Translations under genes and position numbers: made by a program
Source of the DNA: Desulfamplus magnetovallimortis
GTDB taxonomy: Bacteria; Desulfobacterota; Desulfobacteria; Desulfobacterales; Desulfobacteraceae
Length of the DNA stretch: 64,000 nucleotides
Direction of reading: 5' to 3'
NCBI RefSeq assembly: GCF_900170035.1
Contig: NZ_LT828540.1
Span: forward strand, 1 to 64,000
Notes under the pieces: model-generated
Databases searched by the model: none
What the model was told of the DNA's origin: nothing
What the model saw: the letters and a program-made list of their open reading frames with translations, nothing else
Shown: positions 1 through 64,000 of the stretch, in pieces
Numbering within the stretch: the first letter of the stretch is position 1
Layout: every line of letters starts with the position of its first letter

Positions 1-48
1 GGGCTTTTTTTATTGCTTTTTTATGAACAGGTTTTTGTGTGAAGCTCT

Positions 49-235
49 TTATACTCAAATCCGACACCTATAACCTCTTGAGCCTTGTCAATAGTTTCTG
101 AATCAGGATGCCCAGGATTAACAAAGATAAGGCAGGATTATCTATCCTGGACATCCTTTTTATTCTGGTTATCCTGATTCAGACAAATCCAACAACTGTA
201 AAATAAATAGACCAAATGTTGATTTTAAGCAAATT
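49..235. repeat. MITE-like element E, copy 1
   Basis: Divergent copy of a roughly 185-bp element best preserved at 44729-44913. The outer arms are imperfectly inverted: ACTCAAATCCGACA near 52 against TGTTGATTTTAAGC near 217. The inner arms CTGAATCAGGAT (near 99) and ATCCTGATTCAGAC (near 171) are also inverted. It carries no coding capacity. The remaining bases 1-48 and 236-325 hold nothing I can identify. Confidence 0.75.
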
Positions 236-325
236 ATAAAATATGTTCATTTATCTAAAAATAGATACAAGATGTTGTGTTTGAAGATGACTGAATCGTA
301 GCCATCTCCCTATAGTCTTCAAAAT

Positions 326-640
326 CTATTTAGGTACAATGTCTGACTCAAGTTGTTTTGCGATACTTAGCGCATTATTTAACGCATCATTTATGGTAAA
401 AAGTTGAATTTTTAAAGTTTTCAGTGATGCAGGTGTTGTTATAATTTTTTCTTTTCCGGACAGTACCTTGGAAAGCTCCTGGGATTTTTCGGAAAACTGA
501 ACCAGTTTATGGCTGAACTCATTTACCTCTGTTGCCCATTTTTGCCTCTCATCGTCTGAAAATTCAATCTGTGCATTTCCTGTACCTTTAATCAAATCAT
601 CCAGTTGATAGTCTTCCGGGTTAGCAATGATTTCGTACAT
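326..640 (-). CDS. Hypothetical protein, 104 aa, helical
   Basis: I do not recognise this protein. It is acidic, has no signal peptide or membrane segment, and from about residue 30 on is predicted to be largely helical, with spaced leucine, valine and lysine residues that suit a coiled coil. The start is supported by AAAAGGAG seven bases before the ATG. It is transcribed away from the thiamine operon and is isolated between a repeat element and the thi promoter region. A small structural or regulatory protein is possible, but nothing in the sequence fixes a role. Confidence 0.6.
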   Translation of the reverse strand: MYEIIANPEDYQLDDLIKGTGNAQIEFSDDERQKWATEVNEFSHKLVQFSEKSQELSKVLSGKEKIITTPASLKTLKIQLFTINDALNNALSIAKQLESDIVPK

Positions 641-823
641 GATAACAGCTCCTTTTTTATTTTAAAGTGATTGTTGTTCAAGCTGATTTTAATATGGAAA
701 ATATTGATATCCATTGATTAACAATTCGATTTTATTCATTTTTTTAAAGCAAGTCAAGGTTGAATATCTGCTATTAAAATTCTCATTTTGAAATCTTCAT
801 ATCAACAAAACCTTATTCAATAC

Positions 824-852
824 TTGACATCTCTTTTCTTTCCAATTATTAA
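824..852 (+). promoter_or_regulatory. Promoter of the thiamine operon
   Basis: A perfect -35 box TTGACA (824-829) and a -10 box TATTAA (847-852) are separated by 17 bp. Transcription would begin near 859, about ten bases before the TPP riboswitch. The box quality and position make this the best supported promoter in the window. Confidence 0.75.
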
Positions 853-866
853 ATTATAAAAATTAG

Positions 867-955
867 TGAATGCGGGAGCTAATATATCTGCTGAGAGGGG
901 AGTAAATCCCGACCGCTTGACCTGATCCGGATAATGCCGGCGTAGGAATTGAATA
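867..955 (+). promoter_or_regulatory. TPP riboswitch (THI element)
   Basis: The conserved thi-box segments appear in order: GCGGGAGCT (872-880), CTGAGAGG (891-898), ACCGCTTGACCTGATC (912-927), then GGATAATGCCGGCGTAGGAA. These are the hallmark sequences of the thiamine pyrophosphate aptamer. The gene content downstream (thiBPQ) matches the ligand. A terminator hairpin follows directly, so control is probably by transcription termination when TPP is bound. Confidence 0.96.
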
Positions 956-961
956 TTGATT

Positions 962-1012
962 AAAACCATTCTCTGCCTGCTTATTCAGGATTCGGAGAAT
1001 GGTTTTTTTATT
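962..1012 (+). terminator. Riboswitch expression-platform terminator
   Basis: The arms AAAACCATTCTC (962-973) and GAGAATGGTTTT pair as a strong stem followed by a run of seven T. The position right after the TPP aptamer and before thiB fits an intrinsic terminator that stops transcription when thiamine pyrophosphate is plentiful. Confidence 0.88.
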
Positions 1013-1084
1013 TATGCATCCATAATTTGTCATTTTACACTTAATGCTTTAGAAAGATAAAATAAATGCCTTGATTAAGGAGTT

Positions 1085-2278
1085 ATGCCTGTGAAAAAGA
1101 TAATTATAACGATACTATTTTTTTTTGTTGCAGCCACTTTTATTCAGCCTGTTTGTTGTTATGCAGCCGCTGACATGACCGGAAGAGATGAACAAGATAT
1201 AAAAGAAGTGATTGAAAGTGCAAACGACGCACCACTCTCTTCTGCTGAATATCTTGTTGTTAATATTGAAGAAAAAAATATTGCAAAATCTGAAGGCATT
1301 GCTGAGTCGCCAATAGAAGAAGTTACCCTTATGACTCACGACAGTTTCAGCGTTAGTGAGGAGGTTGTAAAAGATTTTGAGGTGCAAAATAATGCAAAAA
1401 TAAGATTTTTGAAGGCAGGTGATGCCGGAGAAGCCCTTAATAAAGCCATACTTTCTAAAAACAACCCTCTTGCTGATATCTTTTATGGTGTTGACAATAC
1501 TTTTTTAAGCAGATCGCTAAAAGAAGAAATTTTTATTTCATATGAGTCTCCAATGCTGAAATATGTGGACGACAAGCTCAAACTTGATCCGGAGTATAGA
1601 CTTTTGCCTGTGGATTTTGGAGATGTCTGTCTTAATTATGATAAAAGATGGTTTGCAAATCACAACATACAGCCACCTTTAATGCTGGAAGATCTTGTGA
1701 AGCCTGAGTACAAAGGATTGTTGGTGATTCAGAATCCCGCTACATCATCTCCGGGACTTGCTTTTCTTTTAACCACCATAAGCAGGTTCGGGGAGAGAGA
1801 AGCCTTTAATTTCTGGAAAAAATTAAAGGTCAATGATATCCTTGTTGCTAACGGTTGGAAAGATGCTTATTGGGGCAAATTCAGTGCTGCATCAGATGGA
1901 GATCGGCCAATTGTTGTAAGCTATGCCTCAAGCCCAGCGGCAGAGGTGCACTTTGCCGAAAAAAATCTGGAGGAAGCTCCCACAGATGTCGTAACATCAC
2001 ATGGTTCTGCTTTTAGGCAGATTGAATTTGCAGGTATCTTGAAGGGGACAAAGCATCATAATCTGGCAAAAAAACTTATGGATTTTCTCCTTTCCAGGAG
2101 GTTTCAGGAAGATATTCCTCTTCAGATGTTTGTTTTTCCGGCCAACAATAGTGCTATATTGCCTGATGTTTTCAAAAAACATGCTCATATTACAAAAGAG
2201 CCTGCCCTATTACCTTATGATGAGATCAGCGAAAAAAGAGAAATGTGGATTGAAAAATGGACAGAGCTCGTCCTTTGA
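1085..2278 (+). CDS. thiB: Thiamine ABC transporter, substrate-binding protein
   Basis: Periplasmic thiamine-binding protein that delivers substrate to ThiP/ThiQ. A signal peptide covers about residues 1-28 (MPVKKIIITI then a hydrophobic core ending near CCYAAA). The binding domain begins near residue 80 (VTLMTHDSFSVSEEVVKDF), with the family segments PLADIFYGVDN and LPVDFGDVCLNYD. At 397 aa it is longer than the usual 330 or so, because an acidic stretch of about 50 residues lies between the signal and the domain. AAGGAG is only two bases before ATG 1085 but eight bases before GTG 1091, so translation may really begin at 1091. It is first in thiBPQ behind the TPP riboswitch, and its 3' end overlaps thiP by 22 bp. 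Confidence 0.93.
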   Translation: MPVKKIIITILFFFVAATFIQPVCCYAAADMTGRDEQDIKEVIESANDAPLSSAEYLVVNIEEKNIAKSEGIAESPIEEVTLMTHDSFSVSEEVVKDFEVQNNAKIRFLKAGDAGEALNKAILSKNNPLADIFYGVDNTFLSRSLKEEIFISYESPMLKYVDDKLKLDPEYRLLPVDFGDVCLNYDKRWFANHNIQPPLMLEDLVKPEYKGLLVIQNPATSSPGLAFLLTTISRFGEREAFNFWKKLKVNDILVANGWKDAYWGKFSAASDGDRPIVVSYASSPAAEVHFAEKNLEEAPTDVVTSHGSAFRQIEFAGILKGTKHHNLAKKLMDFLLSRRFQEDIPLQMFVFPANNSAILPDVFKKHAHITKEPALLPYDEISEKREMWIEKWTELVL

Positions 2279-3954
2279 ACAAAAATCGGGTTCTAATATT
2301 GTTGCCTGAAATATTTGCAAAATACTTTCCAAGGCGTCCTGCGATATTGGCAGGGTTTATACCTTTGACTTTTCTTGTGCTCTTTTATTTCTATCCCCTG
2401 ACAGGCATATTTATTAGAAGTTTTTTCGATCAGGGTAACTTTTCTGCAACAACTCTTCTAAAGATTTTGAATTCATCCAGAATGGCCGGAATTTTCTGGT
2501 TTACCCTGTGGCAAGCTACCATTTCAACAATCTTGACTCTTGTGATTGCGTTGCCATGTGCCTGGGTTACCGGAAATTTTGATTTCAAGGGTAGAAAAGC
2601 TGTTATGGCAATCTCAACACTTCCTTTTGTTCTTCCAACCATTGTCGTGGCTGCAGCATTTCAGGCACTTATGGGTAGCAAAGGCGTTTTGGGTTTTTTT
2701 CATATGGATGGTTCGCTTGGAATGATTTTGCTGGCACACATGTTTTTTAACTTCTCAGTTGTTTTAAGGATAACTTCAGGGTTCTGGTCATCCATGGGAA
2801 GAACCCTGCCCATGGCAGCTTCAATGCTTGGAGCTAACCCTTTAAAGATATTTATTAAGGTGACCCTTCCGATGCTGGCACCAGCGGTTTTTGCATCATC
2901 AATACTTGTGTTTATTTTTTGTTTTGCAAGTTTTGGAGTAATTATGGTACTTGGTGGCCCTTCATTTACAACACTTGAAGTGGAAATTTACCGCCAGGCA
3001 GCCCATCTTTTTAATCTTCCTGTTGCTTCAGCACTGTCATTGTTTCAGATTCTGTTCACTTTTTTTATGATGTGGATATATACATCTCTTCAGAAAAAAA
3101 ATACTACGTTTTCTCCGGAATCAGAAAAATTTTCACTGAAAAAACCTGAATCAACATTTGAAAAATGTTCAGTATTTTGTGTAGTCCTTTTTGTTATATT
3201 TTTTTTTATGATTCCTATTATGGCGCTTTTGATAAAATCAATATGGTATAAAGGTTCAATATCATTTTTGTACTATAGTGAGCTTTTTTTAAATACTTCG
3301 GGTTCCATTTTTTATATTTCTCCATTGAATGCCATTGTAAATTCACTTTTGTTTGCGTGTTCTGCACTTGTCATGGCTATTATCATAGGGGTTTGCGCTG
3401 TATATACCATCAGAACTTCCGGAGAGAAAATAGCTAATATTCTAGATCCTCTTTTTATGCTGCCTCTTTCTACTTCAGCTGTTACCCTTGGCTTTGGAAT
3501 TATAATAACTTTGGATAAGCCTCCATTAAACTTTAGAACATCCCCAATGCTTATTCCAATTATTCATACCCTTGTTGCCTTTCCATTTGTTGTAAGATCT
3601 CTTTTACCGGTATTGAGATCAATTCCGGCATCCATAAAAGAGTCTGCTGCTCTTTTGGGTGCTTCTCCTTTAAGTGTCTGGATGCATATTGAATTACCTG
3701 TTATAGCCCGGGCACTTTCTGTTGGTGCAGTTTTTGCTTTTACTGTTAGCCTTGGCGAGTTTGGTGCCACCATATTTGCAGCTCGACCTGAATATACCAC
3801 TATTCCTGTGACAATTTATAAATTTTTGGGCCATCCAGGTTCGCTTAATCAAGGCCAGGCAATGGCAGCTTCTTCTCTTTTAATGCTTGTAACTGCTGCA
3901 GGATTTATCTTTATTGAAAGATTCAGAGACACTGTAGGGCATGAGGGGTTCTGA
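2257..3954 (+). CDS. thiP: Thiamine ABC transporter, fused permease
   Basis: Inner-membrane permease made of two fused halves, each with about six transmembrane segments and a cytoplasmic EAA loop. The loops are visible as SMLGANPLKIFIKVTLPML (about residues 190-208) and ALLGASPLSVWMHIELPVI (about residues 465-483). The 565 aa fit the two-domain ThiP/iron-permease architecture. The start overlaps the end of thiB and the stop lies three bases before thiQ, so the genes are translationally coupled. Homologous two-domain permeases carry iron, but the TPP riboswitch and ThiB-like partner point to thiamine or a thiamine precursor. Confidence 0.92.
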   Translation: MDRARPLNKNRVLILLPEIFAKYFPRRPAILAGFIPLTFLVLFYFYPLTGIFIRSFFDQGNFSATTLLKILNSSRMAGIFWFTLWQATISTILTLVIALPCAWVTGNFDFKGRKAVMAISTLPFVLPTIVVAAAFQALMGSKGVLGFFHMDGSLGMILLAHMFFNFSVVLRITSGFWSSMGRTLPMAASMLGANPLKIFIKVTLPMLAPAVFASSILVFIFCFASFGVIMVLGGPSFTTLEVEIYRQAAHLFNLPVASALSLFQILFTFFMMWIYTSLQKKNTTFSPESEKFSLKKPESTFEKCSVFCVVLFVIFFFMIPIMALLIKSIWYKGSISFLYYSELFLNTSGSIFYISPLNAIVNSLLFACSALVMAIIIGVCAVYTIRTSGEKIANILDPLFMLPLSTSAVTLGFGIIITLDKPPLNFRTSPMLIPIIHTLVAFPFVVRSLLPVLRSIPASIKESAALLGASPLSVWMHIELPVIARALSVGAVFAFTVSLGEFGATIFAARPEYTTIPVTIYKFLGHPGSLNQGQAMAASSLLMLVTAAGFIFIERFRDTVGHEGF

Positions 3955-3957
3955 CCA

Positions 3958-5205
3958 ATGGAAACAGAACTTGAAATTAATAATATCTCTTTTAGAATCG
4001 GAAAAGTCGATATTTTAAAGGATATTTTTATATCCATTGAAAAGCCAGGAATAAGAGTATCTCTGCTTGGCCCTTCAGGCTGTGGTAAAACAACCCTTTT
4101 AAGAATAATCTCCGGTCTTGACAAACCAAGCAAAGGTAGTGTCATGTTTCGAGGTAAAGATATTGCTCATGTTCCCCCACATAAAAGAAATTTTGGAATG
4201 ATGTTTCAGGACTTTGCGCTTTTTCCACACAGAAATGTATTCAAGAATATCTCCTTTGGCCTTGAAATGAAGGGGTTTTCAAGAAAAGAGATTGCTGAAA
4301 GAGTCTCCTGTATGCTTGAGCTTGTTAATCTTGAAGGTTATGATCGAAGGGATATCAAGGAGCTTTCAGGTGGAGAACGTCAACGAGTTGCCCTTGCTCG
4401 TACCCTTGCACCCTATCCTGATTTGATTATGCTGGATGAGCCGCTTGGAGCGCTTGACAGGCTTCTCAGAGAGCGTCTTCTGGCTGATTTATGCAAAGTC
4501 CTTGATGGAACCGGAATAACGGCAATTCTTGTTACTCATGATCATCAAGAGGCATTTACTGCATCAGATTTTGTTTGCGTCATGGATAACGGGAAGGTAT
4601 CACAGATTGACTCACCGGAAAGGCTTTATAAGCACCCTGTTAACAAGCAGGTTGCAGATTTTCTTGGTTTTCAAAACATTACAACCGGAAAAACTATTCG
4701 TGATGGCAAATATATTCTTTCGGATTTTGATTCTGTTGCTGATTATTCTTTAGATAAATGCTCACCCTCTTTAAATGTAAAAAGAATAGATAAAAATATT
4801 GCAACTGATGGTGATACTGTAACACTGCTAATAATGCCTGATGCCGCAGAGATTGTATCTGAAAAAAATATTATGCAGGAAAATGCATTACCAAAGAGAG
4901 AAATTTGTTTAAAAAGAGAGAATGTTATTATTGGGAAGAATTCCCTTGAAAATAACACCTTCCCAGATTTTTTTGAAAAAGAAACTGTTTTAGAAAATAG
5001 AGTACACCACTGCAACAACATTATTGAGGGCATTATCACAGATGCCTATTTTCAGGGGGCAATATGGAAGGTTTTTATAAAAACATCTCATGGAAAACAA
5101 TTTTCATTTAATCTGCCATGTGATGCAAAAGTAGCTAAAAAGGGAGAGAAAATTTTATTGAGAATTAAATCTTCAGGCATTAAAAGGCTTGATGCAGAAG
5201 GTTAA
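3958..5205 (+). CDS. thiQ: Thiamine ABC transporter, ATP-binding protein
   Basis: Cytoplasmic ATPase that drives import through ThiP. Walker A is GPSGCGKTT (near residue 39), the signature is LSGGERQRVALA (near 139) and Walker B is LIMLDEPLGALD (near 158), followed by the switch LVTHDHQEA. At 415 aa it is much longer than E. coli ThiQ (about 230). The extra C-terminal part, residues 240-415, ends in a TOBE-like beta-strand region after a low-complexity linker, as in the PotA/FbpC group. The last 26 bp overlap the 3' end of the convergent CPBP protease gene. Confidence 0.9.
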   Translation: METELEINNISFRIGKVDILKDIFISIEKPGIRVSLLGPSGCGKTTLLRIISGLDKPSKGSVMFRGKDIAHVPPHKRNFGMMFQDFALFPHRNVFKNISFGLEMKGFSRKEIAERVSCMLELVNLEGYDRRDIKELSGGERQRVALARTLAPYPDLIMLDEPLGALDRLLRERLLADLCKVLDGTGITAILVTHDHQEAFTASDFVCVMDNGKVSQIDSPERLYKHPVNKQVADFLGFQNITTGKTIRDGKYILSDFDSVADYSLDKCSPSLNVKRIDKNIATDGDTVTLLIMPDAAEIVSEKNIMQENALPKREICLKRENVIIGKNSLENNTFPDFFEKETVLENRVHHCNNIIEGIITDAYFQGAIWKVFIKTSHGKQFSFNLPCDAKVAKKGEKILLRIKSSGIKRLDAEG

Positions 5206-6181
5206 TAAAAAAAATGCCCATATTGGCAAGAATATGTATTGTTATGGGTGCTACTATGTTACCTGAATGTTCAAATGCAATTGCAAACAGCAAACCGCCT
5301 GTTATCTGCACTAAAGGAATGTTGTCGCCACTGAAATGAGATAAAGCAAATAGGGTTGTACTTATCACTACCGCAACACCTGTTCCGTATTTTCTGAAAA
5401 ATGAGTATAGGATCCCTCTGAAAAAAAGCTCTTCTGCAACAGGGCTGACAAGGCCACCTGTAACCAAAAAAAGTACGATGTCCATTTTCTCCTTTGGCAT
5501 TGAAAATAATATAAATTTCAATGGATTTATCCCTGTTAACAAAAGAAAAGCAATTCCTGCCACAAGAGTCATTCCTGAAAAGCATATTGACCAGAGTATT
5601 CCATATTTTATACCTTTTTTAACGTTGTTAATTGAAAAAATTGAATTAAATATAGTATTTTTATCTTTTAAACTAAAATTTTTTTTACCGTGAAAACAGA
5701 CCCGGTTTTCATGTTCGGGGGTGGCCGGTATTGCATCCGGCCATGAGCGTTTACTTGTTAAATATAACGGCCATGGCAGATTCATCTGCAACAACGAAGC
5801 ATGAAAGTCATTTAGAGCCTTAAAAGACAGGGACTTTCTAATAAAAGCTCTGGAAGAAGAGTCAGAAGGAGTGGAGAGATTATTTTTTTCAATTGTTGAT
5901 TTTCTGCGTGAAGCTATCCAGTAGTTTAAAAGATAAAGTATCCCTGTAATTTCAAAAAGCCTTATTAGAAGTAGCGTTCCCATGTGTGAGAAGAGTTTTC
6001 CAAGAAAAGGTGCAAAGGCTTCTGATAAAAAAATTATTGCCAATGCAGTTAAAAGCTCCCCAAATGAGATTTTTATTCTGTCATTTTCCGGCCAGTTTGT
6101 ATTTCCCGTCTTTATGGTTTCCATATATCTACATCTAATTTGATTGTTTAGGAATTGATTTTTAACAACTTGTCCATTCAA
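5180..6181 (-). CDS. CPBP-family intramembrane metalloprotease with repeat insertion
   Basis: Multi-pass membrane protein of the CPBP (Abi/CAAX-protease-like) family. The catalytic motif EELFFR lies in GLVSPVAEELFFRGILY, and the second motif includes FALSHFSGD; a later histidine is in APITIHILANMG. These are the expected glutamate and histidine ligands of the family. The oddity is residues 113-166, which are encoded by two interspersed repeat elements placed back to back (5684-5845). This stretch is polar and rich in Trp, Pro and His, and lies between the first membrane segments and the catalytic core. The start at 6181 has GGGGCGAG just upstream; Met20 is an alternative. It faces thiQ tail to tail. 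Substrate unknown. Confidence 0.82.
   Translation of the reverse strand: MNGQVVKNQFLNNQIRCRYMETIKTGNTNWPENDRIKISFGELLTALAIIFLSEAFAPFLGKLFSHMGTLLLIRLFEITGILYLLNYWIASRRKSTIEKNNLSTPSDSSSRAFIRKSLSFKALNDFHASLLQMNLPWPLYLTSKRSWPDAIPATPEHENRVCFHGKKNFSLKDKNTIFNSIFSINNVKKGIKYGILWSICFSGMTLVAGIAFLLLTGINPLKFILFSMPKEKMDIVLFLVTGGLVSPVAEELFFRGILYSFFRKYGTGVAVVISTTLFALSHFSGDNIPLVQITGGLLFAIAFEHSGNIVAPITIHILANMGIFFINLLHQAF
5684..5754. repeat. TTTAC element (family B) inside the CPBP gene
   Basis: Begins and ends with TTTAC (5684-5688 and 5750-5754). It contains the family landmarks CGTGAAAA, CGGGGGTGGC and a hairpin GGCCGG...CCGGCC (5722-5741). The copy sits inside an open reading frame and does not break it. 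Confidence 0.85.
5762..5845. repeat. HP-1 element (family A/C) inside the CPBP gene
   Basis: Carries ACGGCCATGGCAG, the loop, CAACAACGAAGCATGAAAG and the closing GGGACTTTCTAATA. These match the copies at 16758-16920 closely. It directly follows the TTTAC element; together they occupy about 162 bp, 54 codons, in frame. Confidence 0.85.
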
Positions 6182-6214
6182 CTCGCCCCAGCCACATTTT
6201 ACAGACTTGCAAGG

Positions 6215-6256
6215 GGGAGTTTGGGTAAGTTAAAGTTAATTAAACCCTATTGCTTA
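6215..6256. repeat. Fragment of element F
   Basis: GGGTAAGTTAAAGTTAATTAAACCC matches one arm pair of the element at 42457-42566, without the central part. It lies between two reverse-strand genes. Confidence 0.4.
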
Positions 6257-6319
6257 GCAAAGTTAAATATTTCAGTAGGTTACAGTTTAATGACTTTCAA
6301 TACTTGCGGTTTTGAAGGT

Positions 6320-8218
6320 TCACCAGTTTCTAATCTTGTTTAAAGATTGGTAGGCATACCACTGTACATACCAGTCATGACTTGTAATAATTTTTTTTTC
6401 CAGAAATTTTGAAAGCCATAACCCTGAATAGTGTTTATGTGCCTGATTTTTGGTACAACTCTTTGTTTTCGTTTTAAGTTCTCTTTTTATAATATGTGCA
6501 ATTGCTTCAATTGTACTGCATTGAACATTAATTGACGTATCATAGCTCATTTTTTCAAGATATGGAATATTTTTTATAACTCCTGCTTTGCCCATATTTT
6601 TAGCCAACCAGTATTTTTCGGCATTGGTTTGCTCATTGTCAGTAAAAATAGTACTTTTCTCATAAACATCCATCTGTTTTTTTATATCTTGCCTGTTTTG
6701 ACTATAAAGCCTGCGAAGGGCTTCTATCCTGAATATTTCATTTTTATGTATGATAAGTTTAGCCATAGTTATATCTGTTTTTTCGTTTTTCAGAGGATAC
6801 AGTATTGTCAGAGTCCCCAGGAAGATACTTACCGTTAAAGCAGAGCTTATATAAAGGGAAATATTACCAGCGTGTGAAGTTATGGCAGAAGGTTTTAAAA
6901 CATTAAGGGCAGATGCAATTGATTTATCTATGGCTGCTGCAATGAATAAAAAAGATATAAAAAGCATCAACAGTGGTGTTGTTGTTATGAGGCCAACAAA
7001 ACATAATATTCTCATAACTGCATGTGTATCAGTAGTTTGTGAAAACCGATCAAGAAAAAAAGAAGGTTTTTCAATAAATTTTTCAATGGAGATGGGAGTC
7101 GATGTTGAATGTTTAAAAGCATATTGACAAGATGTAAAAATTGGAAGTTTTAAATGTATTGAGTTAAAGGTTTTTGTCATTATTAAATATAGAAAAGTGT
7201 AATGATTCAACAGATCATCATCCCAAAATGACAAATCATGATTATGTATAAGTAAAATTTCATTTGAATTGAGCTTTCTGTTATTTGAAAGATGTTTTTC
7301 AACATGCAATGAGGCTTTCTCTTTTTGCTGAATACTAAACCATCCATGGCGTGAGAGTGCTTTTTTAATTTTTGGGAAAAAAGCTATCTGTGGGTCAATC
7401 CAGCATGTTTTAACCTGTTTATGCATTGGTTTTTTTATAGCTTCTGCTGCATAAAGAGTGTGTTTGTAATAAAACTCATTTAAAGTTGCCCCTGCCTTGT
7501 TATCTAAAAGAATATAATCCCTTGCACGGATAAAAACGCTTTTGTCGCATTTTAGATAGTAAGTTGTTGTGGTTATAAAAATGGTGATAAAAAACAGCAG
7601 CATGAATTGAAAGTTGCATTCAATTTTCAAGGGCTTTTTCTGTGATACAGTAATGAATGTTTGCTTAAATATTATTCGTGATATGCGATTATTTGAGGCG
7701 TAAAAGTCAATTTTTGTAATGAATAGAATGGCAAGTGGAATAAAAAGAGTGCTTGTTGCAGCGGATTCATTATCAAAATATAGTAAAACTGTGAGAATTA
7801 ACCATGGTAAGAGAAAGATAATTTTTCTTTTATGCAATGGGCTGTTGCAGATAAACCTGCACATTATAAGCCATACTATTGAAGATATTGTTATCAGAAG
7901 ACCCGCAGTAAAAGCAAAAAAAAGGGAGCCGGCCAGCGCAGAAAATGGATCATAAAGTGAGAGCAGTGCTTTTCCGTAAGGGACAACGGTGTAACTTTCT
8001 TGGTTAAGCAGATTGATTGTTGATGCAAGCCGATGATTGGAAGAGTATATTTCAATAAATGATATAAGTGTTGATGTGAGGATACCTGACACAAAGTTTA
8101 ATATGATTGGGCTCTCTTCAATGACTGCTTTAAAATTTTCTGATCTTTTGTTATTGTTTTCAGTAATTTTTTTCAATGAAGTAAAAAGGGCCTTTTGCAA
8201 GATATGATGGGTATCCAT
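6320..8218 (-). CDS. Large membrane protein with C-terminal HEAT-like region
   Basis: I do not recognise a named family. The 632 aa hold about four transmembrane segments in residues 40-160, another near 205-225, a soluble extracytoplasmic or cytoplasmic domain (about 230-400), two or three more membrane segments (about 405-490), and a soluble C-terminal region. That last part (RRLYSQNRQDIKKQMD, then paired helices around YWLAKNMGKAGVIKNIPYLE) resembles HEAT repeats. There is no clear ribosome-binding site; the start lies 14 bp after the stop of the small lipoprotein gene, so coupling is likely. A membrane scaffold or sensor is possible, but this is only inference. Confidence 0.65.
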   Translation of the reverse strand: MDTHHILQKALFTSLKKITENNNKRSENFKAVIEESPIILNFVSGILTSTLISFIEIYSSNHRLASTINLLNQESYTVVPYGKALLSLYDPFSALAGSLFFAFTAGLLITISSIVWLIMCRFICNSPLHKRKIIFLLPWLILTVLLYFDNESAATSTLFIPLAILFITKIDFYASNNRISRIIFKQTFITVSQKKPLKIECNFQFMLLFFITIFITTTTYYLKCDKSVFIRARDYILLDNKAGATLNEFYYKHTLYAAEAIKKPMHKQVKTCWIDPQIAFFPKIKKALSRHGWFSIQQKEKASLHVEKHLSNNRKLNSNEILLIHNHDLSFWDDDLLNHYTFLYLIMTKTFNSIHLKLPIFTSCQYAFKHSTSTPISIEKFIEKPSFFLDRFSQTTDTHAVMRILCFVGLITTTPLLMLFISFLFIAAAIDKSIASALNVLKPSAITSHAGNISLYISSALTVSIFLGTLTILYPLKNEKTDITMAKLIIHKNEIFRIEALRRLYSQNRQDIKKQMDVYEKSTIFTDNEQTNAEKYWLAKNMGKAGVIKNIPYLEKMSYDTSINVQCSTIEAIAHIIKRELKTKTKSCTKNQAHKHYSGLWLSKFLEKKIITSHDWYVQWYAYQSLNKIRNW

Positions 8219-8232
8219 TAGCAGAGAAAAAG

Positions 8233-8421
8233 CTACAGAGGCAAATCATCAATTATTGCTGCTGATTCATCAATGGCATCATGAATCGAGTTGCCTGCAA
8301 CCGGAATAACAGAAATGACCGCACCGCCCACACGCATGGGGACTGTTATAATTTTTGTGAGTACACATCCGGAAAGAAAAATAAAAATCGATAATATAAT
8401 CAGTATTTTTAAAAAATTCAT
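8233..8421 (-). CDS. Small lipoprotein, 62 aa
   Basis: The N-terminus MNFLKILIILSIFIFLSGC is a lipoprotein signal with lipobox LSGC, which puts the mature 44-residue peptide on a membrane. The mature part, TVPMRVGGAVISVIPVAGN followed by an acidic end (DAIDESAAIIDDLPL), resembles a known family of tiny bacterial lipoproteins of unknown function (possibly DUF6726; recalled, not searched). AGGAAC precedes the ATG. It lies just upstream of the large membrane protein and is probably cotranscribed with it. Confidence 0.7.
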   Translation of the reverse strand: MNFLKILIILSIFIFLSGCVLTKIITVPMRVGGAVISVIPVAGNSIHDAIDESAAIIDDLPL

Positions 8422-8785
8422 GGTAAAGTTCCTGATTTTCAGTTAAATAAATGAACATGGATTTGAGTTTGATATTGAAGATTATTTTAAATGTCAAGTT
8501 TTTAAAAAAAATGATTCTGATACAGCATTTCAGGTACCTTTAGAGCCTGTTTAAAAACTATTTGGCTCTTAAAATATCGCTCGTCAGTCATAAGTTCTCT
8601 AATGGAGACCACAGATAGTATTTTTCAGAGAATTGAAAGTACAATATGTGGTGGTGGATTTGAGATGTTAGGACTTATGAGGATCTCAGTTGAATTTAAA
8701 AAGACTATGTTTGGTAGTCACTGGGAGACTATGTGATTGACGAGATATGCTTTATGCGAGGTTCTTTATTCATGTAAGGTCTTGT
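8422..8785. other. Gene-free stretch
   Basis: Divergent interval between the small lipoprotein and the SGNH esterase. I see no gene or recognisable RNA in 8422-8785. The far end, from 8786, is a TTTAC element. Confidence 0.5.
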
Positions 8786-8852
8786 TTTACCGTGGAAATG
8801 GCTACAAGTTTTCATATTAGGGGATAGCTGCATCGCAGCCATGTCTGTTTAG
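8786..8852. repeat. TTTAC element (family B)
   Basis: Starts at TTTAC (8786-8790) and ends at TTTAG (8848-8852). It has CGTGGAAATGGCTAC, AGGGGATAGCTG and the hairpin GCTG...CAGC, so the tip differs from other copies but still pairs. It lies 50 bp upstream of the esterase start. Confidence 0.8.
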
Positions 8853-8901
8853 CCTTATTTTGTATAATCATGAAAAAACAGAAATTTAAAGGAGCTGTTA
8901 A

Positions 8902-9990
8902 ATGGTTAAAAATGAAAGAAGATCAACAAAAATCACTTTGGTTGTAGGGCTTTTCTCAATACTTTTCCTGTTCACCACCACTGCACATGCTCGTATTTAT
9001 GGAAATATCGTAGCATTTGGAGATAGTCTTACAGATCATTATGGATTACAGGCATATCTTGGACCATATGATCCTGTGGCTAATCCCAACGGTGCCCCTG
9101 ATGTCTGGTCTGACGGCGATGTCTGGGTGGAATATCTTGCTGACATATGGGGTGCTGAATTAGATAACAATGCAATTGCCGGTGCAATGACTCAAGGCCA
9201 TGAAAGCGAAGCCGTACAGATGCTTTCTGATAATGGAACACTCCCAAATCTTGGACTTGTTGGGCAGGCTGACATGTATGTTGCTTCTGTTCCAGAGTTT
9301 GACCCTGAAGAGACATTGTTCACTATATGGATTGGTGGAAATAATTTGTTGGAATTTGGCAGAGGAGAATTGGATACCACAGAACCCTTTGTTATGATAA
9401 CAGAAGCCATGACTGGTATTAAAGATGCAGTGGTAACTCTTTATTCACAGGGGGCAACAAATTTTCTTATATTGAATTTGCCGGATATAGGCAAAACTCC
9501 AGCATATAATAAAAGAAGCCCTGAAGTAATAGCCTCGGTGACACAGCTTGTTCAATCATACAATGCCTCTCTCGATGCAGCAGTTAAAAATCTTGAAGCA
9601 AGTCTGGAAGGTATAACAATATATTCATTTGATGTTTTTACTTATTTTACTGAAATGATAGACAGTGGTGTTTTTGTAAATGTGACAGATACTTACATGG
9701 AAATTGATGCAGAAGGTAATAAAACTGGCAATGTGAATGGAGATGCTGAGGATTATGTTTTTTGGGATAACATTCATCCTATGACAAAGGCTCATAAGAT
9801 GGTGGCAACGGAAGTTGATGAAACAATTTTTTCAGTTAAAGAAGCTGATAATGACAGCAGTTCAACCTGTTTTATTGATTCCGTCAATGGTCAGAGGAAC
9901 GGTAATGCAGACCATTTTATCTTTTTTGTTATTGCTTCTTTATTAGCGGGGGTAGGTGCTTTGATTTCCAACAAAAGATCAGAAAAATAG
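8902..9990 (+). CDS. Secreted SGNH/GDSL esterase with C-terminal anchor
   Basis: Exported lipase or esterase of the SGNH fold. A signal peptide (residues about 8-30, ending TTAHA) is followed by block I VAFGDSLTD with the nucleophilic serine. The block III-like segment is WIGGNNLLEFG with the oxyanion asparagine, and block V is DNIHPMTKAH with the catalytic Asp-x-x-His. The enzyme resembles plant-type GDSL lipases and thermolabile hemolysins in its blocks. The last 40 residues hold a CFIDS motif, a hydrophobic helix (HFIFFVIASLLAGVGALI) and a basic tail (SNKRSEK), the tripartite form of a protein-sorting or membrane-anchoring signal. GGAG lies seven bases before the ATG. No operon partner. 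Confidence 0.88.
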   Translation: MVKNERRSTKITLVVGLFSILFLFTTTAHARIYGNIVAFGDSLTDHYGLQAYLGPYDPVANPNGAPDVWSDGDVWVEYLADIWGAELDNNAIAGAMTQGHESEAVQMLSDNGTLPNLGLVGQADMYVASVPEFDPEETLFTIWIGGNNLLEFGRGELDTTEPFVMITEAMTGIKDAVVTLYSQGATNFLILNLPDIGKTPAYNKRSPEVIASVTQLVQSYNASLDAAVKNLEASLEGITIYSFDVFTYFTEMIDSGVFVNVTDTYMEIDAEGNKTGNVNGDAEDYVFWDNIHPMTKAHKMVATEVDETIFSVKEADNDSSSTCFIDSVNGQRNGNADHFIFFVIASLLAGVGALISNKRSEK

Positions 9991-9995
9991 GGACA

Positions 9996-10090
9996 TTCAT
10001 TTCTAACTTTACACTTTCAGGAACAGCGTAGCCATTTTTCAGGCATTTGAATCCGGAAAGTGTAAAGTTACTTTGGTATGATATGAAAAT
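9996..10090. repeat. Element D (inverted repeat with TTTACACTTTC arms)
   Basis: CTTTACACTTTCAGG (10007-10021) is inverted against CCGGAAAGTGTAAAG (10053-10067), and the outer part ends near GATATGAAAAT. The same design recurs at 14315, 44566, 50080 and 52390. Confidence 0.75.
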
Positions 10091-10178
10091 TGTCGAAAAA
10101 CAAACAGGTAACAGAAGGTTGTTCTTTGTCAGGATAACTACTGCACCGTCAAGACTTAATTTTAGGATTATCTGCAAC

Positions 10179-10206
10179 GTAGAGACAAGGCATGCCTTGT
10201 CTCTAC
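10179..10206. repeat. Perfect 28-bp palindrome
   Basis: GTAGAGACAAGGCA and its exact reverse complement TGCCTTGTCTCTAC meet without a loop. No T-run follows on the forward strand. On the reverse strand it lies downstream of the methyltransferase stop and could act as an mRNA end. Similar GTAGAGAC palindromes are known as dispersed repeats in several phyla. Confidence 0.8.
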
Positions 10207-10243
10207 AATTAAACGAACCCTAATTTTTAGCTTTGACAATACA

Positions 10244-11059
10244 CTACTTGCTAAAATAAAACACAATGCTTTTACCCATCAAAGGATTTAATAATTTTTC
10301 TGTGAAACGGGTGATAAAGGGTTTTTTCATAAGATCCCAGACAAGTATTGAGTGATATGCATTTACAGCTATTGAATCTGTATTGCTTAATCCCACCAGG
10401 CATTTGAGCCACCAGTAGGCGGAATGAAGGCTGTGTGCATAATGGTGTTTGCCTGAAGGTATGAAGCCGGCATTGATTACTTTTTTTTCAAGTTCTTTTT
10501 TTCGGTATATACGAATGTGCCCGCCTGGTGAGTTACTGTATTCACGGGAAAGATTCCAGCAGATTTTTTCAGGCCAGTACCTTGGAATACTCAGTGCCAT
10601 CATGCCGCCTTTTTTAAGAACTCTTTTTAACTCCATCAGTGCATCATACTCTCCATGGATGTGTTCCATTACCTCAGAGCATATAACAACATCAAAGCTG
10701 TTGTCTGAAAAGGGAAGGCATGTGATATCTGCGGCAGAAAGCGCCCATGTGGATGAACGTTTTGATGTTTGAAAGGTTGCTTCAGTTTTATTTTGTGGTA
10801 CTTTGTGAAGCGTGTCTCTCCGGGGTGTGTTGCGGCACCTGATATTTTCCATGAACTCTTCGTGGTGTTTCAGTTTTTCAGAAGATATCAGTAAATCTCC
10901 ATGGGACATATCTGCTCCAATACACACGGTTCCAGGGAACTCCCACGCTTTTGCTGTGTGACGACCTTCTCCGCATCCAATATCAAGAATCCGGTATCCT
11001 GGTTTGATCCCAAGACGATTAAAATCAACGGTAATCACGAATGACCTCTCTGTAGGCAT
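10244..11059 (-). CDS. SAM-dependent methyltransferase, class I
   Basis: A Rossmann-fold methyltransferase. Motif I is RILDIGCGEGRH (near residue 22), an acidic motif II residue is in CIGADMS, and the later motif is VVICSEVMEHIHGEYDAL with GGMMALSIPRYWPEK, typical of the Methyltransf_11/25 group. Residues 75-105 form a Lys/Arg-rich insertion. The start at 11059 overlaps the glycosyltransferase by 35 bp; GTG a few codons in would shorten this. The pair suggests modification of a surface glycan or a lipid-linked sugar; the substrate cannot be read from the sequence. Confidence 0.85.
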   Translation of the reverse strand: MPTERSFVITVDFNRLGIKPGYRILDIGCGEGRHTAKAWEFPGTVCIGADMSHGDLLISSEKLKHHEEFMENIRCRNTPRRDTLHKVPQNKTEATFQTSKRSSTWALSAADITCLPFSDNSFDVVICSEVMEHIHGEYDALMELKRVLKKGGMMALSIPRYWPEKICWNLSREYSNSPGGHIRIYRKKELEKKVINAGFIPSGKHHYAHSLHSAYWWLKCLVGLSNTDSIAVNAYHSILVWDLMKKPFITRFTEKLLNPLMGKSIVFYFSK

Positions 11060-12263
11060 TGGCAGTTTTTAATGCAGTCATTTCCCAAGTGTAATTGTTC
11101 ATTACCCGATCATAACCTGCCTGTGCCATTCGTTCCCTCTCAGAGGGATCATCAAGAAGTCTGACAATTGCATCTTTCAAGGCTTTTGCATTAGCTGAAG
11201 GTACAATTTTTGCGGCATTTCCTGCAACTTCAGGCAGAGCTCCGCCAGTAGTACAGATAACCGGAATACGACAGGCCATTGCTTCACCCACCGGCAAGCC
11301 AAATCCCTCATAAAGTGAAGGCACAACAGCAATTGTTGCCTTTGCATACTCCTCCACAAATCTTTTGTTGTCAATTCTGCCCGTAAATTCAATAAGATGT
11401 CCCAGGGCAAGACGCTTAATAACTTTTTCAATGCCTCCGTTTTTTTTAGGAGAGCCAATGACAACAAGTTTTATGGGTCGTTTTTCCATCTCCATTAGTT
11501 TAACTGCGTGGAGAAGATAGTAAAGCCCTTTCAATGGGGTATCAGCGCTGTTGGTTACAATAAGTCTGTGTTCTTTCCGTGTTATATGCTCCAATGGATG
11601 AAATAGCTCTGTGTTGATGCCGTTGGGGATCGTTGTAAATCTGTTGTAAGGAATGGAAAATTCTTTGGATATATCCTGTCTGGAAAAGTCAGAAACAGTA
11701 ATCAGTTTTGGTAATCTTCTCGCTACATATTTCTGCATTCCTATGAATGAGTACCATCGGAGCTGCTGGAATTTCCGGTAGGGTGACCGCGTGCTCTTAA
11801 GAGCAATCCTGCGATCAACTGTCATGGGGTGGTGTATTGTGGCAGTTACAGGCAGATGTTTTGATAGTGATAAAATACCATAAGCAAGACATTGGTTATC
11901 ATGGATAATGTCATATTTTTGAAATTTATCTTTAAGGTATCTCTTCGCTCTCATGCCAAATGTAAGGGGTTCAGGATAGCCCATTGTAGAGACACCTAAC
12001 CACTCAATCAGATTGACAGGATCTTCGAGTTCATGGAGGTTTGGAGTTCTGAAGAGCGCTTCGGGATTATACAGGTCAAGGGTCTTAATCTTTGTAAGTT
12101 TTACATTGCCATTAAGTTGAGGATCAGGAGGGCCTGCTATAACCTCTACTCTGTGTCCTAAGTCTGCAAGGCGTCTGCTCAGGTTCCTTACATAAACACC
12201 CTGACCGCCGCAATGGGGGTTGCTGCGGTAGCTTATAATTCCAATTCTAAGTTTGCTTTGCAT
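11025..12263 (-). CDS. Glycosyltransferase family 4 protein
   Basis: A GT-B fold enzyme that transfers a sugar from a nucleotide-activated donor. The N-terminal acceptor half opens with LRIGIISYRSNPHCGGQGVY. The donor half carries VVPSLYEGFGLPVGEAMACR, the conserved E-x7-E region of GT4 enzymes, and VICTTGGALPEV. The frame stays open through the upstream tRNA-Arg, so the first credible start is the ATG at 12263 (MQSKLRIG), giving 412 aa. That ATG is only ten bases after the tRNA 3' end and has no Shine-Dalgarno sequence. It overlaps the following methyltransferase and likely works with it in glycan synthesis (inference). Confidence 0.9.
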   Translation of the reverse strand: MQSKLRIGIISYRSNPHCGGQGVYVRNLSRRLADLGHRVEVIAGPPDPQLNGNVKLTKIKTLDLYNPEALFRTPNLHELEDPVNLIEWLGVSTMGYPEPLTFGMRAKRYLKDKFQKYDIIHDNQCLAYGILSLSKHLPVTATIHHPMTVDRRIALKSTRSPYRKFQQLRWYSFIGMQKYVARRLPKLITVSDFSRQDISKEFSIPYNRFTTIPNGINTELFHPLEHITRKEHRLIVTNSADTPLKGLYYLLHAVKLMEMEKRPIKLVVIGSPKKNGGIEKVIKRLALGHLIEFTGRIDNKRFVEEYAKATIAVVPSLYEGFGLPVGEAMACRIPVICTTGGALPEVAGNAAKIVPSANAKALKDAIVRLLDDPSERERMAQAGYDRVMNNYTWEMTALKTANAYREVIRDYR

Positions 12264-12273
12264 GATGGGATGG

Positions 12274-12349
12274 TGGTGCGCCCGGCTGGAATCGAACCAG
12301 CGATCTTCAGCTTCGGAGGCTGACGCCTTATCCACTGGGCTACGGGCGC
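12274..12349 (-). tRNA. tRNA-Arg (anticodon CCG)
   Basis: A full cloverleaf of 76 nt. The acceptor stem is GCGCCCG/CGGGCGC, the anticodon stem is TCAGC/GCTGA with loop CTCCGAA (anticodon CCG at 12314-12316), and the T arm is GCTGG TTCGATT CCAGC. The 3' CCA is encoded (12274-12276). It reads CGG codons. The glycosyltransferase ATG follows within ten bases of the CCA end, so both are probably on one transcript. Confidence 0.97.
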
Positions 12350-12420
12350 ATGAGTTGTCTTCAATGAACGACAAAGTTCACTGATATGTTCCTTTATGGA
12401 TTGTTTGAATGGTTTTATAT

Positions 12421-12650
12421 TAGAAAGTACTTATAAATTCTTGTTTTTAAAGGACTTTCAAGATTAGTTGTGATGCCCTTGCAATCATGGTGATTTGTTA
12501 GAAGATGATTTGTCAGAAAGTCTCCATAACATATTGATATATAAATACTTTCATGCTTCGTTGTGGCAAATGGGTCTGCCATGGCCGTTATAATATGCTT
12601 TCATGCTTTGTTGTGGCAAAATATTTTGCCATGGGAGCTATTAAAAGCCT
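12421..12650. repeat. HP-1 element cluster
   Basis: Tandem pieces with the family core. They include TTGTGATGCCCTTGCAATCATGG (12469-12490), AGAAAGTCTCCATAACATATTGATATA, then two full cores, CATGCTTCGTTGTGGCA...TGCCATGGCCGTTAT and CATGCTTTGTTGTGGCAAA...TTTGCCATGG. The stems differ between copies but pair in most. Nothing else is evident between tRNA-Arg and the end of folC. Confidence 0.8.
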
Positions 12651-12749
12651 CTTTTATCTATTACACAAAAAAGAATCAAGGTATTTTTTTATTAATCTGG
12701 AATGCTGTAAAAATGAGAACTACTTATGCAGTAAACAGTCTTAACTGCT

Positions 12750-14234
12750 TTACGATGTATTCAAAGGATGCCGAAAATCTTTGTCAATTTTATCTCGTGC
12801 CTCTCCTGCGACATAAAGAGAACCTGCAATACATATAGTGTCTGATGTGTCTGCGGTTTTCAGTGCATGTGCTACGGCTGATCCCACATCCCTGATTATT
12901 TCCATATGTGCGTTGGATATTGTCTTTGCAAATTCCTTTAGAGTCTCTGGTTCAAGGCTTCTGTTGATTTGAGCTTTGGTAAAAATAACGCTGTCTGCCA
13001 CAGGTAATAGATGTTTTAGCATAGCCTTGTAGGGCTTATCATCAAGAATACCTAAAATCATAATATATTTTGGTTCTGCAACCTTTTCCTGTTGGTGACT
13101 CTTTGTTGATTGTGATGAGTTAAGCTTTTTAGTCTTGAGGTAATGACCAAGATTTTCTGCAGCCTGAAGATTATGAGCACCATCAATGATAACTGTGGGG
13201 TTTTTCAAGATATATTCAAGGCGACCTGGCCATGATGTGGTCAAAAGCCCTTTTCTTATACTACCTTCTGTAATTTTTCGTGATTGCAGAAGTGAGTCTG
13301 ATGAGGTATTGGATTCTGGATATCTGATGCTTTTTTGTTTTTTTATAAGCAGTTCACATGCTGCAAGGGCAAGGGAAGCATTGTCAACTTGATGGAGACC
13401 AGGAAGTGTTAATTTCAGATTTTCCCAGTTTGCATTGATTCCCTTGTAATTGAATCTTGATATATTGGGAGCTGATTTTGAATCACTGCAGCTCAAATCA
13501 GGGAGATCAGATAATTGGGTATTGGTATCAGGCAAGGGGAGATTTGTAAGGGTGACAGAAAAATCTCTTCCCAGCCTGTAAAAAGGTGCACTGTTTGTTT
13601 TTGCACTATTTCGGATAACCGAAAGCGCAGGCTCTTCTGAAACTCCTGTTATAACAGGTACTGCCGGTTTTATGATGCCTGCTTTTTCAGCAGCGATTTT
13701 TTCAATGGTGTCTCCAAGGTATTCTGTATGTTCTATGGAGATATTTGAAATAATAGCAATTTCCGGATTAATAATGTTTGTGGCATCCAGCCGTCCGCCC
13801 ATGCCGGTCTCAATGACTGCCCATTCAACATTTTTTTTTGCAAAAATATAGAAAGCCATGGCAGTTGTAATTTCAAAAAATGTTGCTTTTCTTTCTCCTA
13901 TATCTGCCGTTTTTACAGCAAGGTAGGATTCTACAACATCATCATCAGAAATCATTGTTTTATTGATTGTAAAACGTTCGTTGAACTTTACAAGGTGAGG
14001 GGATGTGTAAAGACCTGTATCAAACCCTGAATGTATAAGAATAGAGGATATGTAAGACGCAATTGAACCTTTGCCGTTTGTGCCTGCAATATGGATTGTT
14101 TTAATTTTTTCTTCAGGAGAGCCAAGTTTCTTCAAAATGGCTTTGACAGTATCAAGTTCAAGTTTAATGCCGAAACGCCCCAGAGCAAACATCTCTGTGA
14201 GGCATTCTTTATATGATAGAGGTGATTTGTTCAT
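12750..14234 (-). CDS. folC: Bifunctional folylpolyglutamate/dihydrofolate synthase
   Basis: Adds glutamate to dihydropteroate and tetrahydrofolate in folate synthesis (Mur ligase fold, cytosol). The P-loop is IHIAGTNGKGSIASYI (near residue 46), followed by SPHLVKFNERF, VIETGMGGRLDATN and ISIEHTEYLGDTIEKIAAEKAGI, all family signatures. At 494 aa it is longer than E. coli FolC (422). The extra length is in two linker insertions, one Ser/Asp-rich near residues 230-265 and one Ser/Gln/Lys-rich near 375-390. No clear ribosome-binding site precedes ATG 14234. It stands alone, apart from other folate genes. Confidence 0.95.
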   Translation of the reverse strand: MNKSPLSYKECLTEMFALGRFGIKLELDTVKAILKKLGSPEEKIKTIHIAGTNGKGSIASYISSILIHSGFDTGLYTSPHLVKFNERFTINKTMISDDDVVESYLAVKTADIGERKATFFEITTAMAFYIFAKKNVEWAVIETGMGGRLDATNIINPEIAIISNISIEHTEYLGDTIEKIAAEKAGIIKPAVPVITGVSEEPALSVIRNSAKTNSAPFYRLGRDFSVTLTNLPLPDTNTQLSDLPDLSCSDSKSAPNISRFNYKGINANWENLKLTLPGLHQVDNASLALAACELLIKKQKSIRYPESNTSSDSLLQSRKITEGSIRKGLLTTSWPGRLEYILKNPTVIIDGAHNLQAAENLGHYLKTKKLNSSQSTKSHQQEKVAEPKYIMILGILDDKPYKAMLKHLLPVADSVIFTKAQINRSLEPETLKEFAKTISNAHMEIIRDVGSAVAHALKTADTSDTICIAGSLYVAGEARDKIDKDFRHPLNTS

Positions 14235-14314
14235 TATTTTTAAAAGTTATGTATAAAATAGTTAAAAGTTGTATAACATAGTTAATGGTATTTACTTTTG
14301 GAATCCTTCGTTTT

Positions 14315-14441
14315 ATCCCAAAAGTACTTTACGCTTTCTGGATTGAAATCCCCGAAAAACGGCCATGATATTTCGGAAAGTTTAAAGCGGAGTTCAAAAA
14401 AGACTTGCATTCCTCTGATTGATGCGGGCATTCGCCATGTA
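14315..14441. repeat. Element D joined to a partial HP-1 element
   Basis: AAAAGTACTTTACGCTTTCTGG (14320-14341) is inverted against CGGAAAGTTTAAAG (14374-14387). A partial HP-1 core follows, GACTTGCATTCCTCTGATTG with GCGGGCATTCGCCATGTAAG. The same D plus HP-1 pairing occurs at 44566, 50080 and 52390. Confidence 0.65.
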
Positions 14442-14484
14442 AGTTTATTAATTCAAGTGAGAAGAGTTTTTTTTGGTAAGGCGT

Positions 14485-14535
14485 AAAAAAACCCGGATTA
14501 TATTCGTCTTATAAGAATACAAACCGGGTTTTTAT
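14485..14535 (-). terminator. Terminator downstream of rpsU
   Basis: AAAAAAACCCGG (14485-14496) pairs with CCGGGTTTTT (14524-14533), and an inner TATTC/GAATA stem extends it. The A run gives a U tail for the reverse-strand rpsU transcript and the T run would also serve the forward strand. Confidence 0.85.
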
Positions 14536-14592
14536 TCAATGATACTTTTTTGCGCTTGCCGCTTGATTTCAAATTTAGCGAGTGTTTAATTG

Positions 14593-14796
14593 CTATTTTC
14601 TTCTGGAAGCTGCAATACGCTGTCTTCTCATAGCTTCCCGCATCTTGCGGCGTCTGTACTGACTTGGTTTTTCAAAATTTTTTTTCAATTTAAGACGTTT
14701 GAACAGGCCGTCATTCTGAATCTTTTTTTTCAGAATTTTCATGGCCTTTTCAACGTCGTTGTCAATAACCTTGACTGTAATTTCCTTCAAATGCAT
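14593..14796 (-). CDS. rpsU: 30S ribosomal protein S21
   Basis: Small-subunit protein S21, 67 aa. The core is VKVIDNDVEKAMKILKKKIQ followed by GLFKRLKLKKNFEKPSQYRR and a basic tail rich in Arg and Lys (REAMRRQRIAASRRK), which is diagnostic. I start it at ATG 14796 (MHLKEI) because AAAGGGG lies five bases upstream; an in-frame ATG seven codons earlier lacks such a site. A strong terminator follows. Confidence 0.95.
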   Translation of the reverse strand: MHLKEITVKVIDNDVEKAMKILKKKIQNDGLFKRLKLKKNFEKPSQYRRRKMREAMRRQRIAASRRK

Positions 14797-14902
14797 CGCC
14801 CCTTTCTTGCCCGTCATTCATGCTGACAGTTTATTTTAATAAATTTTTCTTATATCAGGAGTGTGCTGTTTGATCAAGAAAAAAATAACGAAGCCAAGAA
14901 GA
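14797..14902. other. Gene-free stretch upstream of rpsU
   Basis: AT-rich region presumably holding the rpsU promoter on the reverse strand; I cannot name clear boxes. From 14903 to 15155 it is repeat DNA. Confidence 0.4.
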
Positions 14903-15050
14903 TATACTCCAAATCGACATATTATTGATTTTTTGCAGTTGCGGAATTTGTCTGAATCAGGATAACCAGGATAAAAGTGATGTTCTGGATAGATAATCAT
15001 GCCTTATCCTGTTAATCGTGGGAATCCTATTCAGACAGTGTAAAGTGTTC
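14903..15050. repeat. MITE-like element E, copy 2 (inverted orientation)
   Basis: AATCGACATATTATTGATTTTTTGCAGTTG and TCTGAATCAGGATAACCAGGAT then CCTTATCCTGTTAATC and AATCCTATTCAGACAGTGT match the reverse complement of 44729-44913. The right-hand terminal repeat has decayed. Confidence 0.75.
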
Positions 15051-15084
15051 ATGAATCATGCCATTTTTTAATATCTTAATATGG

Positions 15085-15160
15085 TCTAATTAACTTACCC
15101 GAACGCCCCCCTCTCCATTCATGAAGAGCTGGGGGGTGAGGTTAATTGTTAAGTATTTCC
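15085..15160. repeat. Element F-like hairpin
   Basis: TCTAATTAACTTACCCGAACG begins like the F elements at 20841 and 42457. The arms GCCCCCCTCT and AGAGCTGGGGGG pair, and the far arm GGTTAATTGTTAAG is only partly kept. Nothing else is seen up to the adk stop. Confidence 0.5.
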
Positions 15161-15287
15161 ACACTGTTATTTAAATACTGTTATTTAAAGATAAAAAACA
15201 GGCTTGTATGTTTGATTTTGCCCATATTTATTAATATCAATAAAATCAATAAATTACAGATGAAATATTCGATTGTATGGATATGAT

Positions 15288-15962
15288 TTACAGTTTTGAA
15301 ATAAGCTCGTCAGTAACACTCTTGAGGTCGTTTTTGCCTTCAAGGGTAACATATTTTATGGTGTCATCTTTTTCAGTCAGATCACGGAAGTAATAGGCAG
15401 AGGCAAGTGTTCCGTCTTCTGTGTTGTAATAGATGGAGTGACGTTTATCTATCGCAGACTCATCCTGATCATCAGCGCGGGTTGTAAGTGCACCACCGCA
15501 TACCCTGCACTTGTCTCCATCGGGTTTTATGGCATCAATAAAGATGTTGTTAGGATGGTTATTGTCGTTTTCGCATAGGCGACGCCCCATGATTCTGTCC
15601 TTTGCAATCTGTCTGTCAAGAATCATTTCAATTACATAGTTGAGCTTCATTCCGGCTTCCTTAAGGGATGCGTCAAGTTTCTCAGCCTGTATTTTGTTTC
15701 TTGGAAAACCGTCAAGCAGCCATCCTCCCTTACAGTCATCCTGTTTCAGGCGGTCAAGTACCATGGGAATTGTTATCTCATCAGGGACAAGATCACCTCT
15801 GTCAATATATGCTTTTGCCTGTTTGCCAAGCTCTGTTCCACCTTTGATGTTGTCTCTGAAAATAGCTCCTGACTCTATGTGTGCAATATTATATTTGTCT
15901 TTTAAAATTGCACCCTGGGTACCTTTTCCGCTTCCATTTGGACCAAAAAAAATAATGTTCAT
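15288..15962 (-). CDS. adk: Adenylate kinase
   Basis: Converts ATP and AMP to two ADP in the cytosol. The P-loop is FFGPNGSGKGTQ (residues 6-17), the AMP-binding segment is SGAIFRDNI, and DGFPRN (84-89) is the signature region. The LID carries Cys130, His136, Cys152 and Cys155 (RRLCEND...HPN...CRVCGG), a C/H/C/C set that could bind zinc, in place of the four-cysteine LID of many Gram-positive enzymes. The 224 aa fit the long-LID form. AAGGAG lies seven bases before ATG 15962. It stands alone, without the secY and infA neighbours often seen. Confidence 0.95.
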   Translation of the reverse strand: MNIIFFGPNGSGKGTQGAILKDKYNIAHIESGAIFRDNIKGGTELGKQAKAYIDRGDLVPDEITIPMVLDRLKQDDCKGGWLLDGFPRNKIQAEKLDASLKEAGMKLNYVIEMILDRQIAKDRIMGRRLCENDNNHPNNIFIDAIKPDGDKCRVCGGALTTRADDQDESAIDKRHSIYYNTEDGTLASAYYFRDLTEKDDTIKYVTLEGKNDLKSVTDELISKL

Positions 15963-16064
15963 ACAATAACTCCTTATAGTTAATATATAGCAATGAGTTG
16001 TGTTTCAATACACAACAGGATAATTGGGAGCAGGATATTAACTGTCTGTCCTTAACAGTTTTTT

Positions 16065-16147
16065 ATATGAAAGTCTCCGTAACAGCCTGTTTTGAAAATG
16101 ACTTTCATCCCTTCGATTGTGGCGGTAATCCGCCATGTACGTTATAC
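16065..16147. repeat. HP-1 element
   Basis: Near-consensus copy: TATGAAAGTCTCCGTAACAGCC, GACTTTCATCCCTTCGATTGTG, the hairpin GGCGG-TAAT-CCGCC and CATGTACGTTAT. GAAAGTC and GACTTTC pair as a second hairpin. Confidence 0.85.
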
Positions 16148-16349
16148 CGTGAATCGGAAAAATCGTTTTTTTATTTAGATCAACGGATTTGGGATCCACC
16201 AATATTTTTATATTAAGGCAAGCTTATTATATCTGTTCAGGCATACCTATATAAAGGCTGTGAGAATGTCAAGGGTTGAAAGTTTTGAAAATTAATTTTA
16301 TGGCAGCTCTATTTCTTGGCTTTACGTTTTTCAGAGCACTCACCTCTTT
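16148..16349. other. Gene-free stretch between repeats
   Basis: Part of the 1.2-kb interval between adk and rho. I find no convincing gene here; a short open frame on the reverse strand is only repeat sequence. Confidence 0.5.
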
Positions 16350-16479
16350 TTTACCATGAAAAGGACTATTCTTTTTATACTTGGGGATGATTGATACGCA
16401 ATCATGCCCGTTTACCGTGAAAATGACTATCATTTTATACTGGGGGGTGATTGATACGTAATCAATCATAGCTGTTTTT
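16350..16479. repeat. Two tandem TTTAC elements (family B)
   Basis: Unit 1 runs from TTTAC at 16350 to TTTAC at 16411, and unit 2 from that same TTTAC to a T-run at 16475. The hairpin tips are TGATTG-ATACG-CAATCA and a longer TGATTG...CAATCA, different from GGCCGG/CCGGCC in other copies but still paired. Sharing one TTTAC between units fits insertion beside a TTTAC target. Confidence 0.85.
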
Positions 16480-16757
16480 TCCAGGTAGTGTAAAATTGCC
16501 AATGAAAGATGCTGAATTTTTTTGTTTAATTAATTCAACTTTTCTTGACATAAAAAAAAAAGAGTTGTATTTTTCACAAATTAATTATGTCCATGTTTCA
16601 GTTTTACTCATTTTATAAAAAAAGTGAACTGCTTCAACCCCATTCCATCTGCTTTCTGATCGCGCTTCAAAGCATTGCACATCGAATTTTCTAACCTGAC
16701 AACGAACCGGAATTTGATTTTTCTGGTTCTGTTTTTGTTAAACATCATGACAATACG

Positions 16758-17001
16758 ATATAAACGGCCATGGCAAACTCATATGCCACAACGAAGCATG
16801 AAATTCCTTAAAAGCCTTAAAAGATGGGGGACTTTCTAATAACGGCCATGGCAAAACCATCTTGCCACAACGAAGCATGAAAGCCCTGAAAAAAACCTTG
16901 AAATACGGGGACTTTCTTATAAAAACGCATTGCTATTCATAGTCACAATCGAAGAAATGAGAGTCTTTTATAAAAACAAGCTTTTATGGAGACTTTTATA
17001 G
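16758..17001. repeat. Three tandem HP-1 elements
   Basis: Two close copies (ACGGCCATGGCAAAC...GCCACAACGAAGCATGAAA...GGGGGACTTTCTAATA) are followed by a worn copy with CACAATCGAAGAAATGAGAGTC and GGAGACTTTTATA. The third has lost its hairpin tip. Beyond them a TATAAT at 17080-17085 could be the rho -10 box, though no good -35 box is visible. Confidence 0.8.
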
Positions 17002-17129
17002 GATTCCATTGCTGTGACAATATGCCAGGAAACTACAAAACAGAGTTTATCCATTCCATTCAATTAATCCATATTAAAATATAATCCATTGACAATTTCT
17101 GTTTGGAATAACAGTTACGGGGTATTTTC

Positions 17130-18377
17130 ATGAATCTTGAAAATCTGCAAGGAATGAAGATCAGCGAGCTTACAGAGCTGGCTAAAAAGTATAAAATCAA
17201 AGGAGTAGGTGGGGTAAAGAAGCAAGAGCTAATTTTTGCCATCCTGCAGGCAGCCATTGAAGAGAGTGGACAGATTTATGGTGAAGGTACCCTTGAAATA
17301 TTACCGGACGGTTTTGGGTTTCTGCGTGCTCCTGATTACAACTATCTTCCGGGGCCTGATGATATTTACGTCTCTCCTTCCCAGATTCGCCGTTTTAACC
17401 TGAGAACCGGAGATACTATATCGGGTCTGGTAAGGCAACCTAAGGACTCCGAGCGATACTTTGCTCTTTTGAAGGTTGAAGCTGTGAATTTTGAAAACCC
17501 GGAGCTTGCAGCCGAAACCATTTTGTTTGATAATCTGATTCCTCTCTATCCGGACAGGAAGATGAATCTTGAGGCAGCTCCTGATAATTATTCAATGCGT
17601 ATTATTGATTTGATGTCTCCCATAGGTTTTGGGCAGAGGGGGTTGATTGTTTCTCCACCGCGTTCCGGCAAAACAATGCTTCTAAAAAATATTGCCAACA
17701 GTATGATTGCTGCCCATAAAAATATTGTACCCATGATTCTTCTTATTGACGAGCGTCCGGAGGAAGTTACTGATATGGCACGCTCTGTTGATGCCGAGGT
17801 GATCAGTTCAACTTTTGATGAGCCTGCGGAACGTCATGTACAGGTTGCAGAAATGGTTCTTGAAAAGGCAAAACGCATTGTGGAGCAGGGTCATGATGTT
17901 GTTATTTTGCTCGACAGCATAACACGTCTTGCCAGGGCCTATAACTCTGTCATGCCCCCTTCAGGTAAGATTTTGTCAGGTGGCGTTGACTCCAATGCCT
18001 TAGACAGGCCAAAACGTTTTTTTGGAGCTGCCAGAAATGTTGAAGATGGTGGCAGTCTCACCATCATTGCCACTGCCCTTATTGATACAGGAAGCCGTAT
18101 GGATGAGGTGATTTTTGAAGAGTTCAAAGGTACCGGCAATATGGAGCTGGTTCTTGACAGAAAGCTTGCGGACAGAAGAATTTTTCCTGCAATAAATATA
18201 AATAAGTCCGGCACCAGAAAAGAGGAACTGCTTCTTGATCCCATGACCTTGAACAGGGTCTGGATTTTAAGAAAACTTCTTTCAAGTCTGAATTCTGTTG
18301 ACAGTATGTCATTTTTGCTTGAAAAAATGGAAGGAACAGAGCATAATAAAGAATTTCTTGATTCAATGAATTCATGA
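17130..18377 (+). CDS. rho: Transcription termination factor Rho
   Basis: Hexameric RNA helicase that ends transcription. Residues 1-50 hold the N-terminal SAP-like helices ([20 protein letters not shown]), then the cold-shock RNA-binding fold ([20 protein letters not shown]). The ATPase has Walker [12 protein letters not shown] (near residue 178), the Q-loop region [18 protein letters not shown], and [11 protein letters not shown] with [14 protein letters not shown] at the end. Length (415) is standard. GGGG lies eight bases before the ATG. It heads a rho-rpmE-prfA-prmC cluster that is common in deltaproteobacteria. Confidence 0.98.
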
Positions 18378-18512
18378 TTATTTATTTACATTGAAGCCCC
18401 CTCTTTTGTTGTAATCTGTTTGTCTCTATTATTAAGGGGGTGTTTTCACTATTCGGAATGGTCTCAATAAGGCCATGGTTGTTTAAAAAAAGCGTAGGAG
18501 TTTAAAAACAGT

Positions 18513-18737
18513 ATGAAAAAAGATATCCATCCGGAATTTAAGAAAACAACTGCATCTTGTGCATGTGGTAATGTGTTGGAAGTAGGTTCCACTAAAGAGA
18601 ATATCAAAGTTGAAATTTGTGCTAAATGCCATCCATTTTTCACCGGCAAACAGAAACTTGTTGATACTGCTGGAAGAATTGATCGTTTCAGAAAGAAATA
18701 TGCAGGATTTGACACTCTGGCCACAGCACAAAAGTAG
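18513..18737 (+). CDS. rpmE: 50S ribosomal protein L31
   Basis: Large-subunit protein L31 of 74 aa. It opens [20 protein letters not shown], and Cys16, Cys18, Cys36 and Cys39 mark the zinc-binding form (the C+ type). The basic end FRKKYAG is typical. AGGAG lies 12 bases upstream of the ATG. The 135 bp between rho and this gene contain a loosely paired CCCCCT/AGGGGG that ends in GTTTT, which might end part of the rho transcript. Confidence 0.97.
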
Positions 18738-18805
18738 ATACAAACATTTAACTATGGGGGAAACTAGTCTTTATAAGGCTTGTTTCCCTTTTGAGTTCCG
18801 GGATC

Positions 18806-19870
18806 ATGATAACTAAACTAAAAGGTATTGAAGAGCGTTTCATCAAGCTTGAGCAGCTTTTGAGCGATCCCGCCGTCATGGGAGATCAAACCAAGTATCA
18901 AAAATATTTGAAAGAGCATGGTGAACTCAATAAAATTGTGGCAACTTTCAGGGAGTACCAGGATGTTTATCAGCAGATTGCTGATGCAAAGGAGATGCTT
19001 AAGGACAGTGATGCCGATATTCGGGAGATGGCCCGGGATGAACTGGATCTGCTTGAAGAAAAGCAGGATGCTCTTACATCTTCACTGAAATTTCTTCTGA
19101 TGCCAAAGGATCCCCGTGATGACAAGAATGTTATTCTTGAAATACGCGCCGGTACCGGAGGGGAAGAGGCCGGACTTTTTGCTGCTGATCTTTTCAGGAT
19201 GTATTCAAGGTACGCTGAGTCAAGGCAATGGGTTGTTGAAGTCATTGAGAGCAGTGAATCCAGTGCAGGAGGCTTTAAGGAAGTTGTTGCCATGATCAGG
19301 GGTAAGGGTGCTTTCAGCAGCTTTAAATTTGAAAGCGGTATCCACAGGGTTCAAAGGGTACCTGAAACAGAAGCTCAGGGGCGTGTTCATACATCGGCTG
19401 TAACAGTTGCGGTTCTTCCAGAGGCTGAAGATGTTGAGCTTGACATCAATCCTTCGGAGATCAAGGTGGATGTTTTTCGTTCATCCGGGCCAGGTGGACA
19501 GTCTGTTAATACAACAGATTCTGCGGTAAGGGTGACTCACCTTCCCACAGGTATTGTTGCAACATGTCAGGATGAAAAGTCCCAGATTAAAAACAAGATA
19601 CAGGCAATGAAAGTACTTAAAGCCCGTATTCTTGATGCCATGGTAAGAGAACAGGAGGAAAAAAGAGCAGCCCAACGTAAGGATCAGGTGGGGTCAGGAG
19701 ACAGAAGTGGCAGAATCCGTACATACAATTATCCCCAGGGACGAATGACTGATCACCGTATAGGGCTTACCCTCTACAGGCTTGATACTATAATGGCCGG
19801 AGATATTCAGGAAATTGTGGACGAGCTTAAAACTCATTATCAGGCACAGTTATTAAAGGAATCCCATTAG
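18806..19870 (+). CDS. prfA: Peptide chain release factor 1
   Basis: Recognises UAA and UAG and releases the finished protein. The GGQ loop is [16 protein letters not shown] (GGQ from residue 230), and the catalytic-domain end is [19 protein letters not shown]. The codon-reading region lies in residues 100-215. I start at ATG 18806 ([12 protein letters not shown]), which matches the family start; a TTG five codons upstream is in frame. The 354 aa are normal. prmC, whose product methylates the GGQ glutamine, begins five bases after the stop. Confidence 0.97.
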
Positions 19871-19875
19871 CACTC

Positions 19876-20820
19876 ATGTCTTCCGGCAGGACAAACACCT
19901 CAGGCAATACCTTGTGGACAATAGTGAAGGTGTTGCAGTGGTCAGAGGGATATTTTAAAAAGCTAAATGTTGACAGCCCCAGATTAACTGCTGAGATTCT
20001 CCTTTCTCATGTTCTTGATATCCGTCGTCTTGATCTTTATCTTCAGTTTGACAGGCCTCTCAATCCTGACGAGCTTGCCGCATACAAAGAATTGATAAAG
20101 CGCAGGGTCAATGACAGGGAGCCTGTTGCATATATAACAGGTGAGAGAGGTTTCTGGAATGGTCAATTTATGGTGTCACCATATGTATTGATTCCAAGAC
20201 CAGATACAGAAACTCTTGTGGAACAGACCGTAGAATATATCAGGGATTTGGAGAAAGATGGGCGTAAAATGAATATCCTTGATCTTGGAACCGGCTCAGG
20301 TGCTGTGATTGTATCTCTTTCCATGACTTGCCCCGGGCACTCTTTTTTTGCGTCTGATATTTCCATGGCCGCTGTCGAGATAGCCAGGCAAAATTATGTT
20401 CACAATTGCCTTTCCTCTGATGATGACACAAAAAAGGATTTCTCCTTAATCAATTTTTGGGTATCATCTTGGTTGGAAAGTGTACGTCCGGGCTTTAAAT
20501 TCGATATTATCGTCTCTAATCCTCCATATATTCCCTCCAAAGATATAGCGACGCTTCAACCTGAAATCCGTGATCATGAACCTTTGTCTGCACTTGATGG
20601 GGGGCATGATGGTTTTGATTCATTCCGCCGGATTCTGGCATTTGCTGTAAATTATCTGAAAGAAGATGGCTATCTTCTCATGGAGATGGGGTCTGATCAG
20701 CGTAAACAGATGGAGGCTGAAGTTATGGGCTTTAGATGTTATGCTCCTCCATCTTTTATAAAAGATTATGCCGGACATGACAGGCTTGTTGTATTGAGGC
20801 GTTTATCTGGAAATTTATAG
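19876..20820 (+). CDS. prmC: Release factor glutamine methyltransferase
   Basis: SAM-dependent enzyme that N5-methylates the GGQ glutamine of release factors 1 and 2. Motif I is ILDLGTGSGAVIVSL (near residue 132), and the substrate motif is VSNPPYIPSKDI with NPPY at residues 215-218. PVAYITGERGFW is the usual N-terminal linker signature. It follows prfA by five bases, matching the enzyme-substrate pair. The first 15 residues (Ser/Thr-rich) are poorly conserved, so a start further in is possible. Confidence 0.95.
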   Translation: MSSGRTNTSGNTLWTIVKVLQWSEGYFKKLNVDSPRLTAEILLSHVLDIRRLDLYLQFDRPLNPDELAAYKELIKRRVNDREPVAYITGERGFWNGQFMVSPYVLIPRPDTETLVEQTVEYIRDLEKDGRKMNILDLGTGSGAVIVSLSMTCPGHSFFASDISMAAVEIARQNYVHNCLSSDDDTKKDFSLINFWVSSWLESVRPGFKFDIIVSNPPYIPSKDIATLQPEIRDHEPLSALDGGHDGFDSFRRILAFAVNYLKEDGYLLMEMGSDQRKQMEAEVMGFRCYAPPSFIKDYAGHDRLVVLRRLSGNL

Positions 20821-20840
20821 AATCAGATTTGAGCTGCTAC

Positions 20841-20944
20841 TTAAGTAATTGGGTTTAATTAACTTACCCAAGCTCCCCATCGTAAGACTGTAAGAGGTGG
20901 CTGGAGGTGAGATGAATGGGCAAGTTATTAAAATCAATTCCTAA
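20841..20944. repeat. MITE-like element F, copy 1
   Basis: AAGTAATTGGGTTTAATTAACTTACCCA at one end is imperfectly inverted against GGGCAAGTTATTAAAATCAATTCC at the other. The middle is GTGGCTGGAGGTGA. It is nearly the same as 42457-42566. Confidence 0.75.
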
Positions 20945-21013
20945 GTCCCATTGGCTGATAAATAAAAATGATTGAAAATATAAACAGAATTTGATAAATG
21001 ACATAAGATTTTT

Positions 21014-21031
21014 TGCCCACACGGGTGGGCA
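21014..21031 (+). promoter_or_regulatory. Hairpin in the rpsB leader
   Basis: GCCCAC-ACGG-GTGGGC forms a compact stem right after a T run, 110 bp upstream of the rpsB start. It could be the end of an upstream transcript or an S2-responsive leader element; with no following T run, a terminator role on the forward strand is weak. Confidence 0.4.
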
Positions 21032-21141
21032 TTACTCACATTTTCTGATTCGGTGTCGGGTGCTGTGTGAAATACTCATGGTCAATACCGGATATGACGG
21101 AAATGGTGGAAAAACCTAAACTTGATAATTATGGAGAACAA

Positions 21142-21966
21142 ATGGCTTACGTAACAATGAGACAACTCCTTGAAGCAGGAGTTCACTTTGGTCATCAGAC
21201 CAGGCGCTGGAATCCCAAAATGAAACGCTATATTTTTGGAGCCAGAAACGGTATTTATATTGTGGATTTGCAACAGACTGTGAAGCTCTTCAGGGATGCC
21301 TATGATTTCATCGTTGATGTGACCTCCCAGGGGAAAAGCGTTCTTTTTGTCGGAACAAAGAAGCAGGCCAGGGAATCAATTTATGAAGAGGCCAATCGTG
21401 CAGAGACATTTTATGTACAGAATCGTTGGCTTGGCGGTATGTTGACAAATTTTCAGACCATCAAAAAGAATATCAGCCGTTTTGAGTATCTCAATACCAT
21501 AGAAAATGATGGAACAATTGATGATTACCCCAAAAAAGAGCGGGTGCAGATGGCAAAGGAAAAGATGAAGCTTGAATCTGATATAGGTGGTATCAGTAAA
21601 ATGAAATCCTTGCCTGGTGCTATTTTTATCATTGATCCTAAAAACGAGGCCATTGCTGTTCGTGAAGGTAAACGTCTTGGCATTCCTATTGTTGCTGTTG
21701 TGGATACCAACTGCGATCCTGATGATATTGACTATGTTATTCCTGGTAATGACGATGCCATACGGTCAATCCGTCTTTTTGCATCAAAGATTGCAGATGC
21801 ATGTATTGAGGGACGTGAGAGATATGAGGAGAGACAGCAGGCAGGTTCTGACAAGGCATATGAAGGTGATGAAAAGCCCGGTGAATCCGATGATGATGAA
21901 ATGACAGTTCTCTCAGATGGCACAGATGGGCCTGTGGTTGAAAAGATCAGAAGAAAAACAGCATAG
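21142..21966 (+). CDS. rpsB: 30S ribosomal protein S2
   Basis: Small-subunit protein S2. Signatures are [20 protein letters not shown] at the start, [14 protein letters not shown] (near residue 95) and [20 protein letters not shown] (near 190). The frame is open 25 codons further upstream, but GGAG six bases before ATG 21142 and the family start (MAYVTMRQ) fix the start. The 274 aa include an acidic tail. It heads rpsB-tsf-pyrH-frr-uppS-cdsA-dxr-rseP. Confidence 0.97.
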
Positions 21967-22004
21967 AACTGATATATATAATATAGAACTGATATATATA
22001 ATTC

Positions 22005-22047
22005 GGACTCCGGATGTACTTATCTCTAAAGTTTTTTTCCGGAGTCC
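22005..22047 (+). promoter_or_regulatory. Hairpin between rpsB and tsf
   Basis: A perfect nine-base stem GGACTCCGG (22005-22013) and CCGGAGTCC (22039-22047) encloses a 25-base loop with a T7 run. Just before it, a 20-base unit AGAACTGATATATATAAT occurs twice. It may adjust tsf expression or protect mRNA ends. No T run follows the stem, so this is not a standard terminator. Confidence 0.5.
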
Positions 22048-22069
22048 TGGTATGAAGGAGTAAGTGAAA

Positions 22070-22666
22070 ATGGCTGAAATTACAGCAGCAATGGTAAAAG
22101 AACTGCGTGACCAGACAGGCTCTGGTATGATGGACTGCAAAAAAGCATTGGCGGAAAACGATGGAGATCTGGAAAAGTCACTTGATTTTCTGAGAAAAAA
22201 AGGACTTGCAAAGGCCCAGAAAAGGGCGGGCAGGGCAACTTCTGAAGGGATTATATACTCTTACATCCACGCTGGTTCAAAGCTTGGTGTCATGGTTGAG
22301 GTTAACTGTGAATCTGACTTTGTTGCCAAGACAGAAGATTTTCAGGAGTTTGCAAAAAATATAGCCATGCATATTGCAGCAATTAATCCTGCAGGCCTCA
22401 ATCCTGAAGATATCCCGCAAAGTGTTGTTGACAGGGAACGGGAAATATATCGTTCCCAGGCACTTGAGCAGGGCAAACCCGAAAACATTGTGGACAAGAT
22501 TGTTGAAGGGCAGGTACAAAAATTTTATAAGGACTCATGCCTCATGAGCCAGCCATATGTAAAAGATCCCAAGAAGACTATTTCAGAAATGATAACCGAA
22601 ACCATTGGAAAGATTGGCGAAAATATCCAGGTAAGACGGTTTGTTCGTTTTCAGTTGGGAGAATAA
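22070..22666 (+). CDS. tsf: Elongation factor Ts
   Basis: Nucleotide exchange factor for EF-Tu. The N-terminal UBA-like part is MVKELRDQTGSGMMDCKKAL, then the core VEVNCESDFVAKTEDF. At 198 aa it is the short type that lacks the second coiled-coil half found in E. coli (283 aa) and resembles the Thermus form. ATG 22070 is chosen over GTG 22064 because GGAG is nine bases upstream of it. It is followed by pyrH after three bases. Confidence 0.96.
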   Translation: MAEITAAMVKELRDQTGSGMMDCKKALAENDGDLEKSLDFLRKKGLAKAQKRAGRATSEGIIYSYIHAGSKLGVMVEVNCESDFVAKTEDFQEFAKNIAMHIAAINPAGLNPEDIPQSVVDREREIYRSQALEQGKPENIVDKIVEGQVQKFYKDSCLMSQPYVKDPKKTISEMITETIGKIGENIQVRRFVRFQLGE

Positions 22667-22669
22667 AAC

Positions 22670-23401
22670 GTGAATATGAGACCTGAATTTGAACGAATTC
22701 TCATCAAGCTCAGCGGTGAAGCACTCATGGGCGATCAGGGGTTTGGCATTAAACCTGAAATGATTAATTATGTTGCCGAAGAGATCGCACAGGTTCATGC
22801 CCTTGGCGTTCAGGTCTCCATGGTTGTCGGGGGTGGCAATATTTTTAGGGGTGTGGCAGGCAGTTCTGCCGGAATGGATCGTGCGTCAGCCGATAACATG
22901 GGTATGCTTGCCACAGTTATAAATAGCCTTGCACTTTGTGATGCCCTTGAAAAGCATGGCGTTCCCACAAGGGTTCAATCTGCCATTGTTATGAACCAGG
23001 TTGCAGAACCTTTTATCCGGCGGAGGGCCATTCGACATCTTGAAAAAGGCAGAGCAGTGGTTTTTGCAGCAGGAACAGGAAATCCTTATTTTACAACAGA
23101 TACGGCTGCTGTGCTGAGGGCACAGGAGATGAATGCCCAGATTCTTTTTAAGGCAACAAAGGTTGATGGAGTCTATGACAAGGATCCTGCACTTTATAGG
23201 GATGCATCTTTTATTAAAAAGATCTCTTATATGGAGGTACTTGAGCAGCAGCTCCATGTGATGGATATGACTGCTATATCTCTTGCCATGGATAACAATC
23301 TGCCGCTTCAGGTTTTTGACTTGAATCAGAGGGGGAGTATTATTGGTGCTGTTTGTGGAAATGGGGTAGGTACCAGAATTTATTCTGACGAGCGCCAATG
23401 A
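22670..23401 (+). CDS. pyrH: Uridylate kinase
   Basis: Phosphorylates UMP to UDP; hexameric amino-acid-kinase fold. Signatures are [49 protein letters not shown] and [23 protein letters not shown] 22670 has GGGAG eight bases upstream and is preferred to the ATG two codons later. The 243 aa are typical. The next gene, frr, follows only after about 200 bp of repeat DNA, an unusual gap for this operon. Confidence 0.97.
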
Positions 23402-23427
23402 CAGGAGATGCACAGCTTCAACAGGTT

Positions 23428-23587
23428 TGTTAGAAAGTCCCCATAACATATTGATATACAACGATTTTAATGTTTCGTTGTGATGCGTCAGAAAACATGG
23501 GGGGGATTAGAAAGTCCCCGCATTTTAAGGTTTTTGAGGATTTTTATGCTTCGTTGTGGCAGATATTTTTGCCATGGAAGTTATATC
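23428..23587. repeat. Two HP-1 elements between pyrH and frr
   Basis: First copy: TTAGAAAGTCCCCATAACATATTGATATA, TTTCGTTGTGATGCGTCAGAAAACATGG. Second copy: TTAGAAAGTCCCCGCATTTTAAGG, TTATGCTTCGTTGTGGCA and TGCCATGGAAGTTAT. They break an otherwise tight operon and end just before the frr ribosome-binding site. Confidence 0.85.
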
Positions 23588-23602
23588 AGAGGAGATTGGT
23601 GT

Positions 23603-24160
23603 ATGATTAAGGAGATATTTCAGGAAACTGAAGATAGGATGAAAAAATCTGTCAAGGCCCTTGAAAAAGAGATGAGCCGGGTTCGTACTGGAAGGGCTTC
23701 ACTTTCCATGCTTGATGGTGTAAAAGTTGATTATTATGGTACTTTAACCCCACTAAACCAGATGGCATCCATTGCAGTTCCGGAGAGCAGAATGATTACT
23801 GTTCAGCCCTGGGATGTCAGTGCCATTAAAGAGGTTGAAAAGGGAATATTAAAGGCAAATCTTGGATTGACTCCATCAAGTGACGGCAAGATTGTCAGAA
23901 TTTCTATTCCTCCTCTTACAGAAGAGAGAAGAAAAGAGATTGCAAAAAATGCCCGTCAGACATGTGAGGACTATAAGGTTGCTGTAAGAAATATTCGCAG
24001 GGACTCCAATGAAAATCTGAAGGCTCTTCAGAAGGATGGTGATATCTCGGAAGACGAAAGTTTTAAGGCACAGAAACAGGTGCAGGAGATAACAGACAGC
24101 TATATTGAAAAGCTGGACGCTGTTTTTTCAGCAAAAGAGAAAGAGATCCTTGAAGTCTGA
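23603..24160 (+). CDS. frr: Ribosome recycling factor
   Basis: Splits post-termination ribosomes with EF-G. Signatures are KEMSRVRTGRASLSMLDGVK, IAVPESRMITVQPWD and LTEERRKEIAKNA, with 185 aa as normal. The frame is open upstream through the repeat elements, but GGAG eight bases before ATG 23603 (MIKEIFQETEDRMKK) marks the real start. The 3' end overlaps the likely uppS start. Confidence 0.97.
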   Translation: MIKEIFQETEDRMKKSVKALEKEMSRVRTGRASLSMLDGVKVDYYGTLTPLNQMASIAVPESRMITVQPWDVSAIKEVEKGILKANLGLTPSSDGKIVRISIPPLTEERRKEIAKNARQTCEDYKVAVRNIRRDSNENLKALQKDGDISEDESFKAQKQVQEITDSYIEKLDAVFSAKEKEILEV

Positions 24161-24923
24161 TCCTGATAAATGCCTTTACTATGATATTGATCCGGCCAGA
24201 ATCCCCCGTCATGTAGCAATCATCATGGACGGTAATGGCAGATGGGCAAAGCAACGATTTAAAAATCGGGTTACCGGCCATGAGAAAGGTTCGGAAACGG
24301 TAAGGGCAATTGTTGAAATTTCCCGCCAACTTGGCATTCAAGTTCTGACTCTTTATGCATTTTCCACGGAAAACTGGGGCAGACCAGGTTCAGAAGTTTC
24401 TGCACTTATGTCTCTTTTGAAAAAATTCATAAAGTCAGAACGTTTATCCCTCCATGAAAAAGGTATTCGTCTCGGAATAATCGGTCAAAAACACCGTCTT
24501 CCCCGTGATGTTCAGAATGAGCTGGATATCACCATGGATTATACTTCCGGCAATAGGGATATGTTGCTCAATCTTGCCTTGAGCTATGGTGGAAGGGAAG
24601 AGATCACCCGTGCGGTCAGAAGCATTGCAAGAGATGTCATGGAGGGCAAAATTCTCTGGGATGATATATCTGAAGAGTTGATTTCTGCTCATCTTTATAC
24701 CGCAAACCAGCCAGAACCAGATATGATAATTAGAACCAGCGGTGAAATGCGGCTGAGTAATTTTCTTCTTTGGCAGGCAGGTTATGCTGAAATTTTTTTT
24801 ACAAAGACCCTGTGGCCTGATTTTACTGAACAAGAATTTGCCTCCATGGTGAAAGAGTATCAGGATCGGGATCGCAGATTTGGAAAGGTTGTATGCTCCT
24901 CAAACGATGGCTCACCGCAATAG
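24150..24923 (+). CDS. uppS: Undecaprenyl diphosphate synthase
   Basis: Cis-prenyltransferase that makes the C55 lipid carrier for peptidoglycan and glycan synthesis. Signatures are VAIIMDGNGRWAKQRF (catalytic Asp), GHEKGSETVR, TLYAFSTENW and the end PDMIIRTSGEMRLSNFLLWQ with YAEIFFTKTLWPDF. There is no ATG in a suitable place. TTG 24150 gives 257 aa, the family length, and overlaps frr by 11 bp; a TTG at 24105 would add 15 basic residues. The 3' end overlaps cdsA by 31 bp. Confidence 0.94.
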   Translation: MKSDPDKCLYYDIDPARIPRHVAIIMDGNGRWAKQRFKNRVTGHEKGSETVRAIVEISRQLGIQVLTLYAFSTENWGRPGSEVSALMSLLKKFIKSERLSLHEKGIRLGIIGQKHRLPRDVQNELDITMDYTSGNRDMLLNLALSYGGREEITRAVRSIARDVMEGKILWDDISEELISAHLYTANQPEPDMIIRTSGEMRLSNFLLWQAGYAEIFFTKTLWPDFTEQEFASMVKEYQDRDRRFGKVVCSSNDGSPQ

Positions 24924-25975
24924 TACTAATACCTTTATTACTGTTAATTTTGCTTCAAGGATCTTCCCTTGTCTTTTCTGTTCTTGTGACAGTTGTTTCC
25001 ATTATTGGAATGTCCGAGTATTTGACAATTATCTCTTCCAAGCTTAACCATCAAAGTGCTTATCCCACAACTTCTAAAAAAACGGTCTCCCTTAAAATCA
25101 AGGTTGTTGCCTATTCCTCTTGCCCCTTGATCATTGCTGCTGCTCATATGAATTCTCCTGCAATGATTGTCTCTGTCATTGCCTTTAATGTAATCTGTAT
25201 GGCAGTTGCTGTTTTAATTGAATTCGGTGACAAGAGTCACGGAAACATTATGTATTCGTCCGGACAAACATCTTCTTCGTCAGGACAAACATCTTCTTCG
25301 TCAGGGCAAACATCTTCTTCGTCAGGGCAAACATCTTCTTCGTCAGGGCAAACATTTTCTTCGTTAGGGCAAACATCTTCTTTGCCAGGGAAAACCACTT
25401 CTTCGTTAGGGAATATCTCTTCATCTTCCTCCGTAAAAGACACATCCTTGTCCTCCAAAAAAAATGTTACTATGGGACACTCTGTATTAAATGCTGTATC
25501 AGCCCAGATTCAAGGGATAATATATCTTCCTCTTTTTTTCTCTTTTCTTGTTCTGATACGTTGCAGTGAAAACGGAGCACACTGGATAATCTGGTTGTGG
25601 CTTATTGTTGGTTTCAGCGATACTGGGGCCTATTATGTAGGCACATATATGGGCAAAACCCCACTTTCTCCCCACATCAGCCCTAACAAAAGTGTGGAGG
25701 GGGCAATTGGAGGCATTGCAGCAGCGGCTTTTATTGGAGGTCTTTACTCACTAATATTTATTGACAATGCCTCTTTGCCTGTTTCAATTCTTTTTTCAAT
25801 GGTTGCTGCTGCCGCAGGTCAGCTTGGAGATCTCTTTGAATCCTCTCTTAAAAGAGCTGGTGCCATAAAGGATTCTGGAACCATACTTCCGGGTCATGGA
25901 GGGATACTGGATCGCTTTGATGGTTTGCTTTTTGCTGCACCAGTGGCTTATATTTTCAAGGTCTTTTTGTTGTGA
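24893..25975 (+). CDS. cdsA: Phosphatidate cytidylyltransferase with repeat loop
   Basis: Makes CDP-diacylglycerol from phosphatidate and CTP in the inner membrane. The family signature is complete near the C-terminus: SLKRAGAIKDSG then TILPGHGGILDRFDG; SPNKSVEGAIGG is the earlier motif. About eight membrane segments are seen. At 360 aa it is about 80 residues longer than usual. The excess is a Ser/Gly/Gln/Thr loop at about residues 120-200, built from 21-bp tandem repeats. The start overlaps uppS; dxr begins five bases after the stop. Confidence 0.93.
   Translation: MLLKRWLTAIVLIPLLLLILLQGSSLVFSVLVTVVSIIGMSEYLTIISSKLNHQSAYPTTSKKTVSLKIKVVAYSSCPLIIAAAHMNSPAMIVSVIAFNVICMAVAVLIEFGDKSHGNIMYSSGQTSSSSGQTSSSSGQTSSSSGQTSSSSGQTFSSLGQTSSLPGKTTSSLGNISSSSSVKDTSLSSKKNVTMGHSVLNAVSAQIQGIIYLPLFFSFLVLIRCSENGAHWIIWLWLIVGFSDTGAYYVGTYMGKTPLSPHISPNKSVEGAIGGIAAAAFIGGLYSLIFIDNASLPVSILFSMVAAAAGQLGDLFESSLKRAGAIKDSGTILPGHGGILDRFDGLLFAAPVAYIFKVFLL
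25256..25417 (+). repeat. 21-bp tandem repeat in cdsA (SSSSGQT units)
   Basis: Seven full units and a partial first one, period 21 bp, encoding SSSSGQT. The middle four are nearly identical; the last three drift to FSSLGQT, SSLPGKT and TSSLGNI. Copy-number change would keep the frame. Confidence 0.95.
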
Positions 25976-25979
25976 TATT

Positions 25980-27143
25980 ATGAAAAAAAGAGTTGCTGTT
26001 TTAGGTTCCACAGGATCAATAGGCAGAAGTGCCCTTGATGTTGCAGCCATGCATCCTGATCTTTTTGATGTAACGGTTCTTGCATGTGCAAATAACGTTG
26101 TCAGGCTTGCTCATCAAATACAAACATTTAAACCAGAAATGGCTGTGGTTTTAACTGAAGAGCGGGCAGATGAGCTGAAGTCCATTCTTGATGGAATGCA
26201 AGAGGATATAAGGCAAGTTGATATAGTGTGGGGAGAAGATGGGTATGCCATGGCAGCTTCCCATGAGATGGCTGATGCTGTATTGCTGGCAATGGTGGGA
26301 GCAGCCGGTTTGATGCCTGCACTTGCCGCCATTGAAGCTGGCAAGCATATTGCTCTTGCAAACAAGGAGACCCTTGTTATGGCTGGTGAAATAGTCATGG
26401 CCAGGGCAGCGGCAAAGGGCATTACAATATATCCGGTTGACAGTGAACACAGCGCAATTTTTCAATGCCTTGAGGGAAATGCATCAAAGTATCTGAAAAA
26501 AATATTTCTGACAGCATCTGGTGGGCCTTTCAGGAACACTCCGCTGGAGAAATTCAAAAGCATCCGACCCGAAGATGCTCTTAACCATCCCACATGGGAT
26601 ATGGGAAGCAAAATTACAATTGATTCTGCCACTTTGATGAACAAAGCCCTTGAAGTTGTTGAAGCTGTTCACCTTTTTAATACTCCGGAGGATAAGGTGG
26701 ATGTTATTGTTCATCCACAGAGTATTGTTCACTCAATGGTAGGCTTTAAAGATGGTTCAATAATTGCCCAAATGGGACTGCCAGACATGAGAGCCGCCAT
26801 CTCCTATGCACTGGCATGGCCTGAACGTCTGGAGCTTGAACTTGAATTTCCTGACTTTGCATCCATTGGAAATCTTCTTTTTGAAGCCCCTGATACAAGT
26901 CGTTTCCCCTCTCTTGAATTTGCCCGCGAAGCTTGCAGGCAAGGGGGGACACTTCCCGCTGTTATGAATGCTTCCAACGAAATCGCTGTTCAAGCATTTC
27001 TGGATAATAAAATTTCTTTTCCGGAAATTTTCGACATCATAGAAAAGAGCATGGCAGACCATCGCAATAAAACAGATTTGGATATAAAAAGTGTATTGGA
27101 TGCAGATAAATGGGCAAGGGAAAAATCATTTTCCTTAATATAG
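25980..27143 (+). CDS. dxr: 1-deoxy-D-xylulose 5-phosphate reductoisomerase
   Basis: Second step of the non-mevalonate isoprenoid pathway (NADPH-dependent). The NADPH-binding start is VAVLGSTGSIGRSALDV; the metal and substrate residues lie in PVDSEHSAIFQCLEG and SGGPFRN; MNASNEIAVQAFL is the late motif. ATG 25980 fits the family start (387 aa); an upstream open frame belongs to the cdsA region. It feeds the same lipid route as uppS two genes before it. Confidence 0.96.
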   Translation: MKKRVAVLGSTGSIGRSALDVAAMHPDLFDVTVLACANNVVRLAHQIQTFKPEMAVVLTEERADELKSILDGMQEDIRQVDIVWGEDGYAMAASHEMADAVLLAMVGAAGLMPALAAIEAGKHIALANKETLVMAGEIVMARAAAKGITIYPVDSEHSAIFQCLEGNASKYLKKIFLTASGGPFRNTPLEKFKSIRPEDALNHPTWDMGSKITIDSATLMNKALEVVEAVHLFNTPEDKVDVIVHPQSIVHSMVGFKDGSIIAQMGLPDMRAAISYALAWPERLELELEFPDFASIGNLLFEAPDTSRFPSLEFAREACRQGGTLPAVMNASNEIAVQAFLDNKISFPEIFDIIEKSMADHRNKTDLDIKSVLDADKWAREKSFSLI

Positions 27144-27239
27144 ATTTCCAGAAAAATATTTTGGCATTCTCAATTCTGAAGGGCAACCACAAGGGCTTGC
27201 CCATACTGCTTGCTAATTTAATTATCTGGAACAGTATAT
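27141..27239. repeat. Element G, copy 1
   Basis: ATAGATTTCCAGAAAAATATTTTGGCATTCTCA, a central hairpin GGGCAA...TTGCCC, and AATTTAATTATCTGGAACAGTATA. The layout is the same as 56152-56262. CCAGA and TCTGG near the ends are inverted. It begins at the dxr stop. Confidence 0.7.
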
Positions 27240-27402
27240 AAGGTACATGGCGGATATCCGCCACAATCGAAGAGTTGGAAGTCATTTTTTAAACAAGTAG
27301 TTACGGAGACTTTAAGATAACGTACATGGCTGTTAACCGCAACAATCGAAGTGATGAAAGTCGTTTTAAAAACAGGCTGTTACCGAGACTTTCATACAAA
27401 AT
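27240..27402. repeat. Two tandem HP-1 elements between dxr and rseP
   Basis: Copy 1: GTACATGGCGGATATCCGCCACAATCGAAG, AAGTC...GGAGACTTTAAGAT. Copy 2: CGTACATGGCTGTTAACCGCAACAATCGAAG, ATGAAAGTC...GAGACTTTCAT. Each has two hairpins. Confidence 0.85.
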
Positions 27403-27437
27403 AACAGCTCTGGATTGCGGAAGGAAAAATTTTTGAT

Positions 27438-28508
27438 ATGGGACACTCAATAATAGCCTTTATTATTGTTCTTGGTATCCTTGTTTTTTTTCATGAGCTT
27501 GGGCATTTTTTGCTGGCACGTTATTATGGTGTTGGAGTTGTCACTTTCTCACTGGGCTTTGGACCAAAAATATATAAAAAAAATGTGGGCTTAACTGAAT
27601 ACTGCATCTCCTTGATTCCCTTGGGTGGGTATGTGAAGATGGTGGGCGAAGAGCCAGGAGAGCCGATTCGTTTTGAGGATATTGATATCTCATTCAGTCA
27701 GAAGCCCCTTTTTCAAAAAGCCATGATTGTTGCAGCAGGACCTCTTTTTAACTTTATCCTTGCATTTTTGCTGTTCTACTTTATTGCCCTGTTTTCAGGA
27801 CTTTATGTTATCAAGCCGGTGGTGGGTAAAGTTGCGGAAGATACTCCTGCCCATGTAGCAGGTATTCAATCAGGGGACACCATTACAGGGGTGCATGGAG
27901 AGCCTGTCACTTCATGGGAAGATATGGTGAATCTCATTGGAAACAGCAATGGAGATCCCCTTGAGCTTCTTGTTGCCCGTGAAGGAAGAGAATTTACAGT
28001 CATGGTGACTCCGGAAGAGAAAATTGTAAAAAATCTCTTTGGTGAGGATAAAAAAAAGTACATGATAGGTATTGCCGCAAAGGGAGATATACTTCATATT
28101 CCGCTTAACCCCTTTCAGGCAGTGGGGGAAGCTGTTAAGCGTACCTGGCAGATTTCTCATCTTACCATACTTTCAGTTGTCAAAATTGTTCAGGGAACCG
28201 TGCCAGCAGATACACTGGGAGGCCCCATCATGATTGCACAGATGGCCGGAGAGCAGGCTAAGGCAGGGGTTGCAAGCCTCTCTTTTTTTATTGCCATGCT
28301 CAGTGTCAATCTTGGGATTATTAACCTTTTTCCCATACCGGTTCTTGATGGCGGCCATCTTCTTTTTTTTGCAATTGAGGGCATCACAGGCATAACTGCA
28401 AATGAATCCATAAGGGAAAAGGCAAATCAGATTGGCATTGCCCTTCTGGTGGCCTTGATGGTTTTTGTTTTTTATAACGATATAATCAGAATTTTCAATG
28501 GTGGATAA
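27438..28508 (+). CDS. rseP: Site-2 intramembrane zinc protease RseP
   Basis: Inner-membrane protease that cuts membrane-bound anti-sigma factors and signal peptide remnants. The zinc motif HELGH is at residues 19-23 in the first membrane segment, a PDZ domain spans about residues 120-205 (VAEDTPAHVAGIQSGDTITGV), and LDGGH with the third zinc ligand is near residue 303. The 356 aa hold a single PDZ domain, against two in E. coli. The stop is two bases before the purL start. Confidence 0.94.
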   Translation: MGHSIIAFIIVLGILVFFHELGHFLLARYYGVGVVTFSLGFGPKIYKKNVGLTEYCISLIPLGGYVKMVGEEPGEPIRFEDIDISFSQKPLFQKAMIVAAGPLFNFILAFLLFYFIALFSGLYVIKPVVGKVAEDTPAHVAGIQSGDTITGVHGEPVTSWEDMVNLIGNSNGDPLELLVAREGREFTVMVTPEEKIVKNLFGEDKKKYMIGIAAKGDILHIPLNPFQAVGEAVKRTWQISHLTILSVVKIVQGTVPADTLGGPIMIAQMAGEQAKAGVASLSFFIAMLSVNLGIINLFPIPVLDGGHLLFFAIEGITGITANESIREKANQIGIALLVALMVFVFYNDIIRIFNGG

Positions 28509-28509
28509 A

Positions 28510-31500
28510 ATGATTTCCTGTATTGAAACGGCTCTTAAACCAGAACTTCTGGATGCAGAAGCTGTAGGCTTGCAGCGTAAAGCCATGGACTACTTCAATA
28601 TCAATATTCATGATGGACGAGTTGTTAACCTTGTGACCATTGAGGCAGAACTCTCGTTTGATGAGCTTAGGGCAATAAAAGATGAAATTCTGACCAATCC
28701 GGTTATCCAGATATCTTCCCTTGAGAATCCTCTGGAAATAGGGTTTGACTGGTGCATATGGGTGGGATTCAGGCCCGGTGTCAGGGATAATGCCGGAAGT
28801 ACTGCACAAGAGGCTGTAAAGGATCTTTTAAAGCGGGATTTCAGGGCAGGAGAGGGCATCTATACCTCAAAGCGCTACTGCATAACCGGAAACGAACTTA
28901 CCAGAGAAGATGTTGAGAAAATTGCAGGGGAGCTTCTGGCAAATCCTATTATTCAGCAATGGAAGGTTTTTTCATATAGAGAGTGGAAAGATACAGGAGA
29001 AAAAAGCAATAATATCTCCAAAGCTTTGGACTCAAGCTCAGTCAAAAATTTTGACTCAAGGCCAGTTGGCCTTGCCGTTCCAAAGGTCATGCTGAACCAC
29101 GTTCCGGGTTTTGATACCATCAATATCGAATCTGACCAGGCACTTCAGAAGATAAGCAACGAGAGAAATCTTGCATTGAACCCAAGGGATATTCCTGTAA
29201 TCCGTCAATATTTTCTTGACCCTGATGTAAGGGAGTCCAGAAATAGGGTGGGGCTTTCTGAGCCCACAGATGTTGAACTTGAATATATCTCCCAGGCCAG
29301 AAGTGATCACTGTAATCACAATACCTTCCGAGGACTTTTTAACTACAGAGATATTTCAACCGGTGAAACAGCAGTTGAGAAGAATCTTTTTAAAACCTAC
29401 ATACAGGAGCCAACACTGCAACTTAAGGATGAAAAAGAGTGGGTTGTTTCTGTTTTATGGGATAATGCCGGTGTCGGGCGTTTTGATGGTGAAAACAACT
29501 ATGTAATAACAGGTGAAACCCACAATTCACCTTCCAATATGGAAGCCTATGGCGGTGCAATTACAGGTATTGTGGGGGTATATCGTGATCCCCTTGGCAC
29601 AGGGCTTGGTTCAAGACTTATTATGGGAAGCTATGGTTTCTGCGTTGGAGACATCAATTATAACGGCCCTCTAAAGGCTCCGCTTCACCCAAGAAGGCTT
29701 TTAGATGGTGTTGTTGAAGGGGTCAAGGATGGGGGAAACAAAAGCGGAGTTCCTACAACTTTTGGACAGACTCTTTTTAATGATGGCTATATGGGGAAAA
29801 GCCTTGTTTTTGTTACAGCTCTTGGAATTATGCCGTCACATGTAAACGGAATGCCAAGTCATGAGAAAAAAACCGAGCCAGGTGACCTTGTTGTAATGAG
29901 CGGAGGAAGGGTTGGAAAGGATGGCATACATGGCGTGACAGCCTCTTCCGAGGTTTTATCAGAAAATACCCCGGCAGGACACGTCCAGATCGGAGATCCT
30001 TATACCCAGAAGAAAATGCACGATTTCCTTTTGATTGCAAGGGATGAGGGGCTTTTTGGCTTTATTACAGACAATGGTGGTGGTGGGCTTTCATCATCAG
30101 TTGGTGAGTCAGCCATGATAAGCAACGGCTGCGAGATATGGTTAGACAAGGTTCCCCTGAAGTATGACGGTCTTGACATGTGGGAGATATGGGTATCAGA
30201 ATCCCAGGAGCGCATGACAATAGCTGTTAAACCAGAGTATATTGACCGTTTTATGGAGCTTTCAAAAGAGCACGAAGTGGAAAGTACGGTTATCGGCACC
30301 TATACAGACAGTGGCAAACTTCATATTTTATACAATGAAAAAACATGCGCCTATGTGGATATTGATCTTCTTGAAAAGGGATTTCCACAATGGGAGTTTG
30401 ATGCTGTCTGGGTACCACCTGACATAAGGGGCTTAACAGAACCTGTGTTAAAGCCACCTTCTGGAAAGGCAGGATACAATGATCTTCTTTGCGATATGCT
30501 TGCAAGGCCAAATATATGTTCAAAGGAGTGGATTGTCCGGCAATATGATCATGAAGTTCAGGGTGGAAGCGTCATAAAACCACTTGTGGGAATTAATAGA
30601 AATGTCCCATCTGATGCATCTGTGATCCGCCCTGTTTTGACATCGGAAAGAGGTATTGTTTTTTCCCAGGCCCTGCTTCCATGGTACTCAAAAATAGATG
30701 CCTACCACATGATGTCATGTACAATTGATGAGGCTGTCCGCCGTATTATTGCAGTTGGCGGATCTATTTCTCATATAGGGGGAGTTGATAATTTCTGCTG
30801 GCCTGACATTCAGCACCATCCGGAAAAAAATCCTGATGGCCGTTTCAAGGCAGCCCAGCTTGTAAGGGCATGCCGTGCATTGAAAGATGCATCTTTTGCA
30901 TACGGCATTCCGCTGCTTTCCGGCAAAGACAGTATGTATGTGGATGGATATCTTCAGGGCAAATATGGTGACTCTGTAAAGGTTTCTGCACTTGAAACTG
31001 TTCAGTTCTCGGCAACTGGAGTTGTTGAAGATATTAAAAAATGTATTACTTTAGAACCGAGGATGCCAGGAGATCTTGTTTATGTGCTTGGTGTTACAGC
31101 CGATGAGCTTGGGGCATCGGAATATTACGAACTACTTGGCAAGACAGGTCTCAATGTTCCTGAAGTTAACTTTAAGCGTTTTAAGGTAATATATAAGACC
31201 CTTGAAAAGGCAGTTGACTCAGGCATTGTGGCTTCAGCCCATGCTGTTGCAAGGGGAGGGCTTGGGGTTCATTTTGCTTTGAGTGCCATTTCATCTGGCA
31301 TGGGCATGGATATAAATCTTGATTCTGTTCCTCTGTCGCCGGATCTTTCATCGGCAAAAGAGAGTAATAGTATTGATGGTTTTCCTGGAGATGATTTGCT
31401 TCTTTTTTCAGAGTCTTCAGGAAGATTCATTGTCACAGTTGCACCTGAATACCAGTCTGTTTTTGAAAAGCTCTTCAAGGGCCTTCCATGTGGTTGTGTG

Positions 31501-31704
31501 GGCAGGATTTCTGATACTCACTCTAACCTGAGAATTCAAGGTATTAAACCCTGCAAAATCGAAGCTGTGAAATCTGTCAAAGCTGAGGATTTTAAAGATA
31601 TCAGTACTTTGGATGGAAAAAATATGGATAGCTTTCTTATCATTGATACGCCTTGTGATTACCTTGAAAAGGTGTGGCAGGCTCCCATGGGAGGGATGGT
31701 ATAG
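28510..31704 (+). CDS. purL: Phosphoribosylformylglycinamidine synthase, PurS-PurL fusion
   Basis: Fourth step of purine synthesis: FGAR plus ATP and ammonia to FGAM. Residues 1-165 look like two PurS-type modules (VGFRPGVRDNAGSTAQEAV in the second); residues 210-1060 are the PurL synthetase with SQARSDHCNHNTFRG, VITGETHNSPSNMEAYGGA, FITDNGGGGLSSSVGESA and GIPLLSGKDSM. The glutaminase is separate (purQ, next gene). Length about 1064 aa against 740 for PurL alone. I start at ATG 28510, directly after the rseP stop, with GGTGGA five bases upstream; ATG 28498 is also possible. Confidence 0.94.
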   Translation: MISCIETALKPELLDAEAVGLQRKAMDYFNINIHDGRVVNLVTIEAELSFDELRAIKDEILTNPVIQISSLENPLEIGFDWCIWVGFRPGVRDNAGSTAQEAVKDLLKRDFRAGEGIYTSKRYCITGNELTREDVEKIAGELLANPIIQQWKVFSYREWKDTGEKSNNISKALDSSSVKNFDSRPVGLAVPKVMLNHVPGFDTINIESDQALQKISNERNLALNPRDIPVIRQYFLDPDVRESRNRVGLSEPTDVELEYISQARSDHCNHNTFRGLFNYRDISTGETAVEKNLFKTYIQEPTLQLKDEKEWVVSVLWDNAGVGRFDGENNYVITGETHNSPSNMEAYGGAITGIVGVYRDPLGTGLGSRLIMGSYGFCVGDINYNGPLKAPLHPRRLLDGVVEGVKDGGNKSGVPTTFGQTLFNDGYMGKSLVFVTALGIMPSHVNGMPSHEKKTEPGDLVVMSGGRVGKDGIHGVTASSEVLSENTPAGHVQIGDPYTQKKMHDFLLIARDEGLFGFITDNGGGGLSSSVGESAMISNGCEIWLDKVPLKYDGLDMWEIWVSESQERMTIAVKPEYIDRFMELSKEHEVESTVIGTYTDSGKLHILYNEKTCAYVDIDLLEKGFPQWEFDAVWVPPDIRGLTEPVLKPPSGKAGYNDLLCDMLARPNICSKEWIVRQYDHEVQGGSVIKPLVGINRNVPSDASVIRPVLTSERGIVFSQALLPWYSKIDAYHMMSCTIDEAVRRIIAVGGSISHIGGVDNFCWPDIQHHPEKNPDGRFKAAQLVRACRALKDASFAYGIPLLSGKDSMYVDGYLQGKYGDSVKVSALETVQFSATGVVEDIKKCITLEPRMPGDLVYVLGVTADELGASEYYELLGKTGLNVPEVNFKRFKVIYKTLEKAVDSGIVASAHAVARGGLGVHFALSAISSGMGMDINLDSVPLSPDLSSAKESNSIDGFPGDDLLLFSESSGRFIVTVAPEYQSVFEKLFKGLPCGCVGRISDTHSNLRIQGIKPCKIEAVKSVKAEDFKDISTLDGKNMDSFLIIDTPCDYLEKVWQAPMGGMV

Positions 31705-31706
31705 TG

Positions 31707-32627
31707 ATGAACCGTGCAAATGGTAAAAAAATAAAAGCTGTTGTTCTTACAGGATTTGGCCTTAACTGTGATATGGAGACAGCACACGCCTTTGAACTTG
31801 CCGGTGCAGAGGCCCACAGGGTTCATATCAACATGCTGATAAGCGGCAAGGTGGATCTTGATTCATTCCATATACTTGCCCTTGGCGGTGGATTCAGTTG
31901 GGGGGATGATCACGGGGCAGGTGTTATACAGGCCTTGAAACTGAAAAATCATCTTGGTGATCAACTGCTCTCATTTATTGATCAGGGTAAACTTGTCATT
32001 GGAATATGCAATGGTTTTCAAACCCTTGTAAATCTTGGTCTTTTGCCTGGTATTAACGGTGACTACAAAACACGTTCTGTTGCTCTTACCTGGAATGATT
32101 GCGGAAATTTCAGGGATCAATGGGTAAACTTGAGTGTCAACCCCAAAAGCCCATCTCTTTTTACCAGGGGCTTATATGATCTATCCTCTGATAATCTTGC
32201 GCTTCCTGTTCGTCATGCACAGGGTAAATTTGTGGCGGACAAAGTTGTAATTGACACTCTTATTGACTCTGACCAGGTTGTTTTACGATATGCAGATATC
32301 CATGGAAAACCTGCCATGGGTAAATTTCCTGAAAATCCAAATGGTTCCATACATGATATTGCAGGTATCTGCGATACAACAGGCCATGTTTTTGGATTGA
32401 TGCCCCATCCGGAAGCCTACAACCATTTTACAAATCATCCTGACTGGCAGAGTGAAATTGAAATTTTAAAAAGAAGGGATAAAAATGACCGAAGTGATAA
32501 TAGAGATGTGAATTTCCATGGCAACTGTTTGGCTTCCCTTCCTTCTCCTGGGCTTAAAATCTTCATGAATGCTGTAAACTATCTTTCCGAAAAGTTTGGA
32601 GAGCCTCTATTGAACCAAAAAAGTTAA
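31707..32627 (+). CDS. purQ: FGAM synthase, glutaminase subunit
   Basis: Class I glutamine amidotransferase that supplies ammonia to PurL. AVVLTGFGLNCDMETA opens the fold; the nucleophile is Cys in LVIGICNGFQTLVNLG; the His and Glu partners lie in GLMPHPEAY. The 306 aa include a C-terminal extension of about 35 residues. The ATG is three bases past the purL stop, and GGGAGG lies about ten bases before it, so both subunits are made together. Confidence 0.94.
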   Translation: MNRANGKKIKAVVLTGFGLNCDMETAHAFELAGAEAHRVHINMLISGKVDLDSFHILALGGGFSWGDDHGAGVIQALKLKNHLGDQLLSFIDQGKLVIGICNGFQTLVNLGLLPGINGDYKTRSVALTWNDCGNFRDQWVNLSVNPKSPSLFTRGLYDLSSDNLALPVRHAQGKFVADKVVIDTLIDSDQVVLRYADIHGKPAMGKFPENPNGSIHDIAGICDTTGHVFGLMPHPEAYNHFTNHPDWQSEIEILKRRDKNDRSDNRDVNFHGNCLASLPSPGLKIFMNAVNYLSEKFGEPLLNQKS

Positions 32628-32633
32628 AACATT

Positions 32634-34449
32634 ATGGTTTCATCAAAAAGAGTCTGTACAATTCTTGTTAATGAGGGTCTTATATCCAGAGCACAGGCAG
32701 CAGATGCCATAAGAAGAGAGCCCAAAAATAAGGGAAATTATACAGCAGCAGAGAAAAGAAAAAAATAAGAATGGTGGAAATACAAATAATGCTACTTTAT
32801 CTGTCTCTTTTATAGATGTTTTGCTGGCACTCAATTTAAAACGTGCTGACAAACCAGCAATTTCCATTGATGAAGATATCCTGTATGAAACCATCTCTAC
32901 AGCTCTTGGTTTGCCCTATAAAAAAATTGATCCACTAAAACTTGATCTTAATCTTGTCACAAAAACCATTCCCAAAAATTTTGCAATGAAGCATCTTATG
33001 CTGCCTGTTGGAATGGATCGGGGTAATCTTGTTGTGGCAACTTCAGATCCTTTGAATCGTGAGGCTGTCACAGATATAGAAAGGGCTACAAGTTTAAAGG
33101 TCAATCTCATTGTCAGCTCCAAATCCGACATTGAGAAGATGATTGCCGACTTTTTCGGCTTCAAGCACTCCATAAGTGCTGCTGAAGAGCAGTTTTCCAG
33201 AAAGGGTGTTGATTTAGGCAATCTTGAGCAGTATGTTCACTTAAGCTCCTCTGATGACCTGCCATCTACTGACCAGCATATTGTTAATGCTGTCAATCAC
33301 CTCTTTACATATTCCTTTGAACAGCGGGCAAGTGACATTCATGTGGAACCCAAAAGGGATACTTCCATTGTCAGGATGCGCATTGACGGGGTTCTGCATA
33401 CGGTGTATGAGCTTCCTAAAAAAGTCCATAACGCTGTTTTGAGCAGGATTAAAACTTTGTCCGGCCTTAATATGGCGGAAAAAAGGCGTCCCCAGGATGG
33501 CCGTATCAAAACCGAAAAAGAGGGTGTTGAGGTGGAGATCCGTGTCTCGACAATTCCTGTTGCTTTTGGCGAAAAAGTTGTAATGAGGATCATGGATCCT
33601 GATGTACTGTTTCAGAAGCTGGAGGAACTCGGGTTTGAGCAGGACGATTTTTTCAAGTATAAAAAAATGGTTCAGATGCCACATGGCATTATTCTGGTGA
33701 CAGGCCCCACAGGAAGTGGAAAATCCACAACTCTTTATTCTACCCTCCGTATGCTCTCTTCCCCTGAAGTCAATATTGTGACAATTGAAGATCCCATTGA
33801 GATGATTCATGAAGATTTCAATCAGATTGCTGTTCAGCCGGCAATTGATGTCACTTTCGGGACTATATTGCGTAATATTTTGCGTCAGGATCCCGATATT
33901 ATAATGGTTGGTGAGATCAGGGATCTCCAGACTGCCCAGAGCGCTGTACAGGCTGCTCTGACAGGCCATCTTGTGTTATCCACGCTTCATACAAACGATA
34001 CTCTGTCAACTGTGACAAGGCTTTTGGATCTTGGGATTCCCCCTTTTTTGATTCACTCATCCCTTACCGGTATTATTGCACAGCGGCTTGTCAGGGGAAT
34101 ATGTAGTAACTGTATTGAAACGTTTGAGATAGATGTCCGTAAACTCCATGCAATGGGGTTTAATATACATAATCCGCCTGAAACTGGTAGAGTGCTTTTA
34201 AAGAGAGGTAAGGGATGCGTCTATTGCCGACATACAGGTTATAAGGGTAGAAAAGGTGTTTTTGAGGTTCTTCCCTATTCTGAGGCATTAAAAAAAATGA
34301 CCACTTCAGATGTCAGCCTTTCTGATCTAAGAATGGCTGCTCAGCAAAAAGGGTTTATATCCCTGAGGGAGCGTGCTGTGGCCAAGATGCTTCGTGGAGA
34401 AACCACTTATCAGGAAGTATTGAGAGTTACCTGGGAGCAAGAGTATTAA
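32634..34449 (+). CDS. GspE/PilB-type secretion or pilus ATPase with N-terminal frameshift
   Basis: Hexameric ATPase of type II secretion or type IV pilus systems. The intact part from 32821 has an MshEN-like N-domain (ALGLPYKKIDPLKLD), Walker A VTGPTGSGKSTTLYS, the Asp-box IVTIEDPIE, the His-box LVLSTLHTND, DIIMVGEIRD and two Cys pairs (CSNC and CVYC). A frame opening at ATG 32634 gives an MshEN-like start (TILVNEGLISRAQAADAI) and ends at 32766; the two join if one A is lost in the A5 run 32724-32728 (or A7 at 32759-32765). I give the whole span as one gene. Whether the shift is real, programmed or an assembly error is open. Confidence 0.8.
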
Positions 34450-35024
34450 TGAAAAGAGTTGTGGATTTTTTGTTTGAGACAAATATATTGAAAGAGCTTC
34501 CCCGCTCAGGTTATACATTTTTGGGAACTGGCAGGGAGAGTGTGGCAGAGCATATTTTCATGACAACCATGATATGTTTTGTGATATCCCGCATGGAACC
34601 TGAAGTTGACAGGGAAAAACTTATCACAATGGCGCTTGTGCACGATCTTCCTGAAGCAAGGACAGGGGATCTCAATTATGTTCAAAAACAGTATGTTCGC
34701 CCCCTTGAAGATAAGGCAATGGCAGATATGTCCAAGGGACTTGATTTTGGAGATGAGCTTAAGTCCCTGCTTGATGAATTTAATGAATCTTCGTCAAAGG
34801 AAGCCAGACTTGCACGGGATGCAGATCAGCTATCCTTTATGATGGAACTTAAAAAGCAGCATGACATTGGTGCTCTTTCACCGGAAAAATGGCTTCCCTT
34901 TATTGAGAATCGACTTCAGACTGACACTGGAAGAAAAATTGCCGGAAGTATCATGGCTTCCAGTTGGGATGACTGGTGGTTTGCAAACTATTCAGAGCCT
35001 CTTCCTGCCGGAAAAAATACCTGA
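34449..35024 (+). CDS. HD-domain phosphohydrolase, YfbR-like
   Basis: A 191-aa HD hydrolase like the YfbR/HDDC2 5'-nucleotidases. The first His is in ESVAEHIFMTTM, the HD doublet in ALVHDLPEARTGD, and the last Asp in ARDADQLSFMME; these are the metal ligands. Its ATG overlaps the ATPase stop by one base (TAATG), with GGGAG upstream. It may remove phosphate from deoxynucleoside monophosphates, but the operon does not show this. Confidence 0.87.
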   Translation: MKRVVDFLFETNILKELPRSGYTFLGTGRESVAEHIFMTTMICFVISRMEPEVDREKLITMALVHDLPEARTGDLNYVQKQYVRPLEDKAMADMSKGLDFGDELKSLLDEFNESSSKEARLARDADQLSFMMELKKQHDIGALSPEKWLPFIENRLQTDTGRKIAGSIMASSWDDWWFANYSEPLPAGKNT

Positions 35025-35050
35025 ATGTTTTTAAAGTTATCTATCTGACA

Positions 35051-36742
35051 ATGAAAAATAAAAAAATCAGGGAACAGACTAAACTTTTATATTTCTCTTT
35101 TTCAGAGAAATCAAAATTGCCTTCAATTATGGAGGCTGGTAGGGAATCCTATATTCTGGAAAGAGTTGATGCCGATACTGAACTTTCAGTAAAACAAACT
35201 TTTAAAGAGCTTACAGGTATTGGCAAGTTTTCGGATGAGATGCCTTTATATGATCGTGGGCTTTTAGAAAATAACCTAAAGATTTCAGAAAACAGTCAGT
35301 GGCTTTCAGAGAATAATCAAAAGTTTTCAGAGAATAATCAAAAGTTTTCGGAAAATAACCAAAAACTTTTAACTATTGAGGGAGAAGATTCATACTTATA
35401 CCGAATTTCTACTTTTAACCCTGACATAATAATCTTTGATTTAACTGCATGTTCAAATATTACAGCCTTTTTTGATTGCACAACATTGCCGGATAACATG
35501 ACTGTCACAATCGAAGATGTGAAAGCATCTGAAGCAATAGAACCCAACAGAGACTTGCACAGAAATATTTCAGAAACAGAGCAAGGGAGTTTAAAATTAA
35601 CTGAAAAGCTTGTGCCAGCAATTCCCTGCATGGTGATTTTTCAATCAGATCCCGGATCTGATATAAGATCTGTGTGTGTGAAAAATGGGATTGAGTTTGT
35701 TTTTTATCCATACTCTTTCACAGAAATTGACGGCAGGATTGTTCAGTTGCTTGAAGGCAGGCTTTTAAATCAACATGTTACCTGGCAGGAGAGGCGGATT
35801 TCAAATGCAGTTGAGCATATTGATAAACTAAAAGCAAAGTTGAGGGTTGTTGAGAAGCGTTTTTTGCGTGAAAAGGAGCTTCTTCATAATTCCCTGAAGC
35901 AGATCAATGAGATGAGCCGTGAAAGGGAGCAACTTAAAAAAGAGCTTAACAATTTCAGAAATGCACTTTCTGCAAATATCAGGGGATTACAAGATCTCTT
36001 ATCCTCAATGATTGAGTCAAGAAACGGGCAACGAATAGGGCACTCCCGCAGGGTTGGCGAAATTGCCCTTTTTGTTGCGGATAAAATTGGCCTTGGAGAC
36101 TCTTCCCGTCAGGATTTGGTTAAAGCTGCCATGCTCCATGAGGTTGGAATGCTCTTTATTCCGGACAGGGTGCTGGACATGGATTACAAAAAGCTTTCCC
36201 GATATGAGCGAGATATGCTGGATCTGCATTTTGTAAAGGGAGCCGGATATCTTGAAAAATGTCAGGGGTTTGAGAAGACAGCCGGAATTATCTGCCATAT
36301 TAATGAAAATTCAGATGGTAGTGGTTTCCCTGATGGTTTGAAAAAAAGGTATATACCTCTTCTGTCAAGAATTTTGACAGGAGCTGACGTTCTTGATACT
36401 TTGTGGCTTGATCATTTTGAGAATCAGGAAGCTGTCAAATCTCCTGTTGATTATCTTCTTTCTAAGCTTGAAGATTATGCGGGAATAAGGCTTGATCCTG
36501 CCATTGTTAACTATCTTGAAAAATATGTTGTAACTGTTTTGGGCCACGACAGTGTTCGGCTTCGCGAGGTTGCAATTTCCGGACTTAAACCAGGAATGGT
36601 AATTGGTACCGGGCTTTTTACACGTACCGGCACAAAACTTTTGACCCCGGGAACACGTTTGACAGGAGAGATAATTGATATGTTGATTCGTTATAATCGG
36701 GAGTATCCAGTTGACGAAACGGTCTATATTAAGATTGAATAG
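35051..36742 (+). CDS. Degenerate HD-GYP domain protein
   Basis: A 563-aa protein. The N-terminal half is unassigned and includes a 21-bp repeat stretch (SENNQKF, residues 72-106). A coiled coil follows (about 240-310), then an HD-GYP-type domain (about 315-490). Canonical HDIGK is here LHEVGMLFIPD (Asp to Glu at 364), and HHExxDGSGYP is CHINENSDGSGFPDG, so the first His and GYP are altered. Cyclic-di-GMP hydrolysis is therefore doubtful; binding is possible. The C-terminal region (SGLKPGMVIGTGLFTRTGT) is a common companion of HD-GYP proteins. MotAB downstream fits a link to motility. ATG 35051 is chosen without a clear ribosome-binding site. Confidence 0.8.
   Translation: MKNKKIREQTKLLYFSFSEKSKLPSIMEAGRESYILERVDADTELSVKQTFKELTGIGKFSDEMPLYDRGLLENNLKISENSQWLSENNQKFSENNQKFSENNQKLLTIEGEDSYLYRISTFNPDIIIFDLTACSNITAFFDCTTLPDNMTVTIEDVKASEAIEPNRDLHRNISETEQGSLKLTEKLVPAIPCMVIFQSDPGSDIRSVCVKNGIEFVFYPYSFTEIDGRIVQLLEGRLLNQHVTWQERRISNAVEHIDKLKAKLRVVEKRFLREKELLHNSLKQINEMSREREQLKKELNNFRNALSANIRGLQDLLSSMIESRNGQRIGHSRRVGEIALFVADKIGLGDSSRQDLVKAAMLHEVGMLFIPDRVLDMDYKKLSRYERDMLDLHFVKGAGYLEKCQGFEKTAGIICHINENSDGSGFPDGLKKRYIPLLSRILTGADVLDTLWLDHFENQEAVKSPVDYLLSKLEDYAGIRLDPAIVNYLEKYVVTVLGHDSVRLREVAISGLKPGMVIGTGLFTRTGTKLLTPGTRLTGEIIDMLIRYNREYPVDETVYIKIE
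35264..35368 (+). repeat. 21-bp tandem repeat in the HD-GYP gene
   Basis: Five units of seven codons: LENNLKI, SENSQWL, SENNQKF, SENNQKF, SENNQKL. The third and fourth are identical at DNA level. The frame is kept. Confidence 0.9.
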
Positions 36743-36852
36743 AAGGTAATGCTTTGTCAGGACTTCAATTTTTGATGAATCATCTTTTCGACTGATATCA
36801 ACCCAACTGCTTTGGGGCATTACTCTTGATTTTTTAAAAAGGGTGAAATTGT

Positions 36853-37614
36853 ATGGATCTTGCAACCATTATTGGAATTTTGCTGGGTATTGGCGCTATT
36901 ATTGTCACTATTCTCCTTGGAAGCGGCCTTGGACTTTTCATTGATATTCCGTCCATAATGATTGTATTTGGAGGGACACTTGCTGCTACATTTGTGGCAT
37001 ATCCTCTGAAAGAGGTGCTTGGTATAATCAAGGTTACAATGAGGCTTTTTATTTTTAAAATTGAAAAGCCCGAAGATATTATTGCCAATCTTGTGGAGAT
37101 TTCCAACAAGGCCAGAAAAGGCGGGCTTCTTTCAATTGAGTCTGACATTAAAAATGCATCCGATCCTTACCTGGCAAAGGCTTTGCAGATGACCGTTGAT
37201 GGAGTAAAAACAGGTGATATTGCAGCAATCATGCAGAGCAAGATGGCTCTGGCAAAAAAGAATCTTAAGTCAGGATCTGATCTCTATGCAAGTATGGGAT
37301 CGTTTGCCCCTGCCTTTGGAATGGTTGGTACTTTGATAGGACTTGTACAGATGCTTGCTAACCTTGATGATCCTTCAAGTATCGGTCCTAAAATGGCGGT
37401 TGCTATGATTACAACATTTTACGGAGCCATTCTTGCCAATTTGTTTTTTATTCCCATGTCAGGTAAGTTGAAAATACGCTGTGATGAGGAGATTTCAAAC
37501 ATGAATATCATATATGAGGGGGTTATTTCCATAAGGGAAGGAGAGCACCCAAGATTGATGGAAGATAAACTGAGTGTCTATCTTGGCCCCAACCATACAC
37601 CTTCTGAAGAGTAA
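36853..37614 (+). CDS. motA: Flagellar motor stator protein MotA/PomA
   Basis: Ion-channel subunit of the flagellar stator. Four membrane segments are seen: about residues 5-25, 30-50, 148-170 and 180-200. The cytoplasmic loop between the second and third carries the charged residues that touch the rotor. AGMGSFAPAFGMVGTLIGLVQ-like sequence (SMGSFAPAFGMVGTLIGLV) is the PomA-type third-helix motif, which hints at sodium use but does not prove it. The 253 aa fit PomA. motB starts five bases after the stop. Confidence 0.95.
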   Translation: MDLATIIGILLGIGAIIVTILLGSGLGLFIDIPSIMIVFGGTLAATFVAYPLKEVLGIIKVTMRLFIFKIEKPEDIIANLVEISNKARKGGLLSIESDIKNASDPYLAKALQMTVDGVKTGDIAAIMQSKMALAKKNLKSGSDLYASMGSFAPAFGMVGTLIGLVQMLANLDDPSSIGPKMAVAMITTFYGAILANLFFIPMSGKLKIRCDEEISNMNIIYEGVISIREGEHPRLMEDKLSVYLGPNHTPSEE

Positions 37615-37619
37615 AAAAA

Positions 37620-38432
37620 ATGGCTGAAAACGAAATTTCCGAGGAAGAGGCTCCTGCTCTTTCGCCGCCTGCCGATGACGACGATGAAGGAGGAGGTGGT
37701 GGAGGTTCTCCGGAATGGATGGGAACTTTTGCCGATCTTGTAACTCTGCTAATGTGTTTTTTTGTGCTTCTGTTTGCCATGAGTACCACCCAGCAGGAGA
37801 CATTCAAGGAGCTTGTGGAGTCATTGAGAAGTGCCCTTGGTGTACAGGCTGTGCCAGAATCCGGAACCCGTGAAGGTCTTACCATGCACACAGTGCCGTC
37901 TGAGCCTCCTGTTGAAAAACAGGAAATTGACGAGATGGGAGGCATGATTCAGAAGGAGCTTGAAGAGATAGTAAGCGAGGTTCGGGAGCTTGTCATGTTT
38001 AACAAGCTTGGCGGACTTGTCAATGTGTCGGAATCAGATATGGGTGTTGTAATTACCATGTCAGATTTGTTGCTGTTTGAGCAGGGCGGGGTAAAACTCT
38101 CCGAAATGGGATATGATGTACTTAAAAAGGTTGCATCGGTACTTTCACGACTGGCCTATCATGTAAAGATCAAGGGACATACTGATAACACCGTTATTGC
38201 ATCAGAAATGTATCCTTCCAACTGGGAGCTTTCTGCAAGCCGTGCAAGTGCTGTGGTAAGACTTCTCATCGAAAACGGGGTTGACCCAAGATACATTTCT
38301 GCTGAAGGGTATGCCCAATACCATCCTGTTGCCACAAATGATACAGAACAAGGAAGGGTTCGCAATCGAAGGGTTGAAATTGTATATGAGCGGGACAGTA
38401 TAGCCCGTACATTTGCCGGCATGGATAAATAG
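37620..38432 (+). CDS. motB: Flagellar motor stator protein MotB
   Basis: Peptidoglycan-anchored stator subunit. After an acidic, glycine-rich N-terminus comes the membrane segment PEWMGTFADLVTLLMCFFVLL with the ion-carrying Asp in FADLV (near residue 40). The C-terminal OmpA-like domain (about 150-265) shows VKIKGHTDNT and ELSASRASAVVRLLIENGVD, which bind the cell wall. It is coupled to motA. Three repeats of an unknown element follow the stop. Confidence 0.95.
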   Translation: MAENEISEEEAPALSPPADDDDEGGGGGGSPEWMGTFADLVTLLMCFFVLLFAMSTTQQETFKELVESLRSALGVQAVPESGTREGLTMHTVPSEPPVEKQEIDEMGGMIQKELEEIVSEVRELVMFNKLGGLVNVSESDMGVVITMSDLLLFEQGGVKLSEMGYDVLKKVASVLSRLAYHVKIKGHTDNTVIASEMYPSNWELSASRASAVVRLLIENGVDPRYISAEGYAQYHPVATNDTEQGRVRNRRVEIVYERDSIARTFAGMDK

Positions 38433-38446
38433 TTTAATAATATAGG

Positions 38447-38595
38447 AATTTTCATTTTATCTCTTGCAAAAGCAAGAGATTATGGAAAAGCCAGCTCAAA
38501 GGGCGCTAAGTTCATAGTGTAAAAATTTACATTTTATCTCCTGTAAAAGCAAGAGATTATGGAAAAGCCAGCTCAAAGGGCGCTAAGTTCATAGT
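38447..38595 (+). repeat. Structured tandem element, copies 1 and 2
   Basis: Two 77-bp units (38447-38523 and 38524-38600). Each holds an ATCTC-type hairpin around AAAA (perfect nine-base stem in copy 1, 38459-38480), TTATGGAAAAG, a second hairpin AGC-CA-GCTC-AAA-GGGC-GCT (38489-38507), and AAGTTCATAGTGTAAA. Unknown class; possibly a regulatory RNA. Confidence 0.8.
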
Positions 38596-38663
38596 GTAAA
38601 CCGTCATGGCCGGAGTCCGGCCACCCCCGAGTATGGAAATAATGTATCCATTTCCACGGTAAA
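38596..38663. mobile_element. TTTAC element (family B) inserted between tandem copies
   Basis: A 58-bp element (38601-38658) flanked by GTAAA on both sides (38596-38600, 38659-38663). Against the copy 1/copy 2 junction this is a clean 63-bp insertion. The hairpin GGCCGG-AGT-CCGGCC (38609-38623) forms the tip. On the reverse strand it reads TTTAC-CGTGG...GACGG-TTTAC like its relatives. Confidence 0.9.
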
Positions 38664-38735
38664 AATTTACATTTTATCTCCTGTAAAAGCAAGAGATTAT
38701 GGAAAAGTCCGCCCAAAGGGTGCTAAGTTCTGCCC
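38664..38735 (+). repeat. Structured tandem element, copy 3
   Basis: Same order as copies 1 and 2, but the second hairpin is AGT-CC-GCCC-AAA-GGGT-GCT. The changes keep every pair (Watson-Crick or G-U). It ends about 30 bp before the HTH-EIIA start. Confidence 0.8.
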
Positions 38736-38766
38736 TGCATACGTATGGGAAAAAAGGTTTGTTTTT

Positions 38767-39504
38767 ATGAAACGTTCTTTAGAAAATATTGCAAGTCAGC
38801 TTGGTCTGAATCTGGATACCCTGGAGAGATGGATTCGGCAGGGCAAGATACCGGTCAGCAAGAAGGGAAGTATGGGTATCTATAATACTTCCGAGCTTAA
38901 TCGCTGGGCAGAAAAACAGCGGAAAACCTCTTTTTGTTCGGAAAATGGTTCCTCTTCCCAGGATAGTGACTCCAAAGAGGAGGGTAAGCTAATTGATTCA
39001 AATTCCAATGATGACATCGTTGGTCTTCTTCTTTGCGCTGCATTGAAAAATGGCGGGATATTTCATGGAGTTACCGGCAATGGAAAGCATGGAATAATAG
39101 AATCAGCAGTGGAGCATATTCCTGATTATCCAGGAAAAGATAGCAAGGAGATACTTTTACAGTTGATGGAGAGGGAGCGTCTGACCTCAACCGGCATTGG
39201 GCAGGGAGTGGCTATTCCGCATCCAAGAAATCCCATAGCAAATGGCTTTACAGAACCCATGATTGTCACCTGTTTTCTTGAAAATGAGGTGGACTTTGAT
39301 GCCATTGATGACCTTCCTGTTTTTGTACTTTTTTTGATGCTCAGTCCCACTGTTGAAATTCATCTTAACCTTCTTTCCCGTCTATCATTTTGTCTCAGAG
39401 ATCGCTCTTTTATGCGTTTTATAAGGCAGCATCCGGATAAAAAATCTTTTTTAAGCAGGATTAGGGAGATGGAAGAAAAACTGGACAATCCATCAGGAAG
39501 ATAG
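38767..39504 (+). CDS. Helix-turn-helix plus PTS EIIA (PtsN-like) protein
   Basis: Residues 1-60 are a MerR/excisionase-type DNA-binding helix-turn-helix (SLENIASQLGLNLDTLERWI then IYNTSELNRWAEKQ). A Ser/Asp-rich linker follows. Residues 85-240 are an EIIA-Ntr-type domain with the phosphorylatable His152 in GQGVAIPHPRNP. This suggests a regulator whose DNA binding may respond to phosphotransfer. No other PTS genes are in the window. AAGG lies near the ATG. The stop is TAG, and the frame continues open for 81 codons beyond it through a repeat array. Confidence 0.85.
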   Translation: MKRSLENIASQLGLNLDTLERWIRQGKIPVSKKGSMGIYNTSELNRWAEKQRKTSFCSENGSSSQDSDSKEEGKLIDSNSNDDIVGLLLCAALKNGGIFHGVTGNGKHGIIESAVEHIPDYPGKDSKEILLQLMERERLTSTGIGQGVAIPHPRNPIANGFTEPMIVTCFLENEVDFDAIDDLPVFVLFLMLSPTVEIHLNLLSRLSFCLRDRSFMRFIRQHPDKKSFLSRIREMEEKLDNPSGR

Positions 39505-39582
39505 ATCTTTTTAAAAATTCAGAGCAAAAGAGGGGCTAACAGTTCAGGAAAAAGAATACTAACAGTTCATGATAAGAGAATA

Positions 39583-39735
39583 GAGTTAACAGCTCAGGGC
39601 AATAGAAGAGAGTTAACAGCTCGGGGCAATAGAAGAGAGTTAACAGCTCAGGGCAATAGAAGAGAGTTAATGGCTCAGGTCAATAGAAGAGAAGAGCTAA
39701 CACTTAAGGACAAGAGAATAGAGTTAACAGCTCGG
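39583..39735 (+). repeat. 27-bp tandem array after the HTH-EIIA gene
   Basis: Units begin GAGTTAACAGCTC at 39583, 39610, 39637, 39664 and 39721, with a 30-bp variant at 39694. Copies two to four are almost identical. Read in the frame of the upstream gene the unit is ELTAQGNRR. The only open frame through the unit is that one. Confidence 0.9.
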
Positions 39736-39764
39736 AAAAAGAGAGGATAGTTTAAATAGCTGCC

Positions 39765-41498
39765 ATGAAAAAATTTATCTCCTGGCGACATCCGGGTACA
39801 ATCTCCATTTTTCGTATGGATGACAGGCTCCTTTTGATAGGAATGGGAATTATTGTAGGTCTTTGCAGTGGCCTTGCTGCTTTGGCATTAAATCACTCTC
39901 TTATTTTTATGCTGGAGTTCCTTCATGATTTCAGGCATTACTGGTGGGCTTTTCTGCTTCCTGCCGCAGGTGCAATGTGTTCTTCTCTTTTTCTGGAGAA
40001 AATAATGAATGAGGGGGCAGGGCACGGTGTGCCTGAAGTTATATACAGTGTATCAAGGTATGGTGGCCTGATTCGCCTGAGATCAAGTATATCCCGTCTT
40101 GTTTCAAGCTGCCTTACAATAGGAAGCGGAGGTTCTGCCGGCCCCGAGGCACCTGTTGTCATGAGTGGTTCGGCCATTGGCTCCAATATTGCGCAGTTTT
40201 TTTTCCTCAATGATCGCCAGAGAATAACCCTTGTGGGGTGCGGTGCTGCCGGTGCTGTGGCATCTATTTTCAATGCTCCGTTGACAGGAATCATATTTAC
40301 AATGGAGATTATCCTTGGCGAGTGGTCAATGGTTAACATTATTCCCATTGCAGTTGCCTCTGTTGCAGGAGCCGAGTTGAGCAGAACCCTAAGGGGCAAC
40401 ATAATAGCCTTTGAAAGTAGCGGAAGTTTCCATATAGGCCATCCTGACCTTTTTGCCTGCATCGGACTTGCTATGTTTGCAGCCCTTGCATCTGTACTCT
40501 TTACAAGAACTTTAAGAAGAATGCACAAAGTTTCCCGCAAAGTCTCTGTCCCTTTCTGGGTAAGAGCTGCAATTGGAGGTTGTGCAGTGGGGCTTCTTGG
40601 ATTCATGGTGCCGGAGGTTATGGGTGAGGGTTATCATGCAATTCATGATATGATTGAGGGGGTATTCAAGGGTGGAATAGGTATTGTGGCACTGGCATGC
40701 CTGGCCAAAATTCTTGCAACTGCCCTTACCCTTGGCTGGGGTGGTTCAGGGGGTATCTTTGCACCAAGTCTTGTTATTGGAAGTTTTGCAGGGCTTGCCT
40801 ACCACAGACTGCTTGTGTTTCTATTTCCATCTGTAATGTGGGTCAGCGAAGGTTGTTTTGCCCTGCTTGGAATGGCAGGTATGATGAGCGGTATTCTTCA
40901 GGCTCCCCTGACAGGTATCTTTTTGATTCTGGAGATTACAGGCAGCTACGAGGTGATGCTTCCTCTTATAATTGTTTCTGCTCTTTCAACCACCATGACC
41001 CATTACTTTGAGCCATCATCATTTTATTTTAAAGAGCTTATGGAAAAGGGGCAACTTTTGCGACCCGGCACAGATTCCAGAGTTCTTGCTGATATAAGTA
41101 TAAGAGAAGTGATTGAAAAGGATTGCATCTGCGTAAGACCTGATATGCTTTTAAGGGAGTTTCTTTATACTGTCCAGCGATCAACCAGAAACTATTTTCC
41201 TGTGGAAGATCAGGAGAGTGGCCAGTTTGTCGGCATGATCCGTTTTGATCAGATAAAGCCCTATTTCTTTAATTCTGTCATGTATGACACCGTTATTGTT
41301 GAGCAGATAATGGATGCCAATCCAGATACAGTTCATTATGATGATGAACTTTCTGAAGTCTTAAACAAGATGGATACCCATGGGCATTTCAGCCTGCCGG
41401 TGGTTTTTAACGGCAGATTTGTGGGCATGGTCTCCAAGGCCACACTTCTTGATAAATACCGTGATGAACTCAATGTTCAGACAGCCCACTCATTTTAG
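39765..41498 (+). CDS. ClC-family chloride channel or exchanger with CBS domains
   Basis: Membrane protein with about ten helices that moves chloride, perhaps with proton exchange. Selectivity-filter regions are GSGGSAGPEAPVVM (near residue 123) and GWGGSGGIFAPSLVIGS (near 325). The segment GIIFTMEIILGE corresponds to the region of the gating glutamate. Residues 440-577 hold two CBS domains (QIMDANPDTVHYDDELSEVL is in the second), which commonly bind adenosine nucleotides. GAGGAT lies about 15 bases upstream. The Usp-like gene follows after 39 bp. Confidence 0.93.
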   Translation: MKKFISWRHPGTISIFRMDDRLLLIGMGIIVGLCSGLAALALNHSLIFMLEFLHDFRHYWWAFLLPAAGAMCSSLFLEKIMNEGAGHGVPEVIYSVSRYGGLIRLRSSISRLVSSCLTIGSGGSAGPEAPVVMSGSAIGSNIAQFFFLNDRQRITLVGCGAAGAVASIFNAPLTGIIFTMEIILGEWSMVNIIPIAVASVAGAELSRTLRGNIIAFESSGSFHIGHPDLFACIGLAMFAALASVLFTRTLRRMHKVSRKVSVPFWVRAAIGGCAVGLLGFMVPEVMGEGYHAIHDMIEGVFKGGIGIVALACLAKILATALTLGWGGSGGIFAPSLVIGSFAGLAYHRLLVFLFPSVMWVSEGCFALLGMAGMMSGILQAPLTGIFLILEITGSYEVMLPLIIVSALSTTMTHYFEPSSFYFKELMEKGQLLRPGTDSRVLADISIREVIEKDCICVRPDMLLREFLYTVQRSTRNYFPVEDQESGQFVGMIRFDQIKPYFFNSVMYDTVIVEQIMDANPDTVHYDDELSEVLNKMDTHGHFSLPVVFNGRFVGMVSKATLLDKYRDELNVQTAHSF

Positions 41499-41537
41499 AA
41501 AAAGTGGGACACGACAGATAAAGGAATAGATTATATT

Positions 41538-42398
41538 ATGGAAACCACCATTTTTCATGTTTTTAGAAATACTCCACTTGGAAGGGAGATATTGCTGCAA
41601 TCACTCTATTTCTGCCAGCAGACATCCTCTTCCATTGCTGTTTATATTCCCCAACATGTCCGTTTTCTCATGTATTATGAAAATGATGTGGTTCAGGTGG
41701 ATCTGGATCAATCCTATTTGACAGATCCGGAAACAGCAAAAGAACACGCCATTGAACTTGCCCTCTCAATGGATGTTGAACCAAGATTTATAACCCCAAA
41801 AAATTTTACAGCATCAACTTTGCCTGACATTCCAGTTGATTTTGATTTCATGTGTTGCCCAAGGAGTATAAGTGATCTTTCAACAAAGATAAGCCTTGGT
41901 CATATTGGCCCTAAGGTCAGACGAATCATCAATTCAGCACGTTTTCCCATACTTATGCCAAGTGCCCTTTTCAAGGAGTGGGAGAGCATTATTGTATTTT
42001 TTGGAGGCTCGGATAATTCAATAAAGGCTCTGAAACTTGGATTGCGTTTAAGTCAGATTACAGGAGTGCCACTTGATATGTTTACATATTCAGGAGGAGG
42101 TGGTACCCAGAAAAATAAAGAGCATTTTGTGGAAGTTTTAAGGGAAGCAGGTCTTGAAGATATTGTGTGCGGGAATGAGGATCAGAATGCGAAAGTCCGT
42201 GAGTGGTATTTTTTTGATGGGGGAAAATTTGAACACAATCTTTACAGAGTTCCTCACAATGCACTTGCCGTTCTTGGGGCATATGGACATGGTGTTGTAA
42301 AGGATGTTCTCTTTGGCAGCACCATGGAGATGATTCAGACGATTTTGCCGAATACGCTTCTGATTGCAGGGCCAAATTATGTTGTGCCACATCCATAA
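41538..42398 (+). CDS. Tandem universal-stress-protein-like protein
   Basis: A 286-aa protein with two Usp-like Rossmann modules. The second ends in LGAYGHGVVKDVLFGSTME with the G-x2-G-x9-G-S-type nucleotide motif partly kept and TLLIAGPNY as the closing strand. The first half (about 1-135) is more divergent. Location after a CBS-bearing ClC channel suggests both respond to cell energy or ion state (inference). Spaced AAGGA is about 12 bases upstream of the ATG. Confidence 0.8.
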   Translation: METTIFHVFRNTPLGREILLQSLYFCQQTSSSIAVYIPQHVRFLMYYENDVVQVDLDQSYLTDPETAKEHAIELALSMDVEPRFITPKNFTASTLPDIPVDFDFMCCPRSISDLSTKISLGHIGPKVRRIINSARFPILMPSALFKEWESIIVFFGGSDNSIKALKLGLRLSQITGVPLDMFTYSGGGGTQKNKEHFVEVLREAGLEDIVCGNEDQNAKVREWYFFDGGKFEHNLYRVPHNALAVLGAYGHGVVKDVLFGSTMEMIQTILPNTLLIAGPNYVVPHP

Positions 42399-42456
42399 GT
42401 GTCATAATAAGTGGACGATGCATTATCTGTGATGTTTACAACATGAATTAGGACTC

Positions 42457-42566
42457 ATTCCTAAGTAATTGGGTTTAATTAACTTACCCAAACTCCCCCT
42501 CCCAAGTCTGTAAAATGTGGCTGGGGGCAAGGTGAATGGGTAAGTTATTAAAAATCAATTCCTAAG
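42457..42566. repeat. MITE-like element F, copy 2
   Basis: Ends CATTCCTAAGTAATTGGGTTTAATTAACTTACCCA and TGGGTAAGTTATTAAAAATCAATTCCTAAG are inverted with mismatches over about 30 bases. The middle has CTCCCCCTCCCAAG against GGCTGGGGGCAAG. It lies between the Usp gene and the antitoxin. Confidence 0.8.
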
Positions 42567-42606
42567 CAATTTTGTACTCATCCTTTAACAAAACAGGAGG
42601 TACTCA

Positions 42607-42852
42607 ATGACAACAATTGTTAAATCTGTAGGTTGTAGAGGGCAGATAACTTTAGGCAGACAATATGCTGGTAAAAAAGTTATGATAGAGCAGATTGAAA
42701 CTGGTGTATGGATGTTAAAACTTGCTGAATTTATTCCTGTAAGTGAACGCTGGCTTCAAAATTCCAAAGTTACTGCTGATTTAGAAGAGGCAATTGCGTG
42801 GGCAGAAAACAATCCACCCAAGGAAAGTGATATAAATGCTTTTGAATTATAG
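42607..42852 (+). CDS. AbrB/SpoVT-like antitoxin
   Basis: An 81-aa protein whose first 45 residues (VKSVGCRGQITLGRQYAGKKVMIEQIE) fit the swapped-hairpin AbrB DNA-binding fold. The acidic tail (DLEEAIAWAENNPPKESDI) is what binds a toxin in such pairs. GGAGG lies seven bases before the ATG. A broken toxin reading frame begins nine bases downstream, so this looks like the surviving antitoxin of a former toxin-antitoxin unit. Confidence 0.8.
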   Translation: MTTIVKSVGCRGQITLGRQYAGKKVMIEQIETGVWMLKLAEFIPVSERWLQNSKVTADLEEAIAWAENNPPKESDINAFEL

Positions 42853-42860
42853 ATCAAATC

Positions 42861-43050
42861 ATGAAAAAACAATCCAAAGCAAAAGAGTCTGAATGTGTCA
42901 GGCTTGACCTTAATAATCCTGTTTTTCAGAGGGAGCTGTTTGCTCTTCAGAAAGATGAAAAGTTGAGCTAATAATACCCTCGTGAAGATTTCAAACATGA
43001 CTTGGCAGCAAATATATCAAGACTCAGGGCTTAAGTGGGAAGCCATTATG
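42861..43050 (+). pseudogene. Toxin remnant, RelE-like, frameshifted and truncated
   Basis: ATG 42861 opens a 36-codon frame with CVRLDLNNPVFQRELFALQKDEK, then a stop. In the +1 frame the sequence continues as NNTLVKISNMTWQQIYQDSG and LKWEAI. Both pieces fit, in order, the start of a family of RelE-like toxins with LDLNNP...FQ...LF and TW..Y.DKGLKWE segments (recalled). After 43050 the match ends, where the reverse-strand ykgJ-like gene takes over. Confidence 0.75.
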
Positions 43051-43457
43051 TCACTTGTTTTTATCTCTTGTGATACAATTCTAATCAGGATTTCATGATG
43101 CACATTTTTTTTCATACCAGGACATGAGTTGGCCATTATATCCCAGTTTTCAGGATTTTTTATAATGGTTTCTATAAAAGGCCAGGCTCTGCACATGTAA
43201 GGTTTTACAGGATGAATTGTACACAATCTTTTGGGGTCAAAAAAAATGCATTGTCCATTTTCAGAGGTTGCCAGCACAAATCTGCTGCCGGATTTTGCGC
43301 AGAATTTGTCTGTAAATTGCAAGGGATCACAAGAGATATATTGTGAAATTTTGTCAATATCTTCTTGAGAGACATATGTTCCTCCAAATCCTGTGCAGCA
43401 GTCACCACACATCCTGCATCTGAAAATGTCATCTGCTGTTTTCAATTCAGAATCCAT
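43017..43457 (-). CDS. YkgJ-type cysteine cluster protein
   Basis: A 146-aa protein with the cysteine cluster FRCRMCGDCCTGFGG near the start and later CIFFDPKRLCTIHPVKPYMC, which suits metal binding (zinc or an iron-sulfur cluster; known only as a family). ATG 43457 has GGAGG six bases upstream and is well inside the longer open frame. The 5' end overlaps recR by 11 bp. The last dozen codons run antisense through the toxin remnant, so the C-terminus may be recent. Confidence 0.85.
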   Translation of the reverse strand: MDSELKTADDIFRCRMCGDCCTGFGGTYVSQEDIDKISQYISCDPLQFTDKFCAKSGSRFVLATSENGQCIFFDPKRLCTIHPVKPYMCRAWPFIETIIKNPENWDIMANSCPGMKKNVHHEILIRIVSQEIKTSDIMASHLSPES

Positions 43458-44100
43458 GTCTTCCCTCCATTGCCCTTTGCATGGTAACCTGATCAACATA
43501 TTGAAGATCGCCTCCCATGGGAACACCGGAGGCGATTCTTGAGACTGTAATATTGTAATCTTTGAGGTTCTGGTAAATATAGGATGCTGTTGATTCACCC
43601 TCGACATCCGTTCCTGTTGCAATGATCACTTCATTGACACATGCCTCTTTCTCTGCCTTTTTTTCAGCACAGTTTTCTTTTTTATGACTCTTTTTTTGGG
43701 CATGGACTCTTTTAAAAAGTTCCTTCAGGCGGATTTCGTCGGGCCCTATTCCATCCATAGGAGAGAGTGCTCCTCCAAGAATGTGATAGTGCCCCTTGAA
43801 TACTCCTGCTTTCTCAATGGCAACCATGTCCGCAGGATTTTCCACAACACATATGATTTTGCTGTCACGGTTGGGATTGGCACATATACGACACTTATCT
43901 CCATCGCTCAATGCAAAGCAGTTTCTGCACAGTTTTACCTTCTCCTTCAGTTCAAGGATATCTGCTGCAAGGGTTCTTGCTTCATGTAGCGGTGCATGCA
44001 GGATATGCAGTGCCAATCGTTCTGCTGTTTTTCTGCCTATACCTGGAAGCGTTGAGAGGCTCTGTATCAGCTTAAGTATGGAGTCAGGGTATGTATTCAA
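43447..44100 (-). CDS. recR: Recombination protein RecR
   Basis: Ring-forming DNA-binding protein of the RecFOR repair path. It shows the helix-hairpin-helix LSTLPGIGRKTAERLALHIL, zinc-finger Cys in CRNCFALSDGDKCRICAN and the Toprim domain IICVVENPADMVAIEKAG. A Lys/Glu-rich insertion of about 20 residues (near 130-155, before EVIIATGTDVEGESTA) is not usual. The start is TTG 44100 with GGGAAG about 11 bases upstream. ebfC lies immediately upstream, the common dnaX-ebfC-recR order, although repeat DNA separates ebfC from dnaX. Confidence 0.94.
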   Translation of the reverse strand: MNTYPDSILKLIQSLSTLPGIGRKTAERLALHILHAPLHEARTLAADILELKEKVKLCRNCFALSDGDKCRICANPNRDSKIICVVENPADMVAIEKAGVFKGHYHILGGALSPMDGIGPDEIRLKELFKRVHAQKKSHKKENCAEKKAEKEACVNEVIIATGTDVEGESTASYIYQNLKDYNITVSRIASGVPMGGDLQYVDQVTMQRAMEGRHGF

Positions 44101-44121
44101 ATGAATCGAGCTTCCCGAAAG

Positions 44122-44442
44122 TTATGTAAGACCAGGAATGTTGAAACCACCAGTTAGTTTTCCCATTTCTGATGAAACCATCTCTTGTGACTTGTTTAGG
44201 GCATCATTTGTAGCAGCGAGGATAAGATCCTGAAGCATATCAATATCCTCAGGATCGACTATCTCTTTTTCAAGGACTATTGACTTGATTTTTTGGCTGC
44301 CATCAGCAACAACTTTTACCATTCCACCGCCAGCAGAGGCTTCAACGGTTTTAGATGCAAGTTCTTCCTGCATTTTCAACATTTTTTTCTGCAGCTTCTG
44401 GGCCTGTTTCATCATGCCGCCCATGTTTCCCATATTTTTCAT
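44122..44442 (-). CDS. ebfC: Nucleoid-associated protein, YbaB/EbfC family
   Basis: A 106-aa DNA-binding protein. [20 protein letters not shown] is the first helix, [19 protein letters not shown] the conserved middle and [20 protein letters not shown] the end. AAAGGAG lies seven bases upstream of the ATG. It sits between dnaX and recR, as in many bacteria. Confidence 0.94.
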
Positions 44443-44565
44443 TTAAAAGCTCCTTTAATATGATAATTGCCGTAAATGGCTGTTTTTATGAACTTTTTAA
44501 CGCCTCGATTAGATACATTGATTGTCGAGAGTTTGTATAAAAGTTACTTTAAATAGCTGTTTTTG

Positions 44566-44728
44566 GCATCTTTCATTTGCCAGGTTACACTTTCCTGAAC
44601 ACAATACCCGTTTTTCTGGTAGACTGTTCCTGAAAGTGTAAAGTACTTTCTGCATGATATGAAGGATGCCCTGTTTTTATAAATATTTTTGATGTTTAAT
44701 TGTGACGGGTATCCGCCATGTACGTTAT
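44566..44728. repeat. Element D followed by a partial HP-1 element
   Basis: GGCATCTTTCATTTGCCAGGTTACACTTTCCTG (44566-44598) is inverted against CTGAAAGTGTAAAGTAC and ATGAAGGATGCC (to 44670). Then a half HP-1 core, TTAATTGTGACGGGTATCCGCCATGTACGTTAT. The 123 bp before it (44443-44565) hold nothing I can name. Confidence 0.75.
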
Positions 44729-44913
44729 AATTACTCAAAATCGACACCTATGATCTTGTAAGCCTTGCCAACACTGTCTGAATCAGGATTCCCAAGATTA
44801 ACAAAGATAAGGCAGGATTATTTATCCTGAGCATCCTATCCGTCCTGGTTATCCTGGTTCAGACAACTGCAATAACTTCGGAAAAAGCAATAAAATGTCG
44901 ATTTTGAGTAATT
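44729..44913. mobile_element. MITE-like element E, best copy
   Basis: The 18-bp termini AATTACTCAAAATCGACA (44729-44746) and TGTCGATTTTGAGTAATT (44896-44913) are perfect inverted repeats. Inner arms CTGAATCAGGAT and ATCCTGGTTCAGAC also pair. No reading frame inside. One end abuts an HP-1 element, and the other reaches into the reverse-strand TAA stop of dnaX (44912-44914). Confidence 0.85.
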
Positions 44914-46933
44914 AAACAGTACGTGTTTTTATATCAACAATATTACCTGAAAAGATGTTCATAGCATGAAGTACAAGTGGATGGTTTCTTGCTTCATTTT
45001 TTATTTGTGAAGAGTTCCTTGAATTTGATTCAAGGCTGTTTTTTTCTGTATGGTCAATTATTTCGATTTTCATTTTTCGGTTAAAATATTGACTGCATAT
45101 CTCTTCAAGGTCTTTTTGTTTTGACTTGATTCTTGAAAGTTCAAAAGCAGGGCCTTTTAGTTCAAAAATAAGTTCTGTGTCAGTTATATCTTTGAGGCTG
45201 CTTTTTGTCAAAATAGTTGCCATTACTTTCTGTTTTTTGGAAACCGCTTTTATAAATCCTTTCCAGTTTTTCTGTTTCTGCTCCCTGGTTAAGTTATCTT
45301 TTGCATGGTTTTCAGAGTGCAGAGCTGACGCTATATTTTCAGAGTGCAGAGCTGACGCTATATTTTCAGAGTGCAGAGCTGATGTTATATTTTCAGAGTG
45401 CAGAGTTGATGCTATATTTTCAGATTGAGACCGAACTGGAATGTTATCTACATTATGATAATCAACATAAGTTGTTGACGTTTTGTCATCATCAACAGCA
45501 GTGGGTGTCGGTTTATGGTCATCTGATTGCGGGATGTTATAAAGCGGCGGTATCTCTGGCTCTGGCATGTCTGGAACAAAGATAGGCCCTGATGTTATGT
45601 GGCCGTCTATCCCCTGATTTTCTGGTTCTCTTTGACTCTTCACTCTTTCTGGTTGCTGGGTAGGGGATATATTGGTTTGGTTCATTGCCGGCGCAAAGTT
45701 GGCAACAGCTTCCATTGTCCCTGTTTGTGCTGTGACTTCCGGCATTAGAGGTTGTTTGTCTCCGCAATTTCCAGAAGCTATCTTCAGGGCAAGCTCATCT
45801 ATCTTCTTGATTAACTTATCTATTTCAACACCCTGCCTTATCTGGACAACCTTTAAAAGAATCATTTCAAGGGCAGTTCTTGTGTGTGAAGCAAATTTAA
45901 GAAGATTCTCCTCTTTCAACAGTATATTGAGTATCTGAGTAAGATAAACCACTGAAAATCGGGCAATGATATTCTGGATTGTATCAATGTCGTGGTCAGA
46001 AATATCAGTTATTCCAGAGGGGTTTTTCTGATTCGTGCATGCCCTTATTACTGTGAGGTTTCTGAAGTGTTTGATTATGCTGGAATAAAACTTTTTAAGA
46101 TCAATACCAAGGTTATTTACCTGTTCAACAATATTCAGTATGGCGGTAACATCATGGTTCAGTATGGCAGTTGAAAGCTCAAAAATAATTTTTTTGTCAA
46201 TGATGCCAAGATTGTTTAAAATTGAGGCGTGGCTGATTTCCCTGTCCGGTGTACTGGAAAGAATTCTGTCAAGAAGGCTTAGTGAATCCCGCATGGAACC
46301 ATCTGCTTCCGAGGCTATCAGATCAAGGCTCTCCCTTGAAATTGTAAACCCTTCTTCCTTACAGAGTTTTTGCAGATGATCTGTAATTTGCGTAAGTTTA
46401 AGGCGTCCGAGATCGTGCCTTTGACATCTTGATAGTATTGTAATGGGGATTTTGTGGGATTCTGTTGTGGCAAATATAAATATTACATGTTCAGGTGGCT
46501 CTTCCAGGGTCTTCAGAAGTGCATTAAATGCTGCTGTGCTTAACATGTGAACTTCGTCAATAATATATATCTTATAGGGAGATGAAGTGGGCATGTATGT
46601 AACATTTGCACGAAGTTCTCTTATCTGATCAACGCTGTTGTTGGAAGCGCCGTCAATTTCAAATACGTCGGCAGCGTTTCCTGATGTGATCTGGGAGCAG
46701 GAACGGCATATGTTGCATGGGGAGGGTGTTGGACCCTCTGCGCAATTCATTGCCTTGGCAAGAATACGGGCAATGGTGGTTTTCCCTGTGCCACGCGGGC
46801 CTGTCAGGAGTATGGCATGGGCAACACGATTTGAGGTGATTGCATTGGATAGTGTTGTAGTAACGTGTTCCTGTCCAATAACATCCTGAAAAGTCTGGGG
46901 TCTGTATTTAAGGGCTAATACTCGATATGACAT
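44912..46933 (-). CDS. dnaX: DNA polymerase III subunits gamma and tau
   Basis: Clamp-loader ATPase, 673 aa. Walker A is LLTGPRGTGKTTIARILAK (near residue 40), the zinc cysteines are in CNICRSC, Walker B with sensor DEVHMLS, and the SRC motif is TILSRCQRHDLG. Domain III ends near residue 370; then a long linker with a 27-bp repeat (SENIASALH, residues 501-541) and a tau-like C-terminal domain. The start is ATG 46933 (MSYRVLALKYRPQTF, the family start). tRNA-Ser lies 43 bp upstream. The stop codon lies at the edge of a MITE-like element. Confidence 0.95.
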   Translation of the reverse strand: MSYRVLALKYRPQTFQDVIGQEHVTTTLSNAITSNRVAHAILLTGPRGTGKTTIARILAKAMNCAEGPTPSPCNICRSCSQITSGNAADVFEIDGASNNSVDQIRELRANVTYMPTSSPYKIYIIDEVHMLSTAAFNALLKTLEEPPEHVIFIFATTESHKIPITILSRCQRHDLGRLKLTQITDHLQKLCKEEGFTISRESLDLIASEADGSMRDSLSLLDRILSSTPDREISHASILNNLGIIDKKIIFELSTAILNHDVTAILNIVEQVNNLGIDLKKFYSSIIKHFRNLTVIRACTNQKNPSGITDISDHDIDTIQNIIARFSVVYLTQILNILLKEENLLKFASHTRTALEMILLKVVQIRQGVEIDKLIKKIDELALKIASGNCGDKQPLMPEVTAQTGTMEAVANFAPAMNQTNISPTQQPERVKSQREPENQGIDGHITSGPIFVPDMPEPEIPPLYNIPQSDDHKPTPTAVDDDKTSTTYVDYHNVDNIPVRSQSENIASTLHSENITSALHSENIASALHSENIASALHSENHAKDNLTREQKQKNWKGFIKAVSKKQKVMATILTKSSLKDITDTELIFELKGPAFELSRIKSKQKDLEEICSQYFNRKMKIEIIDHTEKNSLESNSRNSSQIKNEARNHPLVLHAMNIFSGNIVDIKTRTV
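45311..45430 (-). repeat. 27-bp tandem repeat in dnaX
   Basis: Four full units and one partial, starting at 45311, 45338, 45365, 45392 and 45419. They encode SENIASALH with small changes (SENITSALH, SENIASTLH). The first two units are identical. The frame is kept. Confidence 0.93.
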
Positions 46934-46976
46934 TTTATCCGGAATGAGGAACACATATGTGGAAGAACTTCAAGAA

Positions 46977-47066
46977 TGGCGGAGAGAGAGGGATTCGAAC
47001 CCTCGGTACCCGTTAAGATACACACGCTTTCCAGGCGTGCACCTTCAGCCACTCGGCCATCTCTCC
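46977..47066 (-). tRNA. tRNA-Ser (anticodon GGA)
   Basis: A 90-nt class II tRNA. Acceptor GGAGAGA/TCTCTCC, anticodon loop CTGGAAA (anticodon GGA at 47030-47032), long variable arm around GTATCTTAACGGGTAC, T arm GAGGG TTCGAAT CCCTC, discriminator G and encoded CCA (46977-46979). It reads UCC and UCU. dnaX starts 43 bp downstream and is probably on the same transcript. Confidence 0.97.
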
Positions 47067-47171
47067 GCATGAATTATGATTCGGAGTAAATAGCCTTTTT
47101 GGAACAGGATGTCAAGTATTAATCCCTTATAATCAGAAAAGTATAAAGCAGTGTTTTGCCAGGGACAAGAA

Positions 47172-47858
47172 TCATTTCAAGAATATGGGCGGAAGAATGG
47201 AAAGCTTTGTGCAAGAATTTTTTATACCGGAGACAATAACAAGTTTTGCATGGCTTTTGGTATCACTATGGACAAAGCGTATATAGGATATTTCAATTTT
47301 GTGATGTTTCATGTTGTATAAAAGTTCTCTCGTGCGTCCTGCAGGGTATATCAGGTGTAGAGAGCCATTTTGTTTTAAAAAATATGCTGCACAGCATATA
47401 AGTTGCTCCATATCAAGTGTTATCTCATGTTTTGCTATTGCTTTCTCGGTGTCATGATTGATGCGGCTGCTGTTTTTTTTCTGATAAGGGGGATTTGAAA
47501 TTACCATGTCAAACTCTCCACCTTTTTCACGGGACTTCATTTTAATGATATCATCATGAATAAGTTTGATTTTACTCTGCATTCCATTAGAGGTTATATT
47601 TTTCTTTGCAACTTCATAAAGAGAGCTTTGTATCTCCACTGCTGTAATTGTGGTGTCAGATAATTGACATTGTGATGCCAGAATAATGGCCATAACTCCT
47701 GAGCCTGTTCCTATTTCAAGAACTCGCTCTTTTCCATTCATAAGGTTTATGACATGTTCTGTCAGAAGAAAGGGATCCATTGAGAAATGATACCCATTTT
47801 CTGGTTGATGGATTTTAACTTCTGAATTCTGGATATTTTCAGTTGTGTAAGGAGGCAA
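47172..47858 (-). CDS. tRNA1(Val) A37 N6-methyltransferase-like (TrmN6/YfiC)
   Basis: SAM-dependent N6-adenine methyltransferase. It has HQPENGYHFSMDPFLL (the YfiC start), motif I VLEIGTGSGVMAIIL (near residue 46) and the catalytic NPPY in FDMVISNPPYQKK (near 120). In E. coli the enzyme modifies A37 of tRNA1(Val). The start is TTG 47858, overlapping the DUF721 gene by 20 bp; a later Met would remove the conserved start. The substrate tRNA is inferred from the family. Confidence 0.88.
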   Translation of the reverse strand: MPPYTTENIQNSEVKIHQPENGYHFSMDPFLLTEHVINLMNGKERVLEIGTGSGVMAIILASQCQLSDTTITAVEIQSSLYEVAKKNITSNGMQSKIKLIHDDIIKMKSREKGGEFDMVISNPPYQKKNSSRINHDTEKAIAKHEITLDMEQLICCAAYFLKQNGSLHLIYPAGRTRELLYNMKHHKIEISYIRFVHSDTKSHAKLVIVSGIKNSCTKLSILPPIFLK

Positions 47859-48144
47859 TTTTAAATCGTATCTCTTTTACCAGATCGTTTTGAAGGGCTT
47901 TGTTAATATCCTGCATCATCTGCTGCTTCATGAAGGTCAGGTGTTGAAGCCATGCAGAACATGAGACATGGACGATAAGGGTGCTGTTTCTGAAGGCAGC
48001 GGGTTTTGTCTCCCGTGAAATCGTCTCTCCCACTGCCTGGGGCCACAGTGACCATATTCTCGTCATTTCAGTGTCTTTAGCAGGTCTTAAACCAGCTAAA
48101 ACTGACTCAAGAATTTCACCAATGTGTGTAAGTTTTTTTTGCAT
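47839..48144 (-). CDS. DUF721 protein, DciA-like
   Basis: A 101-aa protein with the DUF721 pattern: IWSLWPQAVGETISRETKP, then FRNSTLIVHVSCSAWLQHLTFMK and LQNDLVKEIRFKI. DciA-type members load the replicative helicase in bacteria without DnaC; that role is known for the family, not shown here. It lies 13 bp after the alcohol dehydrogenase stop and overlaps trmN6. Confidence 0.87.
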   Translation of the reverse strand: MQKKLTHIGEILESVLAGLRPAKDTEMTRIWSLWPQAVGETISRETKPAAFRNSTLIVHVSCSAWLQHLTFMKQQMMQDINKALQNDLVKEIRFKIASLHN

Positions 48145-48157
48145 ATCAATTTTGTAA

Positions 48158-49372
48158 TCAGGGTATTGATCTATTGATTATTTTTATTAACTGTTTTGTA
48201 TTAAGTGGCACGGGATTTCCTTTCATGCTGCTTGAATTCATGGCTTTTTCAGCAAGAAGAACCCTCTCTTCAGATGTTAAGTTGATTTCTGCAGTTGCCG
48301 GTAAATTCATATTTGTTACAAGATTTTCTATCCATTCAAGAGAATCATGGATTTGAGCAGAGAGGTTACTGGTAAGAATTTTGCTTATTTCAAGGTATCT
48401 CACAAGAGCTTGGTCAGTGTATAAAGTTTCACCAGCAGTCTCCTGAGTCTCCTGAATGGTCCGGATATTTTCACGCATAACAGGTGCAAGCAGAAGGGCG
48501 CATATAATACCGTGTGGGGCAGCGGTCATTCCCCCCATGGGTGCTGCAATACCGTGGACAGCCCCAAGTTTTGCATTCGCAAGTGTTATTCCACTGTAAA
48601 GTCCTGCAAGGCTCATATCAATCCGTGCATCAACATCTTGCGGCTTTTTCCATGCCTTGTAAAGCGATCTTGCAACTCTCTGTATTCCATCCCTGCAAAG
48701 TGCATCTGTAATGGGGTTTGAAAATTTTGATGTAAATGACTCAATGAGCTGTACAAGTGCATCCATTCCGGTTGAGGCAGTGATATGCGGTGGCATTGAT
48801 CGACAAAGCAGTGGATCAACAATGGCAATGTCCGGATACATATAAGGACTTCTGAGGCTCACCTTTACTTTGTGTTCAAGTGAGGTGAGAACAGCATTGC
48901 ATGTAGCTTCGGCACCGGTGCCTGCTGTAGTGGGAATGGCTATCATGGGAAGAGATCTGTTTTCAAGAGGAGAGCCTTTGCCTATCACTTCAAGGTAAGT
49001 CATTATGTTTTGGGTATTTGTAATGAGTGCTGAAAGTGCCTTGCCTGTGTCGATGATACTGCCTCCGCCTATGGCAACTATCATTTCAATACCTGAATTT
49101 TGTATTTTTTCAAGAGCCAGTGCAAATTTTTCAACAGTTGGCTCTCCCTCCTGTACGAATATATTGTATTCAAGATTTCCATCTTCAAGTATCTGTATGA
49201 TATTTGATGCCCTCAAACTGTTTTTTCCTGTAACCACAAGAATTTTGCCTGGGCCTGAAGCTTTTGTGTCTGTATGGGCAGACTGGTGAAGGGAATGAAT
49301 GGCATCAACAAGATTATCAACACTCCCTGTGCCAAAAATTATTTTTACGGGTGATAAAAAAGTAAAATTCAT
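48158..49372 (-). CDS. Iron-containing alcohol dehydrogenase
   Basis: NAD(P)-dependent alcohol or aldehyde oxidoreductase, 404 aa. The nucleotide site is EMIVAIGGGSIIDTGKAL; IPTTAGTGAEATCNAVLT is typical; the metal ligands are in DALVQLIES and GAVHGIAAPMGGMTAAPHG (the two outer His are kept, the middle His of HxxAH is Ala, as in several subgroups). ATG 49372 (MNFTFLSPVKIIFGTG) matches the family start; the open frame continues 26 codons further. No partner gene shows the substrate. It is first in a reverse-strand run toward the DUF721 gene. Confidence 0.9.
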   Translation of the reverse strand: MNFTFLSPVKIIFGTGSVDNLVDAIHSLHQSAHTDTKASGPGKILVVTGKNSLRASNIIQILEDGNLEYNIFVQEGEPTVEKFALALEKIQNSGIEMIVAIGGGSIIDTGKALSALITNTQNIMTYLEVIGKGSPLENRSLPMIAIPTTAGTGAEATCNAVLTSLEHKVKVSLRSPYMYPDIAIVDPLLCRSMPPHITASTGMDALVQLIESFTSKFSNPITDALCRDGIQRVARSLYKAWKKPQDVDARIDMSLAGLYSGITLANAKLGAVHGIAAPMGGMTAAPHGIICALLLAPVMRENIRTIQETQETAGETLYTDQALVRYLEISKILTSNLSAQIHDSLEWIENLVTNMNLPATAEINLTSEERVLLAEKAMNSSSMKGNPVPLNTKQLIKIINRSIP

Positions 49373-49834
49373 GTTTTTGTTGTAGCCTTGTCTCTTTTGT
49401 AGATTAAATGGAGAGGGAGATAATGGATACATTATTTCATAACTACTCATTAGTGCTTCTTCAAGTTTAAACTATTGCTTTCCAAAAAAATATTTTATTT
49501 TTTGGTCAAAAAATATATTCAGATAACAGATAGTTAGACTTTTCCATTTTCAATTTAATTATTTGGAATACTATATTGGATTATTTTTCAACCCTTTAAA
49601 ATGTTCAAGGAGTTTTTTAACCGACAATCAAGCCTTGAAGGAACATTAGTCTGACCGGAGTATAAAAATATTATGCCATTATTTAATTGTTTGTACAATG
49701 TCTCATCCTGATTTTACAAATACTTTCATTGTTGATGATCATGTAAAAAATCCGATTATGATAATTTTTATTTGTAACTATTCGTAATTATAAATAAATA
49801 ATTTGGCTTTCTCTACTTTTTACGAGATCTTCAT
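49373..49834. repeat. Gene-free interval with worn repeat pieces
   Basis: Part of a 1.16-kb divergent gap. GTGCTTCTTCAAGTTTAAACT (49453-49473) and CGACAATCAAGCCTTGAAGGAACATTAGTC (49622-49651) match the element at 60437-60550. TTTAATTATTTGGAATACTATA (49554-49575) matches the end of element G. I see no gene. Confidence 0.55.
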
Positions 49835-49900
49835 TTTACCGTGAAAATGACTATTATTTTTATATTTGGGGGTGGCTGGATGGCAGCCATGACCGTTTAC
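49835..49900. repeat. TTTAC element (family B)
   Basis: TTTAC at 49835-49839 and at 49896-49900 bound CGTGAAAATGACTATT, TTGGGGGTGGC and the hairpin GGCTG-GATGG-CAGCC. 49901-50079 holds only a short HP-1-like end, CCGCCATGGCTGTTAT (49997-50012). Confidence 0.85.
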
Positions 49901-50079
49901 TTTGTAAATGGATACAAAGTTCCGTCTTTGGGGTTACCTGTACTTTGGGTTTGTCAGCATCGTAAGCATATACCTTATAGATTGTGTTATTCTTCCGCCA
50001 TGGCTGTTATTAAATTAAAAATTTGATTGAACCCCTTGATCATTGTATGAAAATTGCATAATATATGAATATATAAGCG

Positions 50080-50345
50080 GCATCCATAATTTGCTGGTTT
50101 ACATTTTTCATGACACCATTCCCATTTTTAGGGAATCTTAACCCGGAAAGTTTAAAGTCCTTTTGGGTTGATATGAAGGATGCTATAAAACTTCCATTAT
50201 TTCTGATTTGAACAGTCAGTCCATTTTTTCTGACAAATGCTTTTCGCTCTATACCATTTTCTAATAACGTACATGGCTGATGCCCGCCACAATCGAAGAG
50301 ATGAAAGTCTTTATGAAAACAGCCATTTGCGGGGACTATCATATA
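50080..50345. repeat. Element D followed by an HP-1 element
   Basis: D: GCATCCATAATTTGCTGGTTTACATTTTTC against CCGGAAAGTTTAAAG and GATATGAAGGATGC (50080-50184). HP-1: AACGTACATGGCTGATGCCCGCCACAATCGAAGAGATGAAAGTC and GGGGACTATCATATA (50265-50345). A half copy of the HP-1 tip follows (GCGGCTCCCCGCCACAATC). Confidence 0.8.
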
Positions 50346-50533
50346 AACCAATATTGCGGCTCCCCGCCACAATCTCGTATTTGTCCCAACACAATCTCAT
50401 ATTTGTTCCAATAAATAGATTTTGTTGCAACTCATGAGAATCAAAAGATGAAGGATATTATCGAAAGGGATGCATTGAACTATTCATATTGAGTTCATAT
50501 CATGCCTTTCCAGACACCATAAAGGAGGTTGTT

Positions 50534-51454
50534 ATGATTAAAATTATCAAAATAAAAATGACAATCATGGCTGCCGCTTCTTTTTTTCTTTTTGGGATTT
50601 CTTTTGTTTACGCATCTGGTCTCAGCTTTTCAGCTTCGTCTCTGTATCCTGATAATCAGGATGTTTCGGATAACGCCTTTGCGTATTCAATGCAGGATTA
50701 TTCAGGTTCCTTGTCAAGTAATTTTGCATCAAAAGGGGTTTATCAGAACAGCTCGGAACTACATTTTTCGTGGTTAAATTTTTTTGCCTTAAAGATGGCG
50801 GAAAGCAAGGATGTTTTCCCATGGAATACACCAACAACCATTGAAGAAGATCGTTTTGATGAAGTCGGAGGGATGCAGTACGAGCTTTATGACTGGGAAT
50901 TTCAGCATGTTGACTATATCCGTCAGGATCTTGTCAGGAGTATATTGCCAGGCATTGCCGAAGATTTTTTGAAAAGGACAAGAACTGGAAGAAAACTGGA
51001 GCTTCTTTCCAGAAAAATATCTGGGTATTTTACAGTTAAGTACATGAAAACATCAGATAGTGGAAGCCGGTTTTTTATGCCTGGCCATTCAGATAATTCA
51101 GAAAGCAGCTTTTATACAAACAAAGATAGATCTGACATAAAAAATCATATCAATATGTCAGGATATATAACTGGAGAAGATACAGAAGAAGAGTCTTTGA
51201 ATTTGTATGGTTCATCTCTGTCTGTGCGTCTTTTTAATGATGTAAACTCAAACCCGCTTGAGTATGCTCTGGAATTAAATTCATTTTATTTGACTACTAT
51301 GACCATATTTAGATATGAACCTGCTGAAAAAAGGCTGACTTTTACATTGACAGATTCAAAACTGGAAAAAATTCTTGATTTGCAGACTGCATTTGAATTT
51401 GTCTCTGAACCTGTTGAAACATATGGAATTGTGAAGATTTTCTTTGATTTCTGA
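50534..51454 (+). CDS. Secreted protein of unknown function, 306 aa
   Basis: I do not recognise a family. A signal peptide (residues about 1-29, MIKIIKIKMTIMAAASFF to VYASG) leads to a soluble, Ser- and acid-rich body with no further membrane segments. The C-terminal part (YALELNSFYLTTMTIFRYEP then LTFTLTDSKLEKIL) looks like beta strands. AAAGGAGG lies five bases before ATG 50534, a near-perfect ribosome-binding site, which rules out the upstream open frame. The DUF4197 gene follows after 36 bp, so the two are likely cotranscribed and act outside the inner membrane. Confidence 0.75.
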   Translation: MIKIIKIKMTIMAAASFFLFGISFVYASGLSFSASSLYPDNQDVSDNAFAYSMQDYSGSLSSNFASKGVYQNSSELHFSWLNFFALKMAESKDVFPWNTPTTIEEDRFDEVGGMQYELYDWEFQHVDYIRQDLVRSILPGIAEDFLKRTRTGRKLELLSRKISGYFTVKYMKTSDSGSRFFMPGHSDNSESSFYTNKDRSDIKNHINMSGYITGEDTEEESLNLYGSSLSVRLFNDVNSNPLEYALELNSFYLTTMTIFRYEPAEKRLTFTLTDSKLEKILDLQTAFEFVSEPVETYGIVKIFFDF

Positions 51455-51490
51455 TTGACTAATGATTTGAGGATTATGGGAGGAGAATTG

Positions 51491-52360
51491 ATGAAAAATA
51501 TTTTGCGGTCGTTGCTGAGAATAAACAGGCTGAAAAAACATTTAAGATTAGATTTTGACAACAATGAAGAAAAAAGCACGACAAATTACCTCCCTGTCAG
51601 GTTTATTATTCATATTCCGCTTATACTTTTCATTTTTTGCACTATTTATGCGCCTATTATTAATGCAACAGACACTTCATTGGTTAAAACAGGCGGTGAT
51701 ATTTTAAACAAGGTGGTGTCCGCAAGTAGTGAAAAGGGAGATGGCGAAGGAACTTCCCCTACACTTTTACAGATGGCTGACGCTTTTAAGGAGGCTTTGC
51801 GTATTGGATCGGAAAATGTTGTCAATAAACTTGGCACAGAAGATGGCTTTAACAAGGACTCTTCAATTCATATACCGTTGCCGGAACAACTCGAAACTGT
51901 AAAGACAATGCTGTCAGGAGTTGGAATGTCGGGTTTTGTTGATGATCTGGAGCTTAAATTGAATCGCGCTGCAGAGGCAGCAACTCCAAAGGCGAAAGAG
52001 CTTTTTGTTCAATCAATAACAGAGATGACTTTTGATGATGTTAAAAAAATTTATGAAGGGCCTGAAAACTCTGCCACACTCTATTTTAAAGAGAAAATGG
52101 GTACATCTTTGATGGGAGAGATGCGACCTATTGTGGATGAAAAACTTTCAGAGGTGGGTGCTGTTCAATCCTACGATCAGGTTATCTCAAAATATAAAAC
52201 CATGCCATTTGTTCCTGATGTTAAGGCCAATCTCACTGATCATGTTCTGGCAAAGGGAATTGATGGTATTTACCACTACATTGCACAGGAAGAGGCAGCC
52301 ATAAGGAACGATCCGGCAAAACATACCACAGAGCTTTTGAAGAAGGTTTTTGGTAAGTAG
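51491..52360 (+). CDS. DUF4197 family exported protein
   Basis: After an N-terminal hydrophobic segment (residues about 40-62, FIIHIPLILFIFCTIYAPII) come the DUF4197 hallmarks: FKEALRIGSENVVNKLG, IHIPLPEQLETV, LNRAAEAATPKAKELFVQSI and a C-terminal end TELLKKVFG. The function of the family is unknown. Residues 1-38 before the hydrophobic segment are unusually long and basic for a signal peptide. GGAGGAG lies about six bases before ATG 51491. Confidence 0.85.
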   Translation: MKNILRSLLRINRLKKHLRLDFDNNEEKSTTNYLPVRFIIHIPLILFIFCTIYAPIINATDTSLVKTGGDILNKVVSASSEKGDGEGTSPTLLQMADAFKEALRIGSENVVNKLGTEDGFNKDSSIHIPLPEQLETVKTMLSGVGMSGFVDDLELKLNRAAEAATPKAKELFVQSITEMTFDDVKKIYEGPENSATLYFKEKMGTSLMGEMRPIVDEKLSEVGAVQSYDQVISKYKTMPFVPDVKANLTDHVLAKGIDGIYHYIAQEEAAIRNDPAKHTTELLKKVFGK

Positions 52361-52389
52361 GCAATTCACTATCTTTCACCTTGAAACAA

Positions 52390-52644
52390 CGGCAAGCTTC
52401 ATTTCCCAGTTTACACTTTCCGGATAGAAAACTCTGAGTTGCGGGAATCTCTCACAAAAAGTGTAAAGTACTTTTGGGGTCAAATGAAGGATGCCGAAAC
52501 AACTTCCTGTTTTTAAATAAATTTCATGCTTCGTTGTGCCCGAAAGGGCATGGGTGTTTTTATATGATAGTCTCCGTAACATCCTGTTTTAAAAACGACT
52601 TTCATTCCTTCGATTGTGGGGGGAAGCCTACATGTACGTTATAA
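52390..52644. repeat. Element D followed by two HP-1 elements
   Basis: D: GCTTCATTTCCCAGTTTACACTTTCCGG against AAAGTGTAAAGTAC and ATGAAGGATGCC (52390-52496). Then an HP-1 copy with CATGCTTCGTTGTGCCC-GAAA-GGGCATGG and another with TGATAGTCTCCGTAACATCC...GACTTTCATTCCTTCGATTGTGG...CATGTACGTTAT. They end just past the restriction endonuclease gene. Confidence 0.8.
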
Positions 52645-52650
52645 GTCACA

Positions 52651-53424
52651 TTAGTACTGTTTGACGTCTGAATATAACTTTATTAATGAATCTCGTCTTA
52701 ATCTGAACTTTGTTCCATGATTGTGTCCAGTTCTTGCGTCAAAATCAATATATATGTACCCTTCTTCAATTGCATTTACAAATTTATCAAGATTGAATTT
52801 TTTTAGCATAAAGATTTCCTGATATTTGAAATGGAGTGTCCCATTAATTTTTTTCGATTCTGCCGATACAAAAAAACAATTGTGCAATTTTGTGCCAGCT
52901 TTGTGATATAAATCATCAAAGCCCCAATATGGTTTAGGTTCAAGTTTTTTATTACTTACCTGTTCAAGCCATTCAGAATTATGAGTATCAGAAATATTTT
53001 TATAATTAAAATCAATCCATACTTTTTTATCAAGTTTGTCAATTTTAACGGTAAAGCCCCTGTTACTATATCCCTTGGCATTTATTGTTTGTCTGAAGCT
53101 TTGTTCATTTTGAGAATATTTTCTTCCGGCTTCCTTATGCCGCCAGCCAAACTCAGGCAATAATATGGTTGGAACAAATTTAAAAGCACGGGGAGAAGGC
53201 TCCATGTGAAAAAGTGTTATCAAAGATGTCGTATTTTTCTTTTGCGCTTTTAGTTCCCACTCTGATGCATTGGGTATTGGTAAATTATTTTCTTCAATTC
53301 CCAATAAGTCTTCCAGTGTATTACCAACACCGCCATCATTGTTTTTTCGTCCTGTTGGAATCCAGCCTTTTTGCCGGATCTCAATAAGAGATTGTATTAA
53401 AGATTCTTTTGTAAAATTTTGCAT
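52651..53424 (-). CDS. Type II restriction endonuclease, MvaI/BcnI family
   Basis: A 257-aa nuclease. GNTLEDLLGIEENNLPIPN and the following SEWELKAQ match the MvaI/BcnI type, in which the acidic residues and the ELK lysine form a single-site PD-(D/E)xK centre. HNCFFVSAESKK and IDFDARTGHNHGTKFRLR are later conserved parts. Known members cut CCWGG (MvaI) or CCSGG (BcnI) and work as monomers; the site here cannot be told from sequence. It starts two bases after the methyltransferase gene, and the first codons are ATGCAAAATTTT. Confidence 0.9.
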   Translation of the reverse strand: MQNFTKESLIQSLIEIRQKGWIPTGRKNNDGGVGNTLEDLLGIEENNLPIPNASEWELKAQKKNTTSLITLFHMEPSPRAFKFVPTILLPEFGWRHKEAGRKYSQNEQSFRQTINAKGYSNRGFTVKIDKLDKKVWIDFNYKNISDTHNSEWLEQVSNKKLEPKPYWGFDDLYHKAGTKLHNCFFVSAESKKINGTLHFKYQEIFMLKKFNLDKFVNAIEEGYIYIDFDARTGHNHGTKFRLRRDSLIKLYSDVKQY

Positions 53425-53426
53425 TA

Positions 53427-54239
53427 CTATTCCAGTGTCTCGAAGAGCGATATTTGTTTGGTTTTTACTGTTTTTCTTGTTTCTGCCATTGCCGATGATG
53501 GATCAATAAGTCGCTGTTTAGCCATCTCGCAATATTCCGGAGAGATATCAATGCCAATAAATTTTCTGTTAAGTTCTTTTGCTGAAACAGCTACAGTGCC
53601 TGAACCCATAAAAGGATCAAGTATTATTTCTGCATTGGTAGAAGAGATAATACGGTTTATTAATTCTAAAGGAAAGGGAGCTGGATGCCTGTTTTTGCTT
53701 TCCTGACCAAATTCCCAGACATCTCCGTGGGCATTTGCCTTTTTTGCTAATTTGAATTTTGGTTTTGTTATTAGGTAAATAACTTCATAGGTTGGCAAAA
53801 AGTAGCCTGGATTAAAATTGATCCCTCCTTTTCTTCGCCATATGATTATTTGTCTGACAGGGAATCCAGATACAATATCCTGCCTGTCCTGTAATAAGCC
53901 AGCTTGGACACGCCATTTGTGATTATAGAAGATTGCTCCATTGTCAGAAATTACACGTAACATTTCCTTCAGGCACTCTCTTTGCCATTTTACATACTCT
54001 TGGTGTGGCATGTTATCATCATAATGTGAATATCCTTTGATAAGAGCCGCATTTGACCATTTTCCTCCTCTTCCATTTTTCATTCCGTTTCCGGTTGAAT
54101 TTTTAAGATTATATGGAGGTGATGTTACCACAAGGTCAACGGTTCCATCAGGTATCTGTTTCATAACATCAACGGCATTTCCACAAATGAATTGATCAAT
54201 GAAATTATCTGGATATTTAAGTTGTTCGTTTTTTATCAT
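53427..54239 (-). CDS. DNA methyltransferase of the restriction-modification pair
   Basis: A 270-aa SAM-dependent DNA methyltransferase of the beta order: the catalytic motif TSPPYN (Ser40-Pro-Pro-Tyr43) comes first, and the SAM motif ILDPFMGSGTVAVSAKEL is near residue 215, ending FIGIDISPEYCEMAKQRL. SPPY usually means N4-cytosine, which fits MvaI/BcnI sites with C to protect. It comes before the nuclease gene, so protection is made first. No controller (C) protein gene is present. Confidence 0.92.
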   Translation of the reverse strand: MIKNEQLKYPDNFIDQFICGNAVDVMKQIPDGTVDLVVTSPPYNLKNSTGNGMKNGRGGKWSNAALIKGYSHYDDNMPHQEYVKWQRECLKEMLRVISDNGAIFYNHKWRVQAGLLQDRQDIVSGFPVRQIIIWRRKGGINFNPGYFLPTYEVIYLITKPKFKLAKKANAHGDVWEFGQESKNRHPAPFPLELINRIISSTNAEIILDPFMGSGTVAVSAKELNRKFIGIDISPEYCEMAKQRLIDPSSAMAETRKTVKTKQISLFETLE

Positions 54240-54271
54240 TTTCCTGAACTCTCAAGTTGTTTGATTATTTT

Positions 54272-54429
54272 GTTAGAAAATCTACATAACATGTTGATAT
54301 GCAAAGACTTTCATCTTTCGTTGTGATGCGTCAGCAAACATGGGGGGTATAGAAAGTCTTGGTAACAGCCTTTTTTTAAAACGACTTTCATCTCTTCGAT
54401 TGTGGCGGTCATCCACCAAGTAAATTATA
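54272..54429. repeat. Two HP-1 elements between the methyltransferase and murJ genes
   Basis: Copy 1: TTAGAAAATCTACATAACATGTTGATATG, CATCTTTCGTTGTGATGCGTCAGCAAACATGG. Copy 2: AGAAAGTCTTGGTAACAGCC, GACTTTCATCTCTTCGATTGTGGCGGTCATCCACCAAGTAAATTATA. The second ends within the stop codon region of murJ (54425-54427). Confidence 0.8.
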
Positions 54430-56014
54430 CACTACGGAATACAGCCATCTTTAAACGTTTGTACAATTTGGTTAACAGTACTGAAATTTCGTCTATTTTA
54501 AAGATAAATCCTGCTGTAACAAAAAGAAGGAAGAAAAGCAATCCTGTGAGTATAGAGACTGCCAATGCCCCTTTAAGGCATGTATTGTCAATAGTTACCT
54601 GAAGCATATGGCAAAATTGCCAAAGTATTATTCCCATGCCACAACTTATTAATATGATTTTTCCCATAAATAGATAAAGTGATGTGGCTTCAAAGTTTTT
54701 GGTACGCCGGTTCCAGATTGTAAATAGAACTCCTGTGTTCAAAGTTGCAGATACGGAAAGGGCAAGGGCAACACCGGCAGCATTCATCCATTTCATTAAG
54801 ATAAAAAAAAGCGGCAGGCTCAACAGTACAGCAATTGTACCTAACAAAGCAGGAAGCCAGGTGTTTTGCATTGCATAATATCCACGGACAACAACTGTTT
54901 GGGCAGCAAATGCAACTGTACCTGCCATGATAAATGGAAGCACCATGGCAGTAAGTTTTGTGGCTTCGCTGTCAAACCGTCCCCTTTGAAACAGCATAAC
55001 AACAATTTCGTGGCGCAGAACCATGAAAAGAACAGCAACAGGAATAATAAGGCAGAGATATCTTAACGTGTTGTTTAAAAGCTTGTTTAGCTCCCCAATC
55101 TCTCCTTTGGATGCAAGTTTTGCCATAAAAGGGTAAGATGCAACTCCAACTGCCTGTCCAAATACTCCCACAAGAATAAACATTACCCTGACAGCATAAT
55201 TTAGAGCGGCAATGCTGCCCTCAGATAGAAAAGAACCAAAATACTTAAGAAGTATCTCTGTGGAAAAGGTCATGGTAAGACCAAGCATGAGCGGAAGTGT
55301 CAGCAGAATATATTTAACAAACTGGGGATTCTTTAGGTCTATGATGGGCAATATCCTCATTCCGACACGTTTTGCCCCTGCATACTGGATAATGAAATTT
55401 CCGGCAAATGCCCCTGCAAGAACTCCCCAGGCAAAGCCCTCCATGCCAATGTGGGGAGCAAGTAAAATTCCACCTACAATGATGCCTATGTTGTATATAA
55501 GAGGTGCCAGAGCCGGCAGAAAAAATTTTTCCTTTGTAAATTGTACAGCCATGAAAAGCCCTCCTGCAAAAAAGAAAAACTGGGCAGGAATAATAATACG
55601 GGTCATTTTCACAGCCTGGTTAAAAAGTTCAGGCTCTGTAAGACCTGGTGCAAGCCATTTTACAAGGTGAGGTGTGAAACAGAATGCAATTCCGATGAGT
55701 ATCACAAGAATCAGTCCGAATGTGTTAAAAATTATTGAGAAAACTCTCCATCCCTCTTCTTCTCTGTTATTTGTCACGTAAAAGGCAAAGATTGGAATAA
55801 AAGTGACAGATAAAAAACCGCTGGCAACCACATGATTTAGGATTTCAGGTAGTATAAATGCAACCTGGTATGCATCCACAGAACCGCCGGCACCTCCTGT
55901 AAAGGCTATACACATTTCCCTTGCAAGTCCGATTATCCTGCTTGAAAATACAGATAACATCATGATAAAGGATGCAACACCGATTTTTTTGTATGTTGAG
56001 TTTTCTGTTGTCAT
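54425..56014 (-). CDS. murJ: Lipid II flippase MurJ
   Basis: Flips lipid-linked peptidoglycan precursor across the inner membrane. The 529 aa form about 14 membrane segments of the MVF/MOP type, starting SFIMMLSVFSSRIIGLAREM with the conserved Arg. FAWGVLAGAFAGNFIIQY and GSIAALNYAVRVMFILVGVFG are further family regions. The C-terminus VLLTKLYKRLKMAVF runs up to a repeat element whose edge contains the stop. It stands alone. Confidence 0.94.
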   Translation of the reverse strand: MTTENSTYKKIGVASFIMMLSVFSSRIIGLAREMCIAFTGGAGGSVDAYQVAFILPEILNHVVASGFLSVTFIPIFAFYVTNNREEEGWRVFSIIFNTFGLILVILIGIAFCFTPHLVKWLAPGLTEPELFNQAVKMTRIIIPAQFFFFAGGLFMAVQFTKEKFFLPALAPLIYNIGIIVGGILLAPHIGMEGFAWGVLAGAFAGNFIIQYAGAKRVGMRILPIIDLKNPQFVKYILLTLPLMLGLTMTFSTEILLKYFGSFLSEGSIAALNYAVRVMFILVGVFGQAVGVASYPFMAKLASKGEIGELNKLLNNTLRYLCLIIPVAVLFMVLRHEIVVMLFQRGRFDSEATKLTAMVLPFIMAGTVAFAAQTVVVRGYYAMQNTWLPALLGTIAVLLSLPLFFILMKWMNAAGVALALSVSATLNTGVLFTIWNRRTKNFEATSLYLFMGKIILISCGMGIILWQFCHMLQVTIDNTCLKGALAVSILTGLLFFLLFVTAGFIFKIDEISVLLTKLYKRLKMAVFRSV

Positions 56015-56151
56015 GTATATTGCTTTATTTTTGTTTGTGTTGTTTAAAATTATTACTCTCTATTATCACACTGATCATCTAAATTAAAGAAAGTACCCTT
56101 AAAATATTGACTACATGTAGGTTGACAGAATATGATCGGCAATATCAAAAA

Positions 56152-56262
56152 TAATATAGATTTCCAGAAAAAAATTTGGCATCTCAAGTTTTAAGGGCAA
56201 CCACAAAGGGGTGGCCCCTAAAATATTTTTGCCAATTTAATTATCTGAAATACTATAGTAAA
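56152..56262. repeat. Element G, copy 2
   Basis: ATAGATTTCCAGAAAAAAATTTGGCATCTCA, central GGGCAACCACAAAGGGGTGGCCC and AATTTAATTATCTGAAATACTATA, close to 27141-27239. The central stem differs but still pairs. Confidence 0.7.
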
Positions 56263-56282
56263 AAAGGAGGAATAGTACTCTT

Positions 56283-56567
56283 ATGGATTTAGATAATTTT
56301 ACATTAACAGGAATAGGATTTTGGGTTGCAAGTCTTTTTGTCATTGTTTTTCAGGGCATTGCATCTGCAATGGGTAAAGGAGAAGAGATGACACATCTTC
56401 TTCTCTGTGATCTTGGTTATGATTTTTTTGAAAGTCTTTCAGAAAAGCTTGCAGGTTCTTTTCTTGAGGGGCCTTTTGATTATATTGCATTTGATCTCTC
56501 GCTATTTATCATATTTATGATTCTTGGTACCATTTTTCTTATTCTCGGTATGCTTATAAAGGACTAA
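56283..56567 (+). CDS. Small two-helix membrane protein, 94 aa
   Basis: Not recognised. It has a membrane segment at residues 11-28 (GFWVASLFVIVFQGIASA) and one at 71-91 (SLFIIFMILGTIFLILGML), with an acidic middle that includes DFFESLSEKLAG. GGAGG lies about 14 bases upstream. The M48 peptidase gene starts 22 bp after the stop, so the protein could be a membrane partner of that peptidase or of the enzymes behind it. Confidence 0.6.
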   Translation: MDLDNFTLTGIGFWVASLFVIVFQGIASAMGKGEEMTHLLLCDLGYDFFESLSEKLAGSFLEGPFDYIAFDLSLFIIFMILGTIFLILGMLIKD

Positions 56568-56589
56568 CAGGGATTTGAGGTGATCAACC

Positions 56590-57933
56590 ATGGAAAGTGA
56601 AAATCATGTGAAGCTCTTAACTAATTCAAGGCTCAACAGAAGAGAGTTTTTACAATATTCTCTGCTTGCAGGAGCAGGTGCCGTGATTTCGTCAGGGTGT
56701 GCTGTAAACCCTGTTACCGGTAAAAATCAATTGATGATGGTATCTGAACAGACAGAAATATCCATTGACAAACAGCAGTCTCCCCATCAGTTTTCGGCCG
56801 ATTATGGTGTTGTGCAGGATGTGAAGCTTAACAGTTATATCACACAGATCGGCAGAAACCTTGCATTAAAAACACATCGTCCTTCAATGCCTTATTCATT
56901 TAGATGTGTCAATGCAACCTATATAAATGCCTACGCATTTCCCGGTGGCTCCATTGCTGTTACCAGGGGAATTTTGTTGGAACTGAAAAATGAAGCAGAA
57001 CTTGCAGCTCTTTTAGGTCATGAACTTGGTCATGTTAATGCAAGGCACAGTGCGGAGCAGATGTCTAAGGGAACACTCTCCTCAATTCTTGTGGGTGGTG
57101 TTGCTGCTGTAATAGGCAGTCGTAATGCACAGATGGGAGAACTTGCCCAGCAGATAGGAATGGTGGGGCAGGGGGTCTTACTTGCAAGGTACAGCCGTGA
57201 TAATGAACGTGAAGCAGATGGACTTGGTAATAGCTATATGGTTGATGCAGGCTATTCCACGGATGGTTTTGTGGGGCTTATGTCTCTTCTCAACAGTATG
57301 AACAAAGGTCATAATGCTTCTGCTGAAATACTTTTTTCAACCCATCCCATGGGTTCTGAGAGGTATGAGACAGCCATTCAGAATGCAACTGGAAAATTTC
57401 GTAATTCCAGAAATCTGCCTTTGAATCGAGAACGATATATGGATAATATTGCAATTTTGCGCTCAAAAGAAGATTTGATCAAAACTTTGCAGAATGGCGA
57501 TACCATGATGGCGGAAGGAAAATATGATGAAGCTATTGCTGCTTTCAAAGGTGCGGTCAAAAAATATCCTGATGATTACACAGCTAACTTAATGCTTGCC
57601 AAATGTTTGCTTGTAAAAAAAGACTATAAGGATGCCCGTTTACATGCAGGTGAAGCATCAAAAATCTATCCTTCTGAAGCACAATCTCTGCATGTAATGG
57701 GCTTTGCTTCCATCAACATGAAAAAATATGATGATGCGTTGAGTTCATTCAGCCGCTACGAACAGCTTCTGCCAGGAAGCCCTGGTACACTTTTTTTCAA
57801 GGGCTATGCTTATGAGGGCATGAAGAGGACTGAAGAGTCCGCAGGGCAGTACAAGGCATATCTACAACAGGTACAGCAGGGGGATTATGCAAAACATGCC
57901 TACCAGAGACTCAAGGAGTGGGGCTATCTTTAA
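56590..57933 (+). CDS. M48 zinc metalloprotease with TPR domain (BepA-like)
   Basis: Lipoprotein protease of 447 aa. The start contains a twin Arg (LNRREFLQY), a hydrophobic stretch and the lipobox SSGC (Cys37). The zinc motif HELGH lies at residues 144-148 and the third ligand in DNEREADGLG. Residues about 300-440 are TPR helices (AIAAFKGAVKKYPDDYTANL and two more). In E. coli BepA the same layout handles outer membrane protein quality control. The next ORF begins in the stop codon. Confidence 0.9.
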   Translation: MESENHVKLLTNSRLNRREFLQYSLLAGAGAVISSGCAVNPVTGKNQLMMVSEQTEISIDKQQSPHQFSADYGVVQDVKLNSYITQIGRNLALKTHRPSMPYSFRCVNATYINAYAFPGGSIAVTRGILLELKNEAELAALLGHELGHVNARHSAEQMSKGTLSSILVGGVAAVIGSRNAQMGELAQQIGMVGQGVLLARYSRDNEREADGLGNSYMVDAGYSTDGFVGLMSLLNSMNKGHNASAEILFSTHPMGSERYETAIQNATGKFRNSRNLPLNRERYMDNIAILRSKEDLIKTLQNGDTMMAEGKYDEAIAAFKGAVKKYPDDYTANLMLAKCLLVKKDYKDARLHAGEASKIYPSEAQSLHVMGFASINMKKYDDALSSFSRYEQLLPGSPGTLFFKGYAYEGMKRTEESAGQYKAYLQQVQQGDYAKHAYQRLKEWGYL

Positions 57934-58445
57934 TGCATGCTTTTGGAAATGAGACTCCGTCATCTATGAAAAATCTGCTGCAATCACTTAAAGTCATGAC
58001 CATTGCAACCATGTGGAATAATGGAGTATGGTCTGCTCCTCTATATTATCTTTATAAAAATGGCTGTTTCTATTTTTTCTCCTCTCCAGCTTCCAGGCAT
58101 ATTACAGGGGCTTTAGGCAGCTCCTGTAAATCATCTGCATCAATTTACCAGGATGACTCATCTTTTTCTAAAATCAAAGGTATCCAGATGGGGGGATATG
58201 TTAAAGTTGTTAAATCACGAGCGGAATCGCTTGGGGTAGCATTTGCATATGCCGTTAAATATGGGTTTACAAAGGATAGAGAGTTAAATTTTTTAAAAGA
58301 GACAGATGTTTTTGTGACCAGTATGGATTATCTTCACTATTTTCAATCCAGTTTCAGGGCTTCTTTATATAAATTTGTACCTGTTGAAACTATATATATG
58401 GACAACTCTGTGCGCATTGGATTCAGGCAGGAGATCACTTTATGA
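57933..58445 (+). CDS. Pyridoxamine 5'-phosphate oxidase-like protein
   Basis: A 170-aa protein with the split-barrel flavin-binding fold suggested by LKVMTIATMWNNGVWSAPLYYLYKNGCFYFFSSPASRH, then a later QMGGYVKVV strand. It resembles the YhbP group. Whether it binds FMN, F420 or haem is unclear. The ATG overlaps the protease stop (TAATG), and the 3' end overlaps ubiD by four bases (ATGA), so translation of the three genes is coupled. Confidence 0.75.
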   Translation: MHAFGNETPSSMKNLLQSLKVMTIATMWNNGVWSAPLYYLYKNGCFYFFSSPASRHITGALGSSCKSSASIYQDDSSFSKIKGIQMGGYVKVVKSRAESLGVAFAYAVKYGFTKDRELNFLKETDVFVTSMDYLHYFQSSFRASLYKFVPVETIYMDNSVRIGFRQEITL

Positions 58446-60406
58446 AATTTGACGGTTTGAGATCATGTATTGAGTTCCTTGAAAAAGAGGGTGAGCTTGT
58501 AAGAATTGAAAAGGAACTTGATCCTGATCTTGAAATGGCCGAGGTGCATAACCGTGTTTTTGAGGCAGGAGGGCCTGCTGTTTTTTTTGAAAATGTCAAG
58601 GGAAGCCCATTCCCTGCTGTTTCCAATCTTTTTGGCACATATGAAAGGGCTCTCAAAATTCTTGAGCCTCAGCTTGGAAAGGTTGCAGATCTTGTCAACA
58701 TGAAAAGCAATCTCGGTTATGCTCTGAAATCCCCCATTAAATCTTTAAAAGCGCTTTTTAATGCTTCCCATGCATTGCCATTTAGGCAAAAAAGCGGGCA
58801 TGTGCTTTATGGTAGGTGTCATATACATGATCTTCCCATGATTCGTTGCTGGCCACGTGATGGCGGAGGGTTTATATATCTGCCCCAGGTTTTTTCAAAT
58901 GATGTGAGTTGCAGGCGTGGTATTTCTCGAATTATGAGTTCAAATCTTGGCATGTACAGAATTCAACTCTCCGGCAATGATTATATAATGGACAGGGAAG
59001 TTGGAGTGCATTACCAGATTCACAGAGGGATAGGTAATCATCATACCAATGCACTCAAGCACAATCTGCCCCTTCCTGTGACCATTTTTGTTGGTGGCCC
59101 TCCGGCTCACACACTTGCTGCTGTAATGCCCCTGCCGGAAGGCATGCCGGAAGTGTTGTTTGCAGGTGCGCTTGCAGGTAGGTCATTCAGATATACTTTA
59201 ATGGGCGATGCCATTATCTCTCTGGATGCTGATTTCTGTATTACCGGCAGAATCTTTCCAGGCAGGACAAAACCTGAAGGCCCTTTTGGGGACCACCTTG
59301 GCTACTATTCACTTGTCCATGATTTTCCATATTTTGAAGTTGATGCTGTCTATCACAGGAAAGATGCCATATGGCCTTTTACAGTTGTTGGTCGCCCTCC
59401 AAGGGAAGATTCGGTCTTCGGAAGAATTATACACGAGATAACAGCCACAGCCATACCAGATACAATACCAGGTGTCACAGCCATACATGCCGTGGATGCA
59501 GCAGGGGTTCATCCACTTCTATTTGCAAAGGCAATGGAAAGATATGTTCCTTTTGAGAGGAAAAAACCTCGTGAGCTTTTAACACATGCAAATGCAATAC
59601 TTGGGACAGGTCAACTTTCACTTGCCAAATATCTTATTATAGCATCCCACAACGATTCTCCTGCCCTTGACGTTCATGATGAGATGGGGTTTATGGTACA
59701 TTCCCTTGAAAGAATTGATTTCAGAACAGATCTGCATTTTCAGACCTGCACAACAATGGATACCCTTGACTATTCATCAGAGGAGTTGAATGGTGGCTCA
59801 AAGCTTGTAATGGTTTCAGCCGGAGATAAGCGTCGTGAGCTTCTTCGCTATCTCCCTTCCTCTGTTTCCATGGCAATAAGTGAACCTTTTTCACACCCGA
59901 AACTTGCAGCTCCAGGTATCCTGGTTATCCAGTGCACTCCATTTAAAAGTTATAAGGAAGCTGAAGATGAAATATCAGCTCTTGCCTTGAGACTTGGTTA
60001 TTCTGATTCAAACAAATATCATTTATCAAAAAGTTCGGGTAAATATTCAGAGAGTGCTTCAGCAATCCCGAACTGTGAAAGTGGCGAACTCTCTATTAAT
60101 GGTAAATTGTGCCTTGATAGCAAAATGGAAGGATTGCCACTTATTGTGATTGTGGATAACTCTGTAGAAACTGTCGAAGATTTTCCTACATTTTTGTGGG
60201 TGACTTTTTCAAGATCCAATCCTTCACATGATATTTATGGTGTGGGAAGCTTTACACGATTCAAGCATTGGGGGTGTACAGGCTCTCTTATTATTGACGC
60301 AAGAGTAAAACCTTTTCATGCACCGGAGCTTGTACAGGATATGGATGTGGTTAGAAGAGTGGATATGTTGGGCAAGAGAGGAGGGCCTCTTTATGGCATA
60401 ATCTAA
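58442..60406 (+). CDS. UbiD family decarboxylase, long form
   Basis: A prenylated-FMN-dependent decarboxylase of 654 aa. It shows GLRSCIEFLEKEGELVRIEKEL at the start, RGISRIMSSNLGMYRIQLS, then HYQIHRGIGNHHTNAL and GPFGDHLGYYSLVHDFP with the metal and cofactor residues, and DAAGVHPLLFAKAMERY. It is about 150 residues longer than E. coli UbiD; the excess is near residues 500-560 (Ser/Lys-rich linker) and in the C-terminal domain. The partner that prenylates FMN (UbiX) is not in the window. The coupled split-barrel gene may act with it. Substrate unknown; quinone or aromatic acid pathways are possible. Confidence 0.88.
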   Translation: MKFDGLRSCIEFLEKEGELVRIEKELDPDLEMAEVHNRVFEAGGPAVFFENVKGSPFPAVSNLFGTYERALKILEPQLGKVADLVNMKSNLGYALKSPIKSLKALFNASHALPFRQKSGHVLYGRCHIHDLPMIRCWPRDGGGFIYLPQVFSNDVSCRRGISRIMSSNLGMYRIQLSGNDYIMDREVGVHYQIHRGIGNHHTNALKHNLPLPVTIFVGGPPAHTLAAVMPLPEGMPEVLFAGALAGRSFRYTLMGDAIISLDADFCITGRIFPGRTKPEGPFGDHLGYYSLVHDFPYFEVDAVYHRKDAIWPFTVVGRPPREDSVFGRIIHEITATAIPDTIPGVTAIHAVDAAGVHPLLFAKAMERYVPFERKKPRELLTHANAILGTGQLSLAKYLIIASHNDSPALDVHDEMGFMVHSLERIDFRTDLHFQTCTTMDTLDYSSEELNGGSKLVMVSAGDKRRELLRYLPSSVSMAISEPFSHPKLAAPGILVIQCTPFKSYKEAEDEISALALRLGYSDSNKYHLSKSSGKYSESASAIPNCESGELSINGKLCLDSKMEGLPLIVIVDNSVETVEDFPTFLWVTFSRSNPSHDIYGVGSFTRFKHWGCTGSLIIDARVKPFHAPELVQDMDVVRRVDMLGKRGGPLYGII

Positions 60407-60436
60407 GGAGTGATGACAAAACAACAGATAATACTA

Positions 60437-60550
60437 CTGCTTCTTCAAGTTTAAACTGTCGGGTGACTTTTAAGGCTTTTCAAAGGTTCAAGGCATTTTC
60501 TACCCGACAATCAAACATTGAAAGAACACTAATCCAGAATCCAATGAGAG
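60437..60550. repeat. Element H
   Basis: CTGCTTCTTCAAGTTTAAACTGTCGGGT with TACCCGACAATCAAACATTGAAAGAACACTAAT: TGTCGGGT (60455-60462) pairs with ACCCGACA (60502-60509). Pieces of it occur near 49453 and 49622. It lies between the tails of ubiD and the reverse-strand gene. Confidence 0.55.
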
Positions 60551-60570
60551 TACTTATGAGTGACGAGCTC

Positions 60571-61233
60571 TTAATTTCCAGAGATAAAATTGAAAATCGT
60601 CTGAACCACAGGATAAAAGTATTTTTCAGGAAAATCCCAGTTTTGCAACTTCATTAAAATAATTAATGCAACAAAGACATATGGGAATATTTTCATGAAA
60701 TATTTTGAAAAGTTCGATTTTTTTAATGTTTCAGGAATAAGTCCGTAAAAAATCGAAGAACCTGCAAGGGGGGGCAGGGGAATGAAGTGAAAAACAAAAA
60801 CCATTATGTTTACGGAGACAACAATGGTAAAAACTTGATCCTGGAGATTCCATTTTGACATTACCCACAAGATACTTCCTGCAATACCTGCCAGGATTAA
60901 ATTGGCAAATGCTCCGGCAAATTTTATTACCATGAGAGATATAGCGGGGTGTTCCAGATGATCGGTATTAACTTTTATCTGTCCGGGCCAACCAAAACCT
61001 GCGGCAGCAAAGCATAACAGTCCTGCAAGGTTTACGTGCATAAACGGGTTGAAGTGAAACCTGTCTTTTGCTTCACTGTCTGCATCTCCAAGGAGAGTTG
61101 CCATAAATGCTTGGGCTTCTGCATTAACAGTTATGGCCATAAGTGCTGAAACTGCAAAAATGACTGCTTTGTCAAATTCAAGGTGTGTATAGTTCAGAAG
61201 GAAGGGAATATCAATGAGGGGTTCTGAAGTCAT
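60571..61233 (-). CDS. Site-2 protease (M50) homologue lacking catalytic residues
   Basis: A 220-aa membrane protein of the small S2P group. Aligned to the active HExxHA...LGD motif it has NAEAQAFMATLLGD, with both His and the Glu absent. The NPxxHxD region is FNPFMHVNLAG, where Asp is Asn. The fold is otherwise kept: FGWPGQIKVN in place of FGWAKPVPVN, and HFIPLPPLAGSSIF. Four or five membrane segments are seen. A non-proteolytic role such as substrate binding is likely (inference). AGGAAA lies about 11 bases before the ATG. Confidence 0.85.
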   Translation of the reverse strand: MTSEPLIDIPFLLNYTHLEFDKAVIFAVSALMAITVNAEAQAFMATLLGDADSEAKDRFHFNPFMHVNLAGLLCFAAAGFGWPGQIKVNTDHLEHPAISLMVIKFAGAFANLILAGIAGSILWVMSKWNLQDQVFTIVVSVNIMVFVFHFIPLPPLAGSSIFYGLIPETLKKSNFSKYFMKIFPYVFVALIILMKLQNWDFPEKYFYPVVQTIFNFISGN

Positions 61234-61318
61234 GGTTTACAATGTTTCCTGAAAAAAATATAATATTGTTTGCTTAAGGAATCGGTTTTAGTGATTTGAC
61301 TCCTTGCTTCACCACCGG

Positions 61319-61342
61319 CCCCTCTCCATAAGTGGAGAGGGG
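61319..61342. terminator. GC-rich hairpin between the S2P-like and OFA genes
   Basis: CCCCTCTCCA-TAAG-TGGAGAGGGG is a perfect ten-base stem. It lies downstream of the OFA transporter (reverse strand) and resembles the middle of element F. It lacks a T run, so a terminator role is possible but not certain. Confidence 0.5.
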
Positions 61343-61354
61343 GAGTTGATGAAA

Positions 61355-61425
61355 ACTTTCATCTTTTCCATTGCGGCAGTTATCCGCCATGTGCTGCGGC
61401 AGTTATCCGCTCCATGTGCGTTCTA
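61355..61425. repeat. HP-1 element with internal duplication
   Basis: CTTTCATCTTTTCCATTGCGGCAGTTATCCGCCATGTGC with the tip TGCGGCAGTTATCCGC repeated at 61395, ending CATGTGCGTTCTA. It ends at the OFA gene stop. Confidence 0.7.
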
Positions 61426-61428
61426 CTA

Positions 61429-62718
61429 CTATCCTGTATATTGAGGTTTTGTGGTGATTCTGGCAAGAATAACGCCCAGGACAAGAAGACCGCCTGAGAT
61501 GTAGAATGCAAGGTTCAGGCTGCCTGTGATGTCCTGAATGACACCTCCAATCCTTGCCATGAAAAATCCAAAGCCCCATCCAATGAAAACAAGTCCATAG
61601 TTAAATCCAAGGTTCTTTGCACCGTAAAAGTCAGCGGTAAATGATGGCATGAGAGAAAGTCCTCCACCATACTGCCAGTATGCAACTCCCACAACTACAA
61701 ACAGCAGAAAGAGATTTGCCGTTGATATTACATAGGGAAGGGCAAAAAGACAGAGAGCTGATACTCCGCAATTGAGGCAGTAAGCATTCAATCTTCCGAT
61801 TTTATCGGAATAGTATCCTGTACCAACACGGCCTGATGCATTGACAAGACCTCCAAAGGAGACCAGAATCCAGGCATTGGCTACGAAAAAGGGCATGTTT
61901 GCAGCAGTTTTCTTCATAAGTCCTGCAGCACTGCTGATGATAAGAAGACCTGACTGGGTTGTTAGTATAAACATGAATACCAGAGCATAAAACTGCCAGG
62001 TTTTCATCATGTCACCAGCTTCCCAGTTATGGGTTTTTTCTGTTGCGCCTTTTACACCGGCATTGCTAACGTTGGCAGGTGGAACATAGCCCTCCGGAGG
62101 AGCTTTAAGAAGCTGGCCTGCAATAACTACAACGACAGCAAAAAGGGTTCCAAGTGCAACAAAACTGCCGCTGATGCCGTATGCGTCAATAAGCTTCTGT
62201 CCAAGCCAGCCTATATAAAGGGCAGCACCACCATAGCCACCAACAACAAGTCCTGCCACAAGTCCTCGTTTTTCAGGGCCGAACCATTTAAGGGCAGCAG
62301 GGGTTGGAGCGGCATATCCTATGCCCATGCCTGCACCGCCTAAAATTCCAAAACCAATAATAAGACCTGTATAGCTTTTCATCATTCCCGCAATAATACA
62401 GCCTGCTGCAAGAAGAAGGCCTCCCACTGTAGCACCGAATTTAGGGCTGATTCTGTCCTGTATTCTACCCCCTGGAATCATCAGAAGTGCAAAAATTACG
62501 ACACAAAGGGAAAATGGCGTGGCTGCCTGGGCATTGGTAAGATATACCCAGCCTTCGTTTATGCCAGTCATCACTTCGCCTGCTTTGTCAACATTTACAA
62601 GTGCTGCTTTCCATATGCTCCATGCGTATAGAATTCCGAGACAGAGATTGATAGCTGTTCCCGCAAAGGTGGTAATCCATGCCTGTGTCGGGACTTTGTC
62701 AATTGGTTGTGTGCTCAT
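61429..62718 (-). CDS. OFA-type MFS transporter (oxalate/formate-lactate group)
   Basis: A 429-aa transporter with 12 membrane segments. It starts QAWITTFAGTAINLCLGILYAWSIW, the OFA opening, and has IPGGRIQDRISPKF (the loop 2-3 motif), GFGILGGAGMGIGYAAPTPA and WFGPEKRGLVAGLVVGGYG. Members carry oxalate, formate, lactate or other short carboxylates. GGAG lies seven bases before ATG 62718. It lies next to prpE, so a short-chain acid such as propionate or lactate is a reasonable but unproven substrate. Confidence 0.9.
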   Translation of the reverse strand: MSTQPIDKVPTQAWITTFAGTAINLCLGILYAWSIWKAALVNVDKAGEVMTGINEGWVYLTNAQAATPFSLCVVIFALLMIPGGRIQDRISPKFGATVGGLLLAAGCIIAGMMKSYTGLIIGFGILGGAGMGIGYAAPTPAALKWFGPEKRGLVAGLVVGGYGGAALYIGWLGQKLIDAYGISGSFVALGTLFAVVVVIAGQLLKAPPEGYVPPANVSNAGVKGATEKTHNWEAGDMMKTWQFYALVFMFILTTQSGLLIISSAAGLMKKTAANMPFFVANAWILVSFGGLVNASGRVGTGYYSDKIGRLNAYCLNCGVSALCLFALPYVISTANLFLLFVVVGVAYWQYGGGLSLMPSFTADFYGAKNLGFNYGLVFIGWGFGFFMARIGGVIQDITGSLNLAFYISGGLLVLGVILARITTKPQYTG

Positions 62719-62757
62719 CTTGAATCTCCTTTATATTTCCCTCTTTTTACTTATCTT

Positions 62758-62960
62758 TATTGGAAAGCCTCCATAATATACTGATATATAAAGACTTCCA
62801 TGCATAGTTATGATGCCCTCGCAATCATGAAGGATTGATTAGAAAGTCTCTTTAACATTTTGATATATAAAGACTTTCACCCATCGTTGTGATACCATCG
62901 CAATTATGAAGGTTTATTTGAAAGTCTTCGCAAAAGGTTATTTTTATGAAGACTTTCAAA
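62758..62960. repeat. HP-1 elements upstream of the OFA gene
   Basis: Two tandem copies of the long form: GGAAAGCCTCCATAATATACTGATATATAAAGACTTCCATGC with TTATGATGCCCTCGCAATCATGA, then AGAAAGTCTCTTTAACATTTTGATATATAAAGACTTTCA with TTGTGATACCATCGCAATTATGA, and a closing AAAGTCTTCG...AAGACTTTC hairpin. They fill the gap between prpE and the OFA gene. Confidence 0.8.
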
Positions 62961-62970
62961 CACTGGAACA

Positions 62971-64000
62971 TTATTTGGCTTTTGTTCCGTAACCGATTTT
63001 GCCCAGACTCTCTTCAATTTCATTCAAAATTTCAGGATCATCTATGGTGGCAGGAACTTTATACTCTTTTTTATCAGCAATGCTTCGCATGGTTCCCCTG
63101 AGAATTTTGCCGGAACGGGTCTTGGGAAGGCGTTTGACTACTGTTGCAGTCTTGAATGCTGCAACAGGGCCAATTTGATCTCTGACCATTTGAACAGCCT
63201 CTTTTACGATCTCTGCATGATCCCGTGTAACTCCAGCATTAAGAACAAGGAATCCCAGTGGCACCTGTCCTTTGAGCTGATCTTCAACTCCCATTACCGC
63301 GCACTCTGCAACATCCGGATGGTTGGCAAGCACCTCTTCCATGGCACCGGTAGATAGTCTGTGACCAGCTACATTTATTATGTCATCTGTTCTGGTCATT
63401 ACATAAATATAGCCTTCGTCGTCAATATAACCTGCATCAGCGGTTTTGTAGTATCCTGGAAATTCATTAAGGTAGGCATCAAGATATCTTGCATCATTTT
63501 GCCACAGTGTCGGAAGTGTTCCTGGAGGTAGCGGAAGCTTAACAACTATAGCACCTATTTCACCGGCACTTACTGGTTTGCACTCGGGATCAACAACTTG
63601 GACATCCCATCCGGGAACAGCTTTTGTCGGTGAGCCTGGTTTCACAGGAAAGTGGTGCAGTCCCATGCAGTTTGCAGCAATTGCCCATCCGGTTTCTGTC
63701 TGCCACCAGTGGTCAATGACCGGAACATTGAGATTTTTTTCTGACCATGAAAGGGTATCAGGATCTGTTCTTTCCCCTGCAAGGAAAAGGGTTTCAAAGC
63801 AGGAAAGATCATAATCCTTTATCAGTTTTGCCTGGGGATCTTCGCGTTTAATTGCCCTGAAGGCTGTGGGGGCGGTGAAAAGTGCTTTAACTTTATGCTC
63901 TGAGATAACTCGCCAGAATGTTCCGGCATCGGGTGTACCTACGGGTTTCCCCTCAAACATGATTGTGGTGGCTCCCTTGAAAAGGGGAGCGTAAACAATA
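62971..64000 (-). CDS. prpE: Propionyl-CoA synthetase (partial)
   Basis: Last 343 residues of an acyl-CoA ligase; the 5' part is outside the window. KGATTIMFEGKPVGTPDAG, LFTAPTAFRAIKREDP and VIDHWWQTETGWAIA fit PrpE better than Acs, and DDIINVAGHRLSTGAMEE and KTRSGKILRGTMR (catalytic Lys) complete the C-terminal domain. The enzyme makes propionyl-CoA from propionate and ATP, and may accept acetate. Next to an OFA transporter it suggests uptake and activation of short fatty acids. Confidence 0.9.
   Translation of the reverse strand, partial: IVYAPLFKGATTIMFEGKPVGTPDAGTFWRVISEHKVKALFTAPTAFRAIKREDPQAKLIKDYDLSCFETLFLAGERTDPDTLSWSEKNLNVPVIDHWWQTETGWAIAANCMGLHHFPVKPGSPTKAVPGWDVQVVDPECKPVSAGEIGAIVVKLPLPPGTLPTLWQNDARYLDAYLNEFPGYYKTADAGYIDDEGYIYVMTRTDDIINVAGHRLSTGAMEEVLANHPDVAECAVMGVEDQLKGQVPLGFLVLNAGVTRDHAEIVKEAVQMVRDQIGPVAAFKTATVVKRLPKTRSGKILRGTMRSIADKKEYKVPATIDDPEILNEIEESLGKIGYGTKAK

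Follow-up and report, generated by a model that had tools for sequence, protein, structure and literature searches.

A non-coding two-hairpin mobile repeat inserted directly 3′ of TTT in Desulfamplus magnetovallimortis

Two junctions within one tandem repeat, one of them carrying a short insert that the other lacks, raise the question of what this insert is, where it inserts and what moves it. The window, i.e., the whole stretch of 64,000 nucleotides analyzed here (Desulfamplus magnetovallimortis, contig NZ_LT828540.1, positions 1 to 64,000), contains three tandem 77-bp units of a host repeat; the junction of units 1 and 2 reads GTGTAAAAATTTAC, and the junction of units 2 and 3 has the identical letters plus 63 bp. 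The original prediction had described these junctions as an empty and a filled site lying side by side, and had listed six copies of the same mini-element in the window (5684, 8786, 16350, 16411, 38596 and 49835), four of which end at TTTAC and two of which (16350 and 16411) have one TTTAC in common. All of this was borne out. The features are the following.

38598..38660, minus strand: inserted element of 63 bp, read on the minus strand as A-CCGTGG...GACGG-TTT and absent from the unit 1/2 junction.
38661-38663, adjoining the insert: pre-existing target TTT, with the cut position in the T-run borrowed from genome G226.
38633..38657, minus strand: hairpin 1, GTGGAAAT...ATTTCCAT, from fold and pair counts.
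38606..38624, minus strand: hairpin 2, GTGGCCGG...CCGGCCAT, preceded by a conserved G-run, from fold and pair counts.
38517..38530, no strand: empty site at the junction of host units 1 and 2.
38434..38727, overall: host, a dispersed repeat in three tandem 77-bp units (38434-38510, 38511-38587 and 38651-38727).
5684..5753, plus strand: element copy with a long hairpin 2.
8786..8851, plus strand: element copy.
16350..16414, plus strand: element copy, first of a head-to-tail pair, with one TTTA common to it and the second.
16411..16477, plus strand: element copy, second of the head-to-tail pair, with the right end TTTT.
49835..49899, plus strand: element copy.

Read on the minus strand from 38660 down to 38598, the order of the insert is A-CC-GTGGAAAT..ATTTCCAT-ACTCGGGG-GTGGCCGG..CCGGCCAT-GACGG-TTT, and the general plan of the inserts is A-CC-hairpin1-GGGG-hairpin2-NNNG-TTT, or equal letters shifted within the T-run. 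The host unit has a stem ATCTC..GAGAT, then CCAGCTCAAAGGGCGCTAAG; it is a dispersed repeat of the genome, also present at L116, and forms tandem pairs at other places, and the host-repeat copy L065 (the same place as L116) is element-free but without the TTT. Separately, 27-bp tandem repeats (AGAGTTAACAGCTCAGGGCAATAGA) are located at window positions 39536-39752, a short way downstream of the ORF at 38767-39504.

Copies were sought with the left-end pattern TTTACCGTGRAAATGRNTA, with the mismatch limit stated for each search and the reversed pattern as a control. With up to three mismatches there were 8 matches in the window against 0.21 expected; the weak matches at 49896, 52085 and 53037 were left out of the copy count, and the copy at 5684 was detected by a looser pattern only. 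When the whole genome (G000; 6.68 Mb, 108 contigs) was searched with up to two mismatches, 587 matches (295 + 292) were obtained against 4 (3 + 1) with the reversed control, so that the further copies expected genome-wide are indeed there. Anatomy was analyzed on a sample of 153 left-end matches in 864 kb of own sequence, made up of the window and 40 stretches of 20 kb, 20 of which had been picked because they had matches. A right end was placed for 119 of the 153 by a rule that favours TTTA, and among these 119 copies each of the two commonest sequences occurred 6 times. Another abundant repeat, MITE-like and with the inner arms TTTACACTTTTTT...AAAAAAGTGTAAA, was observed at 52395-52493 of the window, in the L073:7280 region and in L057, L062 and L065; some of its copies start with TTTACCGTGAAAATRRGGCATCCTTCAT and resemble a one-hairpin relative of the element.

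Outside this genome the distribution is scattered. With up to one mismatch, left-end matches were found in 8 of 86 family genomes; the genus members with matches were G000 (497), G003 (107), G005 (13) and G009 (34), and six other genus members had zero matches. Four genomes outside the genus had 1 or 2 matches each, which is not above the reversed control there. A covariance model gave matches in 13 of 291 order genomes (E <= 1e-4) and a second, two-hairpin model in 15 of 395 phylum genomes (E <= 1e-5), G000 being counted in both cases; the counts per genome from these models are lower bounds, with 18 and 13 candidates scored per genome. Several of the phylum-level matches have a first loop that is tens of bases longer, with unchanged ends, and the weakest of them (e.g., G423, G459 and G491) may be chance matches. 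The insert is about 53 to 102 bp long across the family and 55-66 bp in the Desulfamplus genome. The family is one of non-coding mobile repeats, present in scattered Desulfobacterota genomes and in hundreds of copies in this Desulfamplus genome.

The insertion site was defined by filled and empty positions. The element was deleted in silico from 74 arrays with placed ends (arrays at stretch ends were skipped) and the predicted empty site was sought in the sequences analyzed, which gave 117 spanning matches, mostly to self, arrays, duplicate loci or a few abundant host repeats. Nine sites were examined in detail, and five were accepted: a4, which is the window site with its filled and empty junctions; a6 (L044), with 11 paralogous places and TTTA at the junction in 8 of them; a73 (L082), where another copy of the host repeat of a6 carries three element units in an array at the corresponding position, with TTTA at 8 of 9 places; a37 (L067), with TTTA in one of five tandem copies and TTCA in the remaining four; and a51 (L073), in an abundant repeat that has TTTA at 23 of 25 places. 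The candidates a25, a41, a54 and a65 were dropped, as no clean alignment at a TTTA was obtained. A recurrent target, ATCCTTTA/ATCCTTTC followed by AT or TT, was observed inside other dispersed repeats (L044, L082 and loci of G158 and G226).

Empty sites were also found in five other genomes, clearly in G109 and G226 and more weakly in G158 (matches 69-81% identical), G198 (left flank aligned in one comparison, both flanks only in another) and G698 (good left flank, poor right flank). In G109, a host copy with 113 identical flanking bases has 53 bases missing, with one T more in its T-run than simply predicted. The G226 host is a tandem array: one unit is filled by the element, three are empty and read AATCC-TTTC-TTATCC, and further units are without this stretch. 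The G226 junctions are TTTA on the left and TTTC on the right, and the empty site is TTTC; it follows that the cut is after TTT, that the left A is supplied by the element and that the target supplies the base next to the right TTT. The G698 junctions point the same way. Orthologous empty sites in sister species were unusable, because the flanking genes of the genus members are 70-79% identical.

The right ends of the own-genome copies were then compared. Of 61 array-terminal copies, 45 have TTTA as their right end and 16 have something else, i.e., three longer T-runs that end in TTTA, two ends that run into the next copy, three TTTT, two TTTG and six with two T's only, one of the last kind (L081:16122) being probably no true copy; this spread makes TTTA a preference. 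The fifth right-end base is C in 18 of 47 array-terminal copies, and since it varies, the right end does not include this C. Thus the idea of a mobile mini-element that inserts beside a short existing motif is supported by the filled and empty sites, as copies sit directly 3′ of an already present TTT. The 5-bp TTTAC duplication or TTTAC target of the original prediction has to be given up: right ends are TTT plus a variable base, and together with the G226 junctions this replaces the TTTAC or TTTA unit by TTT plus the target base. The second TTT may be part of the element or a 3-bp duplication, with identical letters either way; in G599 the left end is ATTA or GTTA and the right end TTTA in two of three copies, and this inequality counts mildly against a TTT duplication.

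The fold was analyzed on an alignment of 60 of the 102 distinct own-genome copies; the two halves of the element can be written TTTACCGTGAAAAT...TTTTCAT (left) and GGGGGTG...CATGANCGTTT (right). The aligned copies have two hairpins on one strand, in direct orientation and with covarying stems. In the 60 copies 94.4% of the cells are paired, with 70 two-sided changes, and in 48 distinct rows taken from G000 and other genomes 94.8% are paired, with 90 two-sided changes; neither result was matched in any of 500 shuffles, which keep relatedness, and slid controls were far lower (32.7-58.4% paired). Within the 60-copy alignment, the pairs with a two-sided change and the further pair types were not above the shuffled values. 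Hairpin 1 was set by eye and afterwards pair-counted, and RNAalifold, run on the first alignment, recovered only four hairpin-2 pairs. Both hairpins start with GTGA or GTGG, and the closing pair of both stems is mostly G.T (G.U); therefore, the fold is strand-specific. Folding with DNA parameters favours the top strand in 108 of the 119 copies and the bottom strand in 9, and as RNA the mean is -20.1 kcal/mol for the top strand vs -13.2 kcal/mol for the bottom strand (top lower in 115 copies, bottom in 3). No terminal inverted repeat was seen by eye when the left ACCGTGAAAATG was compared with the right CGGGCATGATTG read backwards, and the Rfam search gave no match to the element and one sub-threshold match (E 2.3) outside it. 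Across families the ends are alike and the hairpin-1 loop is highly variable. In elements of ~91 bp in G198 (L129, L160 and L178) the loop of hairpin 1, AAAGCCGGGTTTTTT, and hairpin 2 are complementary, which suggests a possible pseudoknot or alternative fold, and in L191, L193, L206, L210 and L214 (G543 and G698) the hairpin-1 loop includes another palindrome, GTAGGGGCGG..CCGCCCCTAC, which seems to be a nested repeat.

Neighbouring copies follow a strict order. Among the 119 copies, neighbours no more than 200 bp apart form 48 pairs of like orientation and 0 of opposite orientation, and 45 of the 48 abut without a gap and have one TTTA common to both. Neighbours are less alike than shuffled partners (similarity 0.72 vs 0.758, with at least the observed value in 499 of 500 shuffles), and mixed subtypes are common, with A beside B in 27 of the 45 abutting pairs. 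Hence the arrays grew by repeated insertion at the TTT carried by each copy, and spread by tandem duplication is contradicted by the dissimilarity of neighbours in the 864-kb sample; recombinational loss of like pairs may add to the contrast in similarity. The arrays lie mostly between genes: ORFs of at least 100 codons, called crudely, contain 6 of 82 arrays vs 16150 of 20000 random positions. Where the flanking genes are in tandem, the element runs against them in 31 cases and along them in 14 (p = 0.016), or 30 and 16 when longer ORFs are used (p = 0.054), which gives no support for an RNA-level role in the flanking transcripts. The association with GC skew, i.e., with the replication strand, was not significant (p = 0.15).

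What, then, moves these copies? The original prediction had looked to a Y1/RAYT-like transposase elsewhere in the genome; four Y1-domain (PF01797) places and long-RAYT fragments are present there, but none has the element's ends. The four places are one intact IS200-type TnpA (L031; 142 aa; NF033573, 150.7 bits), with hairpins at its ends that differ from those of the element, and three RAYT-like places (L032-L034), of which L032 and L033 have GGGGTCGGGCC-type terminal palindromes and L033 an internal stop. The long-RAYT fragments are a relic in G000:C46, and none of the six own-genome loci (Y1-domain and long-RAYT fragments) carries the element's ends. At L276 (G000:C46) the long-RAYT relic is interrupted by an apparent copy of the MITE-like repeat, and GGGGGACAGG is directly upstream, as in the homologues.

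The search was extended to other genomes, with PF01797 matches at 25 places in 10 genus genomes (the own 4 included), 31 places in ten order-level genomes and 58 places in twelve phylum-level genomes; the loci were scanned for 30 of the 31 and 30 of the 58. TnpB (PF07282) was found at 10 places in twelve genomes, with no match in G000. When 125 Y1/TnpB loci, a set that includes some genes fetched twice, were scanned with the left, middle and right motifs, none had an intact left end on one side and an intact right end on the other, and no scanned RAYT locus had intact element copies on both sides. Furthermore, G107 and G179 (97-98% complete) have element matches, yet neither PF01797 (E<=0.001) nor the long-RAYT profile has a match in them; split Y1 domains can score poorly in the PF01797 search (cf. 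G599 and G727).

A long RAYT of G727 lies between an element-like right half (CTTTCATGCCCTGGGGGTG...) upstream and a complete element that follows 245 bp downstream. The G599 homologue of this RAYT is likewise accompanied by a similar half, here downstream and on the opposite strand; the halves, AAACCAAA..TTT.ATGC.C.GGGGGT, are at L248:1060-1130 (G727) and L249:2470-2530 (G599). However, the complete G727 element sits within that RAYT's own GGGGACAGG...CCTGTCCCC palindrome, and the long-RAYT homologues in G599, G123, G539 and G109 (C147) have no element match, so that the G727 RAYT was set aside as the mobiliser and the element and half beside it are judged, with some reserve, to be coincidental. 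The linkage at L140/L285 (G109), where an element is found at just one side of a RAYT, ~600 bp away, was also rejected. Palindromes of the GGGACAGG/CCTGTCCC type were found near long RAYTs, and some RAYT-like genes lie inside arrays of their own alternating palindromes (L131, L138 and L148 in G198, and L101 in G004).

Insertion at TTT, strand-specific hairpins, ends without terminal inverted repeats, head-to-tail accretion and the presence of some identical copies are direct observations. We consider that an IS200/IS605-like single-strand mechanism acting in trans is the probable explanation, and the resemblance to IS200/IS605 behaviour that had been suggested at the outset has gained support. 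The two hairpins resemble the recognition hairpins at the left and right of an HUH/Y1 transposon of the IS200/IS605 type with its middle removed. We infer the enzyme class, the single-stranded circles, the choice of strand and movement in trans. A Y1-type tyrosine transposase, IS200-like or RAYT-like and supplied in trans, would bind the hairpins of the single-stranded top strand and cut after each TTT; the ends of the element would be joined into a single-stranded circle, and the circle would insert after another TTT, usually TTTA, and often at the end of an existing copy. Several findings speak against this explanation: the 125 Y1/TnpB loci without intact element ends, together with the two genomes without a PF01797 match; the pairing of the GTGA/GTGG foot with the target, which fits some subtypes only; a 3-nt core target that is shorter than those of IS608 or ISDra2; the closeness of hairpin 1 to the left junction, which leaves no room for an IS608-type guide 5′ of it; the replication-strand association, which fell short of significance; a 3-bp TTT duplication, which would produce identical letters; the one-T discrepancy in G109; and the four candidate empty sites that were dropped. 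We regard it as possible, albeit unlikely, that these phylum-wide single-strand mini-repeats depend on a mobiliser other than a recognised Y1/RAYT enzyme, which would be an undescribed nuclease or recombinase acting on the hairpin foot and TTT, or an RNA-copying route.

The same observations bear on other explanations. The two hairpins could be a REP pair, and the element a REP/REPIN-type repeat spread by a RAYT (TnpA_REP): the GTGA/GTGG hairpin starts resemble the GTAG tag of REPs, RAYT relics are present in the genome, the copy number is comparable with the about six hundred REPs given for E. coli K12 in the available text of PMC8266576, and the long RAYTs of G727 and G599 have the neighbouring element and halves described above. 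Against this, the hairpin pair is direct and neighbours stand 48 to 0 in the same orientation, whereas REP doublets are mostly inverted in the available part of PMC3116915; the RAYT flanks examined carry other palindromes (GGGGTCGGGCC in L032 and L033, GGGACAGG/CCTGTCCC near long RAYTs); and the G727 element lies inside the palindrome of the RAYT itself, the other long-RAYT loci having no element match. This reading is therefore held to be doubtful. A classical MITE, moved by a DDE transposase with a 3-bp TTT target duplication, would account for the TTT on both sides of the insertions that have empty sites, but it is improbable in view of the missing terminal inverted repeat (by eye), the strand-specific structure with its conserved G.T/G.U closing pairs and the unequal left and right ends of two of the three G599 copies.

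It is also conceivable that a structured RNA is copied into DNA at TTT|A by a reverse transcriptase, as a bacterial SINE-like element. The much stronger RNA fold of the top strand would suit such a route, and target-primed insertion sites resemble the T-run/A target; nevertheless, the element has no Rfam match and its copies are more often opposite to the flanking tandem genes than along them, and we hold this route to be very improbable. The intergenic preference and the covariation could, finally, reflect a selected regulatory or nucleoid motif that is not mobile and has arisen or spread by recombination. The empty sites are exact, and at one of them the host copy is identical in all other respects; they speak strongly against such a motif, as do the insertion into other repeats and the mixed head-to-tail arrays, so that it can hardly be maintained. 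The IS200/IS605-like mechanism in trans is the explanation that we prefer.

With its empty sites, defined target, strand-specific structure, hundreds of insertions and phylum-wide occurrence, the element is among the smaller well-bounded bacterial mobile elements. It provides a concrete test case for the movement of transposase-free repeats, its ends are distinctive enough to serve as bait for the missing enzyme, and its mixed head-to-tail arrays are an example of array growth by repeated insertion and not by duplication.

Searches of an open-access literature collection gave no paper evidently about this repeat, and the 14-letter left end had a single match there, a microRNA paper. As to known systems, IS608 inserts 3′ of a fixed tetranucleotide, and the targets are TTAC for IS608 and TTGAT for ISDra2 (PMC5934647, as far as its text was available). 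The element is like the IS200/IS605 family described there in its insertion 3′ of a short motif that is kept in the left flank and in its subterminal top-strand hairpins, and differs from it in that it has no gene, has a 3-nt core target and includes the left A in the element. For its guide, IS608 requires room 5′ of the left hairpin, whereas hairpin 1 begins here 3 nt past the left junction; by eye, the guide rule in the accessible part of PMC8266576 is such that GTGA fits TA/TC and GTGG does not, and both subtypes are found at TTTA. With REPs, BIMEs and REPINs, the last being inverted REP doublets, the element has in common that it is short, has hundreds of mostly intergenic copies, has a GTGR hairpin foot and forms clusters (available parts of PMC8266576, PMC3116915 and PMC3733652), and it differs in its direct hairpin pair, its precise TTT site and the finding that no RAYT is clearly bounded by it. 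MITEs are likewise short, non-coding and dispersed, but the element is without their terminal inverted repeat.

The 'terminal-only' PATEs (palindrome-associated transposable elements) of Haloquadratum walsbyi are about 52 bp long, transposase-free and without inverted repeats, and have near-terminal palindromes; strains differ in their insertions in spite of the mostly broken transposase genes, and the available part of PMC3119063 reports no target duplication. Both kinds of element are thus transposase-free, ~50-60 bp long and numerous, with near-terminal palindromes and no terminal inverted repeat. On the other hand, no related coding IS605-type element was found for the Desulfamplus element, the phylum and the sequence differ, and the Desulfamplus element has a TTT target and head-to-tail arrays with one common junction. 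Taken together, the element behaves like a transposase-free 'terminal-only' PATE of the IS200/IS605 type rather than like a REPIN/BIME or a MITE, and we file it as a new PATE-like variant in function, its membership in IS200/IS605 being a plausible rather than a proven assignment.
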